A DNA stretch of 64,000 nt, from positions 317,501 to 381,500 of the forward strand of contig NZ_JAPMLP010000002.1 in NCBI RefSeq assembly GCF_026410285.1, written 5' to 3'. Positions 1-64,000 of this stretch are shown one piece after another. The notes beneath the pieces are model-generated. The model was not told where the DNA came from, ran no database searches, and saw nothing but the letters and a program-made list of their open reading frames with translations. Position 1 is the stretch's first letter. Each line of letters starts with the position of its first letter. The DNA comes from Sulfitobacter sp. F26169L. Lineage in GTDB: Bacteria; Pseudomonadota; Alphaproteobacteria; Rhodobacterales; Rhodobacteraceae. Both the position numbers and the translations under genes were made by a program.

Positions 1-2
1 GC

Positions 3-614
3 AAGAAACTGCGCTGCGTGGCAACAGATGGTCACCGTCTGGCCCGTATCGATGCAGATATGCCCGACGGTGCCGCCGACATGCCCGGCGTAATTGTACC
101 GCGCAAAACTGTGGGTGAGCTGCGCAAACTGCTGGAAGATGATGATATGATCATCGCCGTGTCTGTATCGGAAACCAAAGTACGCTTTGCCACGCCGCTG
201 ATCACGCTGACCTCAAAAGTAATCGACGGGACGTTCCCCGATTACACCCGCGTGATTCCGCAGGGCAACACACGCAAGCTGGAAGTAGACGCCGCCGATT
301 TTGCAAAGGCCGTCGATCGCGTAGCAACCGTAAGTTCCGAGCGTTCGCGCGCCGTGAAGTTGCAACTGGACGAAGACCGTCTGATCCTGTCTGTGAACGC
401 ACCCGACAGTGGTGCTGCCGAAGAAGAACTGGCCGTAGCCTACAGCGACGAAAAGCTCGAAATCGGGTTCAACGCCAAATACTTGCTAGAAATCGCGTCG
501 CAGGTAGATCGCGAAAATGCGGTGTTCCTGTTTAACTCCTCCGGTGATCCGACGCTCATGCGTGAGGGCAACGATACTTCTGCCGTTTATGTCGTCATGC
601 CAATGCGTGTGTGA
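3..614 (+). CDS. dnaN: DNA polymerase III beta sliding clamp, 3' part
   Basis: The reading frame is open from base 3 with no start, so the gene enters from the left; 203 C-terminal residues are present and roughly the first 170 of a usual ~370 are outside. The piece has the clamp motif CVATDGHRLA near its beginning and ends VYVVMPMRV, the typical C-terminus that closes the third clamp domain. The clamp encircles DNA and tethers polymerase III and other partners. It is followed 37 bases later by recF and then gyrB, the common dnaN-recF-gyrB order; dnaA may lie further left but is not seen. Confidence 0.96.
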   Translation, partial: KKLRCVATDGHRLARIDADMPDGAADMPGVIVPRKTVGELRKLLEDDDMIIAVSVSETKVRFATPLITLTSKVIDGTFPDYTRVIPQGNTRKLEVDAADFAKAVDRVATVSSERSRAVKLQLDEDRLILSVNAPDSGAAEEELAVAYSDEKLEIGFNAKYLLEIASQVDRENAVFLFNSSGDPTLMREGNDTSAVYVVMPMRV

Positions 615-651
615 TAAGCAAACCAGCAATTAACCATGTCGAGCGTCTATA

Positions 652-1752
652 ATGGCCGGACTATACCTGTCTAACCTGACGCTTTCACATTTTCGCTCGC
701 ACAAGCGGGCGGTAATAGAGGTCGATGCCCGCCCGGTTGCGATTCACGGCAACAACGGCGCTGGTAAGACCAACATTCTCGAGGCTGTCTCGCTCCTCTC
801 TCCTGGACGCGGGTTGCGCCGCGCCAGCGCAGAGGACATGACGCGCCGTCCGGAAGCGTTGGGCTGGAAGATCACCGCATTGCTGCACGGACCACTCGGC
901 GTAAGCGAAATTGAAGTGGTTTCCGAAAAAGGGGCGGCCCGGCAGGTGCGAATTGATGGCAAGCCTGCACCGCAAACTGCCTTGGGCCGTGTGGCGCGTG
1001 TTCTGTGGCTGATCCCCTCGATGGACAGGCTTTGGATTGAAGGCGCTGAAGGGCGGCGACGGTTTCTGGACCGCCTGACGCTCAGCTTTTTGCCGGATCA
1101 TGCCGAAATCTCGCTTGCCTATGAAAAGGCCATGCGCGAACGCAACCGCCTGTTAAAGGATATGGTGCGCGAGCCATCGTGGTATGCCGCGTTAGAAGCG
1201 CGGATGGCCGAAACAGGTGTCGCAATCCATCACAACCGCCTATACGCCTTGCGCGCGCTGACAGAAGCACAGAACGCTGCCGAAACCACTTTTCCCGCAG
1301 CTACATTAACCCTTGAATGTGACATGCCGGACGATGTGGAAACCATGCGGGCTGCTTTGAGTGATGGCCGGATGCGCGACCTGTCTGCCGGACGTACATT
1401 GGTTGGTCCACACCGTGCTGATCTTTACGGTGAATATGCAACTAAAGGCGTGGCCGCGCGGGATTGTTCTACCGGTGAGCAGAAGGCATTGTTGGTGTCG
1501 CTGATCCTTGCCAATGCGCGGGCACTGGCCGCAGATTTCGGCGCGCCCCCGCTGTTGCTGCTCGACGAAGTCGCCGCCCACCTTGATGCAGAGCGCCGCG
1601 CTGCCCTTTATGACGAGATCGCAGCACTGGGCGCACAAGCGTGGATGACAGGGACCGAAGACGGGCTTTTTACCGCGATGGGGATACGCGCACAGGCGTT
1701 GCTGGTAACAGAAACAGACGGTGTCTCTGTTGTTTCACACGGGGATTTATAG
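652..1752 (+). CDS. recF: DNA replication and repair protein RecF
   Basis: A 366-residue SMC-like ATPase that helps load RecA at gapped DNA and stalled forks. Walker A is GNNGAGKT at residues 33-40. The ABC-type signature region STGEQKALLVSLILANA comes near residue 275, followed by Walker B LLLLDEVAAHLD. Length is normal for the family. The ATG at 652 is the first in-frame start that gives the canonical N-terminus (YLSNLTLSHFRS). No strong ribosome binding site is visible, which would fit coupling to dnaN 37 bases upstream. Neighbours dnaN and gyrB support the call. Confidence 0.97.
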   Translation: MAGLYLSNLTLSHFRSHKRAVIEVDARPVAIHGNNGAGKTNILEAVSLLSPGRGLRRASAEDMTRRPEALGWKITALLHGPLGVSEIEVVSEKGAARQVRIDGKPAPQTALGRVARVLWLIPSMDRLWIEGAEGRRRFLDRLTLSFLPDHAEISLAYEKAMRERNRLLKDMVREPSWYAALEARMAETGVAIHHNRLYALRALTEAQNAAETTFPAATLTLECDMPDDVETMRAALSDGRMRDLSAGRTLVGPHRADLYGEYATKGVAARDCSTGEQKALLVSLILANARALAADFGAPPLLLLDEVAAHLDAERRAALYDEIAALGAQAWMTGTEDGLFTAMGIRAQALLVTETDGVSVVSHGDL

Positions 1753-4248
<2,496 letters not shown>

Positions 4249-4254
4249 ATATTT

Positions 4255-4345
4255 GTAGGGAAGCGGATAAGTTTGCGTGGCGCGCATAAGTTTGCGCGTC
4301 GCGGATGGAACAACCGATCCCTACGCCTTTAAAATTCATTAAGGC
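4255..4345. repeat. Two 19-bp direct repeats inside an inverted repeat, then a hairpin
   Basis: Directly after gyrB, ATAAGTTTGCG occurs at 4267 and 4286 within two adjacent 19-base units. The pair is bracketed by GTAGGGA at 4255-4261 and its exact inverse TCCCTAC at 4318-4324. A second hairpin follows (GCCTTTAA ... TTAAGGC, 4325-4345) without a T-run. It is not a standard terminator. It could be a small mobile-element remnant or a protein-binding site; only the repeats themselves are certain. Confidence 0.6.
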
Positions 4346-4350
4346 AATCA

Positions 4351-4755
4351 ATGTCTGCCACATTAGTTTTTAGTAATTTGAGTGAAGTTCTCGGCATCCC
4401 TCTCGGGGCGACGAAATATTTTTCTGGCGAAATTCGGTCCAAGCAATTTTGAGCGAATTCTGATGCTTCTGACTCTCCCCTTTCTAGGACCAAGAATGAA
4501 CCGGAAGCGGCCTTACGGGACAAGTGCTCAGCGTCTTCCAAGAAGCTATCGGCTATTTCTCCGGTGGCTGTTGGCAGCCTGCGAGGAGCAATCGTCGATA
4601 CTTGTTACGTGATACAAACGTCCTTGAGCCTACACAAACTTGTCCAAATGCTTTCCCAGCATGGCACCAATACGGTCAGTGCGTTTTACAAAAGCGCAGC
4701 ATCGCGTGGGCATCTTATGCCGGTCGCAGTACTGGCCAAGCGCTTGATCCCTTAG
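4351..4755 (+). pseudogene. Possible decayed reading frame of unknown family
   Basis: From the ATG at 4351 (MSATLVFSNLSEVLG...) one frame runs to the TAG at 4753-4755 with a single internal TGA at about 4450. The joined translation, about 130 residues, has protein-like composition but I do not recognise it, and there is no clear ribosome binding site. It lies in a stretch full of stops and next to a clearer pseudogene, so a decayed gene is more likely than a working one. It could equally be chance. Confidence 0.25.
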
Positions 4756-5079
4756 GCCGGAGACACTGCCATCGAAAGTGGCTCCGATGTGCTGCTCAAC
4801 CACATCCAAGGTAGGTGGAGTTTTCGTATCGGTTACGGTTGGGATGGCTTCAAGACCCGTCGTTGGGAGGCTTGTTCACAAGGCTATGCTCAACCGGCTT
4901 ACCTCGAACCGCATGAACATGGAGAATGGTCGCCTGAGCCAAGCACGCAACCCTGCATCATTGGGATCCAGCCACGCTTGGATGAAGCTATTTCTGGAAA
5001 TCCAGGATCGAGGCGATCTAGAATGATATCACCTGAATGCAATCCTTTCGTTCAGGGCAAATGCTGCGCAGCGGGTGGA

Positions 5080-5690
5080 TCAAGAAGGATACAGTTTCAT
5101 CATCATCGAGAAACGTAGCCATAAGTTTCCGGTCCTAGGTTTCCAGGCATCAAGTCTTTCCAACAACAGTCGGCCGATTGAGGTGTGTATTTCATGGATC
5201 GAGGGCGATCGGGTGCAAACATGGTCACCCCGAATCCAGCCTCATCTCAAATAGGATATCTCGGACTGGTCTATCAAAAGCAAAGCTGGATGTCTTTTTC
5301 GGTTTACCGTTCTTGAGAGCACGCCACTAGTATCTTGCGTCCCCAGAGAGCTGCTCTTGAGGGCCTCGGGCCTAACGTTTTTCCAGGCGCCCCAAAACTC
5401 GACCCGCGCTGACTATCTCAACTCCTGAAGGCTGGCGGGATCAGTGCGGATCCTGAAATCGAGGATTTCGATCTCCTGTGTCTCGCTCACTCTGACGGGT
5501 TTGCGCTGGACATGCGCTCCGAGAAACTCAAGCGAACGAAAGCATCGTGCAGAAACGAACAGCGATTGACCCACTTCGGGGTGGCTCCGAGCCAGTGAAG
5601 TTAACTCTGCCAGAAATAACACCGTTAGCAGTTGCATGCGACATCATGAGCTCATCTTCCCAACGCACGGGTTCTAATTGACCTTATTTA
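5080..5690 (+). pseudogene. Decayed DnaQ-like 3'-5' exonuclease family gene
   Basis: In one frame, about 5100-5250, the translation reads PVLGFQASSLSNN then RPIEVCISWIEGDRVQTW. This resembles the first (DxE) segment of a DEDDh exonuclease, but the catalytic Glu position reads Gln, and a stop follows. In another frame, about 5380-5598, APKLDPR-stop-LSQLLKAGG, EIEDFDLLCLAHSDGFALDM and SEKLKRT read as the middle and C-terminal parts, with a stop where a Trp is usual. A third frame continues RGGSEPVKL. At least two frame changes and several stops make it non-functional. Family assignment is from memory of motifs, not from a search. Confidence 0.4.
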
Positions 5691-6128
5691 CCCCACATTG
5701 GTGCGTTACGCAGGGAGGTGTCAAATTGATGATTTTTCTGGCAGCCAAGAGATTTGGAGGTACGAGGGGCTGCCCAAAAACAGCTCAAAAACCCGACTTA
5801 CCAGCTAACATCTGCGCGCACGGAAACCTTGAAGCTGGTTGGTCGCTGTTTCAGTCGGGCCGGCCCCTATGCTGATGCTATTAGTTTGACACCAGGAAAT
5901 TGAGATAAAATCGTATGAATTGAACCTGATGCTCATAATGAGCGGTCATACGTTTTCATCGGCATCAAACTCCGTTCTGCGAATATTCCGGTCATTTGTT
6001 ACGGCCGCGCCAATGCTGGGTTTGCAATATACTGAACGGATTTGTTCTCGGTTTGACGAGGCAGTGCAAGGGCTCTTGGCCCACTTCGGCATCCAGCCGG
6101 CGTCAGCGACGAGTTTGACGTGACTGCT
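5691..6128. other. Non-coding stretch without recognisable gene
   Basis: Short open frames exist on both strands (the longest is 67 codons, 5920-6123 on the plus strand) but none has a convincing start, ribosome binding site or family resemblance. The stretch ends against the stop codon of the LysR gene. Together with the pseudogenes to its left it looks like DNA in decay. Confidence 0.5.
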
Positions 6129-7025
6129 TCACAACATCAAATCTGAACGATGCGCAATGAAGTGATCAATCAGGCGTCGGGTGAGCGCTTTTTGCGGTCC
6201 GATGTCTGGCCAAACAGCGTAGATTCCCAATGTAGGAAGGTTCCAATCTGGCAGGACGCGCACCAAGCGACTTTGGGTTACCTCCTGTTCGATTACGCTT
6301 TGCGGCAGGTGCCAGATACCAAGACCGGCCAGCACGGCCGCCTTGGCGGCATTTACGGTATTCACCTCGATGCGCATGTTGGTCGGGGCGATACTTACCG
6401 ATTGTTCTTTGCGCTCCAAAATCATCATCACAGATGGGATTTGTGTTACAGCGATGAAGTCGTGCGCCTCGAGATCTATCGGCGTCACAATCGGCTCGCG
6501 CTGTGCCAGATAGCCCGGTGAAGCGACCAGCAAGCGCTCAAAATCCGCAATACGACGGCTTTTCAGGCTACTGTTCCGCAATGTGCCCAGCCGGATCGCC
6601 AGATCAAACCCGTCTCTTACCAGATCAGTTGGCATGTCACTGCACTGCAGTGATATCGCAACCATCGGGTGCATCTGAGCAAAGCCCCAAAGCGCTTGGT
6701 GAAGTTTGCTTTGCTCGCCGAAAGCCGGCATCGCCACATGGAGTGATCCGACGGGTTCTTCGTTTCCCGCGTGGATCGCATCAAGGGCCTCTTCCCCCGC
6801 GGCGACCATACGGCGGGCAGGATCAAGGGCAATTTGGCCTTCCGGGGTCAAAGACATGGATCGCGTCGAGCGAAAAAACAGCGCCACGCCCTGACGTTGT
6901 TCCAGTCGTGATAGATGATGGCTGATGACGGATGTTGAAAGCTTTAGCCGACGACCCGCCGCACTCAAGCTTCCCGTATCGGCAATCGCGACAAAGACAG
7001 CGAGGCTGCGGTAATCTTCGATCAT
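6129..7025 (-). CDS. LysR-family transcriptional regulator
   Basis: A 298-residue regulator. Residues 1-60 form the winged helix-turn-helix (SLAVFVAIADTGSLSAAGRRL, then STSVISHHLSRLEQRQGVALF), followed by the linker helix and a periplasmic-binding-protein-like effector domain to the end. Length is typical. It is divergent from the DUF2218/oxidoreductase cluster across a 94-base gap that contains an inverted repeat (7045-7072). By family habit it would control those genes and itself in response to a small ligand; the ligand cannot be told from sequence. Confidence 0.93.
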   Translation of the reverse strand: MIEDYRSLAVFVAIADTGSLSAAGRRLKLSTSVISHHLSRLEQRQGVALFFRSTRSMSLTPEGQIALDPARRMVAAGEEALDAIHAGNEEPVGSLHVAMPAFGEQSKLHQALWGFAQMHPMVAISLQCSDMPTDLVRDGFDLAIRLGTLRNSSLKSRRIADFERLLVASPGYLAQREPIVTPIDLEAHDFIAVTQIPSVMMILERKEQSVSIAPTNMRIEVNTVNAAKAAVLAGLGIWHLPQSVIEQEVTQSRLVRVLPDWNLPTLGIYAVWPDIGPQKALTRRLIDHFIAHRSDLML

Positions 7026-7044
7026 CTTTCTAATTCCTGTAAAA

Positions 7045-7072
7045 ATGATTTCTTAACATATGGGATAATCAT
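7045..7072. promoter_or_regulatory. Candidate LysR operator in the divergent gap
   Basis: ATGATT at 7045-7050 and its inverse AATCAT at 7067-7072 form a 28-base interrupted dyad with an AT-rich centre, 20 bases before the LysR start and 48 before the DUF2218 start. LysR proteins usually bind such dyads (T-N11-A type) in divergent promoters. The assignment rests on position and symmetry only. Confidence 0.35.
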
Positions 7073-7119
7073 AAAGGCGCGTTCTGTCTATTTCTGGCTT
7101 CAGCACACCGGAGACAGCA

Positions 7120-7413
7120 ATGTTTAGAAGCAACGCAAAATTTACAACCGAACGGGCCAGCGTGTATTTGCAGCAACTCTGCAAACACTTCGCGCACAAG
7201 ATTGAAGTGCAGTTTGATCCTGAGGCTGGCCTGATCGATTTCCCGTTTGGCCAGTGCAATTTGAATGCCACCCAAGGTGTTCTTGACCTGACAGTCACAG
7301 CTGAAACCCAAAGCGACCTAACAACAGCGTGCCGTGTTATCGGCAGCTATCTTGAACGGTTCGCCTTCCGCGAAAATCCAAAAATAGACTGGCAGCCCGT
7401 CGTTTCTGCCTAA
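7120..7413 (+). CDS. DUF2218-family protein
   Basis: A 97-residue protein of the small DUF2218 family of unknown function, seen from its overall pattern: RASVYLQQLCKHFAHKI at the N-terminus, the acidic/glycine segment FDPEAGLIDFPFG, and a helical end (ACRVIGSYLERFAFRE). It is probably cytoplasmic, with no signal peptide or membrane segment. It is the first gene divergent from the LysR regulator and is likely co-regulated with the oxidoreductases that follow. Confidence 0.8.
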   Translation: MFRSNAKFTTERASVYLQQLCKHFAHKIEVQFDPEAGLIDFPFGQCNLNATQGVLDLTVTAETQSDLTTACRVIGSYLERFAFRENPKIDWQPVVSA

Positions 7414-7454
7414 CCCGTTACTCACACACCTCTTATCAAAAACCGTAAAACATC

Positions 7455-7924
7455 ATGACATCCCTCGACGCGTTGCTTGCGCCGATCCTCGGCACAAATG
7501 TTGGAAAACAGGACATGGACGAAGTAACACAAGCCAGCTTTGCCACCGTCATGGCCTTTATGGGTGCATGGGCAGCGGAGATATGGAAGCCATGGACAAT
7601 CTAATGGCTGATGATCTGGCCCCGCAGAACGAAGGCGACACGTTGCTACCGTGGATCGGTCAGACGGTCGGCAAAGAAGCTCTCTTTGATTTCCTTCGCG
7701 TCTTTTCGGCTAACTTCCAGACCACGAAATGGGAGAACACAGATGCGTTCGCCTCTGGAGATCCGGTTGCCGTGTTTGGTCGCATGAATGGGATCACGAC
7801 CCATAGCGGTAAAGAAATCGGTGAATTCACCTTCGCCCTGCGTGCCAAAGTGCGTGATGGTCAGGTGGTTCTGTGGAACTGGTTTGAAGACAGCCTTGCG
7901 ACCAGCCAAGCCTACCACGATTAG
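7455..7924 (+). pseudogene. NTF2/SnoaL-like protein, frameshifted
   Basis: Translation from the ATG at 7455 gives MTSLDALLAPILGTN ... TVMAFMGAWAA and then runs into a stop at 7602. A second frame picks up exactly there: GDMEAMDNLMADDLAPQNEG to the stop at 7924. Adding one G in the GCGG at 7575-7578 would restore one protein of about 156 residues with the normal SnoaL-like opening (a helix, then W-x-x-GD-x-x-A-(L/M)-x-x-L-x-A-DD). The downstream frame alone (from 7568) lacks the first helix and a ribosome binding site. It is either a one-base deletion or a sequencing error. These small alpha+beta-barrel proteins act as enzymes or ligand binders. Confidence 0.7.
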
Positions 7925-7981
7925 AAATTCAATCAGGCGGGCGTATCCTGCGCCCGCCTACTGCAGTAGAGGAACACGCCA

Positions 7982-8827
7982 ATGACAATCGCAGTAACTG
8001 CCGTATCGGGCCAACTTGGCGGCGCGATTGCCCGTAATCTGATTAAGATGCCAACCAGTGAGACCATCATCGGCCTTGCCCGCACCCCGGCGAACGCAAA
8101 AGGTCTTGGTATCGAAATCCGTCCCGGCGATTATGGGCAGCCGGAGCAGTTGCGCACATCGCTTAAAGACGTCGATACATTGTTGCTGGTGTCCGGCATG
8201 GACGCCCCGGATGCCCGTATTCAGCAGCACCGCAATGTCATTGACGCTGCCAAAACAGCAGGTGTAAGGAAGATCGTTTACACCAGTATCCAAGGCGTCG
8301 AAGAAGGCACTGCCTTTTCTCCCGTTGTGCAAAGCAACCGCCAAACCGAGGCCGATGTGCGCGCCAGCGGGCTTGCCTATGCCATCGGACGCAACGGCAT
8401 CTATATCGAGCCGGACGTGGAATATATCGATAGTTACAAAGCCAAAGGCGAGATCGCCAACAGCGCCGGTGCGGGCAAATGCGGCTACACAACCCGTTCT
8501 GAGTTGGCCCATGCCTACGCGTGCCTTTTGACCAATGATAACTTCAACGGCCAGACATTTAACCTGTGGGGCACTCCCATCAGTCAAACCGAGCTTACTG
8601 ATTTCTTGAACGGTGCGTTCGGCACGTCGCTGACCTATCGCGAAATGACGCCAGAAGAATACGTTGCGGATCGCACCGCCGAGTTGGGCGATTTCATAGG
8701 CCCGATCATCGGCGGCATATATGAGGGTATTCGTCTTGGCATTTACGATGCGCCCAGCGATTTTGAAGCTGTTGCTGGCAGAGCTCACGAAAGCTGGGCC
8801 GATTATTTCAGATCACTCACGGGCTGA
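7982..8827 (+). CDS. NmrA/QorB-type NAD(P)-binding oxidoreductase
   Basis: A 281-residue atypical short-chain dehydrogenase. The N-terminal Rossmann segment is IAVTAVSGQLGGAIARNL, with a degenerate glycine motif as in QorB, followed by the NADP-side ARTPANA and the strand VDTLLLVSG. Residues about 95-140 contain KIVYTSIQGVEE and the GRNGIYIEP loop typical of QorB-like quinone reductases or redox-sensing NmrA relatives. The catalytic Tyr-Lys pair of classical SDRs is not evident. It follows the NTF2-like gene by 57 bases, so it is probably in the same LysR-controlled unit. The substrate is unknown. Confidence 0.85.
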   Translation: MTIAVTAVSGQLGGAIARNLIKMPTSETIIGLARTPANAKGLGIEIRPGDYGQPEQLRTSLKDVDTLLLVSGMDAPDARIQQHRNVIDAAKTAGVRKIVYTSIQGVEEGTAFSPVVQSNRQTEADVRASGLAYAIGRNGIYIEPDVEYIDSYKAKGEIANSAGAGKCGYTTRSELAHAYACLLTNDNFNGQTFNLWGTPISQTELTDFLNGAFGTSLTYREMTPEEYVADRTAELGDFIGPIIGGIYEGIRLGIYDAPSDFEAVAGRAHESWADYFRSLTG

Positions 8828-8924
8828 ATGAGCGTTCTTCGGTGACCCCGATATCGCGATACTTGCTCTTAGGCGCAGCAAACTGACTGCACTGTTTTGT
8901 AAAACGGAAACGAAAGTAACTTCA

Positions 8925-9530
8925 ATGTCCTTATTAAAATCGTTTTTCAATTCACGCTATACCTTTTGGGGCATCCTGACGTTGCCTGCCATTCCAATGG
9001 TGATCGGCCTGGCCTCCGGCGATCCCGAAGCAGTCCATGAACTTCTGCACCCGACCGGTGAATTTGCGGCAAGGTTCATGATCATCGCGATGATGATCAC
9101 GCCGTTGGTGATGCTGTTCAAAGGTTGGCGTGGGCCGCGCTGGTTGATGAAGCGGCGGCGGTACCTTGGCGTTGCGGCATTTGCCTATGCCTTAGCACAC
9201 ACAGCTTTGTACCTTGTTGACGAAGGCGCGGTCGCCTTCACGGCAGACGAAATTTCAAAGTACTATATCTGGACCGGCTGGCTTGCCTTCCTGATCTTCG
9301 TGCCCTTGGCCGTCACATCGACAGACGGCTGGGTGCGCAAACTGGGACCTCGATGGAAAACTCTTCAGCGCTTCGTTTACGGTGCCGCAGTGCTGACGCT
9401 TCTGCATTGGGCAGCGCTGCATGATTGGGGTGGAGTTGGGCCTGCGATGGTGCATTTTGTACCGTTGATCGCACTGGAGGCTTATCGGCTGGGTTACAAT
9501 TTGCGCCGCCAGCCGGCTCGGCTGGCTTGA
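8925..9530 (+). CDS. MsrQ-like ferric reductase transmembrane protein
   Basis: A 201-residue integral membrane protein with about six hydrophobic segments. Conserved histidines fall in helices (YALAHTALYL; LTLLHWAALHDW; AMVHFVPLIAL), as expected for haem b ligands in the ferric-reductase-like domain of MsrQ/YedZ. MsrQ normally passes quinol electrons to the periplasmic molybdoenzyme MsrP; no msrP lies beside it here, so its partner is unknown. It has its own 97-base leader after the NmrA-type gene. A hairpin overlaps its last codons (9509-9525) but has no T-run. Confidence 0.8.
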   Translation: MSLLKSFFNSRYTFWGILTLPAIPMVIGLASGDPEAVHELLHPTGEFAARFMIIAMMITPLVMLFKGWRGPRWLMKRRRYLGVAAFAYALAHTALYLVDEGAVAFTADEISKYYIWTGWLAFLIFVPLAVTSTDGWVRKLGPRWKTLQRFVYGAAVLTLLHWAALHDWGGVGPAMVHFVPLIALEAYRLGYNLRRQPARLA

Positions 9531-9870
9531 AAAGAAAGTACAAAAGCCAAGACCGGCTCGCCTAATGCGATTTGCGAGGCGCGGAATTATTCGCGCGCTG
9601 TTTGAACTTTATAATACATTTGGTCAGTTTCAATTCTGAAACGGCCCTTCGTTGCGAGACTCTGAAAGTCCATTTCGGAAGATGATCGCATTGCCTGACT
9701 CCCGCGCCGATGGGTCCACAATCAGAGATTAACACATAAATGCTCTTGGCTAATTTTAATCACCGGGAAGCGCGAAATGAGACAGGACTTGGCTTCAATG
9801 TTTGTTGAGCTACTTAAAGCCACACCTAAATTTACAGCAAGAACAACACTGGCATAATGGAGCCCTAATT
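9531..9870. other. 340-base intergenic region before the ABC importer
   Basis: No gene is seen. It holds a 16-base palindrome GTTTCAATTCTGAAAC (9627-9642), a possible regulator site, and a GGAG ribosome binding sequence 8 bases before the ATG at 9871. The importer promoter must lie here, but no clear -35/-10 pair can be chosen by eye. Confidence 0.5.
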
Positions 9871-10779
9871 ATGAAACCCAGCCAAATCATTTCAGCGGTA
9901 AGCCTTTCCGCCCTCCTGGCGACCTCTGTGACCGCCGACGTTACTGTTTCTTCCAAAATCGACACCGAGGGCGGTTTGCTGGGCAATATTATCGCCTTGG
10001 CTTTGGAAAACGCAGACTTACCGGTCGAACGTCGCTTGCAGCTTGGCGGCACGCAGATTGTGCGCGAAGCACTGCTGTCCGACCAGATTGATATTTACCC
10101 TGAATATACCGGCAACGCGGCGTTTTTCTTTAACGAAGCAGACAGCGACGTCTGGAAAGATCCTGCCGCAGCGCACGCGCGCGCGGCGGAGTTGGATCGT
10201 GAGCAGAACAATGTCACATGGCTTGATCCCGCGCCCGCGAATAACACATGGGCCATCGCGGTGACTGGTGAAATTGCTGCTGAGAATAACTTAGTGACGA
10301 TGTCTGACTTTGGCGCTTGGGTTGCGGCTGGCGGCGACGTCAAACTCGCGGCCTCGACAGAGTTCGTTTCTTCTCCCGCGGTCCTGCCTGCAATGCAAGA
10401 TACTTACGAGTTCAGCCTGACGTCCGATCAAACCGTAATTCTGTCCGGTGGCGATACAGCCGCAACGATCCAAGCCGCCGCACGCGGTACATCGGGCGTC
10501 AACGCAGCCATGGTATACGGCACCGACGGGGGGGTCGGCGCGACGGGCCTTGTGGTGATGGAGGACGACAAAGGCGTGCAGCCCGTTTATGAGCCAGCTC
10601 CAATCGTACGGGCCGACGTTTTAACCGAGTATCCTTCCATACCAGAAATCCTGAACCCGATCTTTGCCGGTCTTGATATGCAAACTCTACAACGGCTGAA
10701 CGGTCGAATCCAAGTCGGCGGAGAGCCTGCTGAAGACGTGGCACGCCATTACCTGACTGAAACGGGTGTTCTGGATTGA
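9871..10779 (+). CDS. Glycine-betaine/choline-type ABC importer, substrate-binding protein (YehZ/OsmF-like)
   Basis: A 302-residue exported binding protein. The ATG at 9871 starts a Sec signal peptide (positive start, hydrophobic core SAVSLSALLATSVTA) with likely cleavage just before DVTVSSK. The mature part has the OpuAC/ProX-type features KIDTEGGLLGNIIALALE, LGGTQIVREALLSDQIDIYPEYTGN and a C-terminal INP-like segment (ILNPIFAGLD, INGRIQVGG-like). This class captures glycine betaine, choline or related solutes in the periplasm. The frame is open from 9802 but the upstream ATGs lack a signal-peptide start. The next three genes supply the rest of the transporter. Confidence 0.9.
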   Translation: MKPSQIISAVSLSALLATSVTADVTVSSKIDTEGGLLGNIIALALENADLPVERRLQLGGTQIVREALLSDQIDIYPEYTGNAAFFFNEADSDVWKDPAAAHARAAELDREQNNVTWLDPAPANNTWAIAVTGEIAAENNLVTMSDFGAWVAAGGDVKLAASTEFVSSPAVLPAMQDTYEFSLTSDQTVILSGGDTAATIQAAARGTSGVNAAMVYGTDGGVGATGLVVMEDDKGVQPVYEPAPIVRADVLTEYPSIPEILNPIFAGLDMQTLQRLNGRIQVGGEPAEDVARHYLTETGVLD

Positions 10780-10797
10780 TCGCGTAGGGCCTGGAGC

Positions 10798-11964
10798 ATG
10801 AAGGGTATTCGCACCCACCTTTCACCGCCCGGATTGCTCTTTGCCATTCTGGGGCTGGCCTCATTGCTGGCCCCGTTTATGACGCTTGCGGCCAATCGCA
10901 TTGTGGCGGGTGATGGCATTGTTGCGTGGCGCATTTCGGGGCATGCAATCACCGTCCCCGGCGTGGCGGCAGTAATCATCGGATTGGCGATGGGTCTTGC
11001 CGCGGGGTGGGCTCGCCTGAGGTTTCTGGGGGCCGTTCTTGGTCTTGCGGGGCTCCTCTGGTTACTTTCCCAGAGTGCGCCCATCCTTCTGTCACAAGCC
11101 GGAGAGTACGCACGCGTCTCACCAGCGGCAGGCTTTTGGTGCCTGTTCGTCATCTTTATGCTGCTTATGGCAGACGCATTGGCCGCCCTGAAACCGGGGC
11201 CATTGCTGCGCGGTGTGTTATTGGTCGCAATTCTTTTTGCATTGGCCCTCGTCCTTAGCTCGGGCCTTCTGTCCGACCTATCGGTTCTTCAGGAGTTTGC
11301 CAGCCGTCGTGTTGCTTTCTTCACCGAGTTTCAGCGCCATCTGGGACTGGCTTTCGGATCACTCGCGGCAGCAGCATTAATCGGGTTTCCGCTTGGTATT
11401 CTGTGCCACCACCGCGCAGCGCTTAAGGGGGTAACCCTACCAGTACTCAGCTTTTTACAGACCATTCCATCGCTTGCCATGTTCGGGTTGATGATCCCGA
11501 TACTTGGATTGGTTGGAAATATCGTTCCGGGCGCGCAAGAAATCGGCATCGCGGGCATCGGGTTTGCCCCAGCATTTCTTGCTCTAGTACTCTATTCCCT
11601 GCTTCCTGTCGTTGGGAACACGGTCGCTGGCCTCGCCTCCACGCCCCCCGCCGCGCTGGAGGCCGCACGCGGCATGGGAATGACGCGCCGCCAGCGTCTG
11701 TTGCGCGTTGAGTTGCCGCTTGGTCTGCCGATCATCCTAACCGGTTTGCGCATCGTACTTGTGCAAAACATCGGCCTTGCGGTCATTGCCGGACTGATTG
11801 GCGGTGGCGGCTTTGGAACTTTCGTATTTCAGGGGCTAAACCAAACCGCGACGGATCTGATCCTGCTGGGGGCATTGCCGACTGTTGTGCTGGCCCTAAC
11901 GGCGGCGATTGTCATGGACATTCTGGTCGAACTCACCCGTCATCACACCGAGGAGACAGCATGA
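10798..11964 (+). CDS. ABC importer permease (YehY-like)
   Basis: A 388-residue inner-membrane permease. The first ~190 residues hold several extra transmembrane helices before the usual BPD_transp_1 domain, an arrangement known for YehY. The permease core contains the EAA-type loop (ALEAARGMGMTRRQRLLRVELPLGLPIIL) that docks on the ATPase. It follows the binding protein by 18 bases and overlaps the ATPase by the four bases ATGA, showing translational coupling. Confidence 0.9.
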   Translation: MKGIRTHLSPPGLLFAILGLASLLAPFMTLAANRIVAGDGIVAWRISGHAITVPGVAAVIIGLAMGLAAGWARLRFLGAVLGLAGLLWLLSQSAPILLSQAGEYARVSPAAGFWCLFVIFMLLMADALAALKPGPLLRGVLLVAILFALALVLSSGLLSDLSVLQEFASRRVAFFTEFQRHLGLAFGSLAAAALIGFPLGILCHHRAALKGVTLPVLSFLQTIPSLAMFGLMIPILGLVGNIVPGAQEIGIAGIGFAPAFLALVLYSLLPVVGNTVAGLASTPPAALEAARGMGMTRRQRLLRVELPLGLPIILTGLRIVLVQNIGLAVIAGLIGGGGFGTFVFQGLNQTATDLILLGALPTVVLALTAAIVMDILVELTRHHTEETA

Positions 11965-12896
11965 TCGAGATAGACCAAATCACCAAGACCTACGGTACAG
12001 TAAACGCGGTCGATGCGGTGTCCATGACGGTAGAAACTGGATCAATAACTGTAATTGTTGGCACCTCGGGGTCTGGCAAAACCACATTATTGCGCATGAT
12101 AAACCGTCTTGAGGAACCGACCTCTGGCGAGGTGCGGATCAACGGTACATCCACCTCTTCGGTAAAACCGCATCTTCTACGACGGCGCATCGGCTACGCC
12201 ATTCAAGGTCACGGACTGTTCCCGCACCATACAGTAGCTCGCAATATCGGCGCGGTTCCCGAATTACTGAAATGGTCCCGCGACAAGATCAATGCACGCG
12301 TCGATGAATTGCTCGCGCTGTTTTCAATGGATCCCGCAGTATTCCGCGACCGCTTTCCAGCCGAACTGTCCGGCGGGCAACAACAACGTGTCGGCGTGGC
12401 GCGCGCGCTGGCATCGCGACCTGATCTATTGCTGATGGACGAACCTTTCGGCGCACTGGACCCGATCATCCGGACCCGCGCGCAAGAAGACCTGCGGCAC
12501 ATCCAGCGTAAGCTGGGTTCGACGATCATGTTGGTAACCCATGACATGGAAGAAGCCATCAGCTTGGGGGACCACGTGGCCGTGATGGACGGCGGAAAGC
12601 TGGTACAATATGCCCCCCCGGCCGAAATCATTTCCCGACCCGCGACAGACTTCGTGGCTAACATGGTAGGGGACGTCGAGAGGCCCCTACGGCTTTTGTC
12701 ATTGATCTCAGTGTCCGAAATCATCGAGCCGGGTGACGCAGAGGGCGAAGCACTGTCAGAAACCGCAAGCTTGCGTGACGCCCTCTCAGCCTGTCTGTGG
12801 AGCGGGCGCGATGCCGTGCCCGCAACCAGAGGAGGCTCAGTCGTAGGGCGTGTGACACTTAAAGCCATTCGCGCACGCGCCGAGGCACACGTATGA
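11961..12896 (+). CDS. ABC importer ATP-binding protein (YehX/OsmV-like)
   Basis: A 311-residue ATPase with Walker A GTSGSGKTT (about 34-42), a Q-loop (GYAIQGHGLFPHHTV), signature LSGGQQQRVGVARAL, Walker B LLLMDEPFGALDP and the H-loop in MLVTHDMEEAI. A C-terminal extension of about 70 residues follows the ATPase core, as in OpuA-type subunits, but an intact CBS pair is not obvious. It overlaps both neighbours by ATGA. Confidence 0.93.
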   Translation: MIEIDQITKTYGTVNAVDAVSMTVETGSITVIVGTSGSGKTTLLRMINRLEEPTSGEVRINGTSTSSVKPHLLRRRIGYAIQGHGLFPHHTVARNIGAVPELLKWSRDKINARVDELLALFSMDPAVFRDRFPAELSGGQQQRVGVARALASRPDLLLMDEPFGALDPIIRTRAQEDLRHIQRKLGSTIMLVTHDMEEAISLGDHVAVMDGGKLVQYAPPAEIISRPATDFVANMVGDVERPLRLLSLISVSEIIEPGDAEGEALSETASLRDALSACLWSGRDAVPATRGGSVVGRVTLKAIRARAEAHV

Positions 12897-13627
12897 AAAT
12901 CGGCCTGATCCTTCGCCCTGTGATGATCGCGATTCTGCTGGCGTTGGTGCTACGACCCGAATGGTTTGTTCCGATATTTGCTCCCTTTGCGCCAGACGGC
13001 GGTCCGGTGATCTATCAGCGGACATCGATGTTGTCTTTGTCACTGAGCCACCTCGGGATTGTGACACTTGCCTCTGCTGCTGCGACGATTGTCGCTGTGG
13101 CGCTCGCCATTCTCGTGACGCGTCCGGCTGGTGCTGCATTTCGACCTTTGTCGCGCACGATCACCAATATGGGCCAGACTTTCCCGCCGGTCGCTGTGCT
13201 GGCGCTTGCTGTCCCTGCTTTGGGTTTCGGTGCCGGACCGACGTTGATGGCACTTTTTCTGTATGGCTTGTTGCCGATATTCGAGAACGCAGTCACCGCG
13301 CTGACCAGCCTTCCCCGCGCCACAATGGAAGCCGCACGCGGTATTGGCCTTAGCCGCTGGCAACGCCTTTTGCGGGTCGAACTGCCACTCGCATTGCCGG
13401 TGACGCTGACGGGCATCCGACTCTCCATTGTCATCGCCTTGGGCACGGCGACGATAGGCTCTACTGTCGCGGCCCGAACTCTGGGAGAGGTTATCATCGC
13501 CGGCCTCTTAACCAACAACACCGCGTACGTATTGCAGGGCGGTTTGATCGTCGGGCTTTTCGCCGTGTTGATCTATGACGCACTCGTGCAACTTGAATTG
13601 TACTTGACCAAACGCATGGGTGGTTGA
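12893..13627 (+). CDS. ABC importer permease (YehW-like)
   Basis: A 244-residue second permease of the importer, about the size of a bare BPD_transp_1 domain. The coupling loop reads ATMEAARGIGLSRWQRLLRVELPLALPVTL. Its four-base overlap with the ATPase puts it last in the four-gene operon. A short inverted repeat (CGCCGG/CCGGCG, 13630-13649) after the stop could help end transcription but lacks a T-run. Confidence 0.9.
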   Translation: MKIGLILRPVMIAILLALVLRPEWFVPIFAPFAPDGGPVIYQRTSMLSLSLSHLGIVTLASAAATIVAVALAILVTRPAGAAFRPLSRTITNMGQTFPPVAVLALAVPALGFGAGPTLMALFLYGLLPIFENAVTALTSLPRATMEAARGIGLSRWQRLLRVELPLALPVTLTGIRLSIVIALGTATIGSTVAARTLGEVIIAGLLTNNTAYVLQGGLIVGLFAVLIYDALVQLELYLTKRMGG

Positions 13628-14257
13628 ATCGCCGGTGCTCTATCCGGCGCCGTTGGGTAATTGATCCAGAAATTACTGATCTGGAATACTATAGTTTCTT
13701 ACGCATGTCTGAGGGCTACGTCGGCTTGACTGGCAGCGATTTGATAACCAATCAAAAATTTTATGTTCGTTGAATATGTTCGTTCACATTTTTTTGTTGT
13801 GAGATCACTGAAGCTCTCCGCTCGAATTTTGGGGTACAGACGTGAGTTGTTTGGGCATCCCTTCAACGAACCTGTCGTCCATGACGCGTGATACGGCAGA
13901 ATCCAGACAGTCGTGGGAGCTTCTCTGCCTCCGGTTTGAAAGCGGCCGCTCACCTCATTGCACAGCGCATGTAATTTTGGGGCGACCCTGCCCTTAGTTT
14001 CGCGATGAACCAAAGTCGGGGATCTAGTGTGGTTTCAAGGCTTTTTGTGTCTCTCCAAGGGGGCAGCGTCCGAAATATTCTGGAGCCTTTCCCTAATTTT
14101 AGCGACGCAGGACGATTTAAGCTGATAGACAAAGCGGTCTTTGCAGGCGGTCGGATGAATGATCATATCCGATAAGTAGCTATTTTTTCGCTATTGTTCA
14201 CCTTTCCGAAAACAACCAAAGCGTGATGAGCCGGCTGTATTTCTCTGCCAAGCAGTG
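13628..14257. other. 630-base decayed intergenic region
   Basis: No intact gene is seen. Visible items are an inverted repeat TCCAGA/TCTGGA near 13665-13685, a 9-base direct repeat ATGTTCGTT at 13763 and 13776, and a possible transposase scrap on the minus strand (separate entry). The right end abuts the ridA fragment. The mix suggests repeated insertion and deletion. Confidence 0.5.
13935..14025 (-). pseudogene. Possible IS5-family transposase scrap
   Basis: On the minus strand one frame reads HRETKGRVAPKLHALCNE and continues VSGRF. It recalls the TKGG-x-x-TKLHA-x-C(D/N)-x-x-GRP block of IS5-type transposases, with about ten matching residues. The rest of the frame is interrupted and I can recognise neither the catalytic residues nor terminal inverted repeats. 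It may be a chance match. Confidence 0.25.
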
Positions 14258-14419
14258 TTACGCAGCAACCGCTGCCGTCACGATAATTTCTACCAAAAGA
14301 TCAGAGCCTACCACCTTTGCTTTACCGCAAGCGCAAGCAGGCGCGTGGCCCGTTGGCACCCAAGCGTCCCAAACGGCATTCATCTCGTCAAAGTCGACCA
14401 TATCAGCCAGCCATATCGT
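14258..14419 (-). pseudogene. ridA (YjgF/UK114) C-terminal fragment fused to groEL fragment
   Basis: The last ~53 codons of the minus-strand frame read [22 protein letters not shown], then [12 protein letters not shown] and [10 protein letters not shown]. This is the C-terminal half of the RidA family, whose members deaminate reactive enamine/imine intermediates. The conserved active-site arginine of the ARAT/ARAC block appears as ACAC, so it is lost. The N-terminal half is missing and replaced by groEL sequence in the same frame. It is non-functional as RidA. Confidence 0.75.
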
Positions 14420-14611
14420 GACCAAGAGCTGCTTGTCCGCCTGCATGACGGCTTCAAGCAAAGGCACCATTGGCGCCAGCGATGTTAACTTTTTCTCGTG
14501 AAGCAGGATGACACAGTCTTCGAGGTTTGCCGTCATTTTTGCAGGTTCCGTGTCGAAGTAAGGGCTGAGGTAGCCGCGATCAAATTGCATGCGCTCAACA
14601 ACTTTGGCCTC
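14420..14611 (-). pseudogene. groEL internal fragment joined in frame between copA and ridA pieces
   Basis: About 64 codons read [19 protein letters not shown], then [16 protein letters not shown] and [14 protein letters not shown]. This is an unmistakable piece of the GroEL chaperonin around the start of the apical domain (usual form [27 protein letters not shown]). It is entered directly from the copA frame (after CIMIGT) and left directly into ridA without a stop. Everything else of GroEL is absent. Exact joints are uncertain by a few codons. Confidence 0.85.
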
Positions 14612-15828
14612 TGTACCGATCATTATACACGTTGGCGTTGCCAAACCCATCGCACAAGGGCAGGTAATGATCAGGACCGACACGCCGACGACCAACATAA
14701 ACGACAGTTTTGGGTCAGACCCGGAAAAAACCCCAGACGATCATCGTTACCAGTGCCGTCACTAAGACGGCCGGTACAAAACGCAGGGTAATTCTATCGA
14801 CGAAACCTTGAATGGGGAAGACGGGCACCCTGAACTGTTTCAACCAACCGGATAATCTGCGCAAGCTTGCTGTCATAACCGGTGGCTGTAACACGACAGA
14901 TCAGGGTGCCTTCGGCATTTACCGTGCCGCCTGTCACCATATCACCCGCCGCTTTGGATACCGGCTTCGGCTCTCCGGTGAACAGGCTTTGATCGACATC
15001 ACTTTCGCCGTTAATTACTTCTCCGTCTTCAGCGCTCCGTTCAGCCGCGCCCACCATAAATGTGCGGCCAGTAACCAGTTCCGACAACGAGCGTTCAACC
15101 CGGTCACCATCGATTTCAAGCCGTACCGGATCGGGGCGATACCGATCAGCCGTTCGATCGCAGCGCCTGTGCGGGTTTTGGCGCGTGCATCCAACCAGCG
15201 GCCCAGCAGAATTGACACAATAATGGCGCAGGCCGACTCAAAATAAACCGCGCGATTGTTCAGGCAGCAGTTCCGGCGCGAGCAGCACAAAAATTGAATA
15301 GGAAAACGCAGCCCCTGTGCCCGGCGCAACAAGGCTGTTCGTATCAGGCGCACCGCGCGACAGCGCCCGAACACCCCGCCGGAAGAACCTCGCGCCTGGG
15401 CCAATAGACAGAAGTGTCGTCAACACGAACTGAATTTGCCACGAAATTTCAATGCCGATCGTTGCGTGTATCGCGCGGTGAACTACGGGGAAAACAAGGC
15501 TGCCCATTTCCAGCACGAAGACCGAAATAGCCAGAAGTGCGGCAAACAGCGTTGCACGGCGCAACTAAAGAATGTCGTATTCCTTGGCTTCGCGGCGCGT
15601 GTCAGCGTCTTCGCCTTCCTTCGGTTTACCCGGATAACCAGCGCGCTCACGGGCCTCAAAGGCCGCTTTAAGTGCTTTTACAGATTTTGCCGTGAAATGC
15701 GCACTTTCATCTGCAAGGCTGACGGCAGCATCTTCGATGCCGTCAGCGTCAAAAAGCGTCTTTTGCGCGCGGGCGGCGCAAGCACCGCACGACACATTTT
15801 CTACACGGATGCGAAATGTATCAGACAT
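14612..15828 (-). pseudogene. copA: Copper-exporting P1B-type ATPase, multiply broken and truncated
   Basis: From the ATG at 15828, the N-terminal metal-binding HMA domain has CGAC at the CxxC site. An in-frame TAG (15565-15567) ends it; the same frame then resumes with the first membrane helices (LRRATLFAALLAISVFVLEMGS). Frame changes are needed near 15255 (to AVYFESACAIIVSILLGRWLDARAK), near 15130 (to the actuator domain; its TGE reads FTGEPKPVSK), near 14815 (to FVDRITLRFVPAVLV) and near 14725 (to [23 protein letters not shown], the CPC helix). After CIMIGT the phosphorylation (DKTGT) and nucleotide domains are gone. It is clearly dead as a pump; the 87-residue HMA piece alone might still be made. 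Confidence 0.9.
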
Positions 15829-15869
15829 TTTGCGCCCCCCTGAAGGCGCAATCAATCAGCCCACCGAGG

Positions 15870-17366
15870 CTACTTAGCGCCCTTTTCACCGTCAGGTTCG
15901 GTATTGGTTTCAGCCTCGATAATCTCGGCATCTTCGATGCTTACATCGTCCCCTACCTGCGGTACACCAGTCGCACCTGAATTATCTTCCAGCGCGCCAA
16001 CAATCAGCGGCAGCATCTGTACACCGGTCGGCATAGCCACATCAGACTGCGGTGGGCGTTTCCATTCAAGGGTGTCAAAGCTGGAACAATTTTCACAGAT
16101 CGGCTTCCACTCGTTGTGGATGTGCTGGCAGTTTTCGCAAATCCACTGGGGGCCGCGAGGAACCGCGATGGCACGGGCCAGCCAGCCTTTGACAACCGTG
16201 TCAGACGCACCTTCACCCCGTTCAATCACCGCCATCAATGTGACAGAGCGAGCATCGGGATCGGTTTCAACCAGATCACCCAGCGCACGGCGCGCGGCTG
16301 GAAAATCCTCGTTAGCGATATGCAATTCGGCGAGTAGCATTCTGGTTTCGGGGTGATCTGTTTTGATTTTGGTCAGCGCCGCAAACCGTTTGATCCGCTC
16401 GGCGGGAGATTCATTGGGGGCAATTGCGGCAAAGGCGGCTGCCAGATCGGGATGCGGGCGCGCTTCCCATGCCTTTTTCAACACACGCGCGGCATAGCGC
16501 GGCTTGTTCTGGTCAATATAGCTGCGGGCGGCCATCACTGCCGCCGGTATCAGATCGGGCGACAGACGGTTGGCTTCAATCGCCGCCTCACGCTTTTCGA
16601 TCGAGCTTTCATCAGCAAGAATATCCTTCGCCTCTGACAGGGCCAGCACAGCATCGCGGCGTTTGTGAACGTCACGCGGCAACTGACCGTTGCGCAGCTT
16701 GGTGTTCAGGGTTTTGCGCGCGCCAGACCAGTCTTCCTTCTCTGCTTGCAGGCGCAGCAGAACATCACCGGTTTCTTCGTGCTTTGGCTTCAGGGCGAAT
16801 GCCTTTTGCGCCAGTTGCAGCGCGGTTTCGGTATCACCGGCTGCCAGCTTTTGCTTCATGATCCCGCGCACACCAACAAACCGCGTCTGTTCGTTTTCTA
16901 CCAGCTTCAGGTATGTTTCTTCGGCCTTTTGCGTATCCCCCGCCATTTCGGCGGCTTGAGCAGTCAACAGATTGGTCAGTTCCGGCTTGTTCAGGTACTT
17001 GTCCGCCTTTGCAGCTTTTGCCATTGCCACGCGGCCTTCGCCACTGGCCAGTGCCATCAACCCTTCGGACAGCGCGTCAAACCCCTTGCGCTCGCGATTG
17101 CGATCAAAGTACCGGGACAGCGCGGTTTCGTCCCCGTTGAGGAATTTCCAGACCGCCAGAAGCAGTGACATAATTTTAAGCAACAGCCAAACCGCCAGTA
17201 CCAGAACAATCAGCAACAGGATTGACTCCAGTGGACCGGGGCTAAGCTCGTATCCAAGCGCACGGATTTGCAAACCGCCGTCTGCCTCCAGCAGAAGGCC
17301 CGCGCCCCATGCCAATGCGCCAACAACGCCAACAAAGATGATGATTTTGATCAAGGACCAGAGCAT
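15870..17366 (-). CDS. hemY: HemY-family membrane-anchored TPR protein with C-terminal zinc ribbon
   Basis: A 498-residue protein with two hydrophobic segments in residues 1-70, the HemY_N domain, then tetratricopeptide-like helices (LTNLLTAQAAEMAGDTQKAEE; FALKPKHEETGDVLLRL). The C-terminus has a four-cysteine ribbon, Cys410/413 and Cys424/427, with FDTLEW after it. HemY proteins are linked genetically to haem synthesis; their biochemical role is unclear. It is the last gene of the hemD-mic60-hemY unit, 12 bases after mic60. A 41-base gap separates it from the copA pseudogene start. Confidence 0.88.
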   Translation of the reverse strand: MLWSLIKIIIFVGVVGALAWGAGLLLEADGGLQIRALGYELSPGPLESILLLIVLVLAVWLLLKIMSLLLAVWKFLNGDETALSRYFDRNRERKGFDALSEGLMALASGEGRVAMAKAAKADKYLNKPELTNLLTAQAAEMAGDTQKAEETYLKLVENEQTRFVGVRGIMKQKLAAGDTETALQLAQKAFALKPKHEETGDVLLRLQAEKEDWSGARKTLNTKLRNGQLPRDVHKRRDAVLALSEAKDILADESSIEKREAAIEANRLSPDLIPAAVMAARSYIDQNKPRYAARVLKKAWEARPHPDLAAAFAAIAPNESPAERIKRFAALTKIKTDHPETRMLLAELHIANEDFPAARRALGDLVETDPDARSVTLMAVIERGEGASDTVVKGWLARAIAVPRGPQWICENCQHIHNEWKPICENCSSFDTLEWKRPPQSDVAMPTGVQMLPLIVGALEDNSGATGVPQVGDDVSIEDAEIIEAETNTEPDGEKGAK

Positions 17367-17378
17367 AAATATTTTTCC

Positions 17379-18638
17379 TTAGTCTGCCGTCAGGCGTTGT
17401 GCCAAAGCATCAGCCGCTGCGCGTGCAGCATTACGGGCATCCGCCGCTGCGCGCCAATCTGCTATTGCGGCCTGCGCTTCTTCGGGCAGGGTATCAAGTT
17501 CAGTCAATGTTTTATCCAGATCACCGGACTTTATCGCGGCTTCTGCGCGCGACAAAACGGCGTCGGGATCACTGCCTTCACGCGGGGCGACAGACCGCGC
17601 ACCCAGCGAACGCTTGAGGAATCCACCCAGCCCCTGCTGGCCCTCTTCAACCCCGCTGGCCCGTGCGGTCGCAAGCGCTTTTCGCGCCTGATCGGGGAAT
17701 TCGGACTGCAAGGTGCTGAGCGTCGCAACACCATCATCCGCGACATCGCCCAGCGCAGGATCAATCGTTGCCCCCTCAACCGCCTCCAACTCGGCAAGTG
17801 CCGCGTCAAAGGGTTGGCCTGCGTCAATTGCAGAAATGATTTTGGTAACCGCCGCCTGAATTGTGGCAGCCCTTGCCGCTTCCGCTGTGGCCTCCTCAAC
17901 ACTTTTTGCGTTGTTTAGAAGGGTCTCGATCTCGCTGCGCTGGGTTTCGACAGATAATTTCAGCGCCGCAAGCTCGGCTGCGTATGCTTCGGCCGCATCC
18001 AGATCAACCCTTTCGGGAACTGAAACAACAGGGCGTTCTTCCAGGACTGCAATCCGGTCTTCCAGCGCACTCAACTGTTGTTCCAGCGGAGAAAGATCAA
18101 CTTGCGGCATCTGGACAGCGGGTTGTTCAGCTGTTTCAAGGGCAGTGATACGCTCTTGCTGGGTGTTCAGATCATTGCGTAGTTTTGTTGTGATGTCTGC
18201 GCTGCCATTGCCGAACATATCCATTTCAGCGGCCATAAATCCGATCACGCCGGCAATGATGCCACCCAGAACCAATGGCAGGAATATGCTGCGCTTTTCC
18301 TGCACCGGAGTTGTGACGGGAACAGGATGTACCATTTCGGCCACGGTTGTACCCTGTTCTTCTGCCGCTGGAGCATCATCCTGCAACTTCTCCCCGGCGG
18401 ATTTCTTTTCGTCCGGTTCGCGGTTGCCCGTGTATTCCGTACCGGTTGGCACCGTGTCGGATTTTGCGGCCTGTTCAGGCTCGGGCTTGCTCTTTGCATC
18501 TTCTGCCTTGGCAACGTCCACGCTCTGATTGGAAGACGTTTCACCCTCAACGATCACAGCATCTTTTATCTTGGAGTCTGTCGCCTCGCTCTTCGGTGAT
18601 TTGCTCTTTGAAGGGCCGGTTTTCTTCGATGATGCCAC
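17379..18638 (-). CDS. Alphaproteobacterial Mic60/mitofilin-like membrane protein
   Basis: A 419-residue protein with a charged, low-complexity N-terminus (Lys, Ser, Glu rich), one transmembrane helix (IFLPLVLGGIIAGVIGFMAA), a long coiled-coil region (LEQQLSALEDRIAVLEERP; SVETQRSEIETLLNNAKSVEE) and a C-terminal mitofilin-like helical part. Alphaproteobacterial Mic60 shapes intracytoplasmic membranes and is typically encoded beside hemD and hemY, as here. The GTG at 18638 is preferred over the upstream GTG at 18671 because AAAGG lies 8 bases before it and the protein then starts MASSKKTG. Confidence 0.83.
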   Translation of the reverse strand: MASSKKTGPSKSKSPKSEATDSKIKDAVIVEGETSSNQSVDVAKAEDAKSKPEPEQAAKSDTVPTGTEYTGNREPDEKKSAGEKLQDDAPAAEEQGTTVAEMVHPVPVTTPVQEKRSIFLPLVLGGIIAGVIGFMAAEMDMFGNGSADITTKLRNDLNTQQERITALETAEQPAVQMPQVDLSPLEQQLSALEDRIAVLEERPVVSVPERVDLDAAEAYAAELAALKLSVETQRSEIETLLNNAKSVEEATAEAARAATIQAAVTKIISAIDAGQPFDAALAELEAVEGATIDPALGDVADDGVATLSTLQSEFPDQARKALATARASGVEEGQQGLGGFLKRSLGARSVAPREGSDPDAVLSRAEAAIKSGDLDKTLTELDTLPEEAQAAIADWRAAADARNAARAAADALAQRLTAD

Positions 18639-18711
18639 AACATATACCTTTTCGATTCTTGCCCTCTGCACGGGCCCAGCTTTGTAACCTTATCCGGCAT
18701 CCTCCGGCCCC

Positions 18712-19413
18712 TCAAGGCAAGGTGACTGTCCTGCACAGGTTTTCAACCGCTTTCCGCATATATACTGCCTGTGGCGCCTGAATAATGACCAGATTTTTCG
18801 TCTTTTCCGTGCGAAACGGCTCGGCAACAGCATCACTTAGCGCCACAACGCTGGCGCGTTCCAGTTTTCCTTTTGCCGAACGGACCAGATGCGCCGCAGT
18901 GCGCGGCGAAAAAACCGGCACAATGCAGGGCCCGCGCAGCGCGACGATCGCGCGCTGTTCCAGCGGCAGCAAGGTTTGATCATAAAGCGCAACGTGACGT
19001 GTTTTGACGCCGGACGCTGTAAGTATCTGCGCAATGTCCCCGCGCGTATGCGTCCCACCCAGATGCAACAAAGGCCCCTTCGGTGGCGTTTTGGACAATG
19101 TTGCGATCAGTTCTTTCGCGGTATCACCTGCAAGGGTAGCACTCCATCCCTGCGCTATTGCCTGTTGGGTGGTATGCGCACCTACACAAAATGCGACGCG
19201 CCCTTGCCCCGGCGGCGCATGAAGCACACCATTTGCAGAGGTGAATATCACTTGCTGCATTTCGTCGAGCACCAAAGGGGTTTTGGTTGGTGAAATCGCC
19301 AATAACGGCGCAATCATCACCCGCACGCGCCCCAGCGCCGCCGGATCAAGAGCCTGCGCAAATGCCTGCGCGCGATCACGGGTGCGGGTCAATAAAAGGG
19401 TAGGCAGGGCCAT
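18712..19413 (-). CDS. hemD: Uroporphyrinogen-III synthase
   Basis: A 233-residue enzyme that cyclises and isomerises hydroxymethylbilane to uroporphyrinogen III in tetrapyrrole synthesis. The family is poorly conserved. Seen are LLLTRTRDRAQAFAQAL at the N-terminus, QVIFTSANGV (the usual I-F-T-S-x-N-x-V strand), LLHLGG and a C-terminal VALSDAVAEPF in place of the common CISxxxA. The mic60-hemY context supports it strongly. It is divergent from tsaD, 84 bases apart. Confidence 0.88.
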   Translation of the reverse strand: MALPTLLLTRTRDRAQAFAQALDPAALGRVRVMIAPLLAISPTKTPLVLDEMQQVIFTSANGVLHAPPGQGRVAFCVGAHTTQQAIAQGWSATLAGDTAKELIATLSKTPPKGPLLHLGGTHTRGDIAQILTASGVKTRHVALYDQTLLPLEQRAIVALRGPCIVPVFSPRTAAHLVRSAKGKLERASVVALSDAVAEPFRTEKTKNLVIIQAPQAVYMRKAVENLCRTVTLP

Positions 19414-19497
19414 TCGCTTTGACGCTCTCAGGATTGTTTGCCGCGCGGTTGAGTGTTACCTGCCCCCTACCCCCTTCGCAACGGAAACAAGCAGAAC

Positions 19498-20583
19498 ATG
19501 ACCGCGCTCACAATTCTTGGCATCGAAAGCAGCTGTGACGATACCGCGGCGGCAGTCTTGCGCGGGCAGGCAGGGGCGGCCGAGGTACTGTCATCTGTTG
19601 TCCTAAGCCAGACGGACCTGCACGCCAGTTTTGGCGGTGTCGTTCCCGAGATCGCTGCCCGCGCCCATGCCGAAAAGCTGGACATTTGTGTCAGGCAGGC
19701 GTTGGAGCAATCAGGTCTTGGCCTGGAGGCGATCGACGCTGTGGCCGTGACCGCGGGACCAGGTCTGATCGGCGGTGTTGTATCAGGTGTGATGTGCGCA
19801 AAGGGGATCGCACTGGCACGCAATCGGCCGCTCTATGGTGTGAATCATCTGGCAGGTCATGCATTGACCCCGCGCCTGACAGACGGTGTGGCATTTCCCT
19901 ATCTGATGCTGCTTGTATCGGGCGGGCATTGCCAGTTTCTGATCGTTTCCGGCCCTGATGACTTCCGCCGCCTCGGCGGGACAATAGACGATGCACCCGG
20001 TGAAGCATTTGACAAGGTAGCGCGCCTGATCGCCTTACCGCAACCCGGTGGCCCGTCTATAGAGGCGCGTGCGAAATTTGGCGATGCAAAGCGGTTCAAA
20101 CTGCCCCGCCCGTTGCTGGACCGTGCCGGATGCGACATGTCTTTTTCCGGTCTGAAAACTGCCGTGCTGCGCCAACGCGACAGTTTGCTGGTCGATGGCG
20201 CGCTTGCCGCACAGGATCAGGCGGATCTGGCCGCAAGTTTTCAAGCGGCTGTGGTAGACGTACTGGCCGAAAAGACCCGCCGCGCGCTGGTAGAATATGC
20301 TACGCTAACGAATATGCGCAGCATCTGTGTAGCGGGTGGTGTGGCCGCAAACATGGCCATTCGTGGCGCACTAAAGAATGTAGCGGCCGAATTTAACGCA
20401 TCGTTCATTGCCCCGCCGCTGGCGCTATGCACTGATAATGCCGCGATGATCGCCTACGCCGCGCTGGAGCAGATGGGCACACGCGCACCAGATGGCATGA
20501 CGCTTTCTGCGCGGCCCCGTTGGCCGCTGGATCAAACCGCGCCCGCGATGCTGGGAAGCGGAAAGAAGGGAGCAAAAGCATGA
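19498..20583 (+). CDS. tsaD: tRNA threonylcarbamoyladenosine transferase TsaD
   Basis: A 361-residue ASKHA-fold enzyme that, with TsaB and TsaE, moves the threonylcarbamoyl group onto A37 of ANN-decoding tRNAs. Seen are [14 protein letters not shown] at the N-terminus, the metal-binding NHLAGH motif (the two His), [18 protein letters not shown] and the late CTDNAAMIA Asp. The ATG at 19498 is chosen because it gives the standard N-terminus; the open frame extends to 19453. tsaE is also in this window (30341). Confidence 0.97.
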
Positions 20584-21533
20584 GTATCAGTGTACTGGGC
20601 GGCGGTGCTTTCGGAACTGCGTTGGCAATAGCACTTGCGGGTCAAGTGCCCGTTATCCTTTGGGCGCGCGATCCTGCTGACATGCAAGAAGCCCGCGAGA
20701 ACAAAAAACGGCTGCCGGATTGCCACTTTTCCGATAAACTAGAGGTGACGGGTGATCTGTCTCACGCGTTGACGTCACAGACTATTTTACTGGCGCTTCC
20801 CATGCAGAAATTACGGGGTTTCTTACGGGACAACGCGCAGCTTTTGAGCGGCAAATCCCTTGTCGCGTGCTGCAAAGGGATTGAGCTGACCACGGGTGCC
20901 GGCCCTGTCCGTATCATCACAGAAGAGGTGCCGGACGCACAAGCCGCGATCATGACAGGCCCCAGTTTTGCTGCCGATATCGCGCGCGGCCTGCCTACGG
21001 CGCTCACACTCGCCGCGCAGGACGATGCCCTGGCGCGAAGTTTGCAAAAGGAATTGACCACGCCAACCCTGCGCCTCTACCGGACAACGGATACCATAGG
21101 CGCGGAACTGGGCGGTGCATTGAAGAACGTGGTGGCGATTGCCTGCGGCACGGCAATGGGTGCAGGCATGGGGGAAAGCGCACGCGCGGCCCTGATGACA
21201 CGCGGCTACGCCGAAATGAAACGCATGGCGGAGCATCGCGGCGCAGAGGCGGAAACGCTGGCGGGCCTATCGGGGTTTGGTGATCTAACGCTAACATGCA
21301 CTTCGGAAGGGTCGCGGAACTACCGGCTTGGCCTCAGCCTCGGGCGGGGCGAAGCGTTTGACGCCGGCACCACCGTTGAGGGCGCCGCAACAGCCCGCGC
21401 AATGGCGCAAGTGGCGCGGGAATCAGGGCTGGACATGCCGATTACAATGGCCGTTGCCGCCTTGCTGGATAAATCGTTAGATGTGAAAGATGCAGTTTAC
21501 AGTTTGCTGAACCGCCCCTTGAAGGAAGAATAA
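20580..21533 (+). CDS. gpsA: Glycerol-3-phosphate dehydrogenase (NAD(P)+)
   Basis: A 317-residue enzyme that reduces dihydroxyacetone phosphate to sn-glycerol 3-phosphate for phospholipid synthesis. The N-terminal Rossmann motif is [17 protein letters not shown], a conserved TGPSFA segment follows, and the catalytic Lys lies in [12 protein letters not shown]. The C-terminal ARALMTRG-like block ([16 protein letters not shown]) and [16 protein letters not shown] are typical. The ATG at 20580 overlaps the tsaD stop (ATGA), so the two are coupled. Confidence 0.97.
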
Positions 21534-21534
21534 G

Positions 21535-21807
21535 ATGTTTGTTTGCTTGATCGCTCGTGACAAATCCGGTGCGCTTGATGTGCGTATGGAAAACCGTCCT
21601 GCCCATGTGGAATACCTCAAAAGCACGGATCACGTGCATCTTGCAGGTCCGTTGATTGATGCTGAAGGCAGCATGTGCGGCTCCATGATTGTGCTGGACG
21701 TGCCTGACATGGCCACCGCCGAAACATGGGCGGCCAATGACCCCTATGCCAAAGCCGGTCTGTTCGAGAGTGTCTCCCTGACCGAATGGAAAAAGGTGAT
21801 TGGCTAA
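21535..21807 (+). CDS. YciI-family protein
   Basis: A 90-residue ferredoxin-like-fold protein of the YciI family: MFVCLIARDKSGALDVR, RPAHVEYLKS with a conserved His, SMIVLDVPDMATAETWAANDPYAKAGLF and a final WKKVIG. Family members are small dimeric proteins with a proposed but unproven enzymatic role. It starts one base after the gpsA stop and its TAA overlaps the ATG of the EVE gene, so it belongs to the tsaD-gpsA operon. Confidence 0.9.
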   Translation: MFVCLIARDKSGALDVRMENRPAHVEYLKSTDHVHLAGPLIDAEGSMCGSMIVLDVPDMATAETWAANDPYAKAGLFESVSLTEWKKVIG

Positions 21808-22226
21808 TGGCCTACTGGCTGTTCAAATCCGAACCCTCCGAATGGAGCTGGGACGATCAGGTTGCCAAAGGCAGCGAGGGCGAGGAATGGGACGGTGTGC
21901 GCAACTATCAGGCGCGTAACTTCATGCGCGATATGGCTGTGGGCGATCTGGGGTTTTTCTATCATTCGCAAAAGGAAAAGGCGATTGTAGGGATTGTAGA
22001 GGTCTGCGCGGCAGCACATCCTGACAGCAGCACCGATGATCCACGTTGGGAGTGCGTGGACATCAAGGCCGTGCGCCCGTTTGTGGAGCCGGTAACACTG
22101 GACATGGTCAAAGCCGATGAACGGCTGGCTGATATGGCACTGGTACGCAGCCCGCGCCTGTCAGTGCAGCCCGTTAGCGAAGCCGAGTGGAACCTTGTCT
22201 GCAAGATGGGAAAGACCGAAGCGTAA
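21807..22226 (+). CDS. EVE-domain protein
   Basis: A 139-residue single EVE domain (PUA-like fold), the family of human THYN1: MAYWLFKSEPSEWSWDD, GVRNYQARNFMRDMAVGDLGFFYHS, GIVEV and the late DIKAVRPF. EVE domains bind modified bases in DNA or RNA. The start at 21807 overlaps the preceding stop (TAATG). It is the last gene of the tsaD operon, followed by a terminator-like hairpin. Confidence 0.92.
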   Translation: MAYWLFKSEPSEWSWDDQVAKGSEGEEWDGVRNYQARNFMRDMAVGDLGFFYHSQKEKAIVGIVEVCAAAHPDSSTDDPRWECVDIKAVRPFVEPVTLDMVKADERLADMALVRSPRLSVQPVSEAEWNLVCKMGKTEA

Positions 22227-22234
22227 ATGTGAAA

Positions 22235-22263
22235 AAGGGTTCCGGCACCCCGCCAGAACCCTT
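22235..22263 (+). terminator. Hairpin after the EVE gene
   Basis: AAGGGTTC (22235-22242) pairs with GAACCCTT (22256-22263), with additional GGC/GCC pairing in the loop, 9 bases after the stop. The tail (CTCACCCC) is poor in T, so it may be weak. Confidence 0.5.
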
Positions 22264-22392
22264 CTCACCCCGTGTGCTCCCTAAGACCCACACACGTATT
22301 CGAAATATGTTCTGGCCATACTGGCCGTGAATAGAACTTACGCCAGCTGCGAAATTTTCGCAAGAAAACAGTATTTTGAATTGGTCACATAT

Positions 22393-22424
22393 AAAAAACG
22401 CCCGCTTAACCAAGCGGGCGTTTT
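22393..22424. terminator. Strong bidirectional intrinsic terminator
   Basis: CGCCCGCTT (22399-22407) pairs perfectly with AAGCGGGCG (22412-22420) around a four-base loop. A-runs lie on the left and T-runs on the right, so it can stop transcripts from the tsaD operon on the plus strand and from the DUF2853 gene on the minus strand. Confidence 0.88.
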
Positions 22425-22446
22425 GACGGCATCATCATTGGTCCGC

Positions 22447-22788
22447 TTAGCCGTAAACGGATTCTTTGCCAAAGTGCTTGGTCAGCATATAATAAATCAC
22501 TGCGCGGTATTTGTTCCGCTCTGATTTGCCGTATGTCTCGATTACCGAGTTGATGGCTTCCATCAGGTTTGGGCCGTCAGGCAGACCCAGCTTTTTAATC
22601 AGGAAGTTGTTTTTGACAGTTTCCAGTTCGGCTGGCTGGCTGCCTGCCACTGTAGATGCATCAGCGTTATAGATAGAGGGACCACATCCAATGGTTACTT
22701 TGGTCAACAGTGCAATATCAGGCTCAATGCCGCATTTGTTTTTCAGATCTTCCGCGTATTTCGCGATCCACTCGTCCCGCTTGCCCAT
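22447..22788 (-). CDS. DUF2853-family protein
   Basis: A 113-residue protein: MGKRDEWIAKYAEDLKNKCG, then DIALLTKVTIGCGPSIYNADAS and a C-terminal helical part ending RAVIYYMLTKHFGKESVYG. This is the DUF2853 pattern common in marine alphaproteobacteria; the function is unknown. The ATG at 22788 is chosen because AGGAGA lies 6 bases upstream; the open frame extends further to 22860 without support. The gene is monocistronic between two terminators. A 20-base perfect hairpin (GATTGG/CCAATC, 22811-22830) lies in its leader. Confidence 0.85.
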   Translation of the reverse strand: MGKRDEWIAKYAEDLKNKCGIEPDIALLTKVTIGCGPSIYNADASTVAGSQPAELETVKNNFLIKKLGLPDGPNLMEAINSVIETYGKSERNKYRAVIYYMLTKHFGKESVYG

Positions 22789-22962
22789 CTGTCGTCTCCT
22801 TCTATTGCCTGATTGGACATTTTGCCAATCTTCGCAAAACCCTAATATAATTGAATGCAATTGCGAAAGGAATTTTTGCCACAGGTTTTCCCCATGAGCA
22901 GAAAGACGTCCTGAGCCGGATGAGCGAAAGTTACTCTACGCACACGTCACAAGCCGCAAACA

Positions 22963-22995
22963 AAAACGCCGCCCGACGGAGCCGGACGGCGTTTT
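22963..22995 (-). terminator. Intrinsic terminator of ahcY
   Basis: AAAACGCCG-C-CCG pairs with CGG-A-CGGCGTTTT around a short loop, with a U-run in the minus-strand transcript, 17 bases after the ahcY stop. Confidence 0.82.
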
Positions 22996-23011
22996 GATCA
23001 ACTAGCAGACA

Positions 23012-24403
23012 TCAGTAGCGGTAATGCTCGGGCTTGAACGGCCCCTCGGGTGACACACCGATATATGCAGCCTGATCGGGTGCAAGTTTGGACAGCTTCA
23101 CACCGATCCGGTCAAGATGCAGGCGCGCAACCTTCTCGTCCAGATGCTTGGGCAGGATATAAACTTCGTTCTTGTACTGGTCGCCACGCGTCCACAGTTC
23201 AATCTGTGCCAGAACCTGATTGGTAAAGGAGGCTGACATCACAAAGGATGGATGGCCAGTTGCGTTGCCAAGGTTCAGCAGACGACCCTCGGAAAGCAAG
23301 ATCAAGCGACTACCGGACGGCATCTCGATCATGTCGACCTGTTCTTTGATATTTGTCCACTTGTGGTTCTTCAGCGCGGCAACCTGAATTTCGTTGTCGA
23401 AGTGACCGATGTTGCCAACAATCGCCATATCCTTCATTTCGCGCATATGCTCGATGCGGATCACGTCTTTGTTGCCTGTGGTCGTGATGAAAATATCGGC
23501 TGTGTCGATCACATCTTCCAGCAGCACAACTTCGTAACCGTCCATCGCAGCCTGCAAGGCGCAGATCGGGTCAACTTCGGTAACCTTTACGCGCGCACCG
23601 GCACCCGACAGTGAGGCAGCAGAGCCCTTGCCAACATCACCGTACCCCAGAACAACAGCAACCTTGCCGGCCATCATCGTATCGGTGGCGCGCCGGATGC
23701 CATCGACCAGCGACTCTTTACAGCCGTATTTGTTATCGAACTTCGATTTGGTAACGGAATCGTTCACGTTGATTGCAGGGAAGGGCAATTGGCCGTTTTT
23801 GAAAAGATCATACAGACGGTGCACACCGGTTGTTGTTTCCTCGGAAACGCCGACAATCTGGTCACGCATTTTGGTGAACCAGCCGGGGCTGGCGGCCATA
23901 CGCTTTTTGATCTGCGCAAATACCGCAACTTCCTCTTCGGATGTGGGCACTTCGATCAGGTCGGTTTCCCCATTTTCAACGCGCGCACCCAGCAAAATGT
24001 ACAGCGTTGCATCACCGCCATCATCAAGGATCAGGTTCGGGCCATCTGGGAACATGAACGATTTATCGAGATAATCCCAATGCTCTTCCAGCGACTGGCC
24101 CTTGATCGCGAAAACAGGTGTTCCGCCTGCGGCGATAGCAGCGGCAGCATGATCTTGGGTGGAGAAAATGTTGCACGATGCCCAGCGCACGTCGGCACCA
24201 AGTTCTACCAATGTTTCGATGAGAACAGCTGTCTGAATTGTCATGTGGAGTGATCCGACAATGCGCGCCCCTTTCAGCGGCTTGGCTTCGCCATACTCGC
24301 TACGCAATGCCATAAGTCCCGGCATTTCTGTCTCGGCGATGTCCAGTTCCTTGCGGCCATAATCCGCAAGGGCAATGTCTTTTACGATATAGTCGTTGGC
24401 CAT
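23012..24403 (-). CDS. ahcY: S-adenosylhomocysteinase
   Basis: A 463-residue enzyme that splits S-adenosylhomocysteine into adenosine and homocysteine, keeping SAM-dependent methylations running. Seen are [39 protein letters not shown], the Lys/Asp/Asn substrate block [11 protein letters not shown], the NAD motif [10 protein letters not shown] and the C-terminal Lys-Tyr tail (FKPEHYRY). Full family length. An AAGGAG site precedes the ATG at 24403. No SAH riboswitch could be matched in the short leader. Confidence 0.98.
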
Positions 24404-24498
24404 GCGCGGCGCTCCTTCTGATCACGTTGGATGCGCGCATAGCACCCCACCAGCTGTTTCGCAATCAGCGCCACGCGCGGACCTGCGCGCAAATTCAC

Positions 24499-24804
24499 CT
24501 AGCCTTCGGTACGGGCTTGTATCGCTGCAACCATGTCCTGCGCATCCATATCCGCGCTCCAATTCCGGCCCTGCGCGACAACACAGGCTTTGCCGCCAGA
24601 AACGTTTCGAACCAATGTCCATGAACCCGATGCATCCGACACCCACAGGCGGGTATCGTTTTGGGTCGGTTCAGCGACAGGACGTTCACCATACCATTCG
24701 ATCAGAGAAGATTGCATTTCCGACGCCTTCATGCAGACATCCTGGGCAGCGGCGGAAGTGGCCATCACGGCCAGAGCGGCGATTGCAGTCATTGCGGTTT
24801 TCAT
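24499..24804 (-). CDS. Small exported protein of unknown function
   Basis: A 101-residue protein with a clear Sec signal peptide (MKTAMTAIAALAVMATSAAAQ, cleavage likely after AAA or AAQ) and two cysteines in the mature part (DVCMKASEM; GKACVVAQGRN) that could form a periplasmic disulphide. WTLVRNVSGGKACVVAQGRNW is a pattern seen in small alphaproteobacterial periplasmic proteins; no function is known to me. A strong AAGGAG lies 6 bases before the ATG. It sits alone between ahcY (95 bases downstream) and the divergent HD gene. Confidence 0.8.
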   Translation of the reverse strand: MKTAMTAIAALAVMATSAAAQDVCMKASEMQSSLIEWYGERPVAEPTQNDTRLWVSDASGSWTLVRNVSGGKACVVAQGRNWSADMDAQDMVAAIQARTEG

Positions 24805-24902
24805 TGTTATCTCCTTGTTGAAGAGACAACAGCACAGCTATCACTATGTTCCATAATATATTTCGGGAACAATTCGCGTTGTCGTAAAACGAGGAGGCAC
24901 AA

Positions 24903-25499
24903 ATGGCACAACAGCCCCGCGCATGGCAGCGCATGTTATCAGGTCGCAGGCTGGACCTGCTGGACCCGACCCCCGTAGATATCGAGATTGAGGATATCGC
25001 CCACGGCCTTGCGTTTGTCGCGCGCTGGAATGGACAGACAAAGGGCGATTTTGCCTATTCGGTGGCTGAGCATTCTCTGCTGGTCGAAACGATCTTTGGC
25101 CGCATTGCCCCAGCCGCGCCGGTAAAATGGCGTTTGGCCGCGCTTTTGCATGACGCTCCCGAATACGTGATCGGGGATATGATCTCACCCGTAAAAGCGG
25201 CGATTGGCCCAAGCTATGGCGCATTGGATGAACGTCTTGAGGCGGCAGTGCATATCAGGTTCGGACTGCCTGCCAAAGTACCCACATCGGTGAAAAAGCA
25301 GATCAAAAAAGCCGACCGTGTGAGCGCATGGATGGAGGCGGTGCAGATTGCGGGCTTCGAGGTCGCGGAAGCGGACCGTTTTTTTGGCAAGCCCGATGCG
25401 GCGCTGAAAGAGGGGTTGCAAATTTCGCTGCGCCCCCCTGTCGAGGTACGCGCAGATTTCACCAGACGTCACGCAGAGCTGTTGGAGCAGTTGCCATGA
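24903..25499 (+). CDS. HD-domain phosphohydrolase (YfbR-like)
   Basis: A 198-residue metal-dependent hydrolase. The metal-binding residues are visible as AEHSLLV (first His), ALLHDAPEYVIGDM (His-Asp pair) and the later KKADRVSAWMEA (Asp). This layout matches YfbR-type 5'-deoxynucleotidases and related HD enzymes; the substrate is not provable here. A GAGGAGG site lies 5 bases before the ATG. Its TGA overlaps the start of the acetyltransferase gene. Confidence 0.88.
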   Translation: MAQQPRAWQRMLSGRRLDLLDPTPVDIEIEDIAHGLAFVARWNGQTKGDFAYSVAEHSLLVETIFGRIAPAAPVKWRLAALLHDAPEYVIGDMISPVKAAIGPSYGALDERLEAAVHIRFGLPAKVPTSVKKQIKKADRVSAWMEAVQIAGFEVAEADRFFGKPDAALKEGLQISLRPPVEVRADFTRRHAELLEQLP

Positions 25500-25981
25500 T
25501 ACACGTCCGCCCCGCCATGCCCCTTGATACCGGATCAATGGCAAAACTGCTGAACGCAATTATCGAAGCCGGCGGCACATCCGCGCTTGTCCGCCCTGTC
25601 ACTGGCGATGATCTGGCTGAATGGATGCAATACGCACCTGATCGCGCCGCATGGCATGTAGCACTGGACGGATCGGAACAGGTGGTTGGATTTCAGTGGA
25701 TAGAACCCAGCGATCAGCTGCCCACTGAAGCAGCAGAGATTGCAACGTTTGTGCAGATCGGCCAGACCGGCCTTGGCATCGGCTCGGCCTTGTTCACTGC
25801 AACTGCCAAAGCGGCCAAGGAAATGGGTTATGTCTGGATTCGTGCCAATATACGCGCCGATAACATCGGCGGCATGACCTATTATCAAAGCCGCGGTTTT
25901 CGCGATTATGACGTGATCGAAGGCTATGAACTGGCCGATGGCACGTTGGTCGACAAACGGTTGAAGCGCTACGACGTCTAG
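25496..25981 (+). CDS. GNAT-family N-acetyltransferase
   Basis: A 161-residue GNAT enzyme: IHVRPAMPLDTGSMAKLLNAIIE at the N-terminus, then the acetyl-CoA loop (IATFVQIGQTGLGIGSALF, with Q/R-x-x-G-x-G/A) and the typical end NIGGMTYYQSRGFRDYD. The acceptor substrate is unknown. It is coupled to the HD gene by ATGA. Its last four bases overlap the stop of convergent regA. Confidence 0.88.
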   Translation: MIHVRPAMPLDTGSMAKLLNAIIEAGGTSALVRPVTGDDLAEWMQYAPDRAAWHVALDGSEQVVGFQWIEPSDQLPTEAAEIATFVQIGQTGLGIGSALFTATAKAAKEMGYVWIRANIRADNIGGMTYYQSRGFRDYDVIEGYELADGTLVDKRLKRYDV

Positions 25982-26532
25982 CGCGGGCTGCGTTTTGCCA
26001 GAATTCGCTGCAAAGTACGGCGGTGCATGTTCAGACGACGCGCCGTTTCAGACACATTGCGATCGCACAGCTCATAGACCCGTTGGATATGCTCCCACCT
26101 CACACGGTCCGCGCTCATCGGGTTTTCGGGCGGGGGCGGCAGATCATCACCGTTGGCCAGCAGCGCGTTGGTAATGTCGGTGGCGTCAGCCGGTTTTGAC
26201 AAATAATCCGTTGCACCGATTTTCACAGCAGCTACGGCGGTTGCGATGGCGCCATAGCCGGTTAGCACAACAACCCGTGCATCGGGCCGCTTTTCGCGCA
26301 GAATTTCCACAACATCCAAACCGTTGCCATCTTCCAGCCGCAAATCACACACTGCATAGGCGGGGGGGCGCGCAGTTGCGATTGCTGATCCGGCCGCTAC
26401 AGATCCTGCTGTTTCCACCTCAAACCCGCGTTTTTCCATCGCTTTCGCAAGCCGGCGCAGAAACGGTTCGTCATCATCAAGCAGCAGCAGGGATTTATCA
26501 GGTCCGAGATCGTTCAACTGCTCTTTCTGCAT
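25978..26532 (-). CDS. regA: Redox response regulator RegA/PrrA/ActR
   Basis: A 184-residue two-domain response regulator. The receiver domain has LLLLDDDEPF (acidic pocket), the phosphorylated Asp63 in VCDLRLEDGNG and Lys in DYLSKPADA. A proline-rich hinge (DDLPPPPENP) follows, then a Fis-type helix-turn-helix (NVSETARRLNMHRRTLQRIL). In Rhodobacterales it activates photosynthesis, respiration and nitrogen genes under low oxygen. The senC-regA pair facing regB is the classical arrangement. Confidence 0.97.
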   Translation of the reverse strand: MQKEQLNDLGPDKSLLLLDDDEPFLRRLAKAMEKRGFEVETAGSVAAGSAIATARPPAYAVCDLRLEDGNGLDVVEILREKRPDARVVVLTGYGAIATAVAAVKIGATDYLSKPADATDITNALLANGDDLPPPPENPMSADRVRWEHIQRVYELCDRNVSETARRLNMHRRTLQRILAKRSPR

Positions 26533-26598
26533 AGCGGTGCGCCCTATTCATAATTGTGTGGTCTCACTACACAGGATATGGGCCGCGATTGCCAGCGG

Positions 26599-27207
26599 TC
26601 AAATGCGATCGACAAAGCATCCGATTTTGTCAGCCACCTGTTCCGGCGTCAGTTCGCGGCGGAAAAATTCCAGAAAACCGTTTTCCGGTGTCACCAGATA
26701 GCTAAAGGTCGAATGATCGACAAGATATTCGCCGTCTACTGGCGGATGCGCTTTGTAGTACGTGCGGTAAGCTTTGCTGGCTTCCGCGATCTGTTCGGGG
26801 CTACCTGTCAGGCCAATCATCCGCGGATGCATCACCTCGGCAAAATCATTGACAACTTCGGGAGTGTCACGCTCCGGATCGATCGTAATGAATACGGGCG
26901 TAACTATCTGGCCGCGTTCTTCCAAAATTTCGATGGCGGCGGCGTTACGATCCACATCAAGTGGGCAGACATCAGGGCAGTAAGTGTAGCCGAAATAGAT
27001 CAGTGTTGGTTCCGTGATTACTTCCTCGCTGGTGACTGTTTCGCCTGCGCCGTTAACCAACGTAAACGGTCCGCCCAAATCACCCGCCACCGCACCTGCT
27101 CCACAAGCAGCGAACTGGTCGTCTTCACCGCTTCGGCCCAGCACCAACATCGTCAGCAGGCCTGCGCCAGCGATGATAACAGCGATAATTGCAGCGATAC
27201 GGATCAT
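26599..27207 (-). CDS. senC: SCO1/SenC copper chaperone
   Basis: A 202-residue membrane-anchored thioredoxin-fold protein. One N-terminal helix (residues 3-24) is followed by the periplasmic domain with the copper ligands CPDVC (Cys77, Cys81) and His165 in LVDHSTFSYL. It delivers copper to the CuA or CuB site of cytochrome oxidases and modulates RegB signalling in Rhodobacter. It lies 66 bases upstream of regA and 104 bases from divergent regB. Confidence 0.95.
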   Translation of the reverse strand: MIRIAAIIAVIIAGAGLLTMLVLGRSGEDDQFAACGAGAVAGDLGGPFTLVNGAGETVTSEEVITEPTLIYFGYTYCPDVCPLDVDRNAAAIEILEERGQIVTPVFITIDPERDTPEVVNDFAEVMHPRMIGLTGSPEQIAEASKAYRTYYKAHPPVDGEYLVDHSTFSYLVTPENGFLEFFRRELTPEQVADKIGCFVDRI

Positions 27208-27311
27208 TTCAGCTCCTTTGCACCCGCGTCATTGGTGCGCTTGATGGTCAATTGCCACAGACCTACTCTAGGTTCATTACATTGCAAGTCACATTTCACC
27301 GGAGCGCCCAG

Positions 27312-28703
27312 ATGCCGCAGCCTACAATTCGCCCGATTGGCGAACGCAAAAGAGCCAACTGGATCCGTTTGCGCACGATGATCTACCTGCGTTGGGTCGC
27401 GATTGTCGGCCAGTTTGTTGCCGTTACGATCGCGCCGTTCCTGTTCGGGCTGCAACTGGAGCTGGGGTGGTGCTACTTTGCCATCAGCGTTTCGGTGATT
27501 GGCAATCTGGTAGCAGCATTTGTATTTCCTGAAAACAAGCGCCTTTCAGAGCGCGAAAACATTTCCATGATCATATTCGATCTGCTTCAGCTCGGCTTTC
27601 TGCTGTATCTGACCGGCGGACTTAACAACCCATTCACATTGTTGCTACTTGGTCCCGTAACGATTTCAGCAACGGCTCTTAGCCTGCGTTCAACGCTGGT
27701 ATTATGCGTTATGGCGATTGTCAGCGTCACGGTTCTGGCATTTTTCTATATACCATTGCACACAGAAACCGGTGAGGTCTTGCGCATACCGCAGTTGTTC
27801 ATTTTTGGTCAGTGGATAGCGTTGGTGATCGCTGTCATCTTTACGTCTGCCTATTCGCGCCGCGTAACATCGGAAATTCATTTGATGTCGGATGCGCTGG
27901 CAGCCACGCAGATGGCGCTTGCGCGCGAGCAGAAGCTTACCGATCTTGGCGGTGTCATTGCTGCAGCCGCCCATGAGCTCGGCACTCCTCTGGCAACGAT
28001 CAAGCTGACGAGCGCCGAGCTGGTGCATGAACTGCATGATCAACCCGACCTGCGCGAAGATGCGGAATTGATCGTTCAACAAACCGACCGATGCCGCGAT
28101 ATTCTGCGCGATATGGGCCGCGCCGGAAAGGACGATCTTCATATGCGTCAGGCCCCGTTGATTACAGTAATCGAGAGCGCGGCCGAGCCTCATATGGAGC
28201 GCGGAAAAGACGTCTTGATCAGCCTCGACAGCGGTGAGAATATACCGTCTGCGCAACCTGCAATTTTACGTATGCCGGAAATCATTCATGGCCTACGTAA
28301 TCTGGTGCAAAATGCTGTGGATTTTGCGGAAACTACGGTCTGGATTGAAACCCGTTGGAATGCTGAAACCATAACGGTTCGGATCCTGGACGATGGCAAG
28401 GGGTTTCCGCCGCAGCTTTTGGGCCGTTTGGGTGATCCATTCATGGGCCGCCGCCAGCGCACCAACTACGACACGGCTCGCCCCGAATACGCAGGCATGG
28501 GCCTCGGGCTATTCATCGCAAAAACCCTGCTTGAACGTTCGGGTGCCATGCTGCGATTCGCTAACGGTGCAGATGATGCGACCAACCGGACAAGAAAGAT
28601 CGGCGCCGTTGTCGAAGTGAGATGGCCCCGCCGCAAGATCGACGCACTTGCAGGCGACAACCCTGTGGCATCGGGACGCAACACCCGATTTGCTGAGATG
28701 TGA
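27312..28703 (+). CDS. regB: Redox sensor histidine kinase RegB/PrrB
   Basis: A 463-residue membrane kinase partner of RegA. About six transmembrane helices occupy residues 25-180. The quinone-binding heptapeptide GGLNNPF is at 102-108, the phosphorylated His221 in AAAHELGTPLATIKL, and the redox-active Cys261 in DRCRDILRDMG. These match H225 and C265 of the Rhodobacter proteins. HATPase boxes (LVQNAVDFA, DDGKGFPP, GMGLGLFIAKTL) follow. The ATG at 27312 has GGAG 7 bases upstream; the longer open frame from 27189 would run into the senC promoter side. Confidence 0.96.
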   Translation: MPQPTIRPIGERKRANWIRLRTMIYLRWVAIVGQFVAVTIAPFLFGLQLELGWCYFAISVSVIGNLVAAFVFPENKRLSERENISMIIFDLLQLGFLLYLTGGLNNPFTLLLLGPVTISATALSLRSTLVLCVMAIVSVTVLAFFYIPLHTETGEVLRIPQLFIFGQWIALVIAVIFTSAYSRRVTSEIHLMSDALAATQMALAREQKLTDLGGVIAAAAHELGTPLATIKLTSAELVHELHDQPDLREDAELIVQQTDRCRDILRDMGRAGKDDLHMRQAPLITVIESAAEPHMERGKDVLISLDSGENIPSAQPAILRMPEIIHGLRNLVQNAVDFAETTVWIETRWNAETITVRILDDGKGFPPQLLGRLGDPFMGRRQRTNYDTARPEYAGMGLGLFIAKTLLERSGAMLRFANGADDATNRTRKIGAVVEVRWPRRKIDALAGDNPVASGRNTRFAEM

Positions 28704-28776
28704 GACAGCCTCAATGTTAACATTTTTTTAAGGGTAAATACGCAAACTTTCAATCTAGCTTAGGGATCTTGCGGAG

Positions 28777-30291
28777 TTGTTGTCCTTGAATGATCTGGTT
28801 CTAGTCCTCGCCGTTGTAGTACCAACGGTAATCGGCAGCCTTTGGTGGGTCCTGCGTTCGCGCGATGACAATCCCGCTTTGACAGCAGACGAGCTGCCGA
28901 TGATTCTAGTCAGGCATGGGATTGTCGATCATGCGTCAGATTCCGTTCTTGAACGTCTGCCCATCGTCATCGGTGCGCATAGCTGGGGCGATCTGCGTGA
29001 AATCCTTTTGCCAGAATTTCCCGGTATTCCGACTGATATGTTACCGGATAGCAACGACGATACGGTTGTAACAGTTCGGCACGATACATCAGCCGAGTAT
29101 TCGGGGATCAGGGTAGTTTGGCAGGCGGATGGAGCTTTGCTGACGTTCCTGCCAGCCGAAGCTGAGCAGTCCGCGGTGCAAAACACTGATGAGCTTGATC
29201 TGTTGCACCAATTAAGCGTCACGCTTCCCCATCCCGCATGGAAAACAGATAAGGCTGGCAAAGTTGTGTGGAACAATGCGGCATACTCAGCCCTTGCGAA
29301 GCGTTTGCCGGAAGGTTCCAAAGACACCTGCGAACCTGTGTTTGATCTGTCGGGCGGTGCCGATGGTGAAAACGCGGGTCGCGTGCAGATCGACATACCT
29401 GATACGGCGTACCCAGAGTGGTATGATGTGACCCGTCATCCCCTCGGCCAAGGCACATTATATCATGCAACATCGCTGACCGCCCTGATAAAAGCCGAGG
29501 AAGCACAGCGCGATTTTGTGCAGACCCTCGCCAAAACATTTGCGCATCTGTCTATCGGTTTGGCGATTTTCAACCGTGACCGCCAGCTTGCTTTATTCAA
29601 TCCAGCGCTTGTTGACCTGACGGGCCTGTCGGTTTCATTCCTAAGCCCGCGGCCGACACTCGATTCCTTTTTTGATGCCATGCGTGAAAACCGCCGGATG
29701 CCGGAACCAAAGAATTACAAGACATGGCGCCAGCGTATGGCAGATCTAGTCAGCGCCGCGGAAGTAGGACAGTTCGAGGAAACATGGACGCTGGAGACCG
29801 GCCAGACTTACAGTGTGAAAGGCCGACCTCACCCTGACGGGGCCATCGCTTTTTTGATTGATGATATCAGCGCAGAAATCTCACTAACCCGGAATTTCCG
29901 CGCGGAACTTGAGCTGGGACAAAGCCTTGCGGATACTTTCGAAGATGCAGTGGCAGTGTTTTCCCAGTCCGGTACGCTCACCTTCTCCAACAAGGCTTAT
30001 GATCTGCTTTGGGGATTCCAGTTTGATACAAGTTTCGCTGACGTCACGATCGGGGACGCTATTTGCATGTGGAAAGAGAAATCTACGCCCAATCCGCTTT
30101 GGCAGGACCTGCACGATTCTGTGATGTCGCTGGAAGATCGCGGGGTATGGGAAATGCCTGTTTGTATCAAAGGCAAGCTTCCGATGCAGTGTAAAATCGT
30201 CCCCATTGCCTCGGGTGCAACGGTTGTCCGGTTTTCGCGCCAACCCGTACCGGCACCATCCGGCTTGCCCGTCCCAAGCGAACGAACGTGA
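28777..30291 (+). CDS. Membrane-anchored PAS-domain protein
   Basis: A 501- to 504-residue protein with an N-terminal transmembrane helix (LVLVLAVVVPTVIGSLWWVL), then at least two PAS-like sensor regions (about 150-260; about 260-370, HLSIGLAIFNRDRQLALFNPALVDLTGL; and a third near 395, DAVAVFSQSGTLTFSNKAYDLLWG). No kinase, GGDEF or output domain follows. Possible starts are the TTG codons at 28777, 28780 or 28786; GCGGAG at 28771 best fits 28786. Position directly after regB in many roseobacters hints at a signalling role, which is inference. Confidence 0.82.
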   Translation: MLSLNDLVLVLAVVVPTVIGSLWWVLRSRDDNPALTADELPMILVRHGIVDHASDSVLERLPIVIGAHSWGDLREILLPEFPGIPTDMLPDSNDDTVVTVRHDTSAEYSGIRVVWQADGALLTFLPAEAEQSAVQNTDELDLLHQLSVTLPHPAWKTDKAGKVVWNNAAYSALAKRLPEGSKDTCEPVFDLSGGADGENAGRVQIDIPDTAYPEWYDVTRHPLGQGTLYHATSLTALIKAEEAQRDFVQTLAKTFAHLSIGLAIFNRDRQLALFNPALVDLTGLSVSFLSPRPTLDSFFDAMRENRRMPEPKNYKTWRQRMADLVSAAEVGQFEETWTLETGQTYSVKGRPHPDGAIAFLIDDISAEISLTRNFRAELELGQSLADTFEDAVAVFSQSGTLTFSNKAYDLLWGFQFDTSFADVTIGDAICMWKEKSTPNPLWQDLHDSVMSLEDRGVWEMPVCIKGKLPMQCKIVPIASGATVVRFSRQPVPAPSGLPVPSERT

Positions 30292-30340
30292 GTAACCAAC
30301 AGCTCTTTCACGCCAGGTGATTGACCGCTAGTTTGGGATC

Positions 30341-30808
30341 ATGCAAATCACCACAACACTCACGGCACCCGACCAAACAGCTATTCTTGCCCAGCGCCTT
30401 GGCCAGCATTTGCAGGCGGGTGATACGATACTGCTGACGGGGGATGTGGGTGCGGGAAAAACCCATTTTGCGCGTGCGCTGATCCAATCGCTGCTGGCTG
30501 CAGCAGAGGATGTCCCCTCACCCACATTTACGCTGGTACAGGTCTATGACGCGGCATCTGGCACCGAGATATGGCACGCAGATCTCTACCGCCTGAGCGA
30601 TCATTCCGAAACTGACGAACTGGGCCTTGTGGACGCAATGGATCAGGCGATCTGTCTGATCGAATGGCCTGATCGTCTGGGCGCATTATGCCCCGAGGAT
30701 GCACTGGACATCACACTCGCCACAACCGATGCTGAAAACGCACGTACCCTGACCGCAAAATGGTCGGCCTCCCGCTGGGACGCAAAACTGACTGACTGGA
30801 TTCCATGA
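30341..30808 (+). CDS. tsaE: tRNA threonylcarbamoyladenosine synthesis ATPase TsaE
   Basis: A 155-residue P-loop ATPase that drives the TsaB-TsaD complex. Walker A is GDVGAGKT (34-41), followed by SPTFTLVQVY, the conserved HADLYRL segment and LIEWPDR. Length is normal. It overlaps the AmgK gene by ATGA and opens a run of five coupled genes to addA. Confidence 0.96.
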   Translation: MQITTTLTAPDQTAILAQRLGQHLQAGDTILLTGDVGAGKTHFARALIQSLLAAAEDVPSPTFTLVQVYDAASGTEIWHADLYRLSDHSETDELGLVDAMDQAICLIEWPDRLGALCPEDALDITLATTDAENARTLTAKWSASRWDAKLTDWIP

Positions 30809-31815
30809 CCGACCGCTCAAGCCTATTGACCGAATTTATCCGAAACGCCGGTTGGGGCGATGCGAAACGTCTTACTATCGCGGGTGATGCCTCCAATCGC
30901 CGCTACGAGCGCCTGACTGCGCCGGACGGGAAGACCCTGATCCTGATGGACGCCCCTGCGGATAAGGGCGAGGATGTACGCCCCTTTATCACCATCGCCG
31001 AGCATTTGCGGAGCGTCAACCTCAGCGCACCGGAGATCGTGAACAAAGATGTTTCCAATGGCTTTCTACTGATTGAGGACTTGGGCGATGATCTGTTCAA
31101 ACAAGTGATCGCCCGTGATGCGGCGCTGGAAATGCCGCTGTACGAAGCCTCTGTTGATGTGCTCACAACTCTGCACGCCGCGCCCCGTCCACCGCTGGAG
31201 CCTTACGACACTGCTACGATGACTACTTTCTCTGCGCGCGCCTATGAATGGTATCTTTTCGGCCTCACGGGGGCGAAAAACACGCCGCAACAGGCCTTAT
31301 TCGAACAGATCATATCGGATCTTCTGACCCCGCTTGAAAACGAACCTCAGGTTCTGATCCATCGGGACTATCACGCCGAAAACCTGCTGTGGCTGCCTGA
31401 CAGGATAGGCCCCGCAAGGGTGGGGCTTCTTGATTTTCAGGATGCCATGCGCGGCCACGCCGCCTATGATCTGGTGTCGATTCTGCAAGACGCGCGGCGT
31501 GATGTATCGCCCGCGATAGAGGCCGCGATGATTGATCGCTATCTTTCGCAAAACCCCCAAAACGAAGAAAAATTTAGGCTGGCTTATGCGCTTCTTGGGG
31601 CGCAGCGAAATTTGCGCATCGTGGGAGCATTTGCAAAGCTGTGCATCGAACTGGGCAAGCCGCGCTACATTGATCTGATCCCCCGCGTCTGGGAGTTTGT
31701 GGAGCGTAATCTGGCACATCCTGCGCTCGCGCCACTTGAGGCGCATGTATTTGCAACCCTGCCCGCGCCCACACCAGAAAACCTCGCCCTTCTGAAATCG
31801 AAATGCGCAGCATGA
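30805..31815 (+). CDS. amgK: N-acetylmuramate/N-acetylglucosamine anomeric kinase AmgK
   Basis: A 336-residue APH-fold kinase. Seen are the N-terminal RRYERLTAP nucleotide loop, the catalytic LIHRDYHAENLLW (Brenner motif) and the metal-binding LLDFQDAMRGHAAYDL. AmgK puts phosphate on the anomeric carbon of MurNAc and GlcNAc in the MurU-type peptidoglycan recycling route. The murU gene next door, overlapping by four bases, supports this over a generic phosphotransferase. Confidence 0.92.
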   Translation: MTDRSSLLTEFIRNAGWGDAKRLTIAGDASNRRYERLTAPDGKTLILMDAPADKGEDVRPFITIAEHLRSVNLSAPEIVNKDVSNGFLLIEDLGDDLFKQVIARDAALEMPLYEASVDVLTTLHAAPRPPLEPYDTATMTTFSARAYEWYLFGLTGAKNTPQQALFEQIISDLLTPLENEPQVLIHRDYHAENLLWLPDRIGPARVGLLDFQDAMRGHAAYDLVSILQDARRDVSPAIEAAMIDRYLSQNPQNEEKFRLAYALLGAQRNLRIVGAFAKLCIELGKPRYIDLIPRVWEFVERNLAHPALAPLEAHVFATLPAPTPENLALLKSKCAA

Positions 31816-32492
31816 GCTTTTCCGTAATGCTTTTTGCTGCCGGTTTCGGCACGCGGATGAAGCACCTGACAGCACACACGCCAAAACCGATGGTGTTGGT
31901 TTCAGGCCGCCCGCTGATTGATCATGCGTTGGATCTTGCGCGTGATATCGCACCGCAGGTCGTTGTCGCCAATCTGCATTATCGGCCTGATACGCTGATA
32001 GATCACCTCACCCCGTTAGGTGTGAAAACTATGGTCGAGACGCCGGAAATACTGGAAACAGGTGGCGGGCTACGCAATGTCTTGCCTCTGCTGGGCAATG
32101 GCCCCGTCATCACCATGAACACCGATGCAATCTGGCGTGGGCCGAACCCGCTGCGCTTGTTGCTGGACGCATGGAAGCCCGCGCATATGGATGCGCTGTT
32201 GATGGGTATTCCCCCCGCCAACGCGCTGGAGCATGAAGGCGACGGTGATTTTACGATTGCCGCCGACGGGCGCCTGACGCGCGGTGCAGGTGTTGTGTAT
32301 GGCGGTGTACAGATTATCAAAACCGATCTGCTGGCCGATATCGCCCAAAAGGCTTTTTCCCTCAATCTGGTGTGGGATCAAATGCTGGCCAAAGGCACGC
32401 TGCACGGTCTGTCCTATCCGGGCCATTGGTGTGACGTGGGCCATCCAGATGGGGTAAAAACAGCAGAAAGACTGATTGCATCCGATGTTTGA
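31812..32492 (+). CDS. murU: N-acetylmuramate 1-phosphate uridylyltransferase MurU
   Basis: A 226-residue nucleotidyltransferase. The signature MLFAAGFGTRMKHLTAHTPKPM is at the N-terminus, VTMNTDAIWRG supplies the metal-binding Asp, and the late GHWCDVGHPDGV closes the site. It makes UDP-MurNAc from MurNAc-1-phosphate, letting cells bypass de novo synthesis. The ATG at 31812 overlaps the amgK stop; an in-frame ATG at 31803 is possible but deeper in amgK. It overlaps addB by 8 bases. Confidence 0.93.
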   Translation: MSFSVMLFAAGFGTRMKHLTAHTPKPMVLVSGRPLIDHALDLARDIAPQVVVANLHYRPDTLIDHLTPLGVKTMVETPEILETGGGLRNVLPLLGNGPVITMNTDAIWRGPNPLRLLLDAWKPAHMDALLMGIPPANALEHEGDGDFTIAADGRLTRGAGVVYGGVQIIKTDLLADIAQKAFSLNLVWDQMLAKGTLHGLSYPGHWCDVGHPDGVKTAERLIASDV

Positions 32493-35433
32493 CCCCCAAG
32501 ACTCCCCCCGTGTTTTCGGCCTGCCTGCCGGCGTTGATTTTCCACAAATGTTGGTGGAAGGGTTGCTTCACCGCTTTCAGGGCAAGCCGCCCGAGGCATT
32601 GGCGCGGGTGGAACTGCTGGTAAATACGCAGCGTATGGCGCGCCGTTTGCGGACAATGTTCGAAGACGGGCCTGCGATGCTGTTGCCCCGCATCCGGCTG
32701 ATCACCGATCTGGAAACACTGGCCCCCAGCGTCGTCATCCCCCAAGGTGTGCCTGCCCTGCGCAGACGGCTTGAACTGATCAAGCTGATACTGGCCCTGC
32801 TTGAAAAATCACCCGACCTCGCTGCGCGCTCGTCGCTGTATGATCTGGCAGACAGTCTTGCGGCCTTGATCGACGAGATGCAGGGCGAGGGCGTGACACC
32901 CGACACAATCGCCGATCTGGACGTAACTGATCAATCGGGCCACTGGGAACGGGCAAAGGTGTTTTTGGGGATTGTGCAAAACTATCTTTCCATGACCGAA
33001 GCCGCACCGGACAAGGAAGCAAGACAGCGCGCGCGCGTTCTTGGCATCGCCGCCCTTTGGGCAGAACACCCGCCAACCCATCCGGTTATCATTGCAGGTT
33101 CAACCGGATCGCGGGGCACGACGATGTTGCTGATGCAAGCTGTCGCCAAGCTGCCGCAAGGTGCGTTGGTCCTGCCCGGTTTTGATGACGATCTGCCGCC
33201 CGAGGTATGGGCCGCGCTCGATGATCCGATGATCTCGGAGGACCATCCGCAGTTCCGGTTTTATCATCTGATGAAGGCGCTGGGCAGCACCCCGAATGCT
33301 GTTCAAAAATGGCATCAATGCGCCCCTCCTTCGCCCGCGCGCAACAAGCTTGTGTCGCTTTCGCTGCGCCCTGCCCCTGTCACCGACGCATGGCGGATCG
33401 AAGGTCCGCAGCTGGAGGATCTGGAGCAAGCCACACAGGACATGACACTGGTGCTGGCGGAAACCCCGCGCGGTGAAGCCTTGACGATTGCGTTGCGTTT
33501 GCGACAAGCCGCCGAAGACGGGCAAACCGCTGCACTTATTACGCCCGACCGGATGCTGGGTCGCCGCGTAACGGCCGCGTTAAGCCGTTGGGATATTCTG
33601 CCCGATGACAGTGCGGGTACACCGCTGCAACTTTCCCCGCCCGGCCGGTTTCTGCGTCATGTTGCGGCGCTGTTGGCGCGGCGTCTGGATGCCGAAGGGT
33701 TGCTGACCCTTCTGAAGCACCCGCTGACCCACAGCGCGGAGGACCGGAATTTGCACCGCCTGTACACACAGCGATGTGAACTGGCAATCAGGCGGCACGG
33801 CCTTCCCTATCCCGATGCGGACACATTTGTCGCCCTGTGTGAAAAAGCTGTGCCGGACGATGCGGGGATGCAGCGCTGGGCAACCTGGGTTGCCACATCC
33901 ATGATGGGACATCTTGATCATCAGACGCATCCGCTTTTGTATTGGGTGACCCTGCATCTGAAGCTGGCAAATGATCTGGCCGCTGGCCCGTCAGCGAATG
34001 AGGCGCATGAGTTGTGGCAGCAAAAGGCGGGCATGGAAGCGCTGCGGGTCATGCAGGAACTGCTGGCAGAGGCGAAATATGGCGCGGCGCTGACGGCGGC
34101 TGATTACGGTGATCTGGTCGGCGCACTTCTGGCCGCTGGCGAAGTGCGCGACCGCGATGCGCCCCACCCCGATATCATGATCTGGGGCACGCTGGAGGCA
34201 CGGGTGCAAGGCGCTGATCTGGTGATCCTTGGCGGGCTGAATGACGGAACATGGCCCGAAGCTCCGCCGCCCGATCCCTGGCTCAATCGCAAGATGCGCA
34301 ATGACGCCGGGCTGTTGTTGCCCGAACGCCGTGTCGGACTGGCCGCGCATGATTACCAACAGGCGGTGTGCGCGCGTGAAGTCTGGATCACCCGTTCAAT
34401 CCGCTCCGAAGATGCGGAAACAGTGCCTTCGCGCTGGGTGAACAGGCTGGGCAACCTGATGGGCGGGTTGCCCAAACAGGGTGGCGTAGATGGTTGGAAA
34501 GCAATGATTGCGCGCGGTGACCACTGGCTGTCACAGGCCCGCGCACTGGAGGCGGTTGACCGCGTACCATCTGCGCCGCGCCCCTCGCCCCGCCCGCCAC
34601 TCACCGCGCGTCCCCGCAGCCTGTCTGTTACCCAGATCAAAACCCTGATCCGCGACCCATACGCAATTTACGCAAGGCACAGCCTGCGGTTGCGCGCGCT
34701 CAATCCGCTGGTGCAATCCCCCGATGCGCCGCTGCGGGGGATCGTCACGCATACCGTGATGGAGCATTTTATAAAATCGGTAATGGCTGATCCCGCCAAC
34801 CTGAACCGCGTGCATTTGCTGGATATCGCCAGCACAGTGCTCACCGAACTTGTGCCATGGCCGGCTGCGCGTACGATCTGGCTGGCGAAACTTGACCGTA
34901 TGGCCGACTGGTTCATCGAGGCAGAGCGCGCGCGGCTTGCCAGCGCCACACCTGTTGCGTTTGAAGAAGATGCGCGCGGAGTGTTGGATCTGTCTGAACT
35001 GGGTTTCACTATCAGCGGCGTAGCCGACCGGATTGATCGCAATGCGAGCGGTGACATCCAGATTTACGATTATAAAACCGGCAAACCGCCTACCGACAAG
35101 CAACAAAAACACTTTGATAAACAGCTATTGATTGAAGCCGCGATGGTAGAAGAAGGCGCGTTCAAAAAGATCGGCGCTGCGCCCGTATCCGCCGCCACGT
35201 TTATCGGCCTCGGTAACCCGCCGGTTGAGGTGAATGCACCGCTGGAAGATGAACCGCCAAGCGTTACGCTGGAAAATCTGCGTAAATTGATCGCCGCGTA
35301 TCTCGACCTTGATCAAGGCTTCACCTCACGCCGGATGATGGAGCGTGACGGGTTTGCGGGTGATTATGATCACCTTGCCCGTTTCGGAGAATGGGACGGA
35401 TCAGACCCCGCCACACCACAGGATTTGACATGA
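32485..35433 (+). CDS. addB: Double-strand break repair protein AddB
   Basis: A 982-residue subunit of the alphaproteobacterial AddAB helicase-nuclease, the RecBCD counterpart. The N-terminal half is a degenerate helicase fold. The C-terminal PD-(D/E)XK nuclease shows SVTQIKTLIRDPYAIYARH and IYDYKTGKPP followed by a Gln-Leu helix (KQLLIEAAM). A four-cysteine iron-sulphur cluster as in the Bacillus protein is not seen. The ATG at 32485 is the second in frame; the first candidate (TTG at 32476) lies further inside murU. It is coupled to addA by ATGA. Confidence 0.95.
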   Translation: MFDPQDSPRVFGLPAGVDFPQMLVEGLLHRFQGKPPEALARVELLVNTQRMARRLRTMFEDGPAMLLPRIRLITDLETLAPSVVIPQGVPALRRRLELIKLILALLEKSPDLAARSSLYDLADSLAALIDEMQGEGVTPDTIADLDVTDQSGHWERAKVFLGIVQNYLSMTEAAPDKEARQRARVLGIAALWAEHPPTHPVIIAGSTGSRGTTMLLMQAVAKLPQGALVLPGFDDDLPPEVWAALDDPMISEDHPQFRFYHLMKALGSTPNAVQKWHQCAPPSPARNKLVSLSLRPAPVTDAWRIEGPQLEDLEQATQDMTLVLAETPRGEALTIALRLRQAAEDGQTAALITPDRMLGRRVTAALSRWDILPDDSAGTPLQLSPPGRFLRHVAALLARRLDAEGLLTLLKHPLTHSAEDRNLHRLYTQRCELAIRRHGLPYPDADTFVALCEKAVPDDAGMQRWATWVATSMMGHLDHQTHPLLYWVTLHLKLANDLAAGPSANEAHELWQQKAGMEALRVMQELLAEAKYGAALTAADYGDLVGALLAAGEVRDRDAPHPDIMIWGTLEARVQGADLVILGGLNDGTWPEAPPPDPWLNRKMRNDAGLLLPERRVGLAAHDYQQAVCAREVWITRSIRSEDAETVPSRWVNRLGNLMGGLPKQGGVDGWKAMIARGDHWLSQARALEAVDRVPSAPRPSPRPPLTARPRSLSVTQIKTLIRDPYAIYARHSLRLRALNPLVQSPDAPLRGIVTHTVMEHFIKSVMADPANLNRVHLLDIASTVLTELVPWPAARTIWLAKLDRMADWFIEAERARLASATPVAFEEDARGVLDLSELGFTISGVADRIDRNASGDIQIYDYKTGKPPTDKQQKHFDKQLLIEAAMVEEGAFKKIGAAPVSAATFIGLGNPPVEVNAPLEDEPPSVTLENLRKLIAAYLDLDQGFTSRRMMERDGFAGDYDHLARFGEWDGSDPATPQDLT

Positions 35434-38400
35434 ACGATCTGCCCGAATGGGATGATGCAACCCGCGCCCAGATCACTGCCGCGCGCCCCGATATGTCAAC
35501 ATGGCTGAGCGCCAATGCCGGATCGGGCAAAACCCGTGTGCTGACTGACCGCGTGGCACGGTTGCTGCTGGAAGGCGTAAAGCCGGAGCATATCCTGTGC
35601 CTGACCTACACCAAAGCCGCCGCATCAGAGATGCAGAACCGTCTGTTCAAACGGCTGGGCGAATGGGCGATGATGGAGGACGATGCCCTGCGCAAAGGTC
35701 TGCGCGACCTTGGTGTACTCAAAAACATCTCGCACGAACAACTGCGCGAGGCGCGCACACTATTTGCGCAGGCGATCGAAACTCCTGGGGGCCTGAAAAT
35801 CCAGACGATCCATTCGTTCTGCGCCTCGCTGCTGCGCCGCTTTCCGCTGGAAGCGGGTGTCAGCCCGCAGTTCAAGGAGATCGAGGACCGCGCCGCCGAA
35901 CTGCTGCGCGAAGATATACTGGACGCCATGGCGGAAGGGCCGCAAGCGGGGTTGGTTACCGATCTGGCTGCGCATTACACTGGCGAAAGCTTTGCCTCGC
36001 TGACCCAGGCAATTACAGGCAAACGGGAGTTGTTTGTTGACCTTCCCGACGATCTGAATGCGCTGTTCGATCTGCCTGCCGGATTTGACATCACTGCCCT
36101 GCCCCGTGATGTGATGGATGATGCCGTTGCGCGCTGGATGCCCGATGCGATCAACGTCTTTGCCAATCAGAAGGCTGTCACCATGACACGCCTTGCCGAT
36201 GGTCTGCGCGCGATCAACTTTAATGATCCGACGCTGGCCGATCTGGACAAACTCAAACCGCTGATGCTGACGCAAAAGCTTGAATTGCGCAAAAGCTTTC
36301 CCACCAAAGATGCCAAGGCTGATCTTGGCCCGATGCTGACCCCGTTCGAGGATCTGGCCGTTCGCGTGATCGAGGCACATGATTTGCAGATGCGGGCACG
36401 CAACGTATCGCGTACGCGCGCCCTGCACCGTTTCGCCACCGCTTTCATCACCCGTTACGAGGCCGAAAAGCTACAGCGCGGGTGGTTGGATTTTGACGAT
36501 CTGATCCTGCGCGCCCGCGCCCTGCTGAATGATCCCAAAGTGGCCGCATGGGTGCTGTACCGCATTGACGGCGGCATCGATCACATTCTGGTTGACGAGG
36601 CACAGGACACATCACCGCGCCAATGGGACGTTATCGAAAAACTGGCGGACGAGTTTTCATCAGGTGCAGGTGCGCGCGACGAAGACATTGCGCGCACGCT
36701 TTTTGTGGTGGGTGACAAAAAGCAATCCATCTACTCGTTTCAGGGCGCCGATCCACGCGAATTCGATCTTAAACGCGTCTCGTTTCAGGAGAGTTTGCAA
36801 GGTGCAAACCTCAGCTTTCAGAACGAGAGCCTTGATTATTCGTTCCGCTCTTCTCCTGCGATTCTGCGCGTCGTTGATCAGACCTTTAACACAAAGCCCG
36901 ATCCGCGGATGGGGGAAGATATGACGCATCTAGCCTTTAAGGATGCACTGCCGGGGCGCGTTGACCTCTGGCCGCTGGTCGAACCCACCAAGGATGATGA
37001 GGAAGAGCCCGACTGGACCGATCCGGTGGACCGCAAAAGCCAGCAACATCACACAGTCATATTGGCCGACCAGATTGCACAGCAAATCAAACATCTGGTT
37101 GAGGGAGAGCATTACATACCCGACGAGGCAAATGATCGCAGCATGATCCGCCGCCGGATTACTGCGGGTGATTTCCTTATTCTGGTGCGAGGGCGCAAGA
37201 CGGGACTGTTCTCCGAGATTATTCGCGCGTGCAAGGCTGCTGGTTTGCCTATAGCGGGGGCTGACCGCCTAAAGGTCGGCGCGGAACTGGCCGTGCGTGA
37301 CATAGGCGCGTTGCTATCGTTTTTGGCAACGCCCGATGATGCCCTTTCCCTTGCTACAGCGCTGCGCTCTCCGCTGTTTGGATGGGACGAGCAGGCGGTT
37401 TTCACCCTGTCCCATTACCGCCCCGAAAAGCTGGACCTGTGGCAAAGCCTGCGCACGCAGGAAGATCGTTATCCCGATACACTGAGGGTATTACACGATT
37501 TGCGCGGGCAGGTCGATTTTCTGCGCCCCTACGATCTGATCGAACGTATCCTGACCCGCCATGACGGCCGCCGCCGGCTTCTTGCACGGATGGGAACAGA
37601 GGCAGAAGACGGGATCGACGCGCTGCTGGGTCAGGCACTGGCGTATGAGCGTACCGAAGTGCCCAGCCTGACGGGTTTCCTTGAATGGATGCAGGCCGAT
37701 GATTTGGAAATCAAACGCCAGATCGACAGTGCATCGGATCAAATTCGGGTGATGACGGTGCATGGCGCAAAGGGTCTGGAAGCGCCGATTGTTATCCTGC
37801 CGGACACAGGGATCAAAAAGAACGATATCCGCGATGAGATCATCCAGTTGAATGGTGTACCGATCTGGAGACCAAATGCGCCGGAAATGACCCAAGGAAT
37901 TGCAGCCGAGATCGACACCCTGAAAGAAGCGCAAACCCAAGAGAGCCTGCGCTTGCTGTACGTTGCGATGACCCGCGCTGAAAAATGGCTGATCGTTGCG
38001 GCGGCTGGTGGCCTGCCCAAGGATGGCAATAGTTGGTATCAAATGACCCAAGAGGCGCTGGGCCACCTGAACGCAGTTCCGTTTGTGGATGGTCCCGTCA
38101 GCGGCATCCGCCATGAAGAGGCCGGATGGAACGCCCTTCCGATTGTCGAAGTTTCAAGAAAAACGACACAAACGGCCCAGTTAGAGCCTGTATTTTTCAG
38201 GCATCCGCCGCCTCCTCCCACTCGGAAAACGGTGCTGACGCCAACCGAATTGGGCGGCGCGAAGGCACTGGCCGGGGAAGCGGGACAGGACGAAGAAGCT
38301 GCTAAATCCTATGGCGCGCTGGTGCATCAGCTGTTGGAGCATCTTGCCCCTATTGCGGTGCCAGCGCGTACTACCGCGGCAGACCAGTTGACCCGCGGAG

Positions 38401-38816
38401 TTGATCCGGCAATTGCGCAAATGGCACTCACAGAAACTATAAACGTTCTGGATAATCCAGCGCTAGCCGATGTCTTTTCACACTCTGCACTGGTCGAGGT
38501 TGCGCTGACCGCTGACTGGCAGGATACGCGCCTGTACGGTATCGTTGACAGGTTGATTGTGGAGGCTGACCGGGTATTGGCAATTGATTTCAAAACAAAC
38601 CGGACCGTGCCAGAGACGCCAGCCGCTTGCCCTGAAGGATTACTGCGCCAGATGGGTGCCTATGCCCATGCGTTGCAAGCAATCTATCCCGATCACCGGA
38701 TTGAAACCGCCATTCTGTGGACCCACACCGGCAGCCTGATGGCTTTGCCGCACGAAACCGTGACAAGCGCATTGCAGCGCACAGGTCATCTTGACGCAGC
38801 GCCGTTGCCTTCTTAG
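35430..38816 (+). CDS. addA: Double-strand break repair helicase AddA
   Basis: A 1128-residue UvrD/Rep-type helicase plus nuclease. Walker A is NAGSGKTRVLTDR (GSGKT at 31-35), motif Ia LTYTKAAASEMQNRL, Walker B ILVDEAQDTSPRQWDV, motif III VVGDKKQSIYSFQGADP, motif V MTVHGAKGLEAPIVIL and motif VI LLYVAMTRAEKWL. The C-terminal nuclease has VLAIDFKTNRTVP and LLRQMGAYAHAL. It processes double-strand ends for RecA-dependent repair. It starts inside the addB stop (ATGA). Confidence 0.97.
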   Translation: MNDLPEWDDATRAQITAARPDMSTWLSANAGSGKTRVLTDRVARLLLEGVKPEHILCLTYTKAAASEMQNRLFKRLGEWAMMEDDALRKGLRDLGVLKNISHEQLREARTLFAQAIETPGGLKIQTIHSFCASLLRRFPLEAGVSPQFKEIEDRAAELLREDILDAMAEGPQAGLVTDLAAHYTGESFASLTQAITGKRELFVDLPDDLNALFDLPAGFDITALPRDVMDDAVARWMPDAINVFANQKAVTMTRLADGLRAINFNDPTLADLDKLKPLMLTQKLELRKSFPTKDAKADLGPMLTPFEDLAVRVIEAHDLQMRARNVSRTRALHRFATAFITRYEAEKLQRGWLDFDDLILRARALLNDPKVAAWVLYRIDGGIDHILVDEAQDTSPRQWDVIEKLADEFSSGAGARDEDIARTLFVVGDKKQSIYSFQGADPREFDLKRVSFQESLQGANLSFQNESLDYSFRSSPAILRVVDQTFNTKPDPRMGEDMTHLAFKDALPGRVDLWPLVEPTKDDEEEPDWTDPVDRKSQQHHTVILADQIAQQIKHLVEGEHYIPDEANDRSMIRRRITAGDFLILVRGRKTGLFSEIIRACKAAGLPIAGADRLKVGAELAVRDIGALLSFLATPDDALSLATALRSPLFGWDEQAVFTLSHYRPEKLDLWQSLRTQEDRYPDTLRVLHDLRGQVDFLRPYDLIERILTRHDGRRRLLARMGTEAEDGIDALLGQALAYERTEVPSLTGFLEWMQADDLEIKRQIDSASDQIRVMTVHGAKGLEAPIVILPDTGIKKNDIRDEIIQLNGVPIWRPNAPEMTQGIAAEIDTLKEAQTQESLRLLYVAMTRAEKWLIVAAAGGLPKDGNSWYQMTQEALGHLNAVPFVDGPVSGIRHEEAGWNALPIVEVSRKTTQTAQLEPVFFRHPPPPPTRKTVLTPTELGGAKALAGEAGQDEEAAKSYGALVHQLLEHLAPIAVPARTTAADQLTRGVDPAIAQMALTETINVLDNPALADVFSHSALVEVALTADWQDTRLYGIVDRLIVEADRVLAIDFKTNRTVPETPAACPEGLLRQMGAYAHALQAIYPDHRIETAILWTHTGSLMALPHETVTSALQRTGHLDAAPLPS

Positions 38817-38849
38817 GTAACACTCGAACCCGAACTCATGGAGAGCTTT

Positions 38850-39170
38850 ATGGCCACCGTTTCTGTTACCGACGATACATTCGACGCCGAAGTAAAAAAT
38901 TCCGATATCCCCGTAGTGGTGGATTTCTGGGCAGAATGGTGCGGCCCTTGCAAACAAATCGGCCCCGCGCTGGAAGAGTTGTCAGCAGAAATGGACGGCA
39001 AGGTTAAGATCGTCAAAGTAAACGTCGATGAGAACCCCAACTCCCCCGCACAAATGGGCGTACGTGGTATCCCTGCACTGTTCATTTTCAAGAACGGTGA
39101 AGTTGTATCCAACATGGCAGGTGCGCGCCCCAAGGCGGCCTTGCAAAGCTGGATCGAAGAATCCATCTGA
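38850..39170 (+). CDS. trxA: Thioredoxin 1
   Basis: A 106-residue cytoplasmic disulphide reductase with the active site WCGPC at 30-34, the buried Asp in [13 protein letters not shown] and the cis-Pro in [14 protein letters not shown]. The ATG at 38850 is preferred to 38838: GGAG lies 5 bases before it and the protein starts MATVSVTDD like its relatives. It lies 33 bases after addA and ends at a strong terminator. Confidence 0.97.
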
Positions 39171-39188
39171 GCCTGACACATATTTTTG

Positions 39189-39220
39189 AAAGGGTGCCTG
39201 ATTTCAGGCGCCCTTTTTTT
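39189..39220 (+). terminator. Strong intrinsic terminator after trxA
   Basis: AAAGGGTGCCTGA pairs with TCAGGCGCCCTTT (one G-U pair) around a two-base loop, followed by a run of seven T. It closes the tsaE-to-trxA run. The T-run is 6 bases from the stop of the convergent gene. Confidence 0.92.
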
Positions 39221-39225
39221 ATCGG

Positions 39226-40119
39226 TTATACCGGCCAGCCAAAGCGCCTTAAACGCGCCGCGATCCGTTCTTCGGCGTCCGGACGGCCCGCATTGATGCT
39301 GTTTTTCTGCCAGAACCAATGAACGTAGGCGGCATAGTCCGGCTTGGATTGGCCAACAGCTGTGAATCCGGCCGCAATATCAGCCGGATCAGCCTGCACA
39401 GCGATGTGGTGAAAATCTGTCTTTCGAAACAACAGCGCGGGTTTGCCGAAAAAGTATCCGTTGAACGCCACGCTTGAGTTTTGCGTCACGACATAGTCGC
39501 ACTGCATCAGCAATGATTGCATCCCACCTGTCTGTACGCTCAAACGGTCGTGCTGCTTTTCCAGTCTGCTCAATGCCGCGATCTCGGCCCTGCTGTAGCG
39601 TTCTTGCGGATGCAGCGTTGCGATTACAGGTGCGAGGGTATGGGCAAGGCAATGCTCCACCATTTCAAGTGGGCTACATACCTGAAAGGGGCGGTGCTCT
39701 GTCAGTTTGCCCTGCAGCGGAACATAGACAAAACCTTCCCGTGTCGCATTGCCACACGCATCACTAAAAAGGCGTTTCTGCCAGAACGTGTAAAATCGCG
39801 CCGCTTCGTCCGCCTCGGACCGCTCGGGCGCGAATTCGCTTTGCGCTACATCCCACGCCCAGCGCTCGGCGCTTTGTTCGATCTGCCAGAACGGATAATG
39901 ATAGACGCGGCGAAAACACAGCCCCATTGGATCGGGGGGTGATTTGATATGGCTCATCGAGCGGCCCTTTGGCTCTTGACCGAAGGGGGCATAAACCACG
40001 TCCAGTCCCGCCTGTGTCATCACACCGGCAAGCTTACCGATAAAGTTGTGCTCACCTGCCTGCGCACTTTCGCACAGTTCCGGCTCCATCAAAAAAGTTG
40101 CTGTTTCGGATGTTGTCAT
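39226..40119 (-). CDS. Capsule polysaccharide synthesis/export-like protein
   Basis: A 297-residue soluble protein with no signal peptide. The C-terminal part LLMQCDYVVTQNSSVAFNGYF, then FGKPALLFRKTDFHH, resembles the glycosyltransferase-B-like fold of capsule synthesis proteins (Capsule_synth, KpsC/KpsS type), in which the V-T-x-N-S-S-V/T-G-x-E/N block binds nucleotide sugar. There is no capsule cluster around it, so the acceptor is unknown. It is divergent from hslV, 96 bases apart. Confidence 0.6.
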   Translation of the reverse strand: MTTSETATFLMEPELCESAQAGEHNFIGKLAGVMTQAGLDVVYAPFGQEPKGRSMSHIKSPPDPMGLCFRRVYHYPFWQIEQSAERWAWDVAQSEFAPERSEADEAARFYTFWQKRLFSDACGNATREGFVYVPLQGKLTEHRPFQVCSPLEMVEHCLAHTLAPVIATLHPQERYSRAEIAALSRLEKQHDRLSVQTGGMQSLLMQCDYVVTQNSSVAFNGYFFGKPALLFRKTDFHHIAVQADPADIAAGFTAVGQSKPDYAAYVHWFWQKNSINAGRPDAEERIAARLRRFGWPV

Positions 40120-40215
40120 GGCGCAGACGCTACTGCCCGCTGGCAGTCACAACAAGGGCTGCCCTTGTCCCGTCGCGCGGCAACCGCCATATAGTCGTCA
40201 ACACACGGAGGTTTT

Positions 40216-40773
40216 ATGGCACAAGACAGTTTTCCCGGATGGCACGGCACGACGATTATCGGCGTGAAAAAGGGCGGCGAAGTGGTGATCGCGGGGGACG
40301 GGCAGGTGAGCCTTGGCCAAACCGTGATCAAAGGCACAGCGCGCAAGGTGCGCAAACTCTCCCCTGGTGGCTATGACGTGGTTGTTGGCTTTGCCGGTTC
40401 AACGGCCGATGCCTTTACCCTGCTGGAACGGCTAGAAGCAAAGCTGGAGGCCACCCCCGGACAGTTACAGCGCGCAAGCGTAGAGCTGGCGAAAGACTGG
40501 CGCACCGACAAATATCTGCAAAAGCTTGAGGCGATGCTGATAGTGACCGATGGCAAGGAATTGTTGATCATCACAGGTGCAGGTGACGTTCTGGAACCCG
40601 AACATGACATCGCTGCAATCGGATCTGGCGGAAACTTTGCGCTGGCCGCCGCACGTGGCCTGATCGACAGCGACCGCGACGCCGAAGCCGTTGCGCGTGA
40701 CGCGATGAAAATCGCTTCTGACATCTGCGTTTATACCAACGGAAACCTGACCGTGGAGAAAATCAAACCATGA
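40216..40773 (+). CDS. hslV: ATP-dependent protease subunit HslV
   Basis: A 185-residue threonine peptidase of the HslUV (ClpQY) complex. The protein begins with an 11-residue propeptide, [11 protein letters not shown], before the catalytic Thr12 in [18 protein letters not shown], a form usual in alphaproteobacteria where the propeptide is cut off. The Lys and later residues of the active site ([12 protein letters not shown]) are present. A GGAGG ribosome binding site precedes the ATG by 5 bases. It is coupled to hslU by ATGA. Confidence 0.97.
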
Positions 40774-42077
40774 CCGATCTTACCCCTCGCGAAATCGTAT
40801 CCGAGCTTGACCGTTACATTATCGGCCAGAATGATGCCAAACGCGCCGTGGCCGTGGCCCTGCGCAACCGCTGGCGGCGCAAGCAACTGTCCGACGATCT
40901 GCGCGACGAGGTTTACCCCAAGAATATTCTGATGATCGGCCCCACGGGCGTGGGCAAAACCGAAATCAGTCGCCGTCTGGCGAAACTGGCGCGGGCGCCA
41001 TTCCTCAAGGTGGAAGCAACAAAGTTTACCGAAGTGGGATATGTCGGCCGCGATGTGGAGCAGATTATCCGTGATCTACTGGACGCCGCCATTGCGATGA
41101 CGCGCGAACACATGCGCGAAGACGTGAAAGCAAAAGCTCAGACCGCGGCGGAAGAGCGCGTGATTGATGCAATTGCCGGCCCGGATGCGCGAAGTGGTAC
41201 GCGTGAGATGTTTCGCAAGAAGCTGCACGATGGCCAGCTTGATAGCACAATGATCGAGCTTGAAGTCGCCGATACATCAAACCCGTTTTCCGCAATGGAT
41301 ATTCCCGGACAGCCTGGCGGCGGGATGGGGATGATTAATCTTGGTGATATGTTTGGCAAAGCCATGGGCGGCCGCACGACAAAGAAGCGCCTGACCGTTG
41401 CCGAAAGCTATGAAGTGCTGATCGGTGAAGAGGCCGATAAGCTGCTGGATGATGAAACGGTCACCCGCGCCGCAATCGAAGCGGTTGAGCAGAACGGCAT
41501 CGTGTTTCTGGATGAGATCGACAAGGTGTGTACCCGCGCTGATGCGCGAGGCGGTGATGTAAGCCGCGAAGGTGTGCAGCGCGATCTGCTGCCTCTGATC
41601 GAGGGCACCACCGTCAGCACAAAGCATGGCCCTGTGAAAACGGATCACGTGCTGTTTATCGCCTCGGGAGCGTTCCACATCGCGAAACCGTCTGATTTGT
41701 TGCCGGAATTACAGGGGCGTTTGCCGATCCGTGTGGAACTGCGCGCACTGACCGAGCAGGATTTTGTGCGTATTTTGACAGAGACAGACAATGCCCTAAC
41801 CCTGCAGTACACCGCCCTAATGGGAACCGAAGAAGTCACCGTCAGCTTTACCCCGGAAGGGATCGCCGCGCTGGCGAAAATTGCAGCAGATGTGAACCAG
41901 TCGGTTGAGAACATCGGAGCGCGGCGGCTTTACACGGTGATGGAACGTGTGTTCGAAGAACTCAGCTTTACCGCGCCCGACCGCAGCGGCGAAGAGATCG
42001 TGGTTGATGCCGATTTTGTCGATGCCAATCTGGGCGAGCTTGTCAAATCAACCGATCTAAGCCGCTACGTGCTTTAA
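40770..42077 (+). CDS. hslU: ATP-dependent protease ATPase subunit HslU
   Basis: A 435-residue AAA+ unfoldase that feeds HslV. The N-terminus [17 protein letters not shown] is followed by Walker A GPTGVGKT (57-64), an intermediate (I) domain around 110-240, Walker [11 protein letters not shown] and sensor 2 [15 protein letters not shown]. The C-terminal LSRYVL tail inserts into HslV pockets. Translation is coupled to hslV. Confidence 0.97.
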
Positions 42078-42091
42078 CCCCTTCCCATTTT

Positions 42092-42121
42092 CCCATGCGC
42101 CTGCGACGAAGGGCGCATGGG
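42092..42121 (+). other. Perfect 10-bp hairpin covering the MFS start codon
   Basis: CCCATGCGCC (42092-42101) and GGCGCATGGG (42112-42121) are exact inverses around a ten-base loop. The ATG of the MFS gene (42117-42119) and its GAAGGG-like ribosome binding sequence lie in the loop and right arm. There is no T-run, so it is not a classical terminator for hslU; it could limit translation of the MFS gene. Confidence 0.6.
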
Positions 42122-43340
42122 GTATCTACGCTTTCTCATTGATAACCGTTTGTTCTTGTTGGCAGGGTTTTTGCTGACCTTTACTTCGTCTTTTGGACAA
42201 ACTTACTTTATCTCGTTGTTCGCAGGTGAGATCAAAACCGCTTTTGGCCTCTCGGACGGTGGTTGGGGCGGCATCTACACCATCGGCACTACACTTTCGG
42301 CAATCACCATGATTTGGGCAGGGACGCTAACGGATAGGTTTCGTGTGCGGCAACTGTCACTTGTTGTAATGGCGTTGCTTGTATTTGCCTGTGTCGCAAT
42401 GGCGCTAGTGCCCAACGGCTTCCTGCTCATTTTTGTAATTTACGCTTTGCGGTTGACGGGGCAGGGGATGCTGTCGCAACTGGGCGCAGTTGCGATGTCA
42501 CGATGGTTTATCGCCGCGCGTGGTCGTGCGCTGTCCATATCCTCAATGGGGTTCGCGGTGGGGCAGGCGATACTACCGGTGGTGTTCGTTGGGCTGCTGG
42601 TCACAATGAATTGGCGTAATCTGTGGTTGCTTGCAGCAATGTGTATCGTTGTATTGATCCCGATCATGCAAATATTGCTTCATCAGGAGCGGACACCACA
42701 ATCCATGGCAGGTGGCAATCAAAGCCTCGGCATGGGTGGTGTCCACTGGACGCGTGCGCAAATGTTGCGGCATCCGTTATTTTACATCCTGATCCCTCTG
42801 GTGATCGGACCGTCTGCATGGGGCACAGCGCTTTTTTTTCAGCAGGTTCACTTGACTGAAGTAAAGGGGTGGAGCCTTGTATCATACGTGGCGTTGATGC
42901 CGGTTTATACGGTTGTCAGCATCGGGTTTACCTTCTTTACCGGTTGGGCGATCGACAGGTTCGGCGTGAAGTGGATTGTACCGTTTCAAATGGTGCCTTT
43001 TGGTGTGTCGTTTCTGGTGCTGGCCTATGCGGATACGATCTTTATGGCTGGTATCGGGTTGATGATATTTGGCATAGGGCAGGGTACACAGGGTACAGCC
43101 ACCTCGGCATTCTGGGCGGTGTTTTACGGCACCCGTCATCTCGGCGCGATCAAAGCGGCAGCAGCGGCGCTCATGGTGTTCGGCTCCGCCATCGGGCCGG
43201 GGATAACGGGTGCTTTCATTGACTACGGAATTGATTTTCCTGATCAGATGATCCCGATTGCCCTGTTCTATTTCGGCGGTGCATTGCTGGCCGGATTGGG
43301 AGTGTTACGATATCAGCGCGATCTACCTGTTACGGCGTAA
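42117..43340 (+). CDS. Major facilitator superfamily transporter
   Basis: A 407-residue inner-membrane carrier with about 12 transmembrane helices. Seen are FGQTYFISLFAGEIKTAFGLSDGG in helix 1, the helix 2-3 loop GTLTDRFRVRQL (MFS motif A like), a central charged loop near 200 (LLHQERTPQSM) and a second-half repeat TGWAIDRFGVKWI. It resembles carriers of the oxalate/formate or monocarboxylate type but the substrate cannot be set. Its start lies in a hairpin. The last 18 bases overlap the convergent smr gene. Confidence 0.88.
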   Translation: MGYLRFLIDNRLFLLAGFLLTFTSSFGQTYFISLFAGEIKTAFGLSDGGWGGIYTIGTTLSAITMIWAGTLTDRFRVRQLSLVVMALLVFACVAMALVPNGFLLIFVIYALRLTGQGMLSQLGAVAMSRWFIAARGRALSISSMGFAVGQAILPVVFVGLLVTMNWRNLWLLAAMCIVVLIPIMQILLHQERTPQSMAGGNQSLGMGGVHWTRAQMLRHPLFYILIPLVIGPSAWGTALFFQQVHLTEVKGWSLVSYVALMPVYTVVSIGFTFFTGWAIDRFGVKWIVPFQMVPFGVSFLVLAYADTIFMAGIGLMIFGIGQGTQGTATSAFWAVFYGTRHLGAIKAAAAALMVFGSAIGPGITGAFIDYGIDFPDQMIPIALFYFGGALLAGLGVLRYQRDLPVTA

Positions 43341-43922
43341 ATAGACGTAGTAGGCTCCGCCGCCACCATGGCTGACGTGCGCTTGGGCGATTTGAAGCAC
43401 AACCGATTTCATCGGCGGCATGGCCAGCCATTGTGGCACCTGATGGCGCAAAATGCCGTGGCGTACAGGAATTGGGCCGCCTTCATCCCGCTGTTTTCCC
43501 TTGCCTGTCACCACTAGGATCAGCCGCTTACCTTGGGCATGTGAGTTCATCACAAACCCGGTCAAAACAGGGTGCGCACGATCCAGCGTCATGCCGTGAA
43601 GGTCAATTTTTCCCTCCGGTCGCAGTTTTCCGCGCTTTAACTTACCAAAAGATTTTTGATCCATCTGAACCGGTGCCTGACGGATCGCATCGTGGACCGC
43701 AGGGGCCAACACATGTGAAGGCGCGCGGGTTTTTCCGACAGGTTTGCCAAGCACAACCGATTGCGCTTTACGCAAGTTGCGTGACGCAGCCGCAGGTGCG
43801 GGCAGGGGCGCATCAGGATCAAAGCGTTTGGCTTCGAGGTTGCTGCGTTCCATCGGCTTGGTGTTTGCGCGCACACGATCCCAAAGTTCCTGATCCTCGG
43901 CGCTAAGTCGGCGGCGCTTCAT
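43323..43922 (-). CDS. Smr-domain protein
   Basis: A 199-residue protein with a charged N-terminal half (LSAEDQELWDRVRANTKPMER) and a C-terminal Smr domain. The domain shows KIDLHGMTLDRAHPVL (the H-G-x-T-L signature), LILVVTGKGK (the T-G-K-G loop) and the closing HGGGGAYYVYLRR. Smr domains are nucleases or nucleic-acid binders related to the MutS2 C-terminus; the cellular role here is open. It overlaps mltA by four bases. Confidence 0.92.
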   Translation of the reverse strand: MKRRRLSAEDQELWDRVRANTKPMERSNLEAKRFDPDAPLPAPAAASRNLRKAQSVVLGKPVGKTRAPSHVLAPAVHDAIRQAPVQMDQKSFGKLKRGKLRPEGKIDLHGMTLDRAHPVLTGFVMNSHAQGKRLILVVTGKGKQRDEGGPIPVRHGILRHQVPQWLAMPPMKSVVLQIAQAHVSHGGGGAYYVYLRRNR

Positions 43923-44980
43923 AATGCGCTTTCGGGCAGCAGGGCATAGGCGCGCTGGATCGGCATCAGCACAACCAGCCGCCCCGGATCACGCAATGTT
44001 CCCGCCTCGCGGCCCGCTTTGTCGCCGGTTCCAAAGAAAACGTCGGCCCGCTGTGCCCCTTTGATCGCAGATCCCGTATCCTGCGCAATCATCAAACGCC
44101 GCAGAGGTTTTTTGCCATCCTTTTCGATCCAGACAGGAGATCCCAACCGGATTATGGACGGATCAACAGCAATTGTGCGCATTGTCGTGATCGAGCGGTT
44201 CATCGCTCCCAGCGGTCCCTTGTCGCTGGGAACTTTGCTTACCTCGCGGAAAAACACATAGGACGGGTTGTGGTACAGCAGTTCCTGCCCTTCGTCGGGG
44301 TTACGCCTGACCCAGTTTTTGATCACTTGCGCACTCACCTGATGTGGTTCGTAGATGCCTTGCCGGACCAGTTCTTGCCCGATAGAGCGGTAATCATGCC
44401 CGTTTGAACCACGATACCCCACCCTTAACGCACGCCCGTCAGGCAGACGAATACGGCCAGAGCCCTGAATTTGAAGGAAAAAAAGCTCTACCGGATCATC
44501 AACATAGGCGATTTCCAAGCCCCGACCATCCATAACACCGCTTTCCAGAATTTCACGTCGGGTCAGCCACGGACGATTCCGGCGCGCTTCGGCCGGCATT
44601 TTATAAACCGGATAGCGGTAGCGATCGGAACGATAGAGCGAGCCTTCAAGCTCCGGCTCGAAATAACCGGTGAACAGCGCGTCATTACCATCCGTTATCA
44701 GGACAGGGCGGAAGAACAGTTCGAAAAATTCGCGCGGATCAGGGCCTGATCTGGCATAGGCACAGACGGCGCCCCAATCAGGATCTTTCATATCGTTGCA
44801 GGTGTTCAAAAACGTCTGAAACGCAGCGGCGTGATCGTCGGTCTCCCAACCGTCCAACTGGTCAAAGGACAGAACATCGTATTTTACGTCAGACGCCAAA
44901 GGCCCCGCCAACAGCGAAGCCCCGAAGATGGCACTGATGCGAAGAGCGCATACTACCCGTCTGTAGAAACCAAGAACCAA
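43919..44980 (-). CDS. mltA: Membrane-bound lytic murein transglycosylase A
   Basis: A 353-residue exported enzyme that cleaves peptidoglycan to anhydro-muropeptides. An N-terminal signal segment (VCALRISAIFGASLLAG) lacks an obvious lipobox, so it may be soluble or poorly anchored. MltA features are ALFTGYFEPELEGS, FFLQIQGSGRIRLPDG and the catalytic region QDTGSAIKGAQRADVFFGTG with its Asp residues. The only plausible start is TTG at 44980, which overlaps the tim44-like gene by 28 bases. Confidence 0.92.
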   Translation of the reverse strand: MVLGFYRRVVCALRISAIFGASLLAGPLASDVKYDVLSFDQLDGWETDDHAAAFQTFLNTCNDMKDPDWGAVCAYARSGPDPREFFELFFRPVLITDGNDALFTGYFEPELEGSLYRSDRYRYPVYKMPAEARRNRPWLTRREILESGVMDGRGLEIAYVDDPVELFFLQIQGSGRIRLPDGRALRVGYRGSNGHDYRSIGQELVRQGIYEPHQVSAQVIKNWVRRNPDEGQELLYHNPSYVFFREVSKVPSDKGPLGAMNRSITTMRTIAVDPSIIRLGSPVWIEKDGKKPLRRLMIAQDTGSAIKGAQRADVFFGTGDKAGREAGTLRDPGRLVVLMPIQRAYALLPESAL

Positions 44981-45609
44981 TTCGGATCATCCGAGCCCAT
45001 TATGCGGGCAAATACCCACGTGTCTTTCTGCTTTTTAGCATCCGTGATGCTGCCTTCAACAATCTCGCCTTCCTTATTGCGAACTGCCTGTGTCAACTCT
45101 GCCACAAATTTCAGCGTCATTTCCGCTTCTTTTGTGTCGGGATCAAGCGTCACGTTCTCAAGGCTCATCTCGCGGACACCGATAAAGTTTGCCTCGATGG
45201 TCAAACCCTGATCTTCGCGCGCAGCGACACCGTCAACAAAGCTTTCGTAGATATCTTCGGACAGGAATGCCTTGATTTCATCAAGTTCGCCGCGTTCATA
45301 CCCCATCACGATCATTTCGTAAGCGCCGCGCGCACCCGCCAGAAAATCTGTAACGTTGAACGAAGGTTCAATCCGCTTCATCTCGGCCAGCGCGCGCGCC
45401 TGCGCGGTGCCTTCGTCAAAATGGTCTGTAATATCCAGATCGGGGCCGCCTTCGATAACTTCAAACGCAGGGCCACTGCGCTGGGCAGCAGGTGTAGGAA
45501 GGGGCGGTTTTTCAAAACCCTCCCGTGTGCCAAGCACATTTTTAAGCCGCAGGATCAGAAAAACCGCGATAGCGGCAAGCACCAGAAGCTGGATAAGCGG
45601 CGAATTCAT
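44953..45609 (-). CDS. Tim44-like membrane-anchored protein
   Basis: A 218-residue protein with one N-terminal transmembrane helix (LIQLLVLAAIAVFLILRL), a variable linker and a C-terminal Tim44/TimA-type domain of the NTF2 fold (MKRIEPSFNVTDFLAGARGAYEMIV, then VRNKEGEIVEGSITDAKKQKD and WVFARIM). Bacterial TimA proteins are relatives of the mitochondrial import factor Tim44. It is divergent from fxsA across 104 bases, as in other alphaproteobacterial origin regions. Confidence 0.92.
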   Translation of the reverse strand: MNSPLIQLLVLAAIAVFLILRLKNVLGTREGFEKPPLPTPAAQRSGPAFEVIEGGPDLDITDHFDEGTAQARALAEMKRIEPSFNVTDFLAGARGAYEMIVMGYERGELDEIKAFLSEDIYESFVDGVAAREDQGLTIEANFIGVREMSLENVTLDPDTKEAEMTLKFVAELTQAVRNKEGEIVEGSITDAKKQKDTWVFARIMGSDDPNWFLVSTDG

Positions 45610-45649
45610 AGGAACCTCTTGGGGACTAGGCGTGGAAACAATCGATTAA

Positions 45650-45666
45650 GCACCTTATGTAGGTGC
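45650..45666. promoter_or_regulatory. Dyad in the tim44-fxsA divergent promoter gap
   Basis: GCACCT (45650-45655) and AGGTGC (45661-45666) form an exact dyad with a five-base centre, midway between the two divergent starts. It could be an operator or leader hairpin. No promoter hexamers could be fixed beside it. Confidence 0.35.
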
Positions 45667-45713
45667 GAAGGGGGCTCGAGTCCACTGTAGCCCTAATGAA
45701 AGGAAGCAATTAC

Positions 45714-46202
45714 ATGTGGCTTTTAATCGCTTTTATCGCCGTTCCGGTGATTGAAATTGCGTTATTCATCCAAGTTGGTGGATTTATCGGCCTTTGGCCC
45801 ACTCTTTTGATCGTTATTTTAACAGCTCTTGCAGGCACCTATCTGGTCCGCAGTCAGGGGCGGCTTGCACTGGGGCAGTTGCAAAGCTCGTTCAGTGATC
45901 TGCGCGATCCGACCGAACCCTTGGTTCACGGGGCGATGATCCTGTTTTCCGGCGCTTTGCTGCTGACACCCGGTTTTTTTACAGATGCTGTCGGTTTTGC
46001 GCTGCTGGTCCCTGCGATCCGTCACTCGGTATTCAAAGCGATCCGCGCTCGCGTGAATGTCCAGAGTTTCAGCACGTCGGGCGCAAGCCCCCATCGTGGC
46101 CCAACGCAACCGCGTCGTAATGACGATATCATTGATGGAGAATTCATAGAGCTGCCCGATGATGATGCGCCGAAAGGCAACTCAAAGTGGACAAAAAACT
46201 AA
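45714..46202 (+). CDS. fxsA: FxsA-family membrane protein
   Basis: A 162-residue small membrane protein: FIAVPVIEIALFIQVGGFIGLWPTLLIVI, then TALAGTYLVRSQG and LLLTPGFFTDAVGFALLVP, the standard FxsA blocks, ending in a charged cytoplasmic tail. The E. coli protein suppresses F-plasmid exclusion of phage T7; its normal role is unknown. The ATG at 45714 has AAAGGA 9 bases before it; an ATG at 45696 is also in frame. Confidence 0.93.
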   Translation: MWLLIAFIAVPVIEIALFIQVGGFIGLWPTLLIVILTALAGTYLVRSQGRLALGQLQSSFSDLRDPTEPLVHGAMILFSGALLLTPGFFTDAVGFALLVPAIRHSVFKAIRARVNVQSFSTSGASPHRGPTQPRRNDDIIDGEFIELPDDDAPKGNSKWTKN

Positions 46203-46274
46203 GAGATTGAGCGCTGTGATCTGACCTGTTAAGCCACTTCCAGTAATTTCAACCTCCAAAGAGGAGAGCCGATT

Positions 46275-46757
46275 ATGGCCGAGGCCGAAGCAACAACACC
46301 AACAACACCCCAGCTGCGCGTTTTGGGGCAGTTCATCCGTGATATGTCATTCGAAAACATCATGGCGCAAAAGGGCGCGCCATCCGATGTGCAACCTGAT
46401 GTTCAGGTGCAAGTAAATCTGGACGCGAAAAAGCGTAGCGCGGAAAACCAGTACGAGACAGCGATCAAGCTGAACGTGACCTCCAAAGCAAAGGGCGCTG
46501 ACACAACGCTGTTCGTTCTGGAAATCGACTATGTCGGTATTTTTGACATTCAGGACGTACCGGAGGAGCAGTTGCACCCCTTCCTGTTGATCGAATGCCC
46601 GCGGATGATTTTCCCGTTCCTGCGCCGTATTGTCAGCGATGTGACGCGTGATGGTGGTTTCCCGCCGCTTAACCTTGAAAACATCGATTTCGTATCGCTT
46701 TACCGCAATGAAATCGCGCGCCGTCAGGCGGAAGAGACTCAAAAAGCCGACGCGTAA
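46275..46757 (+). CDS. secB: Protein-export chaperone SecB
   Basis: A 160-residue tetrameric chaperone that keeps preproteins unfolded and hands them to SecA. Typical strands are LRVLGQFIRDMSFENI, VQVNLDAKKRSAENQYE, IDYVGIFDIQDVPEEQL, LLIECPRMIFPFLRRIV and the C-terminal FPPLNLENIDFVSLY. An AAAGAGGAG site lies upstream of the ATG. It is convergent with dnaQ, the stops being three bases apart. Confidence 0.97.
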   Translation: MAEAEATTPTTPQLRVLGQFIRDMSFENIMAQKGAPSDVQPDVQVQVNLDAKKRSAENQYETAIKLNVTSKAKGADTTLFVLEIDYVGIFDIQDVPEEQLHPFLLIECPRMIFPFLRRIVSDVTRDGGFPPLNLENIDFVSLYRNEIARRQAEETQKADA

Positions 46758-46760
46758 GCT

Positions 46761-47447
46761 TCAGCTTTTAAGCCACAATGCATCGCCGCCCAATTTGCTG
46801 ACAAATTCAGCGTGGGCGGCGATTTCTTTTTCGCTGAGCCGTGACGGCAATGGCACGGGGCGCGGACGCGGTGACCACGCCGTGTTTGCTTCACCCTCTT
46901 TGGGTTCGGCGCGCGTGGACAGGCCAAAATCAGGTTGTTTACCGCCGATCAGTTCCAGATACACTTCGGCCAGAATTTCACTATCCAACAACGCGCCGTG
47001 CAAAGTACGAGACGAGTTATCGATGCCAAAACGACGGCACAATGCATCAAGTGAAGAGGGCGATCCGGGGAACTTTTTGCGCGCGATGGCCAGCGTGTCG
47101 ATCGCCTGCTCCCACGGGAGCTGACGCAACCCCATTTTTGCCAGTTCGAAGTTCAGGAATTTCATGTCGAAGGATGCATTGTGGATGATCAACTTGCTAT
47201 CACCGATAAAATCCAGAAATGCCTGACCGATGGCCGCAAACTTTGGCTTGTCGCGTAGGAAATCATCACCCAGACCATGCACTTCGAATGCTTCGTTCGG
47301 CATACTGCGTTCGGGGTTTATGTATTGGTGGTACGTGTTGCCGGTCGCCACATGGCCCATCAATTCAACGGCGCCGATTTCTACAATGCGGTCACCTGTC
47401 TGCGGATCAAAGCCGGTGGTTTCTGTATCGAGGACGATTTCACGCAT
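46761..47447 (-). CDS. dnaQ: DNA polymerase III epsilon subunit (proofreading exonuclease)
   Basis: A 228-residue DEDDh 3'-5' exonuclease. ExoI is VLDTETTGF with the two metal ligands near the N-terminus, ExoII is IIHNASFDMKFL and ExoIII is RTLHGALLDSEILAEVY. The C-terminal tail (about 170-228) would bind the polymerase alpha subunit. The ATG at 47447 is preferred over the open frame from 47504 because it gives the normal MREIVLDTETTG start; it overlaps coaE by 8 bases. Confidence 0.96.
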   Translation of the reverse strand: MREIVLDTETTGFDPQTGDRIVEIGAVELMGHVATGNTYHQYINPERSMPNEAFEVHGLGDDFLRDKPKFAAIGQAFLDFIGDSKLIIHNASFDMKFLNFELAKMGLRQLPWEQAIDTLAIARKKFPGSPSSLDALCRRFGIDNSSRTLHGALLDSEILAEVYLELIGGKQPDFGLSTRAEPKEGEANTAWSPRPRPVPLPSRLSEKEIAAHAEFVSKLGGDALWLKS

Positions 47448-48027
47448 GAAGCTGGCTCCGGATTGTTTGCACGATGTTTTGGACCTGTGCTGCTGCCTGT
47501 TCAAGCGTGTCCGTGTTGATCACATAGGTTGCGCGGGCGCATTTTTCTGCGGCTGGCAGTTGTTTCGCCTTAATGTCCAGAAACTGCTCGCGCGTCATCG
47601 TGCCGCGCGCAAGAACCCGCGCTTCCTGTGTCGCATCATCTGTGATTACACACGCGGTTGCATCCATACGGGCATCACCTCCGGTCTCAAACAACAGCGG
47701 GATGTCCAGCACGACAATATCGGCATCCGTATTCTTTAAAAAATCTGTACGATCCTGCCCGACAAGAGGATGCACAATACGCTCGATCTGCTTTAGGGCA
47801 GCGGGATCACGTCCAATGATCTGTTTCAAAACCGGACGCGACACTGCACCGTCAACGATCGCTTCGGGGAAAACAGCTTCAAAATGGGACACAGCCGCGC
47901 CACCTGCGCCGTAAAGGCGGTGCACAGCTGCATCCGCATCCCACAAGGCACACCCCTGTTCGACAAACATCTGTGCGGTGGTGGATTTACCCATCCCGAT
48001 GGAACCTGTCAGACCCAGCAAGAACAT
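47440..48027 (-). CDS. coaE: Dephospho-CoA kinase
   Basis: A 195-residue kinase for the last step of coenzyme A synthesis. The P-loop is GLTGSIGMGKST at residues 5-16, WDADAAVHRLY follows with the substrate-binding Asp-Ala-Asp, and VLDIPLLFETGGDARMD is the usual LID-adjacent block. The start overlaps the aroE stop (TGATG) and the end overlaps dnaQ. Confidence 0.97.
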   Translation of the reverse strand: MFLLGLTGSIGMGKSTTAQMFVEQGCALWDADAAVHRLYGAGGAAVSHFEAVFPEAIVDGAVSRPVLKQIIGRDPAALKQIERIVHPLVGQDRTDFLKNTDADIVVLDIPLLFETGGDARMDATACVITDDATQEARVLARGTMTREQFLDIKAKQLPAAEKCARATYVINTDTLEQAAAQVQNIVQTIRSQLHA

Positions 48028-48863
48028 CAGCGCAGCGCCGCCGCACGGGTGGCGCGATCAACCTCGGGGCGGCGGCCAAACCAGCGTTCAAATGCCGGAA
48101 CTGCCTGATGCAACAGCATGCCAAGACCATCAACAGTGACGCATCCATATTCCTCGGCGGTGGCCAGCATTTTTGTTTTCAGCGGCGCATAGACCAGATC
48201 GGTCACAACAGTTTGCGGGCGCAGACCATCCAGCGGCACGCGCAACTCCGGCTTGCCAATCATCCCAAGGGAGGTGGTGTTTACCAACAGGGCAGCATCA
48301 TCAATAATGTTTCCTGCCTGAACCCAGTCATACACAAACACACGGCTGCCAAAGTCTTTTTGCAGCGTTTCCGCGCGTATTCTTGTTCGGTTTGACAGGT
48401 GGATTTCTGGTACACCAGCTTCCAGCAAGGACGAGATAACGGCACGCGCTGCACCACCGGCCCCCAGAACCACCGCAGGACCGCTGCGCGGGTTCCACTG
48501 TGGCGCGCCATCCTTTAGGTTTTCAATGAAACCATAGCCGTCTGTGTTGTCCGCATGAATTTTTCCATCCTTGCGGAAAATCAACGTGTTTGCAGCACCG
48601 ATCAGAATTGCACGATCCGTTACCAGATCAGCGATTTCCATCACCTTTTCCTTGTGTGGAATCGTAATGTTTACCCCGACAAATCCCATTTTTGGCAATG
48701 TTCGCAGAACGGTTTCCAGATCATCCGGCGCGATATCCATAGGGATGTAATGCCCCGTTATTCCGTATGTTTTCAACCAATGGCGATGCAGTTGCGGTGA
48801 TTTTGAATGTGCAATGGGTGTACCGATAACACCGGCCAAAGGAATGCGGGGCAGTTCGGTCAT
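48027..48863 (-). CDS. aroE: Shikimate dehydrogenase (NADP+)
   Basis: A 278-residue enzyme of the shikimate pathway. The substrate site is GVIGTPIAHSKSPQLHRHW and VNITIPHKEKVM with the catalytic Lys; NTDGYGF supplies Asn and Asp. The NADP-binding loop is VLGAGGAARAVISSLL with SNRTRIRAE, and VNTTSLGM follows. Typical length. It overlaps maf by ATGA. Confidence 0.97.
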   Translation of the reverse strand: MTELPRIPLAGVIGTPIAHSKSPQLHRHWLKTYGITGHYIPMDIAPDDLETVLRTLPKMGFVGVNITIPHKEKVMEIADLVTDRAILIGAANTLIFRKDGKIHADNTDGYGFIENLKDGAPQWNPRSGPAVVLGAGGAARAVISSLLEAGVPEIHLSNRTRIRAETLQKDFGSRVFVYDWVQAGNIIDDAALLVNTTSLGMIGKPELRVPLDGLRPQTVVTDLVYAPLKTKMLATAEEYGCVTVDGLGMLLHQAVPAFERWFGRRPEVDRATRAAALR

Positions 48864-49459
48864 TGGGCAATATCTCCGCGCAGGGCAAGGTAGTTCAGGA
48901 TTTCCAGCAAAGGCATACCGAGAACGTTAAAGTAATCGCCTTCGATGTGCGAGAAAAGCCTTACACCTTCTTCTTCCAGCTTATAGGCACCGACGGCGTG
49001 TTTGATACTGTCCCAGTTGCGCCCAACGTAATCGTCCAGATAGGCATCGGTCGCTTCGCGCATCCGAAGGCGAACCTGCCCGATGTGACGCCAGAGCGGT
49101 TTACCACCTTGATAAATCACCGCTGCAGAAAGCAGACTGTGCCGGGCGCCACGCATTGCACGTAGCTGTGCCAACGCCTCCTCTGCGGTTTTTGGTTTGC
49201 TCAGCAGTTTGCCCGCATGTTCCAGAATCTGGTCACACCCGATCACAAGCGCTTCGGGGTTTTTCTCGCTAACTTTTGCGGCTTTCATCTCAGCCAGCGC
49301 ATCGGCAATATCACGCGGCGGAGCCCCTTCGGAAATCAGCGAGGCTTTTACCATATCCTCGTCGATACGCGCGATCTGCACCGTGTGAGGAACAGCCGCC
49401 TGGCGCAGCATTCGGCTACGGATTTCAGAACCGGATGCGAGGATGATGTGGACAGTCAT
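48860..49459 (-). CDS. maf: Maf-family nucleoside triphosphate pyrophosphatase
   Basis: A 199-residue ITPase-like enzyme that hydrolyses non-canonical or specific NTPs (dTTP/UTP type or modified bases). Seen are ILASGSEIRSRML at the N-terminus, ALVIGCDQIL with the metal-binding Asp, SKPKTAEEALAQLRAMRG and KHAVGAYKLEEEGVRLF. It is the first gene left of the putative origin. A perfect DnaA box overlaps its start codon (49457-49459). The open frame to 49519 is ignored as it lacks the family start. Confidence 0.95.
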   Translation of the reverse strand: MTVHIILASGSEIRSRMLRQAAVPHTVQIARIDEDMVKASLISEGAPPRDIADALAEMKAAKVSEKNPEALVIGCDQILEHAGKLLSKPKTAEEALAQLRAMRGARHSLLSAAVIYQGGKPLWRHIGQVRLRMREATDAYLDDYVGRNWDSIKHAVGAYKLEEEGVRLFSHIEGDYFNVLGMPLLEILNYLALRGDIAQ

Positions 49460-49467
49460 GTGGATAA
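49459..49467 (-). promoter_or_regulatory. DnaA box, exact
   Basis: TGTGGATAA on the plus strand is the exact inverse of TTATCCACA. It overlaps the first base of the maf coding sequence. Confidence 0.75.
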
Positions 49468-49703
49468 CCCTTGCATGATCTACGAAGTATTCGGTGACAA
49501 CTTGTCGACAAAACACCATCCGAGTTCAAGAGCGGGATAATCCATCTATCCTATTAAGTTTGCCGCAGATTCCCCCACCGTGGAAAAGAACAATTTCGGG
49601 GTTTGATAACTCTTTTTGTTCGAAAGACATACACCAACTTATTCATAGATTATGGGTATCTATAAGTATTTAATTATATTATGTTTTTGTAATTAATCGG
49701 AAG

Positions 49704-49712
49704 TTATCAACA
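49704..49712 (+). promoter_or_regulatory. DnaA box, one mismatch
   Basis: TTATCAACA differs from TTATCCACA at one base and directly follows the most AT-rich part of the gap. Confidence 0.6.
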
Positions 49713-49747
49713 GGCCCGATATGGCACGTGATAGCCCTATATCGCTT

Positions 49748-49756
49748 TGTGGATAA
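49748..49756 (-). promoter_or_regulatory. DnaA box, exact
   Basis: TGTGGATAA is an exact inverse box. It faces the box at 49762-49770 across five bases, giving an inverted pair. Confidence 0.75.
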
Positions 49757-49761
49757 AAATT

Positions 49762-49770
49762 TAATCCACA
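49762..49770 (+). promoter_or_regulatory. DnaA box, one mismatch
   Basis: TAATCCACA has one mismatch to TTATCCACA and is paired in inverted orientation with the exact box at 49748. Confidence 0.6.
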
Positions 49771-49855
49771 GGTTTTTGTGTCCCTACTTAAAACAACAAT
49801 CTTTCTTTCTATCTTTATTATTATAAAGAGAAGGTCACAGACCGGAGAGAATGAC

Positions 49856-50305
49856 ATGGGTGATATCCTGAGCGTGGCCTACCCCTGGATCAAAGGGTTT
49901 CATATCATTTCGCTGATCTCGTGGATGGCTGCGCTGTTTTATCTGCCCCGATTGATGGTACACCACACCGAGCAGGTTGGTCTGACAGGCGATACCCATA
50001 AAATTTTTGCAATGATGGAATACAAGCTCGCAAAAGTGATTATGAGCCCTGCCATGATGGCGACATGGCTTTTTGGTATTCTGCTGGTTGCTACACCGGG
50101 AATCGTCTATTGGGGCGATGTCTGGCCGTGGACCAAAGGCGCGGGGGTTATCGCGATGACTGTCTTTCATCTGTGGCTGATGCGCCGGATGAAAGGGTTT
50201 CAGCGCGGAGAAAACACCGTAACCGGCAGGCAGTACCGTCTAATGAACGAGGTTCCGACCCTGCTGATGATCCTGATTGTGTTTTCGGTCACCGTGAAGT
50301 TCTAG
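49856..50305 (+). CDS. hemJ: Protoporphyrinogen IX oxidase HemJ
   Basis: A 149-residue membrane protein with four helices, the HemJ (CopD-like) family that oxidises protoporphyrinogen IX in most alphaproteobacteria lacking HemG or HemY-type oxidases. Seen are YPWIKGFHIISLISWMAALF with the haem-ligand His, YLPRLMVHH, VIMSPAMMATWLFG and GRQYRLMNEVPTLLM. The ATG at 49856 has GGAGAG about 7 bases before it. The longer frame from 49778 would run through the origin region and is rejected. It is the first gene right of the origin. Confidence 0.93.
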   Translation: MGDILSVAYPWIKGFHIISLISWMAALFYLPRLMVHHTEQVGLTGDTHKIFAMMEYKLAKVIMSPAMMATWLFGILLVATPGIVYWGDVWPWTKGAGVIAMTVFHLWLMRRMKGFQRGENTVTGRQYRLMNEVPTLLMILIVFSVTVKF

Positions 50306-50317
50306 AACACTGGCAGA

Positions 50318-50346
50318 TTGACAGCATCAGGGGCGCGGCGTAAAGC
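50318..50346 (+). promoter_or_regulatory. Candidate promoter of rho
   Basis: TTGACA (50318-50323), 17 bases, then TAAAGC (50341-50346) in the hemJ-rho gap, about 90 bases before the rho start. The -35 is perfect; the -10 matches only partly. The long leader fits the known autoregulation of rho by attenuation. Confidence 0.4.
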
Positions 50347-50436
50347 ATATGCACCGCTCCGTCCGGAGAGGGTGAAACCCGATACCATCCCAAACAGACC
50401 AGCCAGCGCCTTTTGCGCAGGGCTAAGGAATTTTCT

Positions 50437-51708
50437 ATGACCACCGAAACCCTCACTCTTGCCGATCTCAAGGCGCAATCGCCTAAGAGCCTGATTTCAA
50501 TGGCCGAAGAACTGGATATTGAAAACGCCTCTACCATGCGCAAAGGCGAGATGATGTTCCAGATTCTGCGTGAGCGCGCGGATGAGGGGTGGGAAATCTC
50601 GGGTGATGGGGTTTTGGAAGTGCTTCAGGACGGATTCGGATTTTTGCGCTCTCCCGAAGCAAACTATCTGCCCGGTCCGGATGATATCTATGTTTCTCCG
50701 GACATGATCCGCCAGCATTCGTTGCGCACAGGTGATACTATCGACGGGTTGATCAAATCTCCTGATGATACAGAACGTTATTTTGCGCTAACAGAAGTGA
50801 CGCAGATCAACTTCGAAGATCCGATTAAGGCGCGTCATAAGGTTGCGTTTGAAAACCTGACACCGCTGTATCCTGATGAACGTCTAAAGATGGAAATTGA
50901 CGATCCTACAGTCAAAGACCGCTCGGCACGGATTATTGACCTTGTTGCGCCAATTGGTAAGGGTCAGCGTTCGCTGATTGTGGCGCCACCGCGTACGGGT
51001 AAGACGGTACTGCTGCAAAACATTGCGAATTCGATCGAACAAAACCATCCTGAATGTTATCTGATCGTTTTGCTGATCGACGAACGGCCCGAAGAAGTGA
51101 CCGACATGCAGCGCTCGGTTAAGGGTGAGGTTGTGTCTTCGACATTTGACGAGCCTGCAACCCGCCACGTGGCCGTGTCTGAGATGGTTATTGAAAAGGC
51201 CAAGCGGCTGGTAGAACACAAACGTGACGTTGTTATCCTGCTCGACTCCGTAACCCGTCTGGGTCGGGCGTTTAACACCGTTGTTCCTTCGTCCGGTAAG
51301 GTCTTGACCGGTGGCGTTGATGCAAATGCCCTGCAGCGCCCCAAACGCTTTTTCGGCGCGGCGAGAAACATTGAAGAGGGCGGATCGCTCACGATTATCG
51401 CAACTGCTCTGATTGATACAGGCAGCCGGATGGATGAGGTGATCTTCGAGGAATTCAAAGGGACAGGTAACTCTGAAATTGTTCTTGATCGTAAGATTGC
51501 TGACAAACGTGTATTCCCTGCGATCGACATTCTTAAATCCGGTACGCGGAAAGAAGAATTGCTGGTCGACAAAATTGATCTGCAAAAGACATTCGTTTTG
51601 CGCCGGATTTTGAACCCGATGGGGACAACGGATGCAATTGAATTCCTGATTTCAAAATTGAAGCAGACAAAGACGAACTCCGACTTCTTCGATTCGATGA
51701 ATACCTAA
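50437..51708 (+). CDS. rho: Transcription termination factor Rho
   Basis: A 423-residue hexameric RNA helicase. The N-terminal Rho_N and cold-shock-like RNA-binding domain has [23 protein letters not shown]. The ATPase core has the P-loop [44 protein letters not shown] and [19 protein letters not shown]. The ATG at 50437 has AAGGA 6 bases upstream; the first Met of the longer frame (50413) does not. It is transcribed away from the putative origin. Confidence 0.98.
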
Positions 51709-51738
51709 AACGTCACATAAATTCAAAGGCTTAGGTCT

Positions 51739-53025
51739 ATGGATACGATATTTGCCCAAGCGACAGCAGTGGGCCGCGCTGGGGTGTCTATTGTGCGGAT
51801 ATCCGGACCATCGGCGCACGAAATCTGCACGGCACTGGTAGGAAAGCTGCCGAACCCGAGATCATCCGCGCTGCGGTTTGTAAAAGATCGTGCCGGAGGA
51901 CATATTGATCAGGCACTTGTCCTTTCATTTACAGCTCCGGATAGTTTCACGGGCGAGGATGTCATCGAACTTCACCTTCATGGCAGTATTGCGATCATGC
52001 GTCGGGTTCTGAACGAGTTAGGACAATTCGAGGGGGCCAGACTTGCCAATCCGGGGGAATTTACACGCAGAGCGTTGGAAAACGGGCGTCTTGATTTGGT
52101 TCAAGTTGAAGGGCTGGCAGATCTGATCGAAGCAGAGACCGAAGCGCAGCGAAAGCAAGCACTCCGGGTGTTGTCCGGTGACTTGGGTTTAAGGATAGAA
52201 GCATGGCGACGTGACTTGATAAGAGCCGCGGCACTTTTGGAAGCCACAATCGATTTTGCAGATGAAGATGTGCCAGTAGATGTAAGTGATGAAGTGCGTT
52301 CGTTGCTCAAGAGCGTTGATCAAACACTGGCGAGAGAAATAAGTGGTGCCAGTGCAGCTGAGCGGATCCGGACTGGTTTCGAAGTTGCCATAGTAGGCGC
52401 ACCAAATGTTGGAAAATCGACACTCCTCAATCGTTTAGCGGGTAGAGATGCTGCAATTACTTCAAACATTGCAGGTACGACACGTGATGTTATTGAAGTA
52501 CGAATGGATCTCGGAGGACTGCCGGTAACGCTGCTTGATACGGCGGGTATTCGGGAAAGTCAGGATGAAGTTGAAGTACTTGGTGTTGAGCTTGCTTTAC
52601 GGAGAGCAAAAGAAGCGGACATTAGGATATTCCTTTTAGACGAAGGTGATGAACCGCCAATTTCTCCATCTGACGAAGATATAATCTTGGAGTCCAAAGG
52701 TGATATCACAGGAAAGCCATATCCATCTATCTCAGGAAAGACGGGTTCAGGTGTTGAGCAACTTTTAAGGGAATTAGAGAAAGTTCTCGCTAACCTTGCA
52801 TCCGGGGCAGGGCTCGCAACGCACGCCCGGCATGCAAGAGCGATGGAAGTTGCCCGCTCTGGCTTATGGTCTGCTTTAAGTTTGTTGGACGCAGGTCCGG
52901 ACCTATATGATATTGCGGCGGCTGAACTCCGCCTAGGGATTCATGCTTTAGAAGTATTGGTTGGTCGCATTGATGCAGAGAATCTGCTAGATGAGATTTT
53001 CGCGAGTTTTTGTCTTGGAAAATGA
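51739..53025 (+). CDS. mnmE: tRNA modification GTPase MnmE
   Basis: A 428-residue GTPase that, with MnmG, modifies U34 of tRNA wobble positions. The N-terminal folate-binding domain has DTIFAQATAVGRAGVSIVRISG. The inserted G domain has G1 GAPNVGKST (220-228), G2 AGTTRDVI and G3 DTAGIRE. The C-terminus FASFCLGK carries the catalytic Cys. Base composition looks lower in GC than in the flanking genes. It lies 30 bases after rho and just before mnmG. Confidence 0.97.
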   Translation: MDTIFAQATAVGRAGVSIVRISGPSAHEICTALVGKLPNPRSSALRFVKDRAGGHIDQALVLSFTAPDSFTGEDVIELHLHGSIAIMRRVLNELGQFEGARLANPGEFTRRALENGRLDLVQVEGLADLIEAETEAQRKQALRVLSGDLGLRIEAWRRDLIRAAALLEATIDFADEDVPVDVSDEVRSLLKSVDQTLAREISGASAAERIRTGFEVAIVGAPNVGKSTLLNRLAGRDAAITSNIAGTTRDVIEVRMDLGGLPVTLLDTAGIRESQDEVEVLGVELALRRAKEADIRIFLLDEGDEPPISPSDEDIILESKGDITGKPYPSISGKTGSGVEQLLRELEKVLANLASGAGLATHARHARAMEVARSGLWSALSLLDAGPDLYDIAAAELRLGIHALEVLVGRIDAENLLDEIFASFCLGK

Positions 53026-53029
53026 GGAT

Positions 53030-53045
53030 TGTTTCACGTGAAACA
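53030..53045. other. parS centromere site 1
   Basis: TGTTTCACGTGAAACA is the perfect 16-base palindrome bound by ParB. It spans the mnmG initiation region, so its bases also encode the first residues. parA and parB lie 2.5-3.3 kb to the right. Confidence 0.95.
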
Positions 53046-54900
53046 TTTTGATGTCATTGTAATTGGTGGTGGTCATGCTGGTGCGGACGCGGCGCATGCT
53101 GCTGCGCGAATGGGTGCAAATACTGCTTTGGTTACGATGTCACGAAATACTATCGGTGTCATGTCCTGTAACCCAGCTATCGGAGGGCTCGGTAAAGGGC
53201 ACCTTGTTCGGGAAATCGACGCGATGGATGGCCTCATGGGTCGGGTCGCTGATGCTTCAGGAATCCAGTTCCGACTATTGAATCGGCGCAAGGGGCCTGC
53301 TGTGCAGGGTCCCCGCGCGCAGGCCGACCGGAATATATATCGGAAATCGATGTTAGCGGAAATTGAAGCGCATCCGAAAATAGAAATCCTTGAGGGGGAG
53401 GTCACCGATTTAGTTATGGACGCCTCCCGTGTTTCAGGTGTCACCATGGCTGATGGTTCCAGCATTATGGCTGGAGCAGTTATTCTGACAACGGGAACCT
53501 TTCTCCGTGGGGTCATACACGTTGGAGATATTCAAAAGCCTGGCGGTCGGATGGGGGATAGACCGTCTTTGAGACTTGCTGAACGGATTGATAGCTTCGG
53601 ATTATCTTTAGGCCGCCTAAAGACGGGAACACCGCCTCGTTTGGATGGAAATACGATTGAGTGGGATGGTCTGGAAAGCCAACCTGGAGATGATGAGCCA
53701 GTTCTCTTCTCTTTTCTTTCGAAGAGTGTTTTGGCAAAGCAGATTTCTTGCGGGATTACCCACACGAATGAGCGGACACATGAGATCATCCGGCAAAATC
53801 TGTCCAGATCAGCAATGTATGGTGGGCATATTGATGGCGTAGGCCCAAGATATTGCCCCTCGATCGAGGATAAAGTGGTACGCTTCGCAGAGAAAGAATC
53901 TCATCAAGTGTTCCTTGAGCCAGAAGGCTTAAGTGATTCAACGATATATCCGAATGGTATATCAACATCCCTGCCAGTCGACGTGCAGTTAGAATATGTA
54001 CGTTCAATTAAGGGCTTGGAAAATGTCCAAATTCTTCAACCGGGCTATGCAATTGAATACGATTACGTTGACCCGAGAGCGTTGCGCCAGACATTAGAGC
54101 TTAAGGAGATTTCCGGATTATACCTTGCAGGTCAGATCAATGGTACGACAGGCTATGAGGAGGCGGCGGCTCAGGGCATGGTAGCTGGGCTTAATGCAGC
54201 TCTTGCCGTCCAAGGTGAGAGTCCAATAATCTTTAGCCGGACGAATAGCTATATCGGTGTAATGATAGATGATCTGACTGCCAGAGGTGTCACTGAACCT
54301 TACCGTATGTTTACGTCAAGAGCCGAATTCCGGTTATCCCTTCGAGCCGATAATGCTGATCAACGGTTGACCGGGCTTGGATTGGAAATAGGTTGTATAG
54401 GCCAAGCGCGCGCGAAGGTTTTTGACGAGAAAATGTCAATGCTTGGTCATTGCCGTAAACTTCTGGAGCAACGATCATACACTCCTAAGGAGGCAGCGCG
54501 TTCAGGTATTAAGATTAATGAAGATGGCCAACGAAGAACCGCTTTCCAATTACTTTCATTTCCGGATGTCGAATTTTCTGATCTAGTCGCGCTTGATCCT
54601 GATTTGGCGACCATCGAGCATGAAACTGCCGTGCAGGTTTCCAGGGACGCGCTTTATGCGAACTATATCAAGCGGCAAGAAAAGGACGTCGCGAAATTAT
54701 TGAAGGACGAAATGGAGCGGATACCGTCATATTTCGATTATTCCCTTATTGAAGGCCTTTCAAACGAACTCAAGATGAAGCTATCTGCCGCAAAGCCAGA
54801 GAATCTGTCTCAGGCCTCACGTATCGACGGAATGACGCCAGCTGCACTGACACTCATATTGGCGATAATTCGGAAGCAACAGACAAAGGCGGCAATTTGA
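53038..54900 (+). CDS. mnmG: tRNA uridine-5-carboxymethylaminomethyl modification enzyme MnmG (GidA)
   Basis: A 620-residue FAD enzyme, partner of MnmE. The N-terminal dinucleotide fold is [59 protein letters not shown] and the late GYEEAAAQG are standard. The GTG at 53038 is preferred because GAGGA lies nine bases upstream; the TTG at 53029 abuts that site. The GTG lies inside a perfect parS site. Lower GC than neighbours. Confidence 0.95.
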
Positions 54901-55508
54901 TGGCCAGCGCCCTGTTGGATAATGTTTCACGTGAAACAATGGAACGACTGAGAGCTTTAGAAGCCTTGGTACAGAAGTGGACAAAAAAGATAAATCTTGT
55001 TTCAGGAAAAGATGCGCTCCAGGTATGGGATCGGCATATAGTAGACTCGATCCAGATTTTTAATCTGGCGCCCGAAGGTGGTAGCTGGCTGGACATCGGC
55101 AGTGGCGGTGGTTTTCCGGGGATAGTGGTTGCTATACTGGCGAAAGAAACCGATCCGGATCGCACATTTTCGCTTGTTGATAGTGATCAGAGGAAATGTG
55201 CTTTTCTTCGTACAGCTGCTCGTGAGCTTGATCTTAACGTAAACGTCATCGCTGCCCGTGTTGAAGAGATTGAGCCTTTAAATGCCCAAGTTCTCTCTGC
55301 AAGGGCGCTTAGCGATTTGCCGATGTTGCTGGAATTTGCTGAGCGGCATCTTTCAAAATCTGGTATGGCAGTTTTTCCCAAAGGGTCGAGTTGGCAGAAA
55401 GAGCATGAGGCGGCGCAGAAAACCTGGTCCTATAAGTTGGAAGTCGTAAGAAGTATGACAAATAGCGACGCTACAATTTTAAAAATTGAGGAGCTTAAGC
55501 GTGTCTGA
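54900..55508 (+). CDS. rsmG: 16S rRNA (guanine-N7)-methyltransferase RsmG (GidB)
   Basis: A 202-residue methyltransferase for G527 of 16S rRNA. The N-terminal helices contain VSRETMERLRALEALVQKW, then KINLVSGKDALQVWDRHIVDS and the SAM-binding motif WLDIGSGGGFPGIVVA. The ATG at 54900 overlaps the mnmG stop (TGATG). Codons 9-13 are read from a second parS site. Confidence 0.96.
   Translation: MASALLDNVSRETMERLRALEALVQKWTKKINLVSGKDALQVWDRHIVDSIQIFNLAPEGGSWLDIGSGGGFPGIVVAILAKETDPDRTFSLVDSDQRKCAFLRTAARELDLNVNVIAARVEEIEPLNAQVLSARALSDLPMLLEFAERHLSKSGMAVFPKGSSWQKEHEAAQKTWSYKLEVVRSMTNSDATILKIEELKRV
54923..54938. other. parS centromere site 2
   Basis: A second perfect TGTTTCACGTGAAACA inside the early coding sequence of rsmG (read as NVSRETM), 1.9 kb from the first. 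The two are the only exact copies found in the window. Confidence 0.95.
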
Positions 55509-56328
55509 CCTATCGCGGCCGACCGGGCCGAAAATTATTGCGGTCGCGAACCAGAAGGGCGGGGTGGGTAAGACCACCACCACGATTAATCTTGCTGCAG
55601 CGCTTGTCGAGAAAGGCAAACGTGTGCTGGTGATCGATCTAGATCCGCAAGGAAACGCATCAACGGGGCTTGGCATTGGTGCGGATAACCGTGAATTTAC
55701 CACTTACGAGCTTCTGCTCGAAGATATCGACCTAGAAGAAGTCATTTTAGAAACCCAGACCAAAGGGCTTTACATTGTCCCGGCTACTGTGGATTTGAGT
55801 TCGGCTGATCTGGAGCTACTCACAAACGAAAAGCGGAGCTTCCTACTACACGATGCGCTTCGACAAACGCAGATGGACACATTTGCGTTTGACTACATCC
55901 TAATTGATTGTCCACCTTCGCTGAACCTTCTTACAGTGAATGCGATGATCGGGGCTCATTCGGTGCTTGTTCCTCTGCAAAGTGAGTTTTTCGCGTTGGA
56001 AGGGTTGTCGCAACTCATGTTGACCATCCGAGAGGTTCGTCAATCGGGTAACAAAGACCTTCGAATTGAGGGTATTGTGCTAACTATGTATGATCGTCGG
56101 AACAATCTATCCCAACAGGTTGAGCAGGACGCACGTGATAATCTGGGTGATCTGGTTTTTAAAACGATGGTGCCGCGAAATGTTCGTGTGAGCGAAGCAC
56201 CCAGTTTTGCAATGCCTGTTCTGTCCTATGATACCCTGTCCAAGGGCGCTAAAGCATACCGTGAATTGGCAGACGAACTACTGGCTAAAAATTCTCCCGT
56301 TGTAAAAGAGGTGCAGCATGTCGAATAA
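55501..56328 (+). CDS. parA: Chromosome partitioning ATPase ParA
   Basis: A 275-residue deviant-Walker ATPase that pulls ParB-parS complexes apart. The Walker A box is KGGVGKTT (19-26) in AVANQKGGVGKTTTTINLA, followed by VLVIDLDPQGNASTGLG, DYILIDCPPSLNLLTVNA and VPLQSEFFALEGL. The start is GTG at 55501, overlapping the rsmG stop, with GAGGAG 7 bases before it. It overlaps parB by 11 bases. Confidence 0.97.
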   Translation: MSDLSRPTGPKIIAVANQKGGVGKTTTTINLAAALVEKGKRVLVIDLDPQGNASTGLGIGADNREFTTYELLLEDIDLEEVILETQTKGLYIVPATVDLSSADLELLTNEKRSFLLHDALRQTQMDTFAFDYILIDCPPSLNLLTVNAMIGAHSVLVPLQSEFFALEGLSQLMLTIREVRQSGNKDLRIEGIVLTMYDRRNNLSQQVEQDARDNLGDLVFKTMVPRNVRVSEAPSFAMPVLSYDTLSKGAKAYRELADELLAKNSPVVKEVQHVE

Positions 56329-57211
56329 TCAGGAACGGAAAAGGGGTCTCGGTCGCGGTTTGTCTGCGCTGATGGCGGACGTAAGTGAAACAGAGACCGT
56401 CGCGGCTAAAGGTCCGTCTGCTGCCGATCAGCTTGTTCCAATTGAACGTATTTCGCCCAATCCCGACCAGCCGCGCAAGCAGTTCGTGCAGAATGATCTT
56501 GAGGATCTGGCCGCTTCGATAAAGGAAAAGGGCGTTTTACAACCGTTGATCGTCCGCGCGAGGGATAACGGGAATTTTGAAATTGTTGCGGGTGAACGTC
56601 GTTGGCGCGCTGCCCAGATGGCGCAACTTCATTCGCTGCCCGTAATTGTTCGCGAATTCAGCGATATAGAAGTTCTTGAAGTCGCGATCATCGAAAATAT
56701 CCAGCGTGCTGATTTGAACGCTGCGGAAGAGGCTGCCGGTTACAAGCAGCTTATGGACAAGTTCGGCCATACACAGGAGAAGATGGCGGAGGCGTTGGGT
56801 AAGAGCAGGAGCCACATTGCGAACCTTTTGCGGCTGCTAAATCTTCCCACGCCGGTTCTCGAATTGTTACGTGACGGTCAGTTAAGTGCAGGGCATGCAC
56901 GTGCGCTTATTCCTGCCACTGACGCCTTGAAACTTGCCCAGCAAGTGATCAAAGGAGGTTTGTCCGTTCGCGCGACAGAGGCGCTGGTAAAACGCGAGCA
57001 TTCAGATGACGGCAGGGGAAAGCCGGCAAGCGGGAAGGCGGCAGGCGAAAAGGATGCTGACACAAAGGCTTTAGAGGGCGATCTATCTGCAAACCTCGGC
57101 ATGCGTGTAATGCTTACACATAAGCCAGGGCAAGAAAATGGCCAGCTTACCGTTCAGTATAAATCGCTGGATGAGCTTGACGAATTATGCCGGTTGTTGA
57201 GCGCTACTTAG
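56318..57211 (+). CDS. parB: Chromosome partitioning protein ParB
   Basis: A 297-residue CTPase and DNA-binding protein that recognises parS. It starts with RKRGLGRGLSALMAD, has the CTP-binding boxes (NPDQPRKQF; FEIVAGERRWRAAQMA; VAIIENIQRADLNAAEEA), the helix-turn-helix TQEKMAEALGKSRSHIANLLRL, and a C-terminal dimer region after a Lys/Gly-rich linker. Its last four bases overlap the convergent hemW stop. Confidence 0.97.
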   Translation: MSNNQERKRGLGRGLSALMADVSETETVAAKGPSAADQLVPIERISPNPDQPRKQFVQNDLEDLAASIKEKGVLQPLIVRARDNGNFEIVAGERRWRAAQMAQLHSLPVIVREFSDIEVLEVAIIENIQRADLNAAEEAAGYKQLMDKFGHTQEKMAEALGKSRSHIANLLRLLNLPTPVLELLRDGQLSAGHARALIPATDALKLAQQVIKGGLSVRATEALVKREHSDDGRGKPASGKAAGEKDADTKALEGDLSANLGMRVMLTHKPGQENGQLTVQYKSLDELDELCRLLSAT

Positions 57212-58365
57212 GTCGTCAATAATTCCGAAATGACCGAGTTTAGTACTTTAAACCCTTGATTTGTAACGAGTAACCTATCTTTTTGCATGGCTATCATGCC
57301 GATGGACGCCAGATGTTCGATCGTATTCGGATTCAGCGGCTTCTTGGCCAACGCAGTGTATCGGTTGACATCAATGCCTTCCCGCAGACGCAGCCCCATC
57401 AACATAAACTCGGTCGCTTCATCATCGCGACTGAGCTGTTCGCGGCTTTGTTCAGCGTTTTTCGATGCAACGGCATCCAGCCAGCGTTTGGGATTGCTAT
57501 AGCAAATCGTTGCGCTGCGTTTCCCGTTGGTTGTCAGCCTGCCATGCGCTCCGGGTCCGATCCCCAGATAATCGCCGTAGCGCCAATAGATCAGGTTGTG
57601 TCGAGATTGGGCACTGTCGGAGGCGTGGTTTGAAACCTCGTAGGCTGGCATCCCGGCAGCGCCGCAAATATCCTGAGTCGCATCAAACATATCGGCACCC
57701 AGATCTTCATCGGGCAGTCCGCGCAGTTTCCCGATGGCGTAGCGATCACCAAATGCAGTGCCAGCCTCAATCGTCAACTGATAGAGGGAAAGGTGGTCTA
57801 TTGATAAGGATAGAGCCGTTTTTAGCTCCGCTTGCCAGTCTTTCAACGACTGGTTCTGGCGCGCATAGATCAGATCAAAACTAACCCTCTCAAACGTGTT
57901 GCGTGCGATATCAAATGCGGTCAGTGCCTCGGTAACCGTGTGAATTCTGCCCAACCTTTTAAGGTCGGCATCATTCAGGGCCTGAATACCCATAGAGATG
58001 CGTGAAACGCCACCGTCGCGATATGCAACAAATCTGCCTGCTTCAACTGATCCGGGATTTGCTTCTAGTGTGATTTCCAGATCGTTCGCCGTCGGCCACA
58101 ATTTTCTTATTTCCGCAATAACAGCGGCGACCGTTTCAGGGTCCATCAGGCTGGGGGTGCCACCGCCGAAAAATACCGAAGTTACGGTACGGCCCTTCGT
58201 TTCTGCGGCGTAGCGGTTGAGCTCGGAAAGATAGGCAATTTTCCACGCGCCTTGATCGATGTTGCGTGAAACATGGCTGTTAAAATCGCAGTAGGGGCAT
58301 TTTGCTTCGCAGAACGGCCAATGGATGTAGATGCCAAAGCCGCCCTGTTGCCAATCTTCAGTCAA
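57208..58365 (-). CDS. hemW: HemW-like radical SAM haem chaperone
   Basis: A ~385-residue radical SAM protein with CEAKCPYC (Cx3Cx2C) in IYIHWPFCEAKCPYCDFNSH, the SAM-binding FFGGGTPSLM and LEANPGSVE, and the HemN_C part at the end. It resembles oxygen-independent coproporphyrinogen oxidase HemN, but HemW lacks the extra N-terminal residues of HemN and is a haem-binding chaperone. The start is uncertain: TTG at 58365 gives an 8-base overlap with rdgB; ATG at 58395 would overlap by 38 bases. Confidence 0.9.
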   Translation of the reverse strand: MTEDWQQGGFGIYIHWPFCEAKCPYCDFNSHVSRNIDQGAWKIAYLSELNRYAAETKGRTVTSVFFGGGTPSLMDPETVAAVIAEIRKLWPTANDLEITLEANPGSVEAGRFVAYRDGGVSRISMGIQALNDADLKRLGRIHTVTEALTAFDIARNTFERVSFDLIYARQNQSLKDWQAELKTALSLSIDHLSLYQLTIEAGTAFGDRYAIGKLRGLPDEDLGADMFDATQDICGAAGMPAYEVSNHASDSAQSRHNLIYWRYGDYLGIGPGAHGRLTTNGKRSATICYSNPKRWLDAVASKNAEQSREQLSRDDEATEFMLMGLRLREGIDVNRYTALAKKPLNPNTIEHLASIGMIAMQKDRLLVTNQGFKVLNSVISELLTT

Positions 58366-58969
58366 AGCACTGCGCCAACAATTTGGTAAATGCATCGGCA
58401 CGGTGGCTCATCGCGTTTTTTTCCTCGTGGCTCATCTCGGCAAAGGTGCGTGATTCTCCCAAGGGTTGAAAAATGGGATCATAACCATGACCGGTCTGGC
58501 CGCGCATGGGCCAGACAAATGTGCCATCGACAAACCCTTCGACAACCTCGTCGTGGCCGTCAGGCCAGGCCAGCACCAAGGTTGCGCAAAAGCGCGCTGC
58601 ACGCGGATGCGGTGCATTCGCTTTTTCCAGTAAATCATGGGTTTTACGCATCGCCACAACGAAATCGCGGCCGTCCGGAGTCTCTGCCCAATCGGCGGTG
58701 TAGACACCCGGCGCACAGTCCAGCGCGGCGACCTGAATACCGCTGTCATCTGCCAGCGCAGGAAGTCCGGTTGCCGCTACAGCCGCATGGGCCTTGATCC
58801 GTGCGTTGCCGATAAATGTGTCTTCGGTTTCTTCCGGCTCATCCAGATTCAATTCAGCGGCACCAACAACTGTGATCCCGAGCGGCGCAAATAGCTGCCG
58901 CATTTCTTCCAATTTGCCAGCGTTGTGTGTGGCGATCAGTATCCGGTCGCTCTCAAATTTCCGGCTCAT
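58358..58969 (-). CDS. rdgB: dITP/XTP pyrophosphatase RdgB
   Basis: A 203-residue Ham1-family house-cleaning enzyme that hydrolyses dITP, ITP and XTP. Seen are [47 protein letters not shown] and SHRADAF at the C-terminus. Its start overlaps the rph stop by four bases, and the rph-rdgB-hemW order is common in roseobacters. Confidence 0.97.
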
Positions 58970-59679
58970 GCGCAGGCGGCCTTCTGGATAGCGGTCAGTT
59001 CGGCGATGCCTTTTTCAGCCAGATCAATCAGTTCATTCATCTGCGCGCGGGAGTAGGTGGATCCTTCAGCGCTCATCTGGGTTTCAATCATCTGGCCGCT
59101 TTCGGTCATGATGAAATTGCCGTCGACGCCTGCTTCGGAATCTTCGGGGTAATCGAGGTCCAGCACAGGCTGGCCTGCGTAGATACCACAGCTGATAGCC
59201 GCAACCGGATCGGTCATCGGGTCCGAAATCACATCACCCGCTTTCATCAGCTTGTTCACCGCAAGACGCAGGGCGATCCAGCCGCCGGTAATGGCAGCGC
59301 AACGGGTGCCACCATCAGCCTGAAGAACATCGCAATCAACCGTGATCTGCCGTTCGCCAAGAGCAACCCGGTCAACACCCGCCCGCAGGGACCGACCGAT
59401 AAGGCGCTGGATTTCTACGGTGCGACCACCCTGCTTGCCTGCCGCCGCTTCGCGCCGCATCCGCGTGTTTGTCGCACGGGGAAGCATGCCGTATTCCGCA
59501 GTGACCCAGCCCAGGCCAGAGCCCTTGATAAACGATGGCACGCGCGGCTCGATCGAGGCGGTGCACAGCACGTGGGTGTCACCCATCTTGATTAGCGCCG
59601 AGCCTTCGGCGTGTTTGGTAAAGCCGACGTCGACCGATACAGTGCGCATTTCGTCAAGTTTCCGACCGGATGGGCGCAT
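58966..59679 (-). CDS. rph: Ribonuclease PH
   Basis: A 237-residue phosphorolytic 3'-5' exoribonuclease that trims tRNA and other RNA. The N-terminus is [41 protein letters not shown] and [31 protein letters not shown] carry the conserved phosphate-binding arginines. First of the leftward rph-rdgB-hemW operon, divergent from hrcA across 78 bases. Confidence 0.97.
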
Positions 59680-59757
59680 GGGATATTCCTTTTGTTTGAT
59701 TTAGGCATCTCGATACCGCCCGATCCCTTGCAGATGCAACCCCCGCACCCTTAATGT

Positions 59758-60828
59758 GTGAGTATGACAGACACCTCTGGCCTTTTGCAGGAAATGAATG
59801 ATCGCTCGCGCGAGGTGTTTCGCCGCGTGGTGGAGGGGTATCTTGCCAACGGAGATCCGGTGGGATCACGCACGCTGACCCGTGATTTTTCCGAAAAGGT
59901 AAGTGCCGCAACTATCCGCAACGTGATGCAAGATCTTGAGCATCTCGGCCTGCTTGACAGCCCGCACGTCAGTGCTGGGCGTATTCCCACGCAGCTTGGT
60001 TTGCGTATGTTTGTCGATGGTTTGCTAGAAGTAGGAAACCCCGACGATAGCGATCGCGCGCAGATTGATGCGACGATGGGGAAAAACGGTGATGATGTAT
60101 CAGGTATGCTCGATCGTCTGGGCACCGCATTGTCGGGTGTAACACACGGCGCGTCACTGGTGCTGGCCCCGAAACATGAAGCACCTATAAAACATATCGA
60201 ATTTGTTTCGTTGTCCCATGACCGTGCACTGGCTGTTCTGGTGTTTTCGGATGGTCACGTTGAAAACCGCCTGTTCGCGCCGCCCGCAGGACAGACACCG
60301 AGCTCCATGCGCGAAGCGGCAAATTTCCTTAATTCGCTGGTGGAAGGCAAAACCCTGAGCGAGTTGCAAAGCACGATCAAAACCGAAATGAAACGCCGCC
60401 GTCAGGAGATCGACGCTCTAGCCGCAGAACTGGTTGAGAGCGGTTTGGTTATTTGGGACAGCAGCGAGGACCACCCCGAGCGTTTGATCGTACGGGGGCG
60501 GGCGAATTTGCTCACAGACAGCGGTGATGTGCAGGACCTTGAGAAGGTCCGCAGCCTGTTTGATGACCTTGAACGCAAGCGCGATATCGCGGATTTTCTC
60601 GAATTGGCCGAGGATGGCGACGGTGTGCGTATCTTTATTGGCTCTGAGAACAAACTTTTCTCACTTTCGGGTAGCTCTTTGGTAGTTTCCCCATATATGA
60701 ACTCTGATCGTAAGATCATTGGTGCGGTGGGCGTTATTGGCCCGACGCGCCTGAACTATGGACGTATCGTGCCGATTGTGAATTACACGGCGCAACTGGT
60801 TGGAAAGCTGATTTCCGACCGGAGTTAG
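59758..60828 (+). CDS. hrcA: Heat-inducible transcription repressor HrcA
   Basis: A 356-residue repressor of the CIRCE regulon (groES-groEL, often dnaK). The N-terminal winged helix is REVFRRVVEGYLANGDPVGSRTL then VSAATIRNVMQDLEHLGLL; GAF-like and dimer regions follow, ending GPTRLNYGRIVPIVNYTA. The start may be GTG 59758 or ATG 59764. No CIRCE element is seen in the gap before it. grpE follows 9 bases downstream. Confidence 0.95.
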   Translation: MSMTDTSGLLQEMNDRSREVFRRVVEGYLANGDPVGSRTLTRDFSEKVSAATIRNVMQDLEHLGLLDSPHVSAGRIPTQLGLRMFVDGLLEVGNPDDSDRAQIDATMGKNGDDVSGMLDRLGTALSGVTHGASLVLAPKHEAPIKHIEFVSLSHDRALAVLVFSDGHVENRLFAPPAGQTPSSMREAANFLNSLVEGKTLSELQSTIKTEMKRRRQEIDALAAELVESGLVIWDSSEDHPERLIVRGRANLLTDSGDVQDLEKVRSLFDDLERKRDIADFLELAEDGDGVRIFIGSENKLFSLSGSSLVVSPYMNSDRKIIGAVGVIGPTRLNYGRIVPIVNYTAQLVGKLISDRS

Positions 60829-60837
60829 AGGTGGAAA

Positions 60838-61395
60838 ATGGCAGACCCGAACGATTTTTTGGATGATCCCGAAGCGGCAGAGGCAGAGGCTTATGCAAGC
60901 GAGATGGAAGAGATTGACGAGGGCGAGCTGGCCCTTGAAGAGATAATCGCAGAGCGCGACAAGTACAAAGACCGCTTTACCCGCGCACTGGCAGATGCCG
61001 AAAATGCACGCAAGCGGTCCGAGAAGGATCGCCGTGAGGCCGAAAACTACGGCGGCTCGAAACTGGCGCGGGATATGTTGTCAGTTTATGACAATATGAA
61101 GCGCGCGCTGGAGGCGGCAACCGAAGAACAGCGCAGCGTTTCCGGCCCGCTTCTGGAGGGGATTGAACTCACTATGCGGGAGCTTCTGTCGGTTTTCAAA
61201 AAACACGGCATCGAAGTGATTGCGCCCCAGACCGGCGACCGATTTGATCCAAAGATCCATCAGGCGATGTTTGAAGCACCCGTTCCGGAAACACGCGCGG
61301 GTGATATCATTCAGGTCGCGGCAGAGGGTTTCATGCTGCATGATCGTTTGTTGCGTCCGGCACAGGTCGGCGTCTCTTCGACTCCTGCTTCCTGA
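60838..61395 (+). CDS. grpE: Nucleotide exchange factor GrpE
   Basis: A 185-residue co-chaperone that releases ADP from DnaK. The acidic N-terminus is followed by the long dimer helix (IIAERDKYKDRFTRALADAEN) and the beta-wing domain GIEVIAPQTGDRFDPKIHQAMFEAPV, ending RPAQVGVS. It forms the hrcA-grpE heat-shock pair. A short hairpin follows its stop. Confidence 0.96.
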   Translation: MADPNDFLDDPEAAEAEAYASEMEEIDEGELALEEIIAERDKYKDRFTRALADAENARKRSEKDRREAENYGGSKLARDMLSVYDNMKRALEAATEEQRSVSGPLLEGIELTMRELLSVFKKHGIEVIAPQTGDRFDPKIHQAMFEAPVPETRAGDIIQVAAEGFMLHDRLLRPAQVGVSSTPAS

Positions 61396-61418
61396 CCCAA
61401 GCCAAAATCCAATCAATT

Positions 61419-61443
61419 GAGGCGGTCAATCTTTGGCCGCCTC
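61419..61443 (+). terminator. Hairpin terminator candidate of grpE
   Basis: GAGGCGG (61419-61425) pairs with CCGCCTC (61437-61443) around an 11-base loop, followed by TTTCAATTTA. It overlaps the last codons of convergent mutS. Confidence 0.5.
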
Positions 61444-64000
61444 TTTCAATTTATAGATGAGGTCAAGCGCTTCGCGTGGCGACAGCTCATCCGGCAGGAT
61501 ACTTTCCAACATTGTATCCAGTGCAGATTCTTTCACAGGCGCTGGGGCCGGCGTCGGGGTGGTTGAGAAAAGTGGCAGATCGTCGATCAGGGTTTTCTGC
61601 GTTGCCCCGCCTTCACGCTCGCCTTTTTCCAGCGCTTCCAGAACAACACGGGCGCGTGCGATTACTTGCGCTGGCAGGCCGGCAAACTGTGCAACTTGAA
61701 CCCCGTAAGACCGATCCGCCGCGCCCTTTTTAACCTCGTGGAGGAAAATGACATCGCCCTCCCACTCCTTAACTGTGACGGTGGCGTTGTCGACACCATC
61801 AAGTTTTCCGGCAAGCGCGGTCATCTCGTGGTAGTGCGTGGCAAACAAAGCCCGCGCGCGGTTCACATCATGCAAATGTTCCAACGTGGCCCAGGCAATA
61901 GACAGACCGTCATAGGTGGCCGTGCCGCGCCCGATCTCATCAAGGATCACCAGTGCGCGGTCATCCGCCTGATTAAGGATCGCAGCGGTTTCGACCATTT
62001 CGACCATAAAGGTCGAGCGACCTCGCGCCAGATCATCGGAAGCGCCAACGCGACTAAACAACTGGCTGACCAATCCGATATGCGCAGATCGCGCTGGTAC
62101 ATAGCTGCCCATTTGCGCAATCAGGGCCATCAGGGCGTTTTGGCGCAAATAGGTCGATTTACCCGCCATGTTCGGGCCGGTTAGCAACCAGATCGCGGCA
62201 TCGGTGTCGGCGCTAAGGTTGCAATCATTAGCGACGAAGGGTGTGCCTGATTGCTGGGCCAGCGCACGTTCAACCACCGGATGCCGACCGCCCTGTATGT
62301 CAAACGCGCGTGAATTATCGACCAAGGGGCGCACCCAATTTTCCGATTGCGCCAGATCTGCAAGGGCTACCGCCAGATCCAGTTCTGCAAGCGCGGCAGA
62401 AGTCGCGCCAATTTCACCGGCGTTTTGCAGAATTGCCACGCGCAGGGATTCATAGAGCTGCTTTTCCAATTCGACAGCGTGATTGCCCGCATTCAGGATT
62501 TTCGTCTCAAGCTCGGAGAGTTCAACAGTGGTGAACCTGACCTGATTGGCCGTCGTCTGGCGGTGGATAAATGTATCCGACAGCGGGGGCGACAGCATTT
62601 TTTCAGCGTGGGTTGTGGTGGTTTCAATGAAGTACCCAAGCACGTTGTTGTGCTTGATTTTGAGTGTCGAAATGCCTGTATCAGTGACGAATTCTGCTTG
62701 CATGGCAGCTACAACGCTGCGGCCTTCATCGCGCAATTTCCGCGCCTCGTCCAACGCGTCGTGATAGCCTTGCGCAATAAATCCGCCATCGCGTACCAGC
62801 AACGGCGGCTCGGGGATAAGCGCATCATCCAATAGCGCAACCAACGTTTCATGGCCGGCAAGGTTCTGGACAGCGGTTTTCAGCAGGTCGGGCAGATGTT
62901 GTGACGTTAGCGATTGATGCAAGTATTCAGCTTCGGATAGCCCGTTCCGGATCGATGCGAGGTCGCGCGGCCCGCCACGGCCCAGTGATAGCCGCGACAG
63001 GGCGCGCTCAAGATCGGGGACCGAACGCAGGCGTTGGCGGATATCTTGTGCGACGCGGGGGGTTTGAACGGCGAAATCCACCGCGTCCAGACGGGCGTGA
63101 ATTGTCTCTAATACGCGCGAAGGGCTCGAAATTCGCCGCTCCAGCAGACGGGCGCCAACCGACGTGACGGTACGGTCCATGACCGACAGAAGTGATCCGG
63201 AGCGTCCGCCAGTCAGTGAATGGGTCAATTCAAGGTTGCGGCGCGTTGCGGCGTCGATCTGAACGGTGCGCGCTTCGGTTTCCTTGACCGGTTTGCGCAG
63301 TAGGGGCAGATTGCCCTTTTGGGTCATGTCCAGATATTCGATCAATGCACCCATCGCCGATACCTCGGCGCGGCTGAAATTTCCAAAAGCATCCAGCGAC
63401 GTGACCCCGAACAGTGTGCAAATTCGCTCCTCGGCTCCTGTGCTGTCAAAACTTGCACGCGCAAGCGGCGTGAGAGAGAGGCCGAATTCAGTCTCTAATT
63501 CGCGGTGTTCTGTCTCTTTCCCTTCAGCAACCAAAAGTTCTGAGGGCGCCAGGCGGGCAAGTTCCGGCCCTAGCCTGACCAGAGGAACACTCATCACGTG
63601 GAACGCGCCCGTTGAAATATCGACCCAAGCCAGTGCGTGCGCATCACGCACCTCTGCAAATGCGGCAAGATAATTGTGACGCCGTGCCTCCAGTAACGAC
63701 TCTTCGGTCAAAGTGCCCGGCGTTACCAGACGGACGACATCGCGATTCACCACGGATTTATGACCGCGCTTTTTCGCCTCCGCCGGCGTTTCCAGTTGTT
63801 CGCCGACCGCTACGCGGAAACCCTTGCGGATCAACGTCAGCAGATATCCTTCGGCAGCGTGGACCGGCACGCCGCACATCGGGATGTCGGCGCCATCATG
63901 TTTGCCCCGCTTGGTCAGGGCAATGTCCAGCGCCTCGGCAGCTGCAACTGCGTCGTCAAAAAACAATTCATAAAAATCGCCCATACGATAAAACAGCAGG
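61426..64000 (-). CDS. mutS: DNA mismatch repair protein MutS, 5' end outside the window
   Basis: About 857 residues of the mismatch sensor; the frame stays open to the window edge (LLFYR precedes MGDFYELF), so only the first ~20-40 residues are missing. Seen are the mismatch-binding GDFYELFFDDA, the connector and lever domains, Walker A TGPNMAGKSTYLRQN, the signature around ASDDLARGRSTFMVEM, Walker B ALVILDEIGRGTATYDG and the C-terminal helix-turn-helix plus SPREALDLIYKLKEAA. Convergent with grpE. Confidence 0.97.
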   Translation of the reverse strand, partial: LLFYRMGDFYELFFDDAVAAAEALDIALTKRGKHDGADIPMCGVPVHAAEGYLLTLIRKGFRVAVGEQLETPAEAKKRGHKSVVNRDVVRLVTPGTLTEESLLEARRHNYLAAFAEVRDAHALAWVDISTGAFHVMSVPLVRLGPELARLAPSELLVAEGKETEHRELETEFGLSLTPLARASFDSTGAEERICTLFGVTSLDAFGNFSRAEVSAMGALIEYLDMTQKGNLPLLRKPVKETEARTVQIDAATRRNLELTHSLTGGRSGSLLSVMDRTVTSVGARLLERRISSPSRVLETIHARLDAVDFAVQTPRVAQDIRQRLRSVPDLERALSRLSLGRGGPRDLASIRNGLSEAEYLHQSLTSQHLPDLLKTAVQNLAGHETLVALLDDALIPEPPLLVRDGGFIAQGYHDALDEARKLRDEGRSVVAAMQAEFVTDTGISTLKIKHNNVLGYFIETTTTHAEKMLSPPLSDTFIHRQTTANQVRFTTVELSELETKILNAGNHAVELEKQLYESLRVAILQNAGEIGATSAALAELDLAVALADLAQSENWVRPLVDNSRAFDIQGGRHPVVERALAQQSGTPFVANDCNLSADTDAAIWLLTGPNMAGKSTYLRQNALMALIAQMGSYVPARSAHIGLVSQLFSRVGASDDLARGRSTFMVEMVETAAILNQADDRALVILDEIGRGTATYDGLSIAWATLEHLHDVNRARALFATHYHEMTALAGKLDGVDNATVTVKEWEGDVIFLHEVKKGAADRSYGVQVAQFAGLPAQVIARARVVLEALEKGEREGGATQKTLIDDLPLFSTTPTPAPAPVKESALDTMLESILPDELSPREALDLIYKLKEAAKD

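Follow-up and report, generated by a model that had tools for sequence, protein, structure and literature searches.

A predicted chromosomal replication origin between maf and hemJ in Sulfitobacter sp. F26169L carries a conserved module of a DnaA box and triplets

The intergenic gap between maf and hemJ in Sulfitobacter sp. F26169L is, judging from its sequence features, very probably the chromosomal origin of replication (oriC). The origin that a first-pass annotation had placed here is supported by a cluster of DnaA boxes, a change in GC skew, nearby parS sites, and a position that is conserved among relatives.

RESULTS

Gene context of the maf-hemJ gap

The window analyzed here is a 64,000-nucleotide stretch (C22:317501-381500) of contig C22, which is 531,632 bp long (5,000 of them N) and belongs to a 3.89-Mb draft genome of 30 contigs; positions without a contig prefix are counted from the first base of the window. 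The gap (49468-49855; C22:366,959-367,355) is enclosed by two divergent genes: maf, encoding a Maf-like nucleotide pyrophosphatase, on the minus strand to the left (48860-49459), and hemJ, encoding the protoporphyrinogen oxidase HemJ, on the plus strand to the right (49856-50305). The maf product matched NCBIfam PRK02478 (E 5.9e-56; 189 bits against a cut-off of 269), and in the profile search the best Maf profiles aligned from its residue 1. The match of hemJ to TIGR00701 (E 2.5e-37) reached 128.1 bits, slightly below the cut-off of 138.05; the closest five HemJ relatives are all named Sulfitobacter (85 to 93% identity).

Of the flanking genes reported by the first-pass annotation, profile searches confirmed maf-aroE-coaE-dnaQ on one side and hemJ-rho-mnmE-mnmG-rsmG plus a ParA-type ATPase on the other. 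Its description of this neighborhood as the alphaproteobacterial origin context held for these genes but not for the Caulobacter-type flanks hemE and COG1806, which are no longer beside the gap. hemE, the usual origin neighbor in alphaproteobacteria, lies on a separate contig (G000:C25:332111-333118), and PF03618 (COG1806) had no match in the whole genome at E ≤ 0.001. Divergent maf and hemJ, separated by about 330 to 460 bp and followed by rho, were found in 80 of 80 relatives (the best 80 of 86 confirmed). Record L067 is titled Nocardioides marinus, an actinobacterium, yet its maf-hemJ region is of the Rhodobacterales type; this assembly is probably mislabeled.

DnaA boxes, A+T content, and other sites in the gap

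DnaA boxes were scored against TTATNCACA with at most one mismatch, and their conservation was assessed in alignments that include the window, one of 81 rows at the order level and one of 41 genus rows. Two exact copies of TTATCCACA lie on the minus strand at 49459-49467 (box 1) and 49748-49756. Three boxes with one mismatch lie on the plus strand: TTATTCATA (49639-49647), TTATCAACA (49704-49712), and TAATCCACA (49762-49770), the last of which would anchor the presumed unwinding module described below. At the first two of these positions the genus consensus is TTATCCACA. The two exact boxes that had been claimed are thus present, with one more single-mismatch box than the two initially listed. 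Box 1 does overlap the maf start codon, as had been noted, by one base: its last base is the A of that codon. At the aligned maf start, box 1 was exact in 20 of the 81 rows and had one mismatch in 25, and TTATCCACATG occupied this place in 22 of the 41 genus rows. Every position of the anchor box TAATCCACA reached a frequency of at least 0.9 in the genus rows; across the 81 rows, it was conserved about as well as box 1. The gaps of aligned relatives contain more box positions than the F26169L genome retains in good form. The five boxes fall within 312 bp and form the top-scoring cluster on C22, which has 240 boxes in total at this threshold (roughly 0.2 expected per 400 bp). Over its full length, the window showed no box enrichment (28 matches at up to one mismatch versus a shuffle mean of 34.0).

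The gap is AT rich, as the first reading had stated, at 62.9% A+T versus 45.1% for the window, a value reached by 0.085% of 388-bp stretches in the window. Its most AT-rich 50 bp begin at 49661 (84% A+T) and enclose a tentative IHF-like site on the plus strand (49663-49675), one mismatch from YAANNNNTTGATW, which we take to be the IHF consensus. The exact consensus occurred anywhere in the gap in 10 of the 81 rows (shuffle mean, 2.4; maximum, 6) and in 6 of the 41 genus gaps, 5 of them at the 49663-49675 place. With the strict consensus in so few rows, an IHF-type bend site is a tentative assignment.

GANTC methylation sites were not clearly enriched (344 in total versus a shuffle mean of 301 and maximum of 342; 62 rows versus 69.5). 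The motif TTAA-N7-TTAA, presumably the CtrA site consensus, was absent from the F26169L gap and present in 15 of the 81 order-level rows (shuffle mean, 1.3 rows; maximum, 3). Within the genus, 16 of 41 gaps carried it. Fifteen of these had it at a near-identical place upstream of the maf start (L217, L222, L223, L225, L226, L228, L230, L231, L234, L236, L241, L246, L247, L251, and L253), and L250 had it elsewhere. The 15 sites at this place often read TTAAGGANTTCTTAA or nearly so, at offsets 68 to 84 of the oriented gap.

GC skew and parS sites

On C22, GC skew was mostly negative to the left of the gap and positive to the right. A cumulative skew minimum at the gap had been expected of an origin here, and this expectation was upheld in part: the best two-segment split of 1-kb bins fell in bin 367, at the gap, but the raw cumulative minimum was at 305.8 kb, 61 kb away, because the stretch from 300 to 360 kb is nearly flat. 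dnaA (C22:315507-316847) lies about 50 kb to the left of the gap and received a split score of 0.954 versus 1.000 at the gap; given such close scores, C22 skew alone is insufficient to decide between the two.

Two relatives with long contigs were sampled for the same signal. G014 is a single contig of 4,190,786 bp in which dnaA occupies position 1 and the gap lies at 122.8 to 123.2 kb. Over its first 300 kb, read contiguously, cumulative skew was lowest at 101,623, which is 21 kb away from the gap; the distance to dnaA is 102 kb. The first 100 kb of this genome had mixed skew, the next 100 kb had positive skew, and the stretch from 200 to 240 kb had negative skew. Beyond that, 20-kb samples had positive values between 240 kb and 2.22 Mb and negative values between 2.40 and 4.14 Mb. 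The sign reversal between 2.22 and 2.40 Mb places the opposite change approximately half a chromosome from the gap. On the 2.59-Mb contig of G054, 15-kb samples were negative in 12 of 12 cases to the left, −0.013 at the gap, and positive in 7 of 7 cases to the right.

Two perfect copies of TGTTTCACGTGAAACA, which we take to be the parS consensus, lie 3.4 kb (53030-53045) and 5.3 kb (54923-54938) to the right of the gap. They are the only parS matches found on C22 at up to two mismatches, with 0.03 expected per window.

A conserved module at the hemJ side of the gap

The hemJ-proximal end of the gap carries a presumed unwinding module on the plus strand (49761-49829), composed of the anchor box TAATCCACA, a 14-nt spacer ending in CCC, a triplet stretch, and a pyrimidine- and AT-rich tract. 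In the alignments, this block appeared as TAATCCACA, a spacer, CCCTAC, AAC or ATC triplets, and a pyrimidine and AT tract. Mean major-base frequency in the 41 genus rows was 0.823 for the block versus 0.551 for 49468-49760, and the best non-overlapping 69-bp window of the genus gaps reached 0.662. The module is the most conserved part of the gap within the genus.

We searched genomes with a sequence-only model (R1) built from 62 of the 80 relatives, none with a record named Sulfitobacter; omitted were 7 named Sulfitobacter, 9 lacking the TAC anchor, and L053 and L056, whose anchors are shifted. Because some of the other training rows may belong to the genus of the window under GTDB, and the order genomes may include training genomes, the clearly independent matches are those outside the family. 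In the F26169L genome, R1 had a single match, at 49761-49829 (E 2.8e-10). Among 58 genus genomes, 55 had a match and 3 did not; these 3 are fragmented drafts that also lack a hemJ match. One genus genome had a second match (E 0.043). At E ≤ 1e-3, R1 matched 122 of 149 order genomes, at one site each, and had no match in the other 27. The site lay 31 to 93 bp ahead of the hemJ profile match in 110 of these 122 genomes. In the remaining 12, it was flanked by maf and rho, and the fetched 4 kb contained no hemJ match (12/12); the sole hemJ matches of these genomes were weak and elsewhere. Conversely, R1 had no match ahead of hemJ in 6 of the 116 genomes in which hemJ matched strongly: in 2, hemE is directly ahead of hemJ, and in the other 4, maf is nearby and the gap appears by eye to be module-like but diverged.

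Across the class, 65 of 142 genomes had an R1 match at E ≤ 0.1; many of these matches seem to be chance hits. Of the 15 best matches outside the family (E ≤ 5.1e-4), 14 lay in 3-kb loci that include hemE, maf, or rho, and 10 of the 14 had maf and hemE on opposite sides; the remaining match is near a contig end. Matches weaker than about E 5e-4 are mostly chance: of the next 13 loci (L161 to L173), 2 (L168 and L173) had clear origin flanks, and L170 had partial mnmE-like matches only. Since the module is kept where hemJ is absent (12/12) and stands beside hemE elsewhere, it belongs to the origin rather than to one downstream gene. We infer an older order of maf, origin, hemE, hemJ, and rho, with hemE, and in some lineages hemJ, lost from the side of the origin.

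Triplets and single-strand motifs

Downstream of the anchor box, the bottom strand of the F26169L module reads 3'-GAT GAA TTT TGT TGT TAG AAA-5' (49784-49804), a series of triplets resembling DnaA-trios. By likeness to Escherichia coli and Bacillus, and with the E. coli box orientation as we presume it to be, the bottom strand is probably the one bound. Trios were tallied in 72 of the 81 rows. The first was 3'-GAT-5' in 64, and the middle base was T in 54, 57, 48, and 45 of the 72 rows for trios 2, 3, 4, and 5, respectively; three consecutive NAN trios in the conserved phase were found in one. In F26169L, GAT and GAA are canonical in this phase, and the following TTT, TGT, and TGT fit neither NAN nor 3'-GWW-5' because two top-strand CAA triplets are one base out of phase. 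A NAN run of three does exist in its gap at spacer 1. The anchor box TAATCCACA is 13 nt ahead of the CTA triplet, inside the limit for the Bacillus basal unwinding system (BUS) of at most two mismatches and 16 nt, and the distance from box to TAC was 14 or 15 nt in 52 of 54 measured rows.

Runs of 3'-G[A/T][A/T]-5' (GWW) were longer than in shuffled sequence, both in the order rows (mean, 2.93 versus 1.43; standard deviation [SD], 0.07), where 40 of 81 had at least three, and in 16 class rows (3.94 versus 1.52; SD, 0.15). These class rows were picked by flank genes, with L155 omitted and L168 and L173 added. NAN runs also exceeded shuffles in the order rows (3.70 versus 2.70; SD, 0.10), reaching at least three in 74 of 81 in some phase of the 26-nt module, a count that derives partly from its T-rich end. 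The class rows gave 4.56 versus 3.43 (SD, 0.24; maximum, 4.69), with at least three in 16 of 16. With such NAN runs available in other phases, the published rule can be satisfied nominally, and the deviation is confined to the conserved phase.

At hemE loci across the class, a GWW run of at least three was present in 12 of 29 (a count that excludes L330, half of a split hemE), and 10 of these runs were near a box of at most two mismatches (shuffle mean, 0.32; maximum, 2); the leading G of such runs is part of the search pattern and is no evidence in itself. The other 17 loci lacked a run of this length, and several appeared by eye to have no origin-like sequence ahead of hemE. On the strand presumed to be bound, the motif TT[A/G]T occurred in 61 of the 81 rows (shuffle mean, 29.9; maximum, 42); the other strand carried it in 13 (shuffle mean, 25.2).

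DnaA residues facing the trios

According to PMC10721633, Bacillus DnaA reads trios through Asn187, which touches the middle adenine at its amino group, and through Arg202 and Glu228, both in contact with the guanine; a middle T reduced opening. None of the pocket residues is universally conserved according to that text, and their properties are generally retained. When the DnaA of F26169L is aligned to structure 8btg, positions 187, 202, and 228 are occupied by Tyr, Lys, and Glu, respectively. We tallied 30 alphaproteobacterial DnaA sequences, from 29 of 30 searched genomes plus F26169L (7 of the 30 from one family; G065 was left out, with a weak partial match only). Residue 187 was Tyr in 24, Phe in 3, and His, Asn, and Arg in 1 each, and residue 202 was Lys in 30 of 30. 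At position 187, Thermotoga maritima has Asn and Aquifex aeolicus has Gln.

G180, which has Asn at 187, has three trios that by eye are canonical with a middle A (GAT-GAT-GAA). A strict covariation of the trio middle base with residue 187 is not supported, since G193 and G176 have Tyr and, by eye, three middle-A trios. The comparison makes an association between the two suggestive only. In a member of the family (L262, genome G203), DnaA has His at the Asn187 position, and the module opens with CAA triplets rather than CTA.

DISCUSSION

Taken as a whole, the proposal of an oriC in the maf-hemJ gap, with DnaA anchoring, opening at the hemJ-side module, and segregation through parS and parA, appears likely from the arrangement of these elements. 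DnaA would bind the boxes of the gap, perhaps aided by bending of the DNA around 49663-49675. At the hemJ end of the gap, DnaA anchored at TAATCCACA would extend as an oligomer over the CCC spacer and onto one strand, probably the bottom, of the triplets from 49784. The AT-rich tract at about 49795-49840 would open for helicase loading, and the nearby parS sites and parA would segregate the new copies. The boxes, the skew change, the parS sites, the conserved position, and the persistence of the module regardless of the gene that follows are observed directly; we infer the DnaA binding, the opening site, the choice of strand, and the order of these steps.

We weighed three other readings of the same data. 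An origin at dnaA, with the gap serving merely to titrate DnaA or to regulate, would fit the presence of dnaA on the same contig, the C22 minimum at 305.8 kb, which is nearer to dnaA, and the near-zero skew (−0.0025) between 317 and 367 kb. We consider it very unlikely, however, in light of the C22 ranking, in which no comparable box cluster lies near dnaA, the best C22 split at the gap, and the placement of the conserved module and the parS sites in or close to the gap. G014 also argues against it, with 123 kb separating dnaA from the gap and a skew minimum, within the first 300 kb, at 101.6 kb. A role for the conserved block as a hemJ promoter or leader rather than an origin element would account for its pyrimidine tract, its end just ahead of hemJ, and its occurrence with hemJ in most order members (110/122). 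This reading is hard to credit for a block that contains a DnaA box and triplet periodicity and that is kept in front of rho without hemJ (12/12) and ahead of hemE in other orders.

The third alternative accepts the gap as the origin and moves the opening to the AT-rich center of the gap (49640-49698), close to the IHF-like site, leaving the hemJ-side module another role, such as that of an origin-activating promoter. The most AT-rich 50 bp, from 49661, lie there, and promoter activation has been linked to replication from the Caulobacter origin (Cori) in a review (PMC4468827). Nevertheless, the central stretch is less conserved, and it is the module that shares the order of box, spacer, and opened stretch with the E. 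coli and Bacillus origins; we regard central opening as unlikely.

With the full gene order around Caulobacter crescentus Cori taken to be as we presume, the two loci share maf-aroE-coaE-dnaQ on one side, rho-mnmE-mnmG-rsmG-parA on the other, and an AT-rich gap with several boxes. Unlike the Caulobacter type, the F26169L origin would be flanked directly by maf and hemJ, with hemE on C25 and COG1806 unmatched in the genome, and its gap lacks TTAA-N7-TTAA. It has two exact boxes, whereas Cori is described in PMC1914354 and PMC4468827 as having moderate G-boxes and very weak W-boxes. In other orders the module lies between maf and hemE, which is where these papers place origins of the hemE/COG1806 type.

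In the BUS of Bacillus subtilis, box-anchored DnaA extends onto trios of one strand, as stated in PMC8287927. The module resembles the BUS in having a DnaA box, 14 to 15 nt to TAC, a GC-rich spacer end, a first trio of 3'-GAT-5', triplet periodicity, and an AT-rich tract. It differs in that trios 2 to 5 of the conserved phase mainly have a middle T, so that a single row of the 72 reaches three NAN trios there, and in that Tyr, Phe, or His replaces Asn187 in 28 of 30 DnaAs and Lys replaces Arg202 in all 30. The base pattern fits the published trio rule only loosely. The unwinding element of E. coli oriC carries single-strand TT[A/G]T(T) motifs, as given in PMC10380432; enrichment of TT[A/G]T on the presumed bound strand and the IHF-like site in some rows are similar to it, but triplet periodicity is the main feature of the Sulfitobacter-type module.

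Under one interpretation, alphaproteobacteria use a relaxed or re-coded opening code, with Asn187 changed to Tyr (in some cases Phe or His) and Arg202 to Lys. A canonical 3'-GAT-5' would be followed by 3'-G[A/T][T/A]-5' trios in which a middle T is allowed or preferred, and origins throughout the class would share the module as a signature that outlasts the loss of hemE and hemJ. We hold this as a speculative possibility that is doubtful at present; it is weakened because NAN runs exceed shuffles as well. Among open-licence papers, we found no account of the module or of middle-T trios in alphaproteobacteria, and an earlier description is possible; passages of PMC6315104 contained nothing on the origin sequence.

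Origins in the Rhodobacteraceae have been assigned with Ori-Finder from the GC-disparity minimum, the local GC minimum, DnaA boxes, and proximity to parAB, in 101 strains, with 8 of 109 not unambiguous (PMC6699656). Compared with that approach, the module is a single-match marker in 122 of 149 order genomes.

The location of the origin is itself expected from the alphaproteobacterial gene context. Beyond location, the 69-bp module offers a sequence marker of the origin in most Rhodobacterales genomes that we examined. It can also be recognized in alphaproteobacteria of other orders, in which weak DnaA boxes can leave the call ambiguous. If the middle-T triplets and the replaced DnaA residue belong together, the recognition of single-stranded origin DNA by DnaA in this class would be directly testable with short scaffolds and point mutants.
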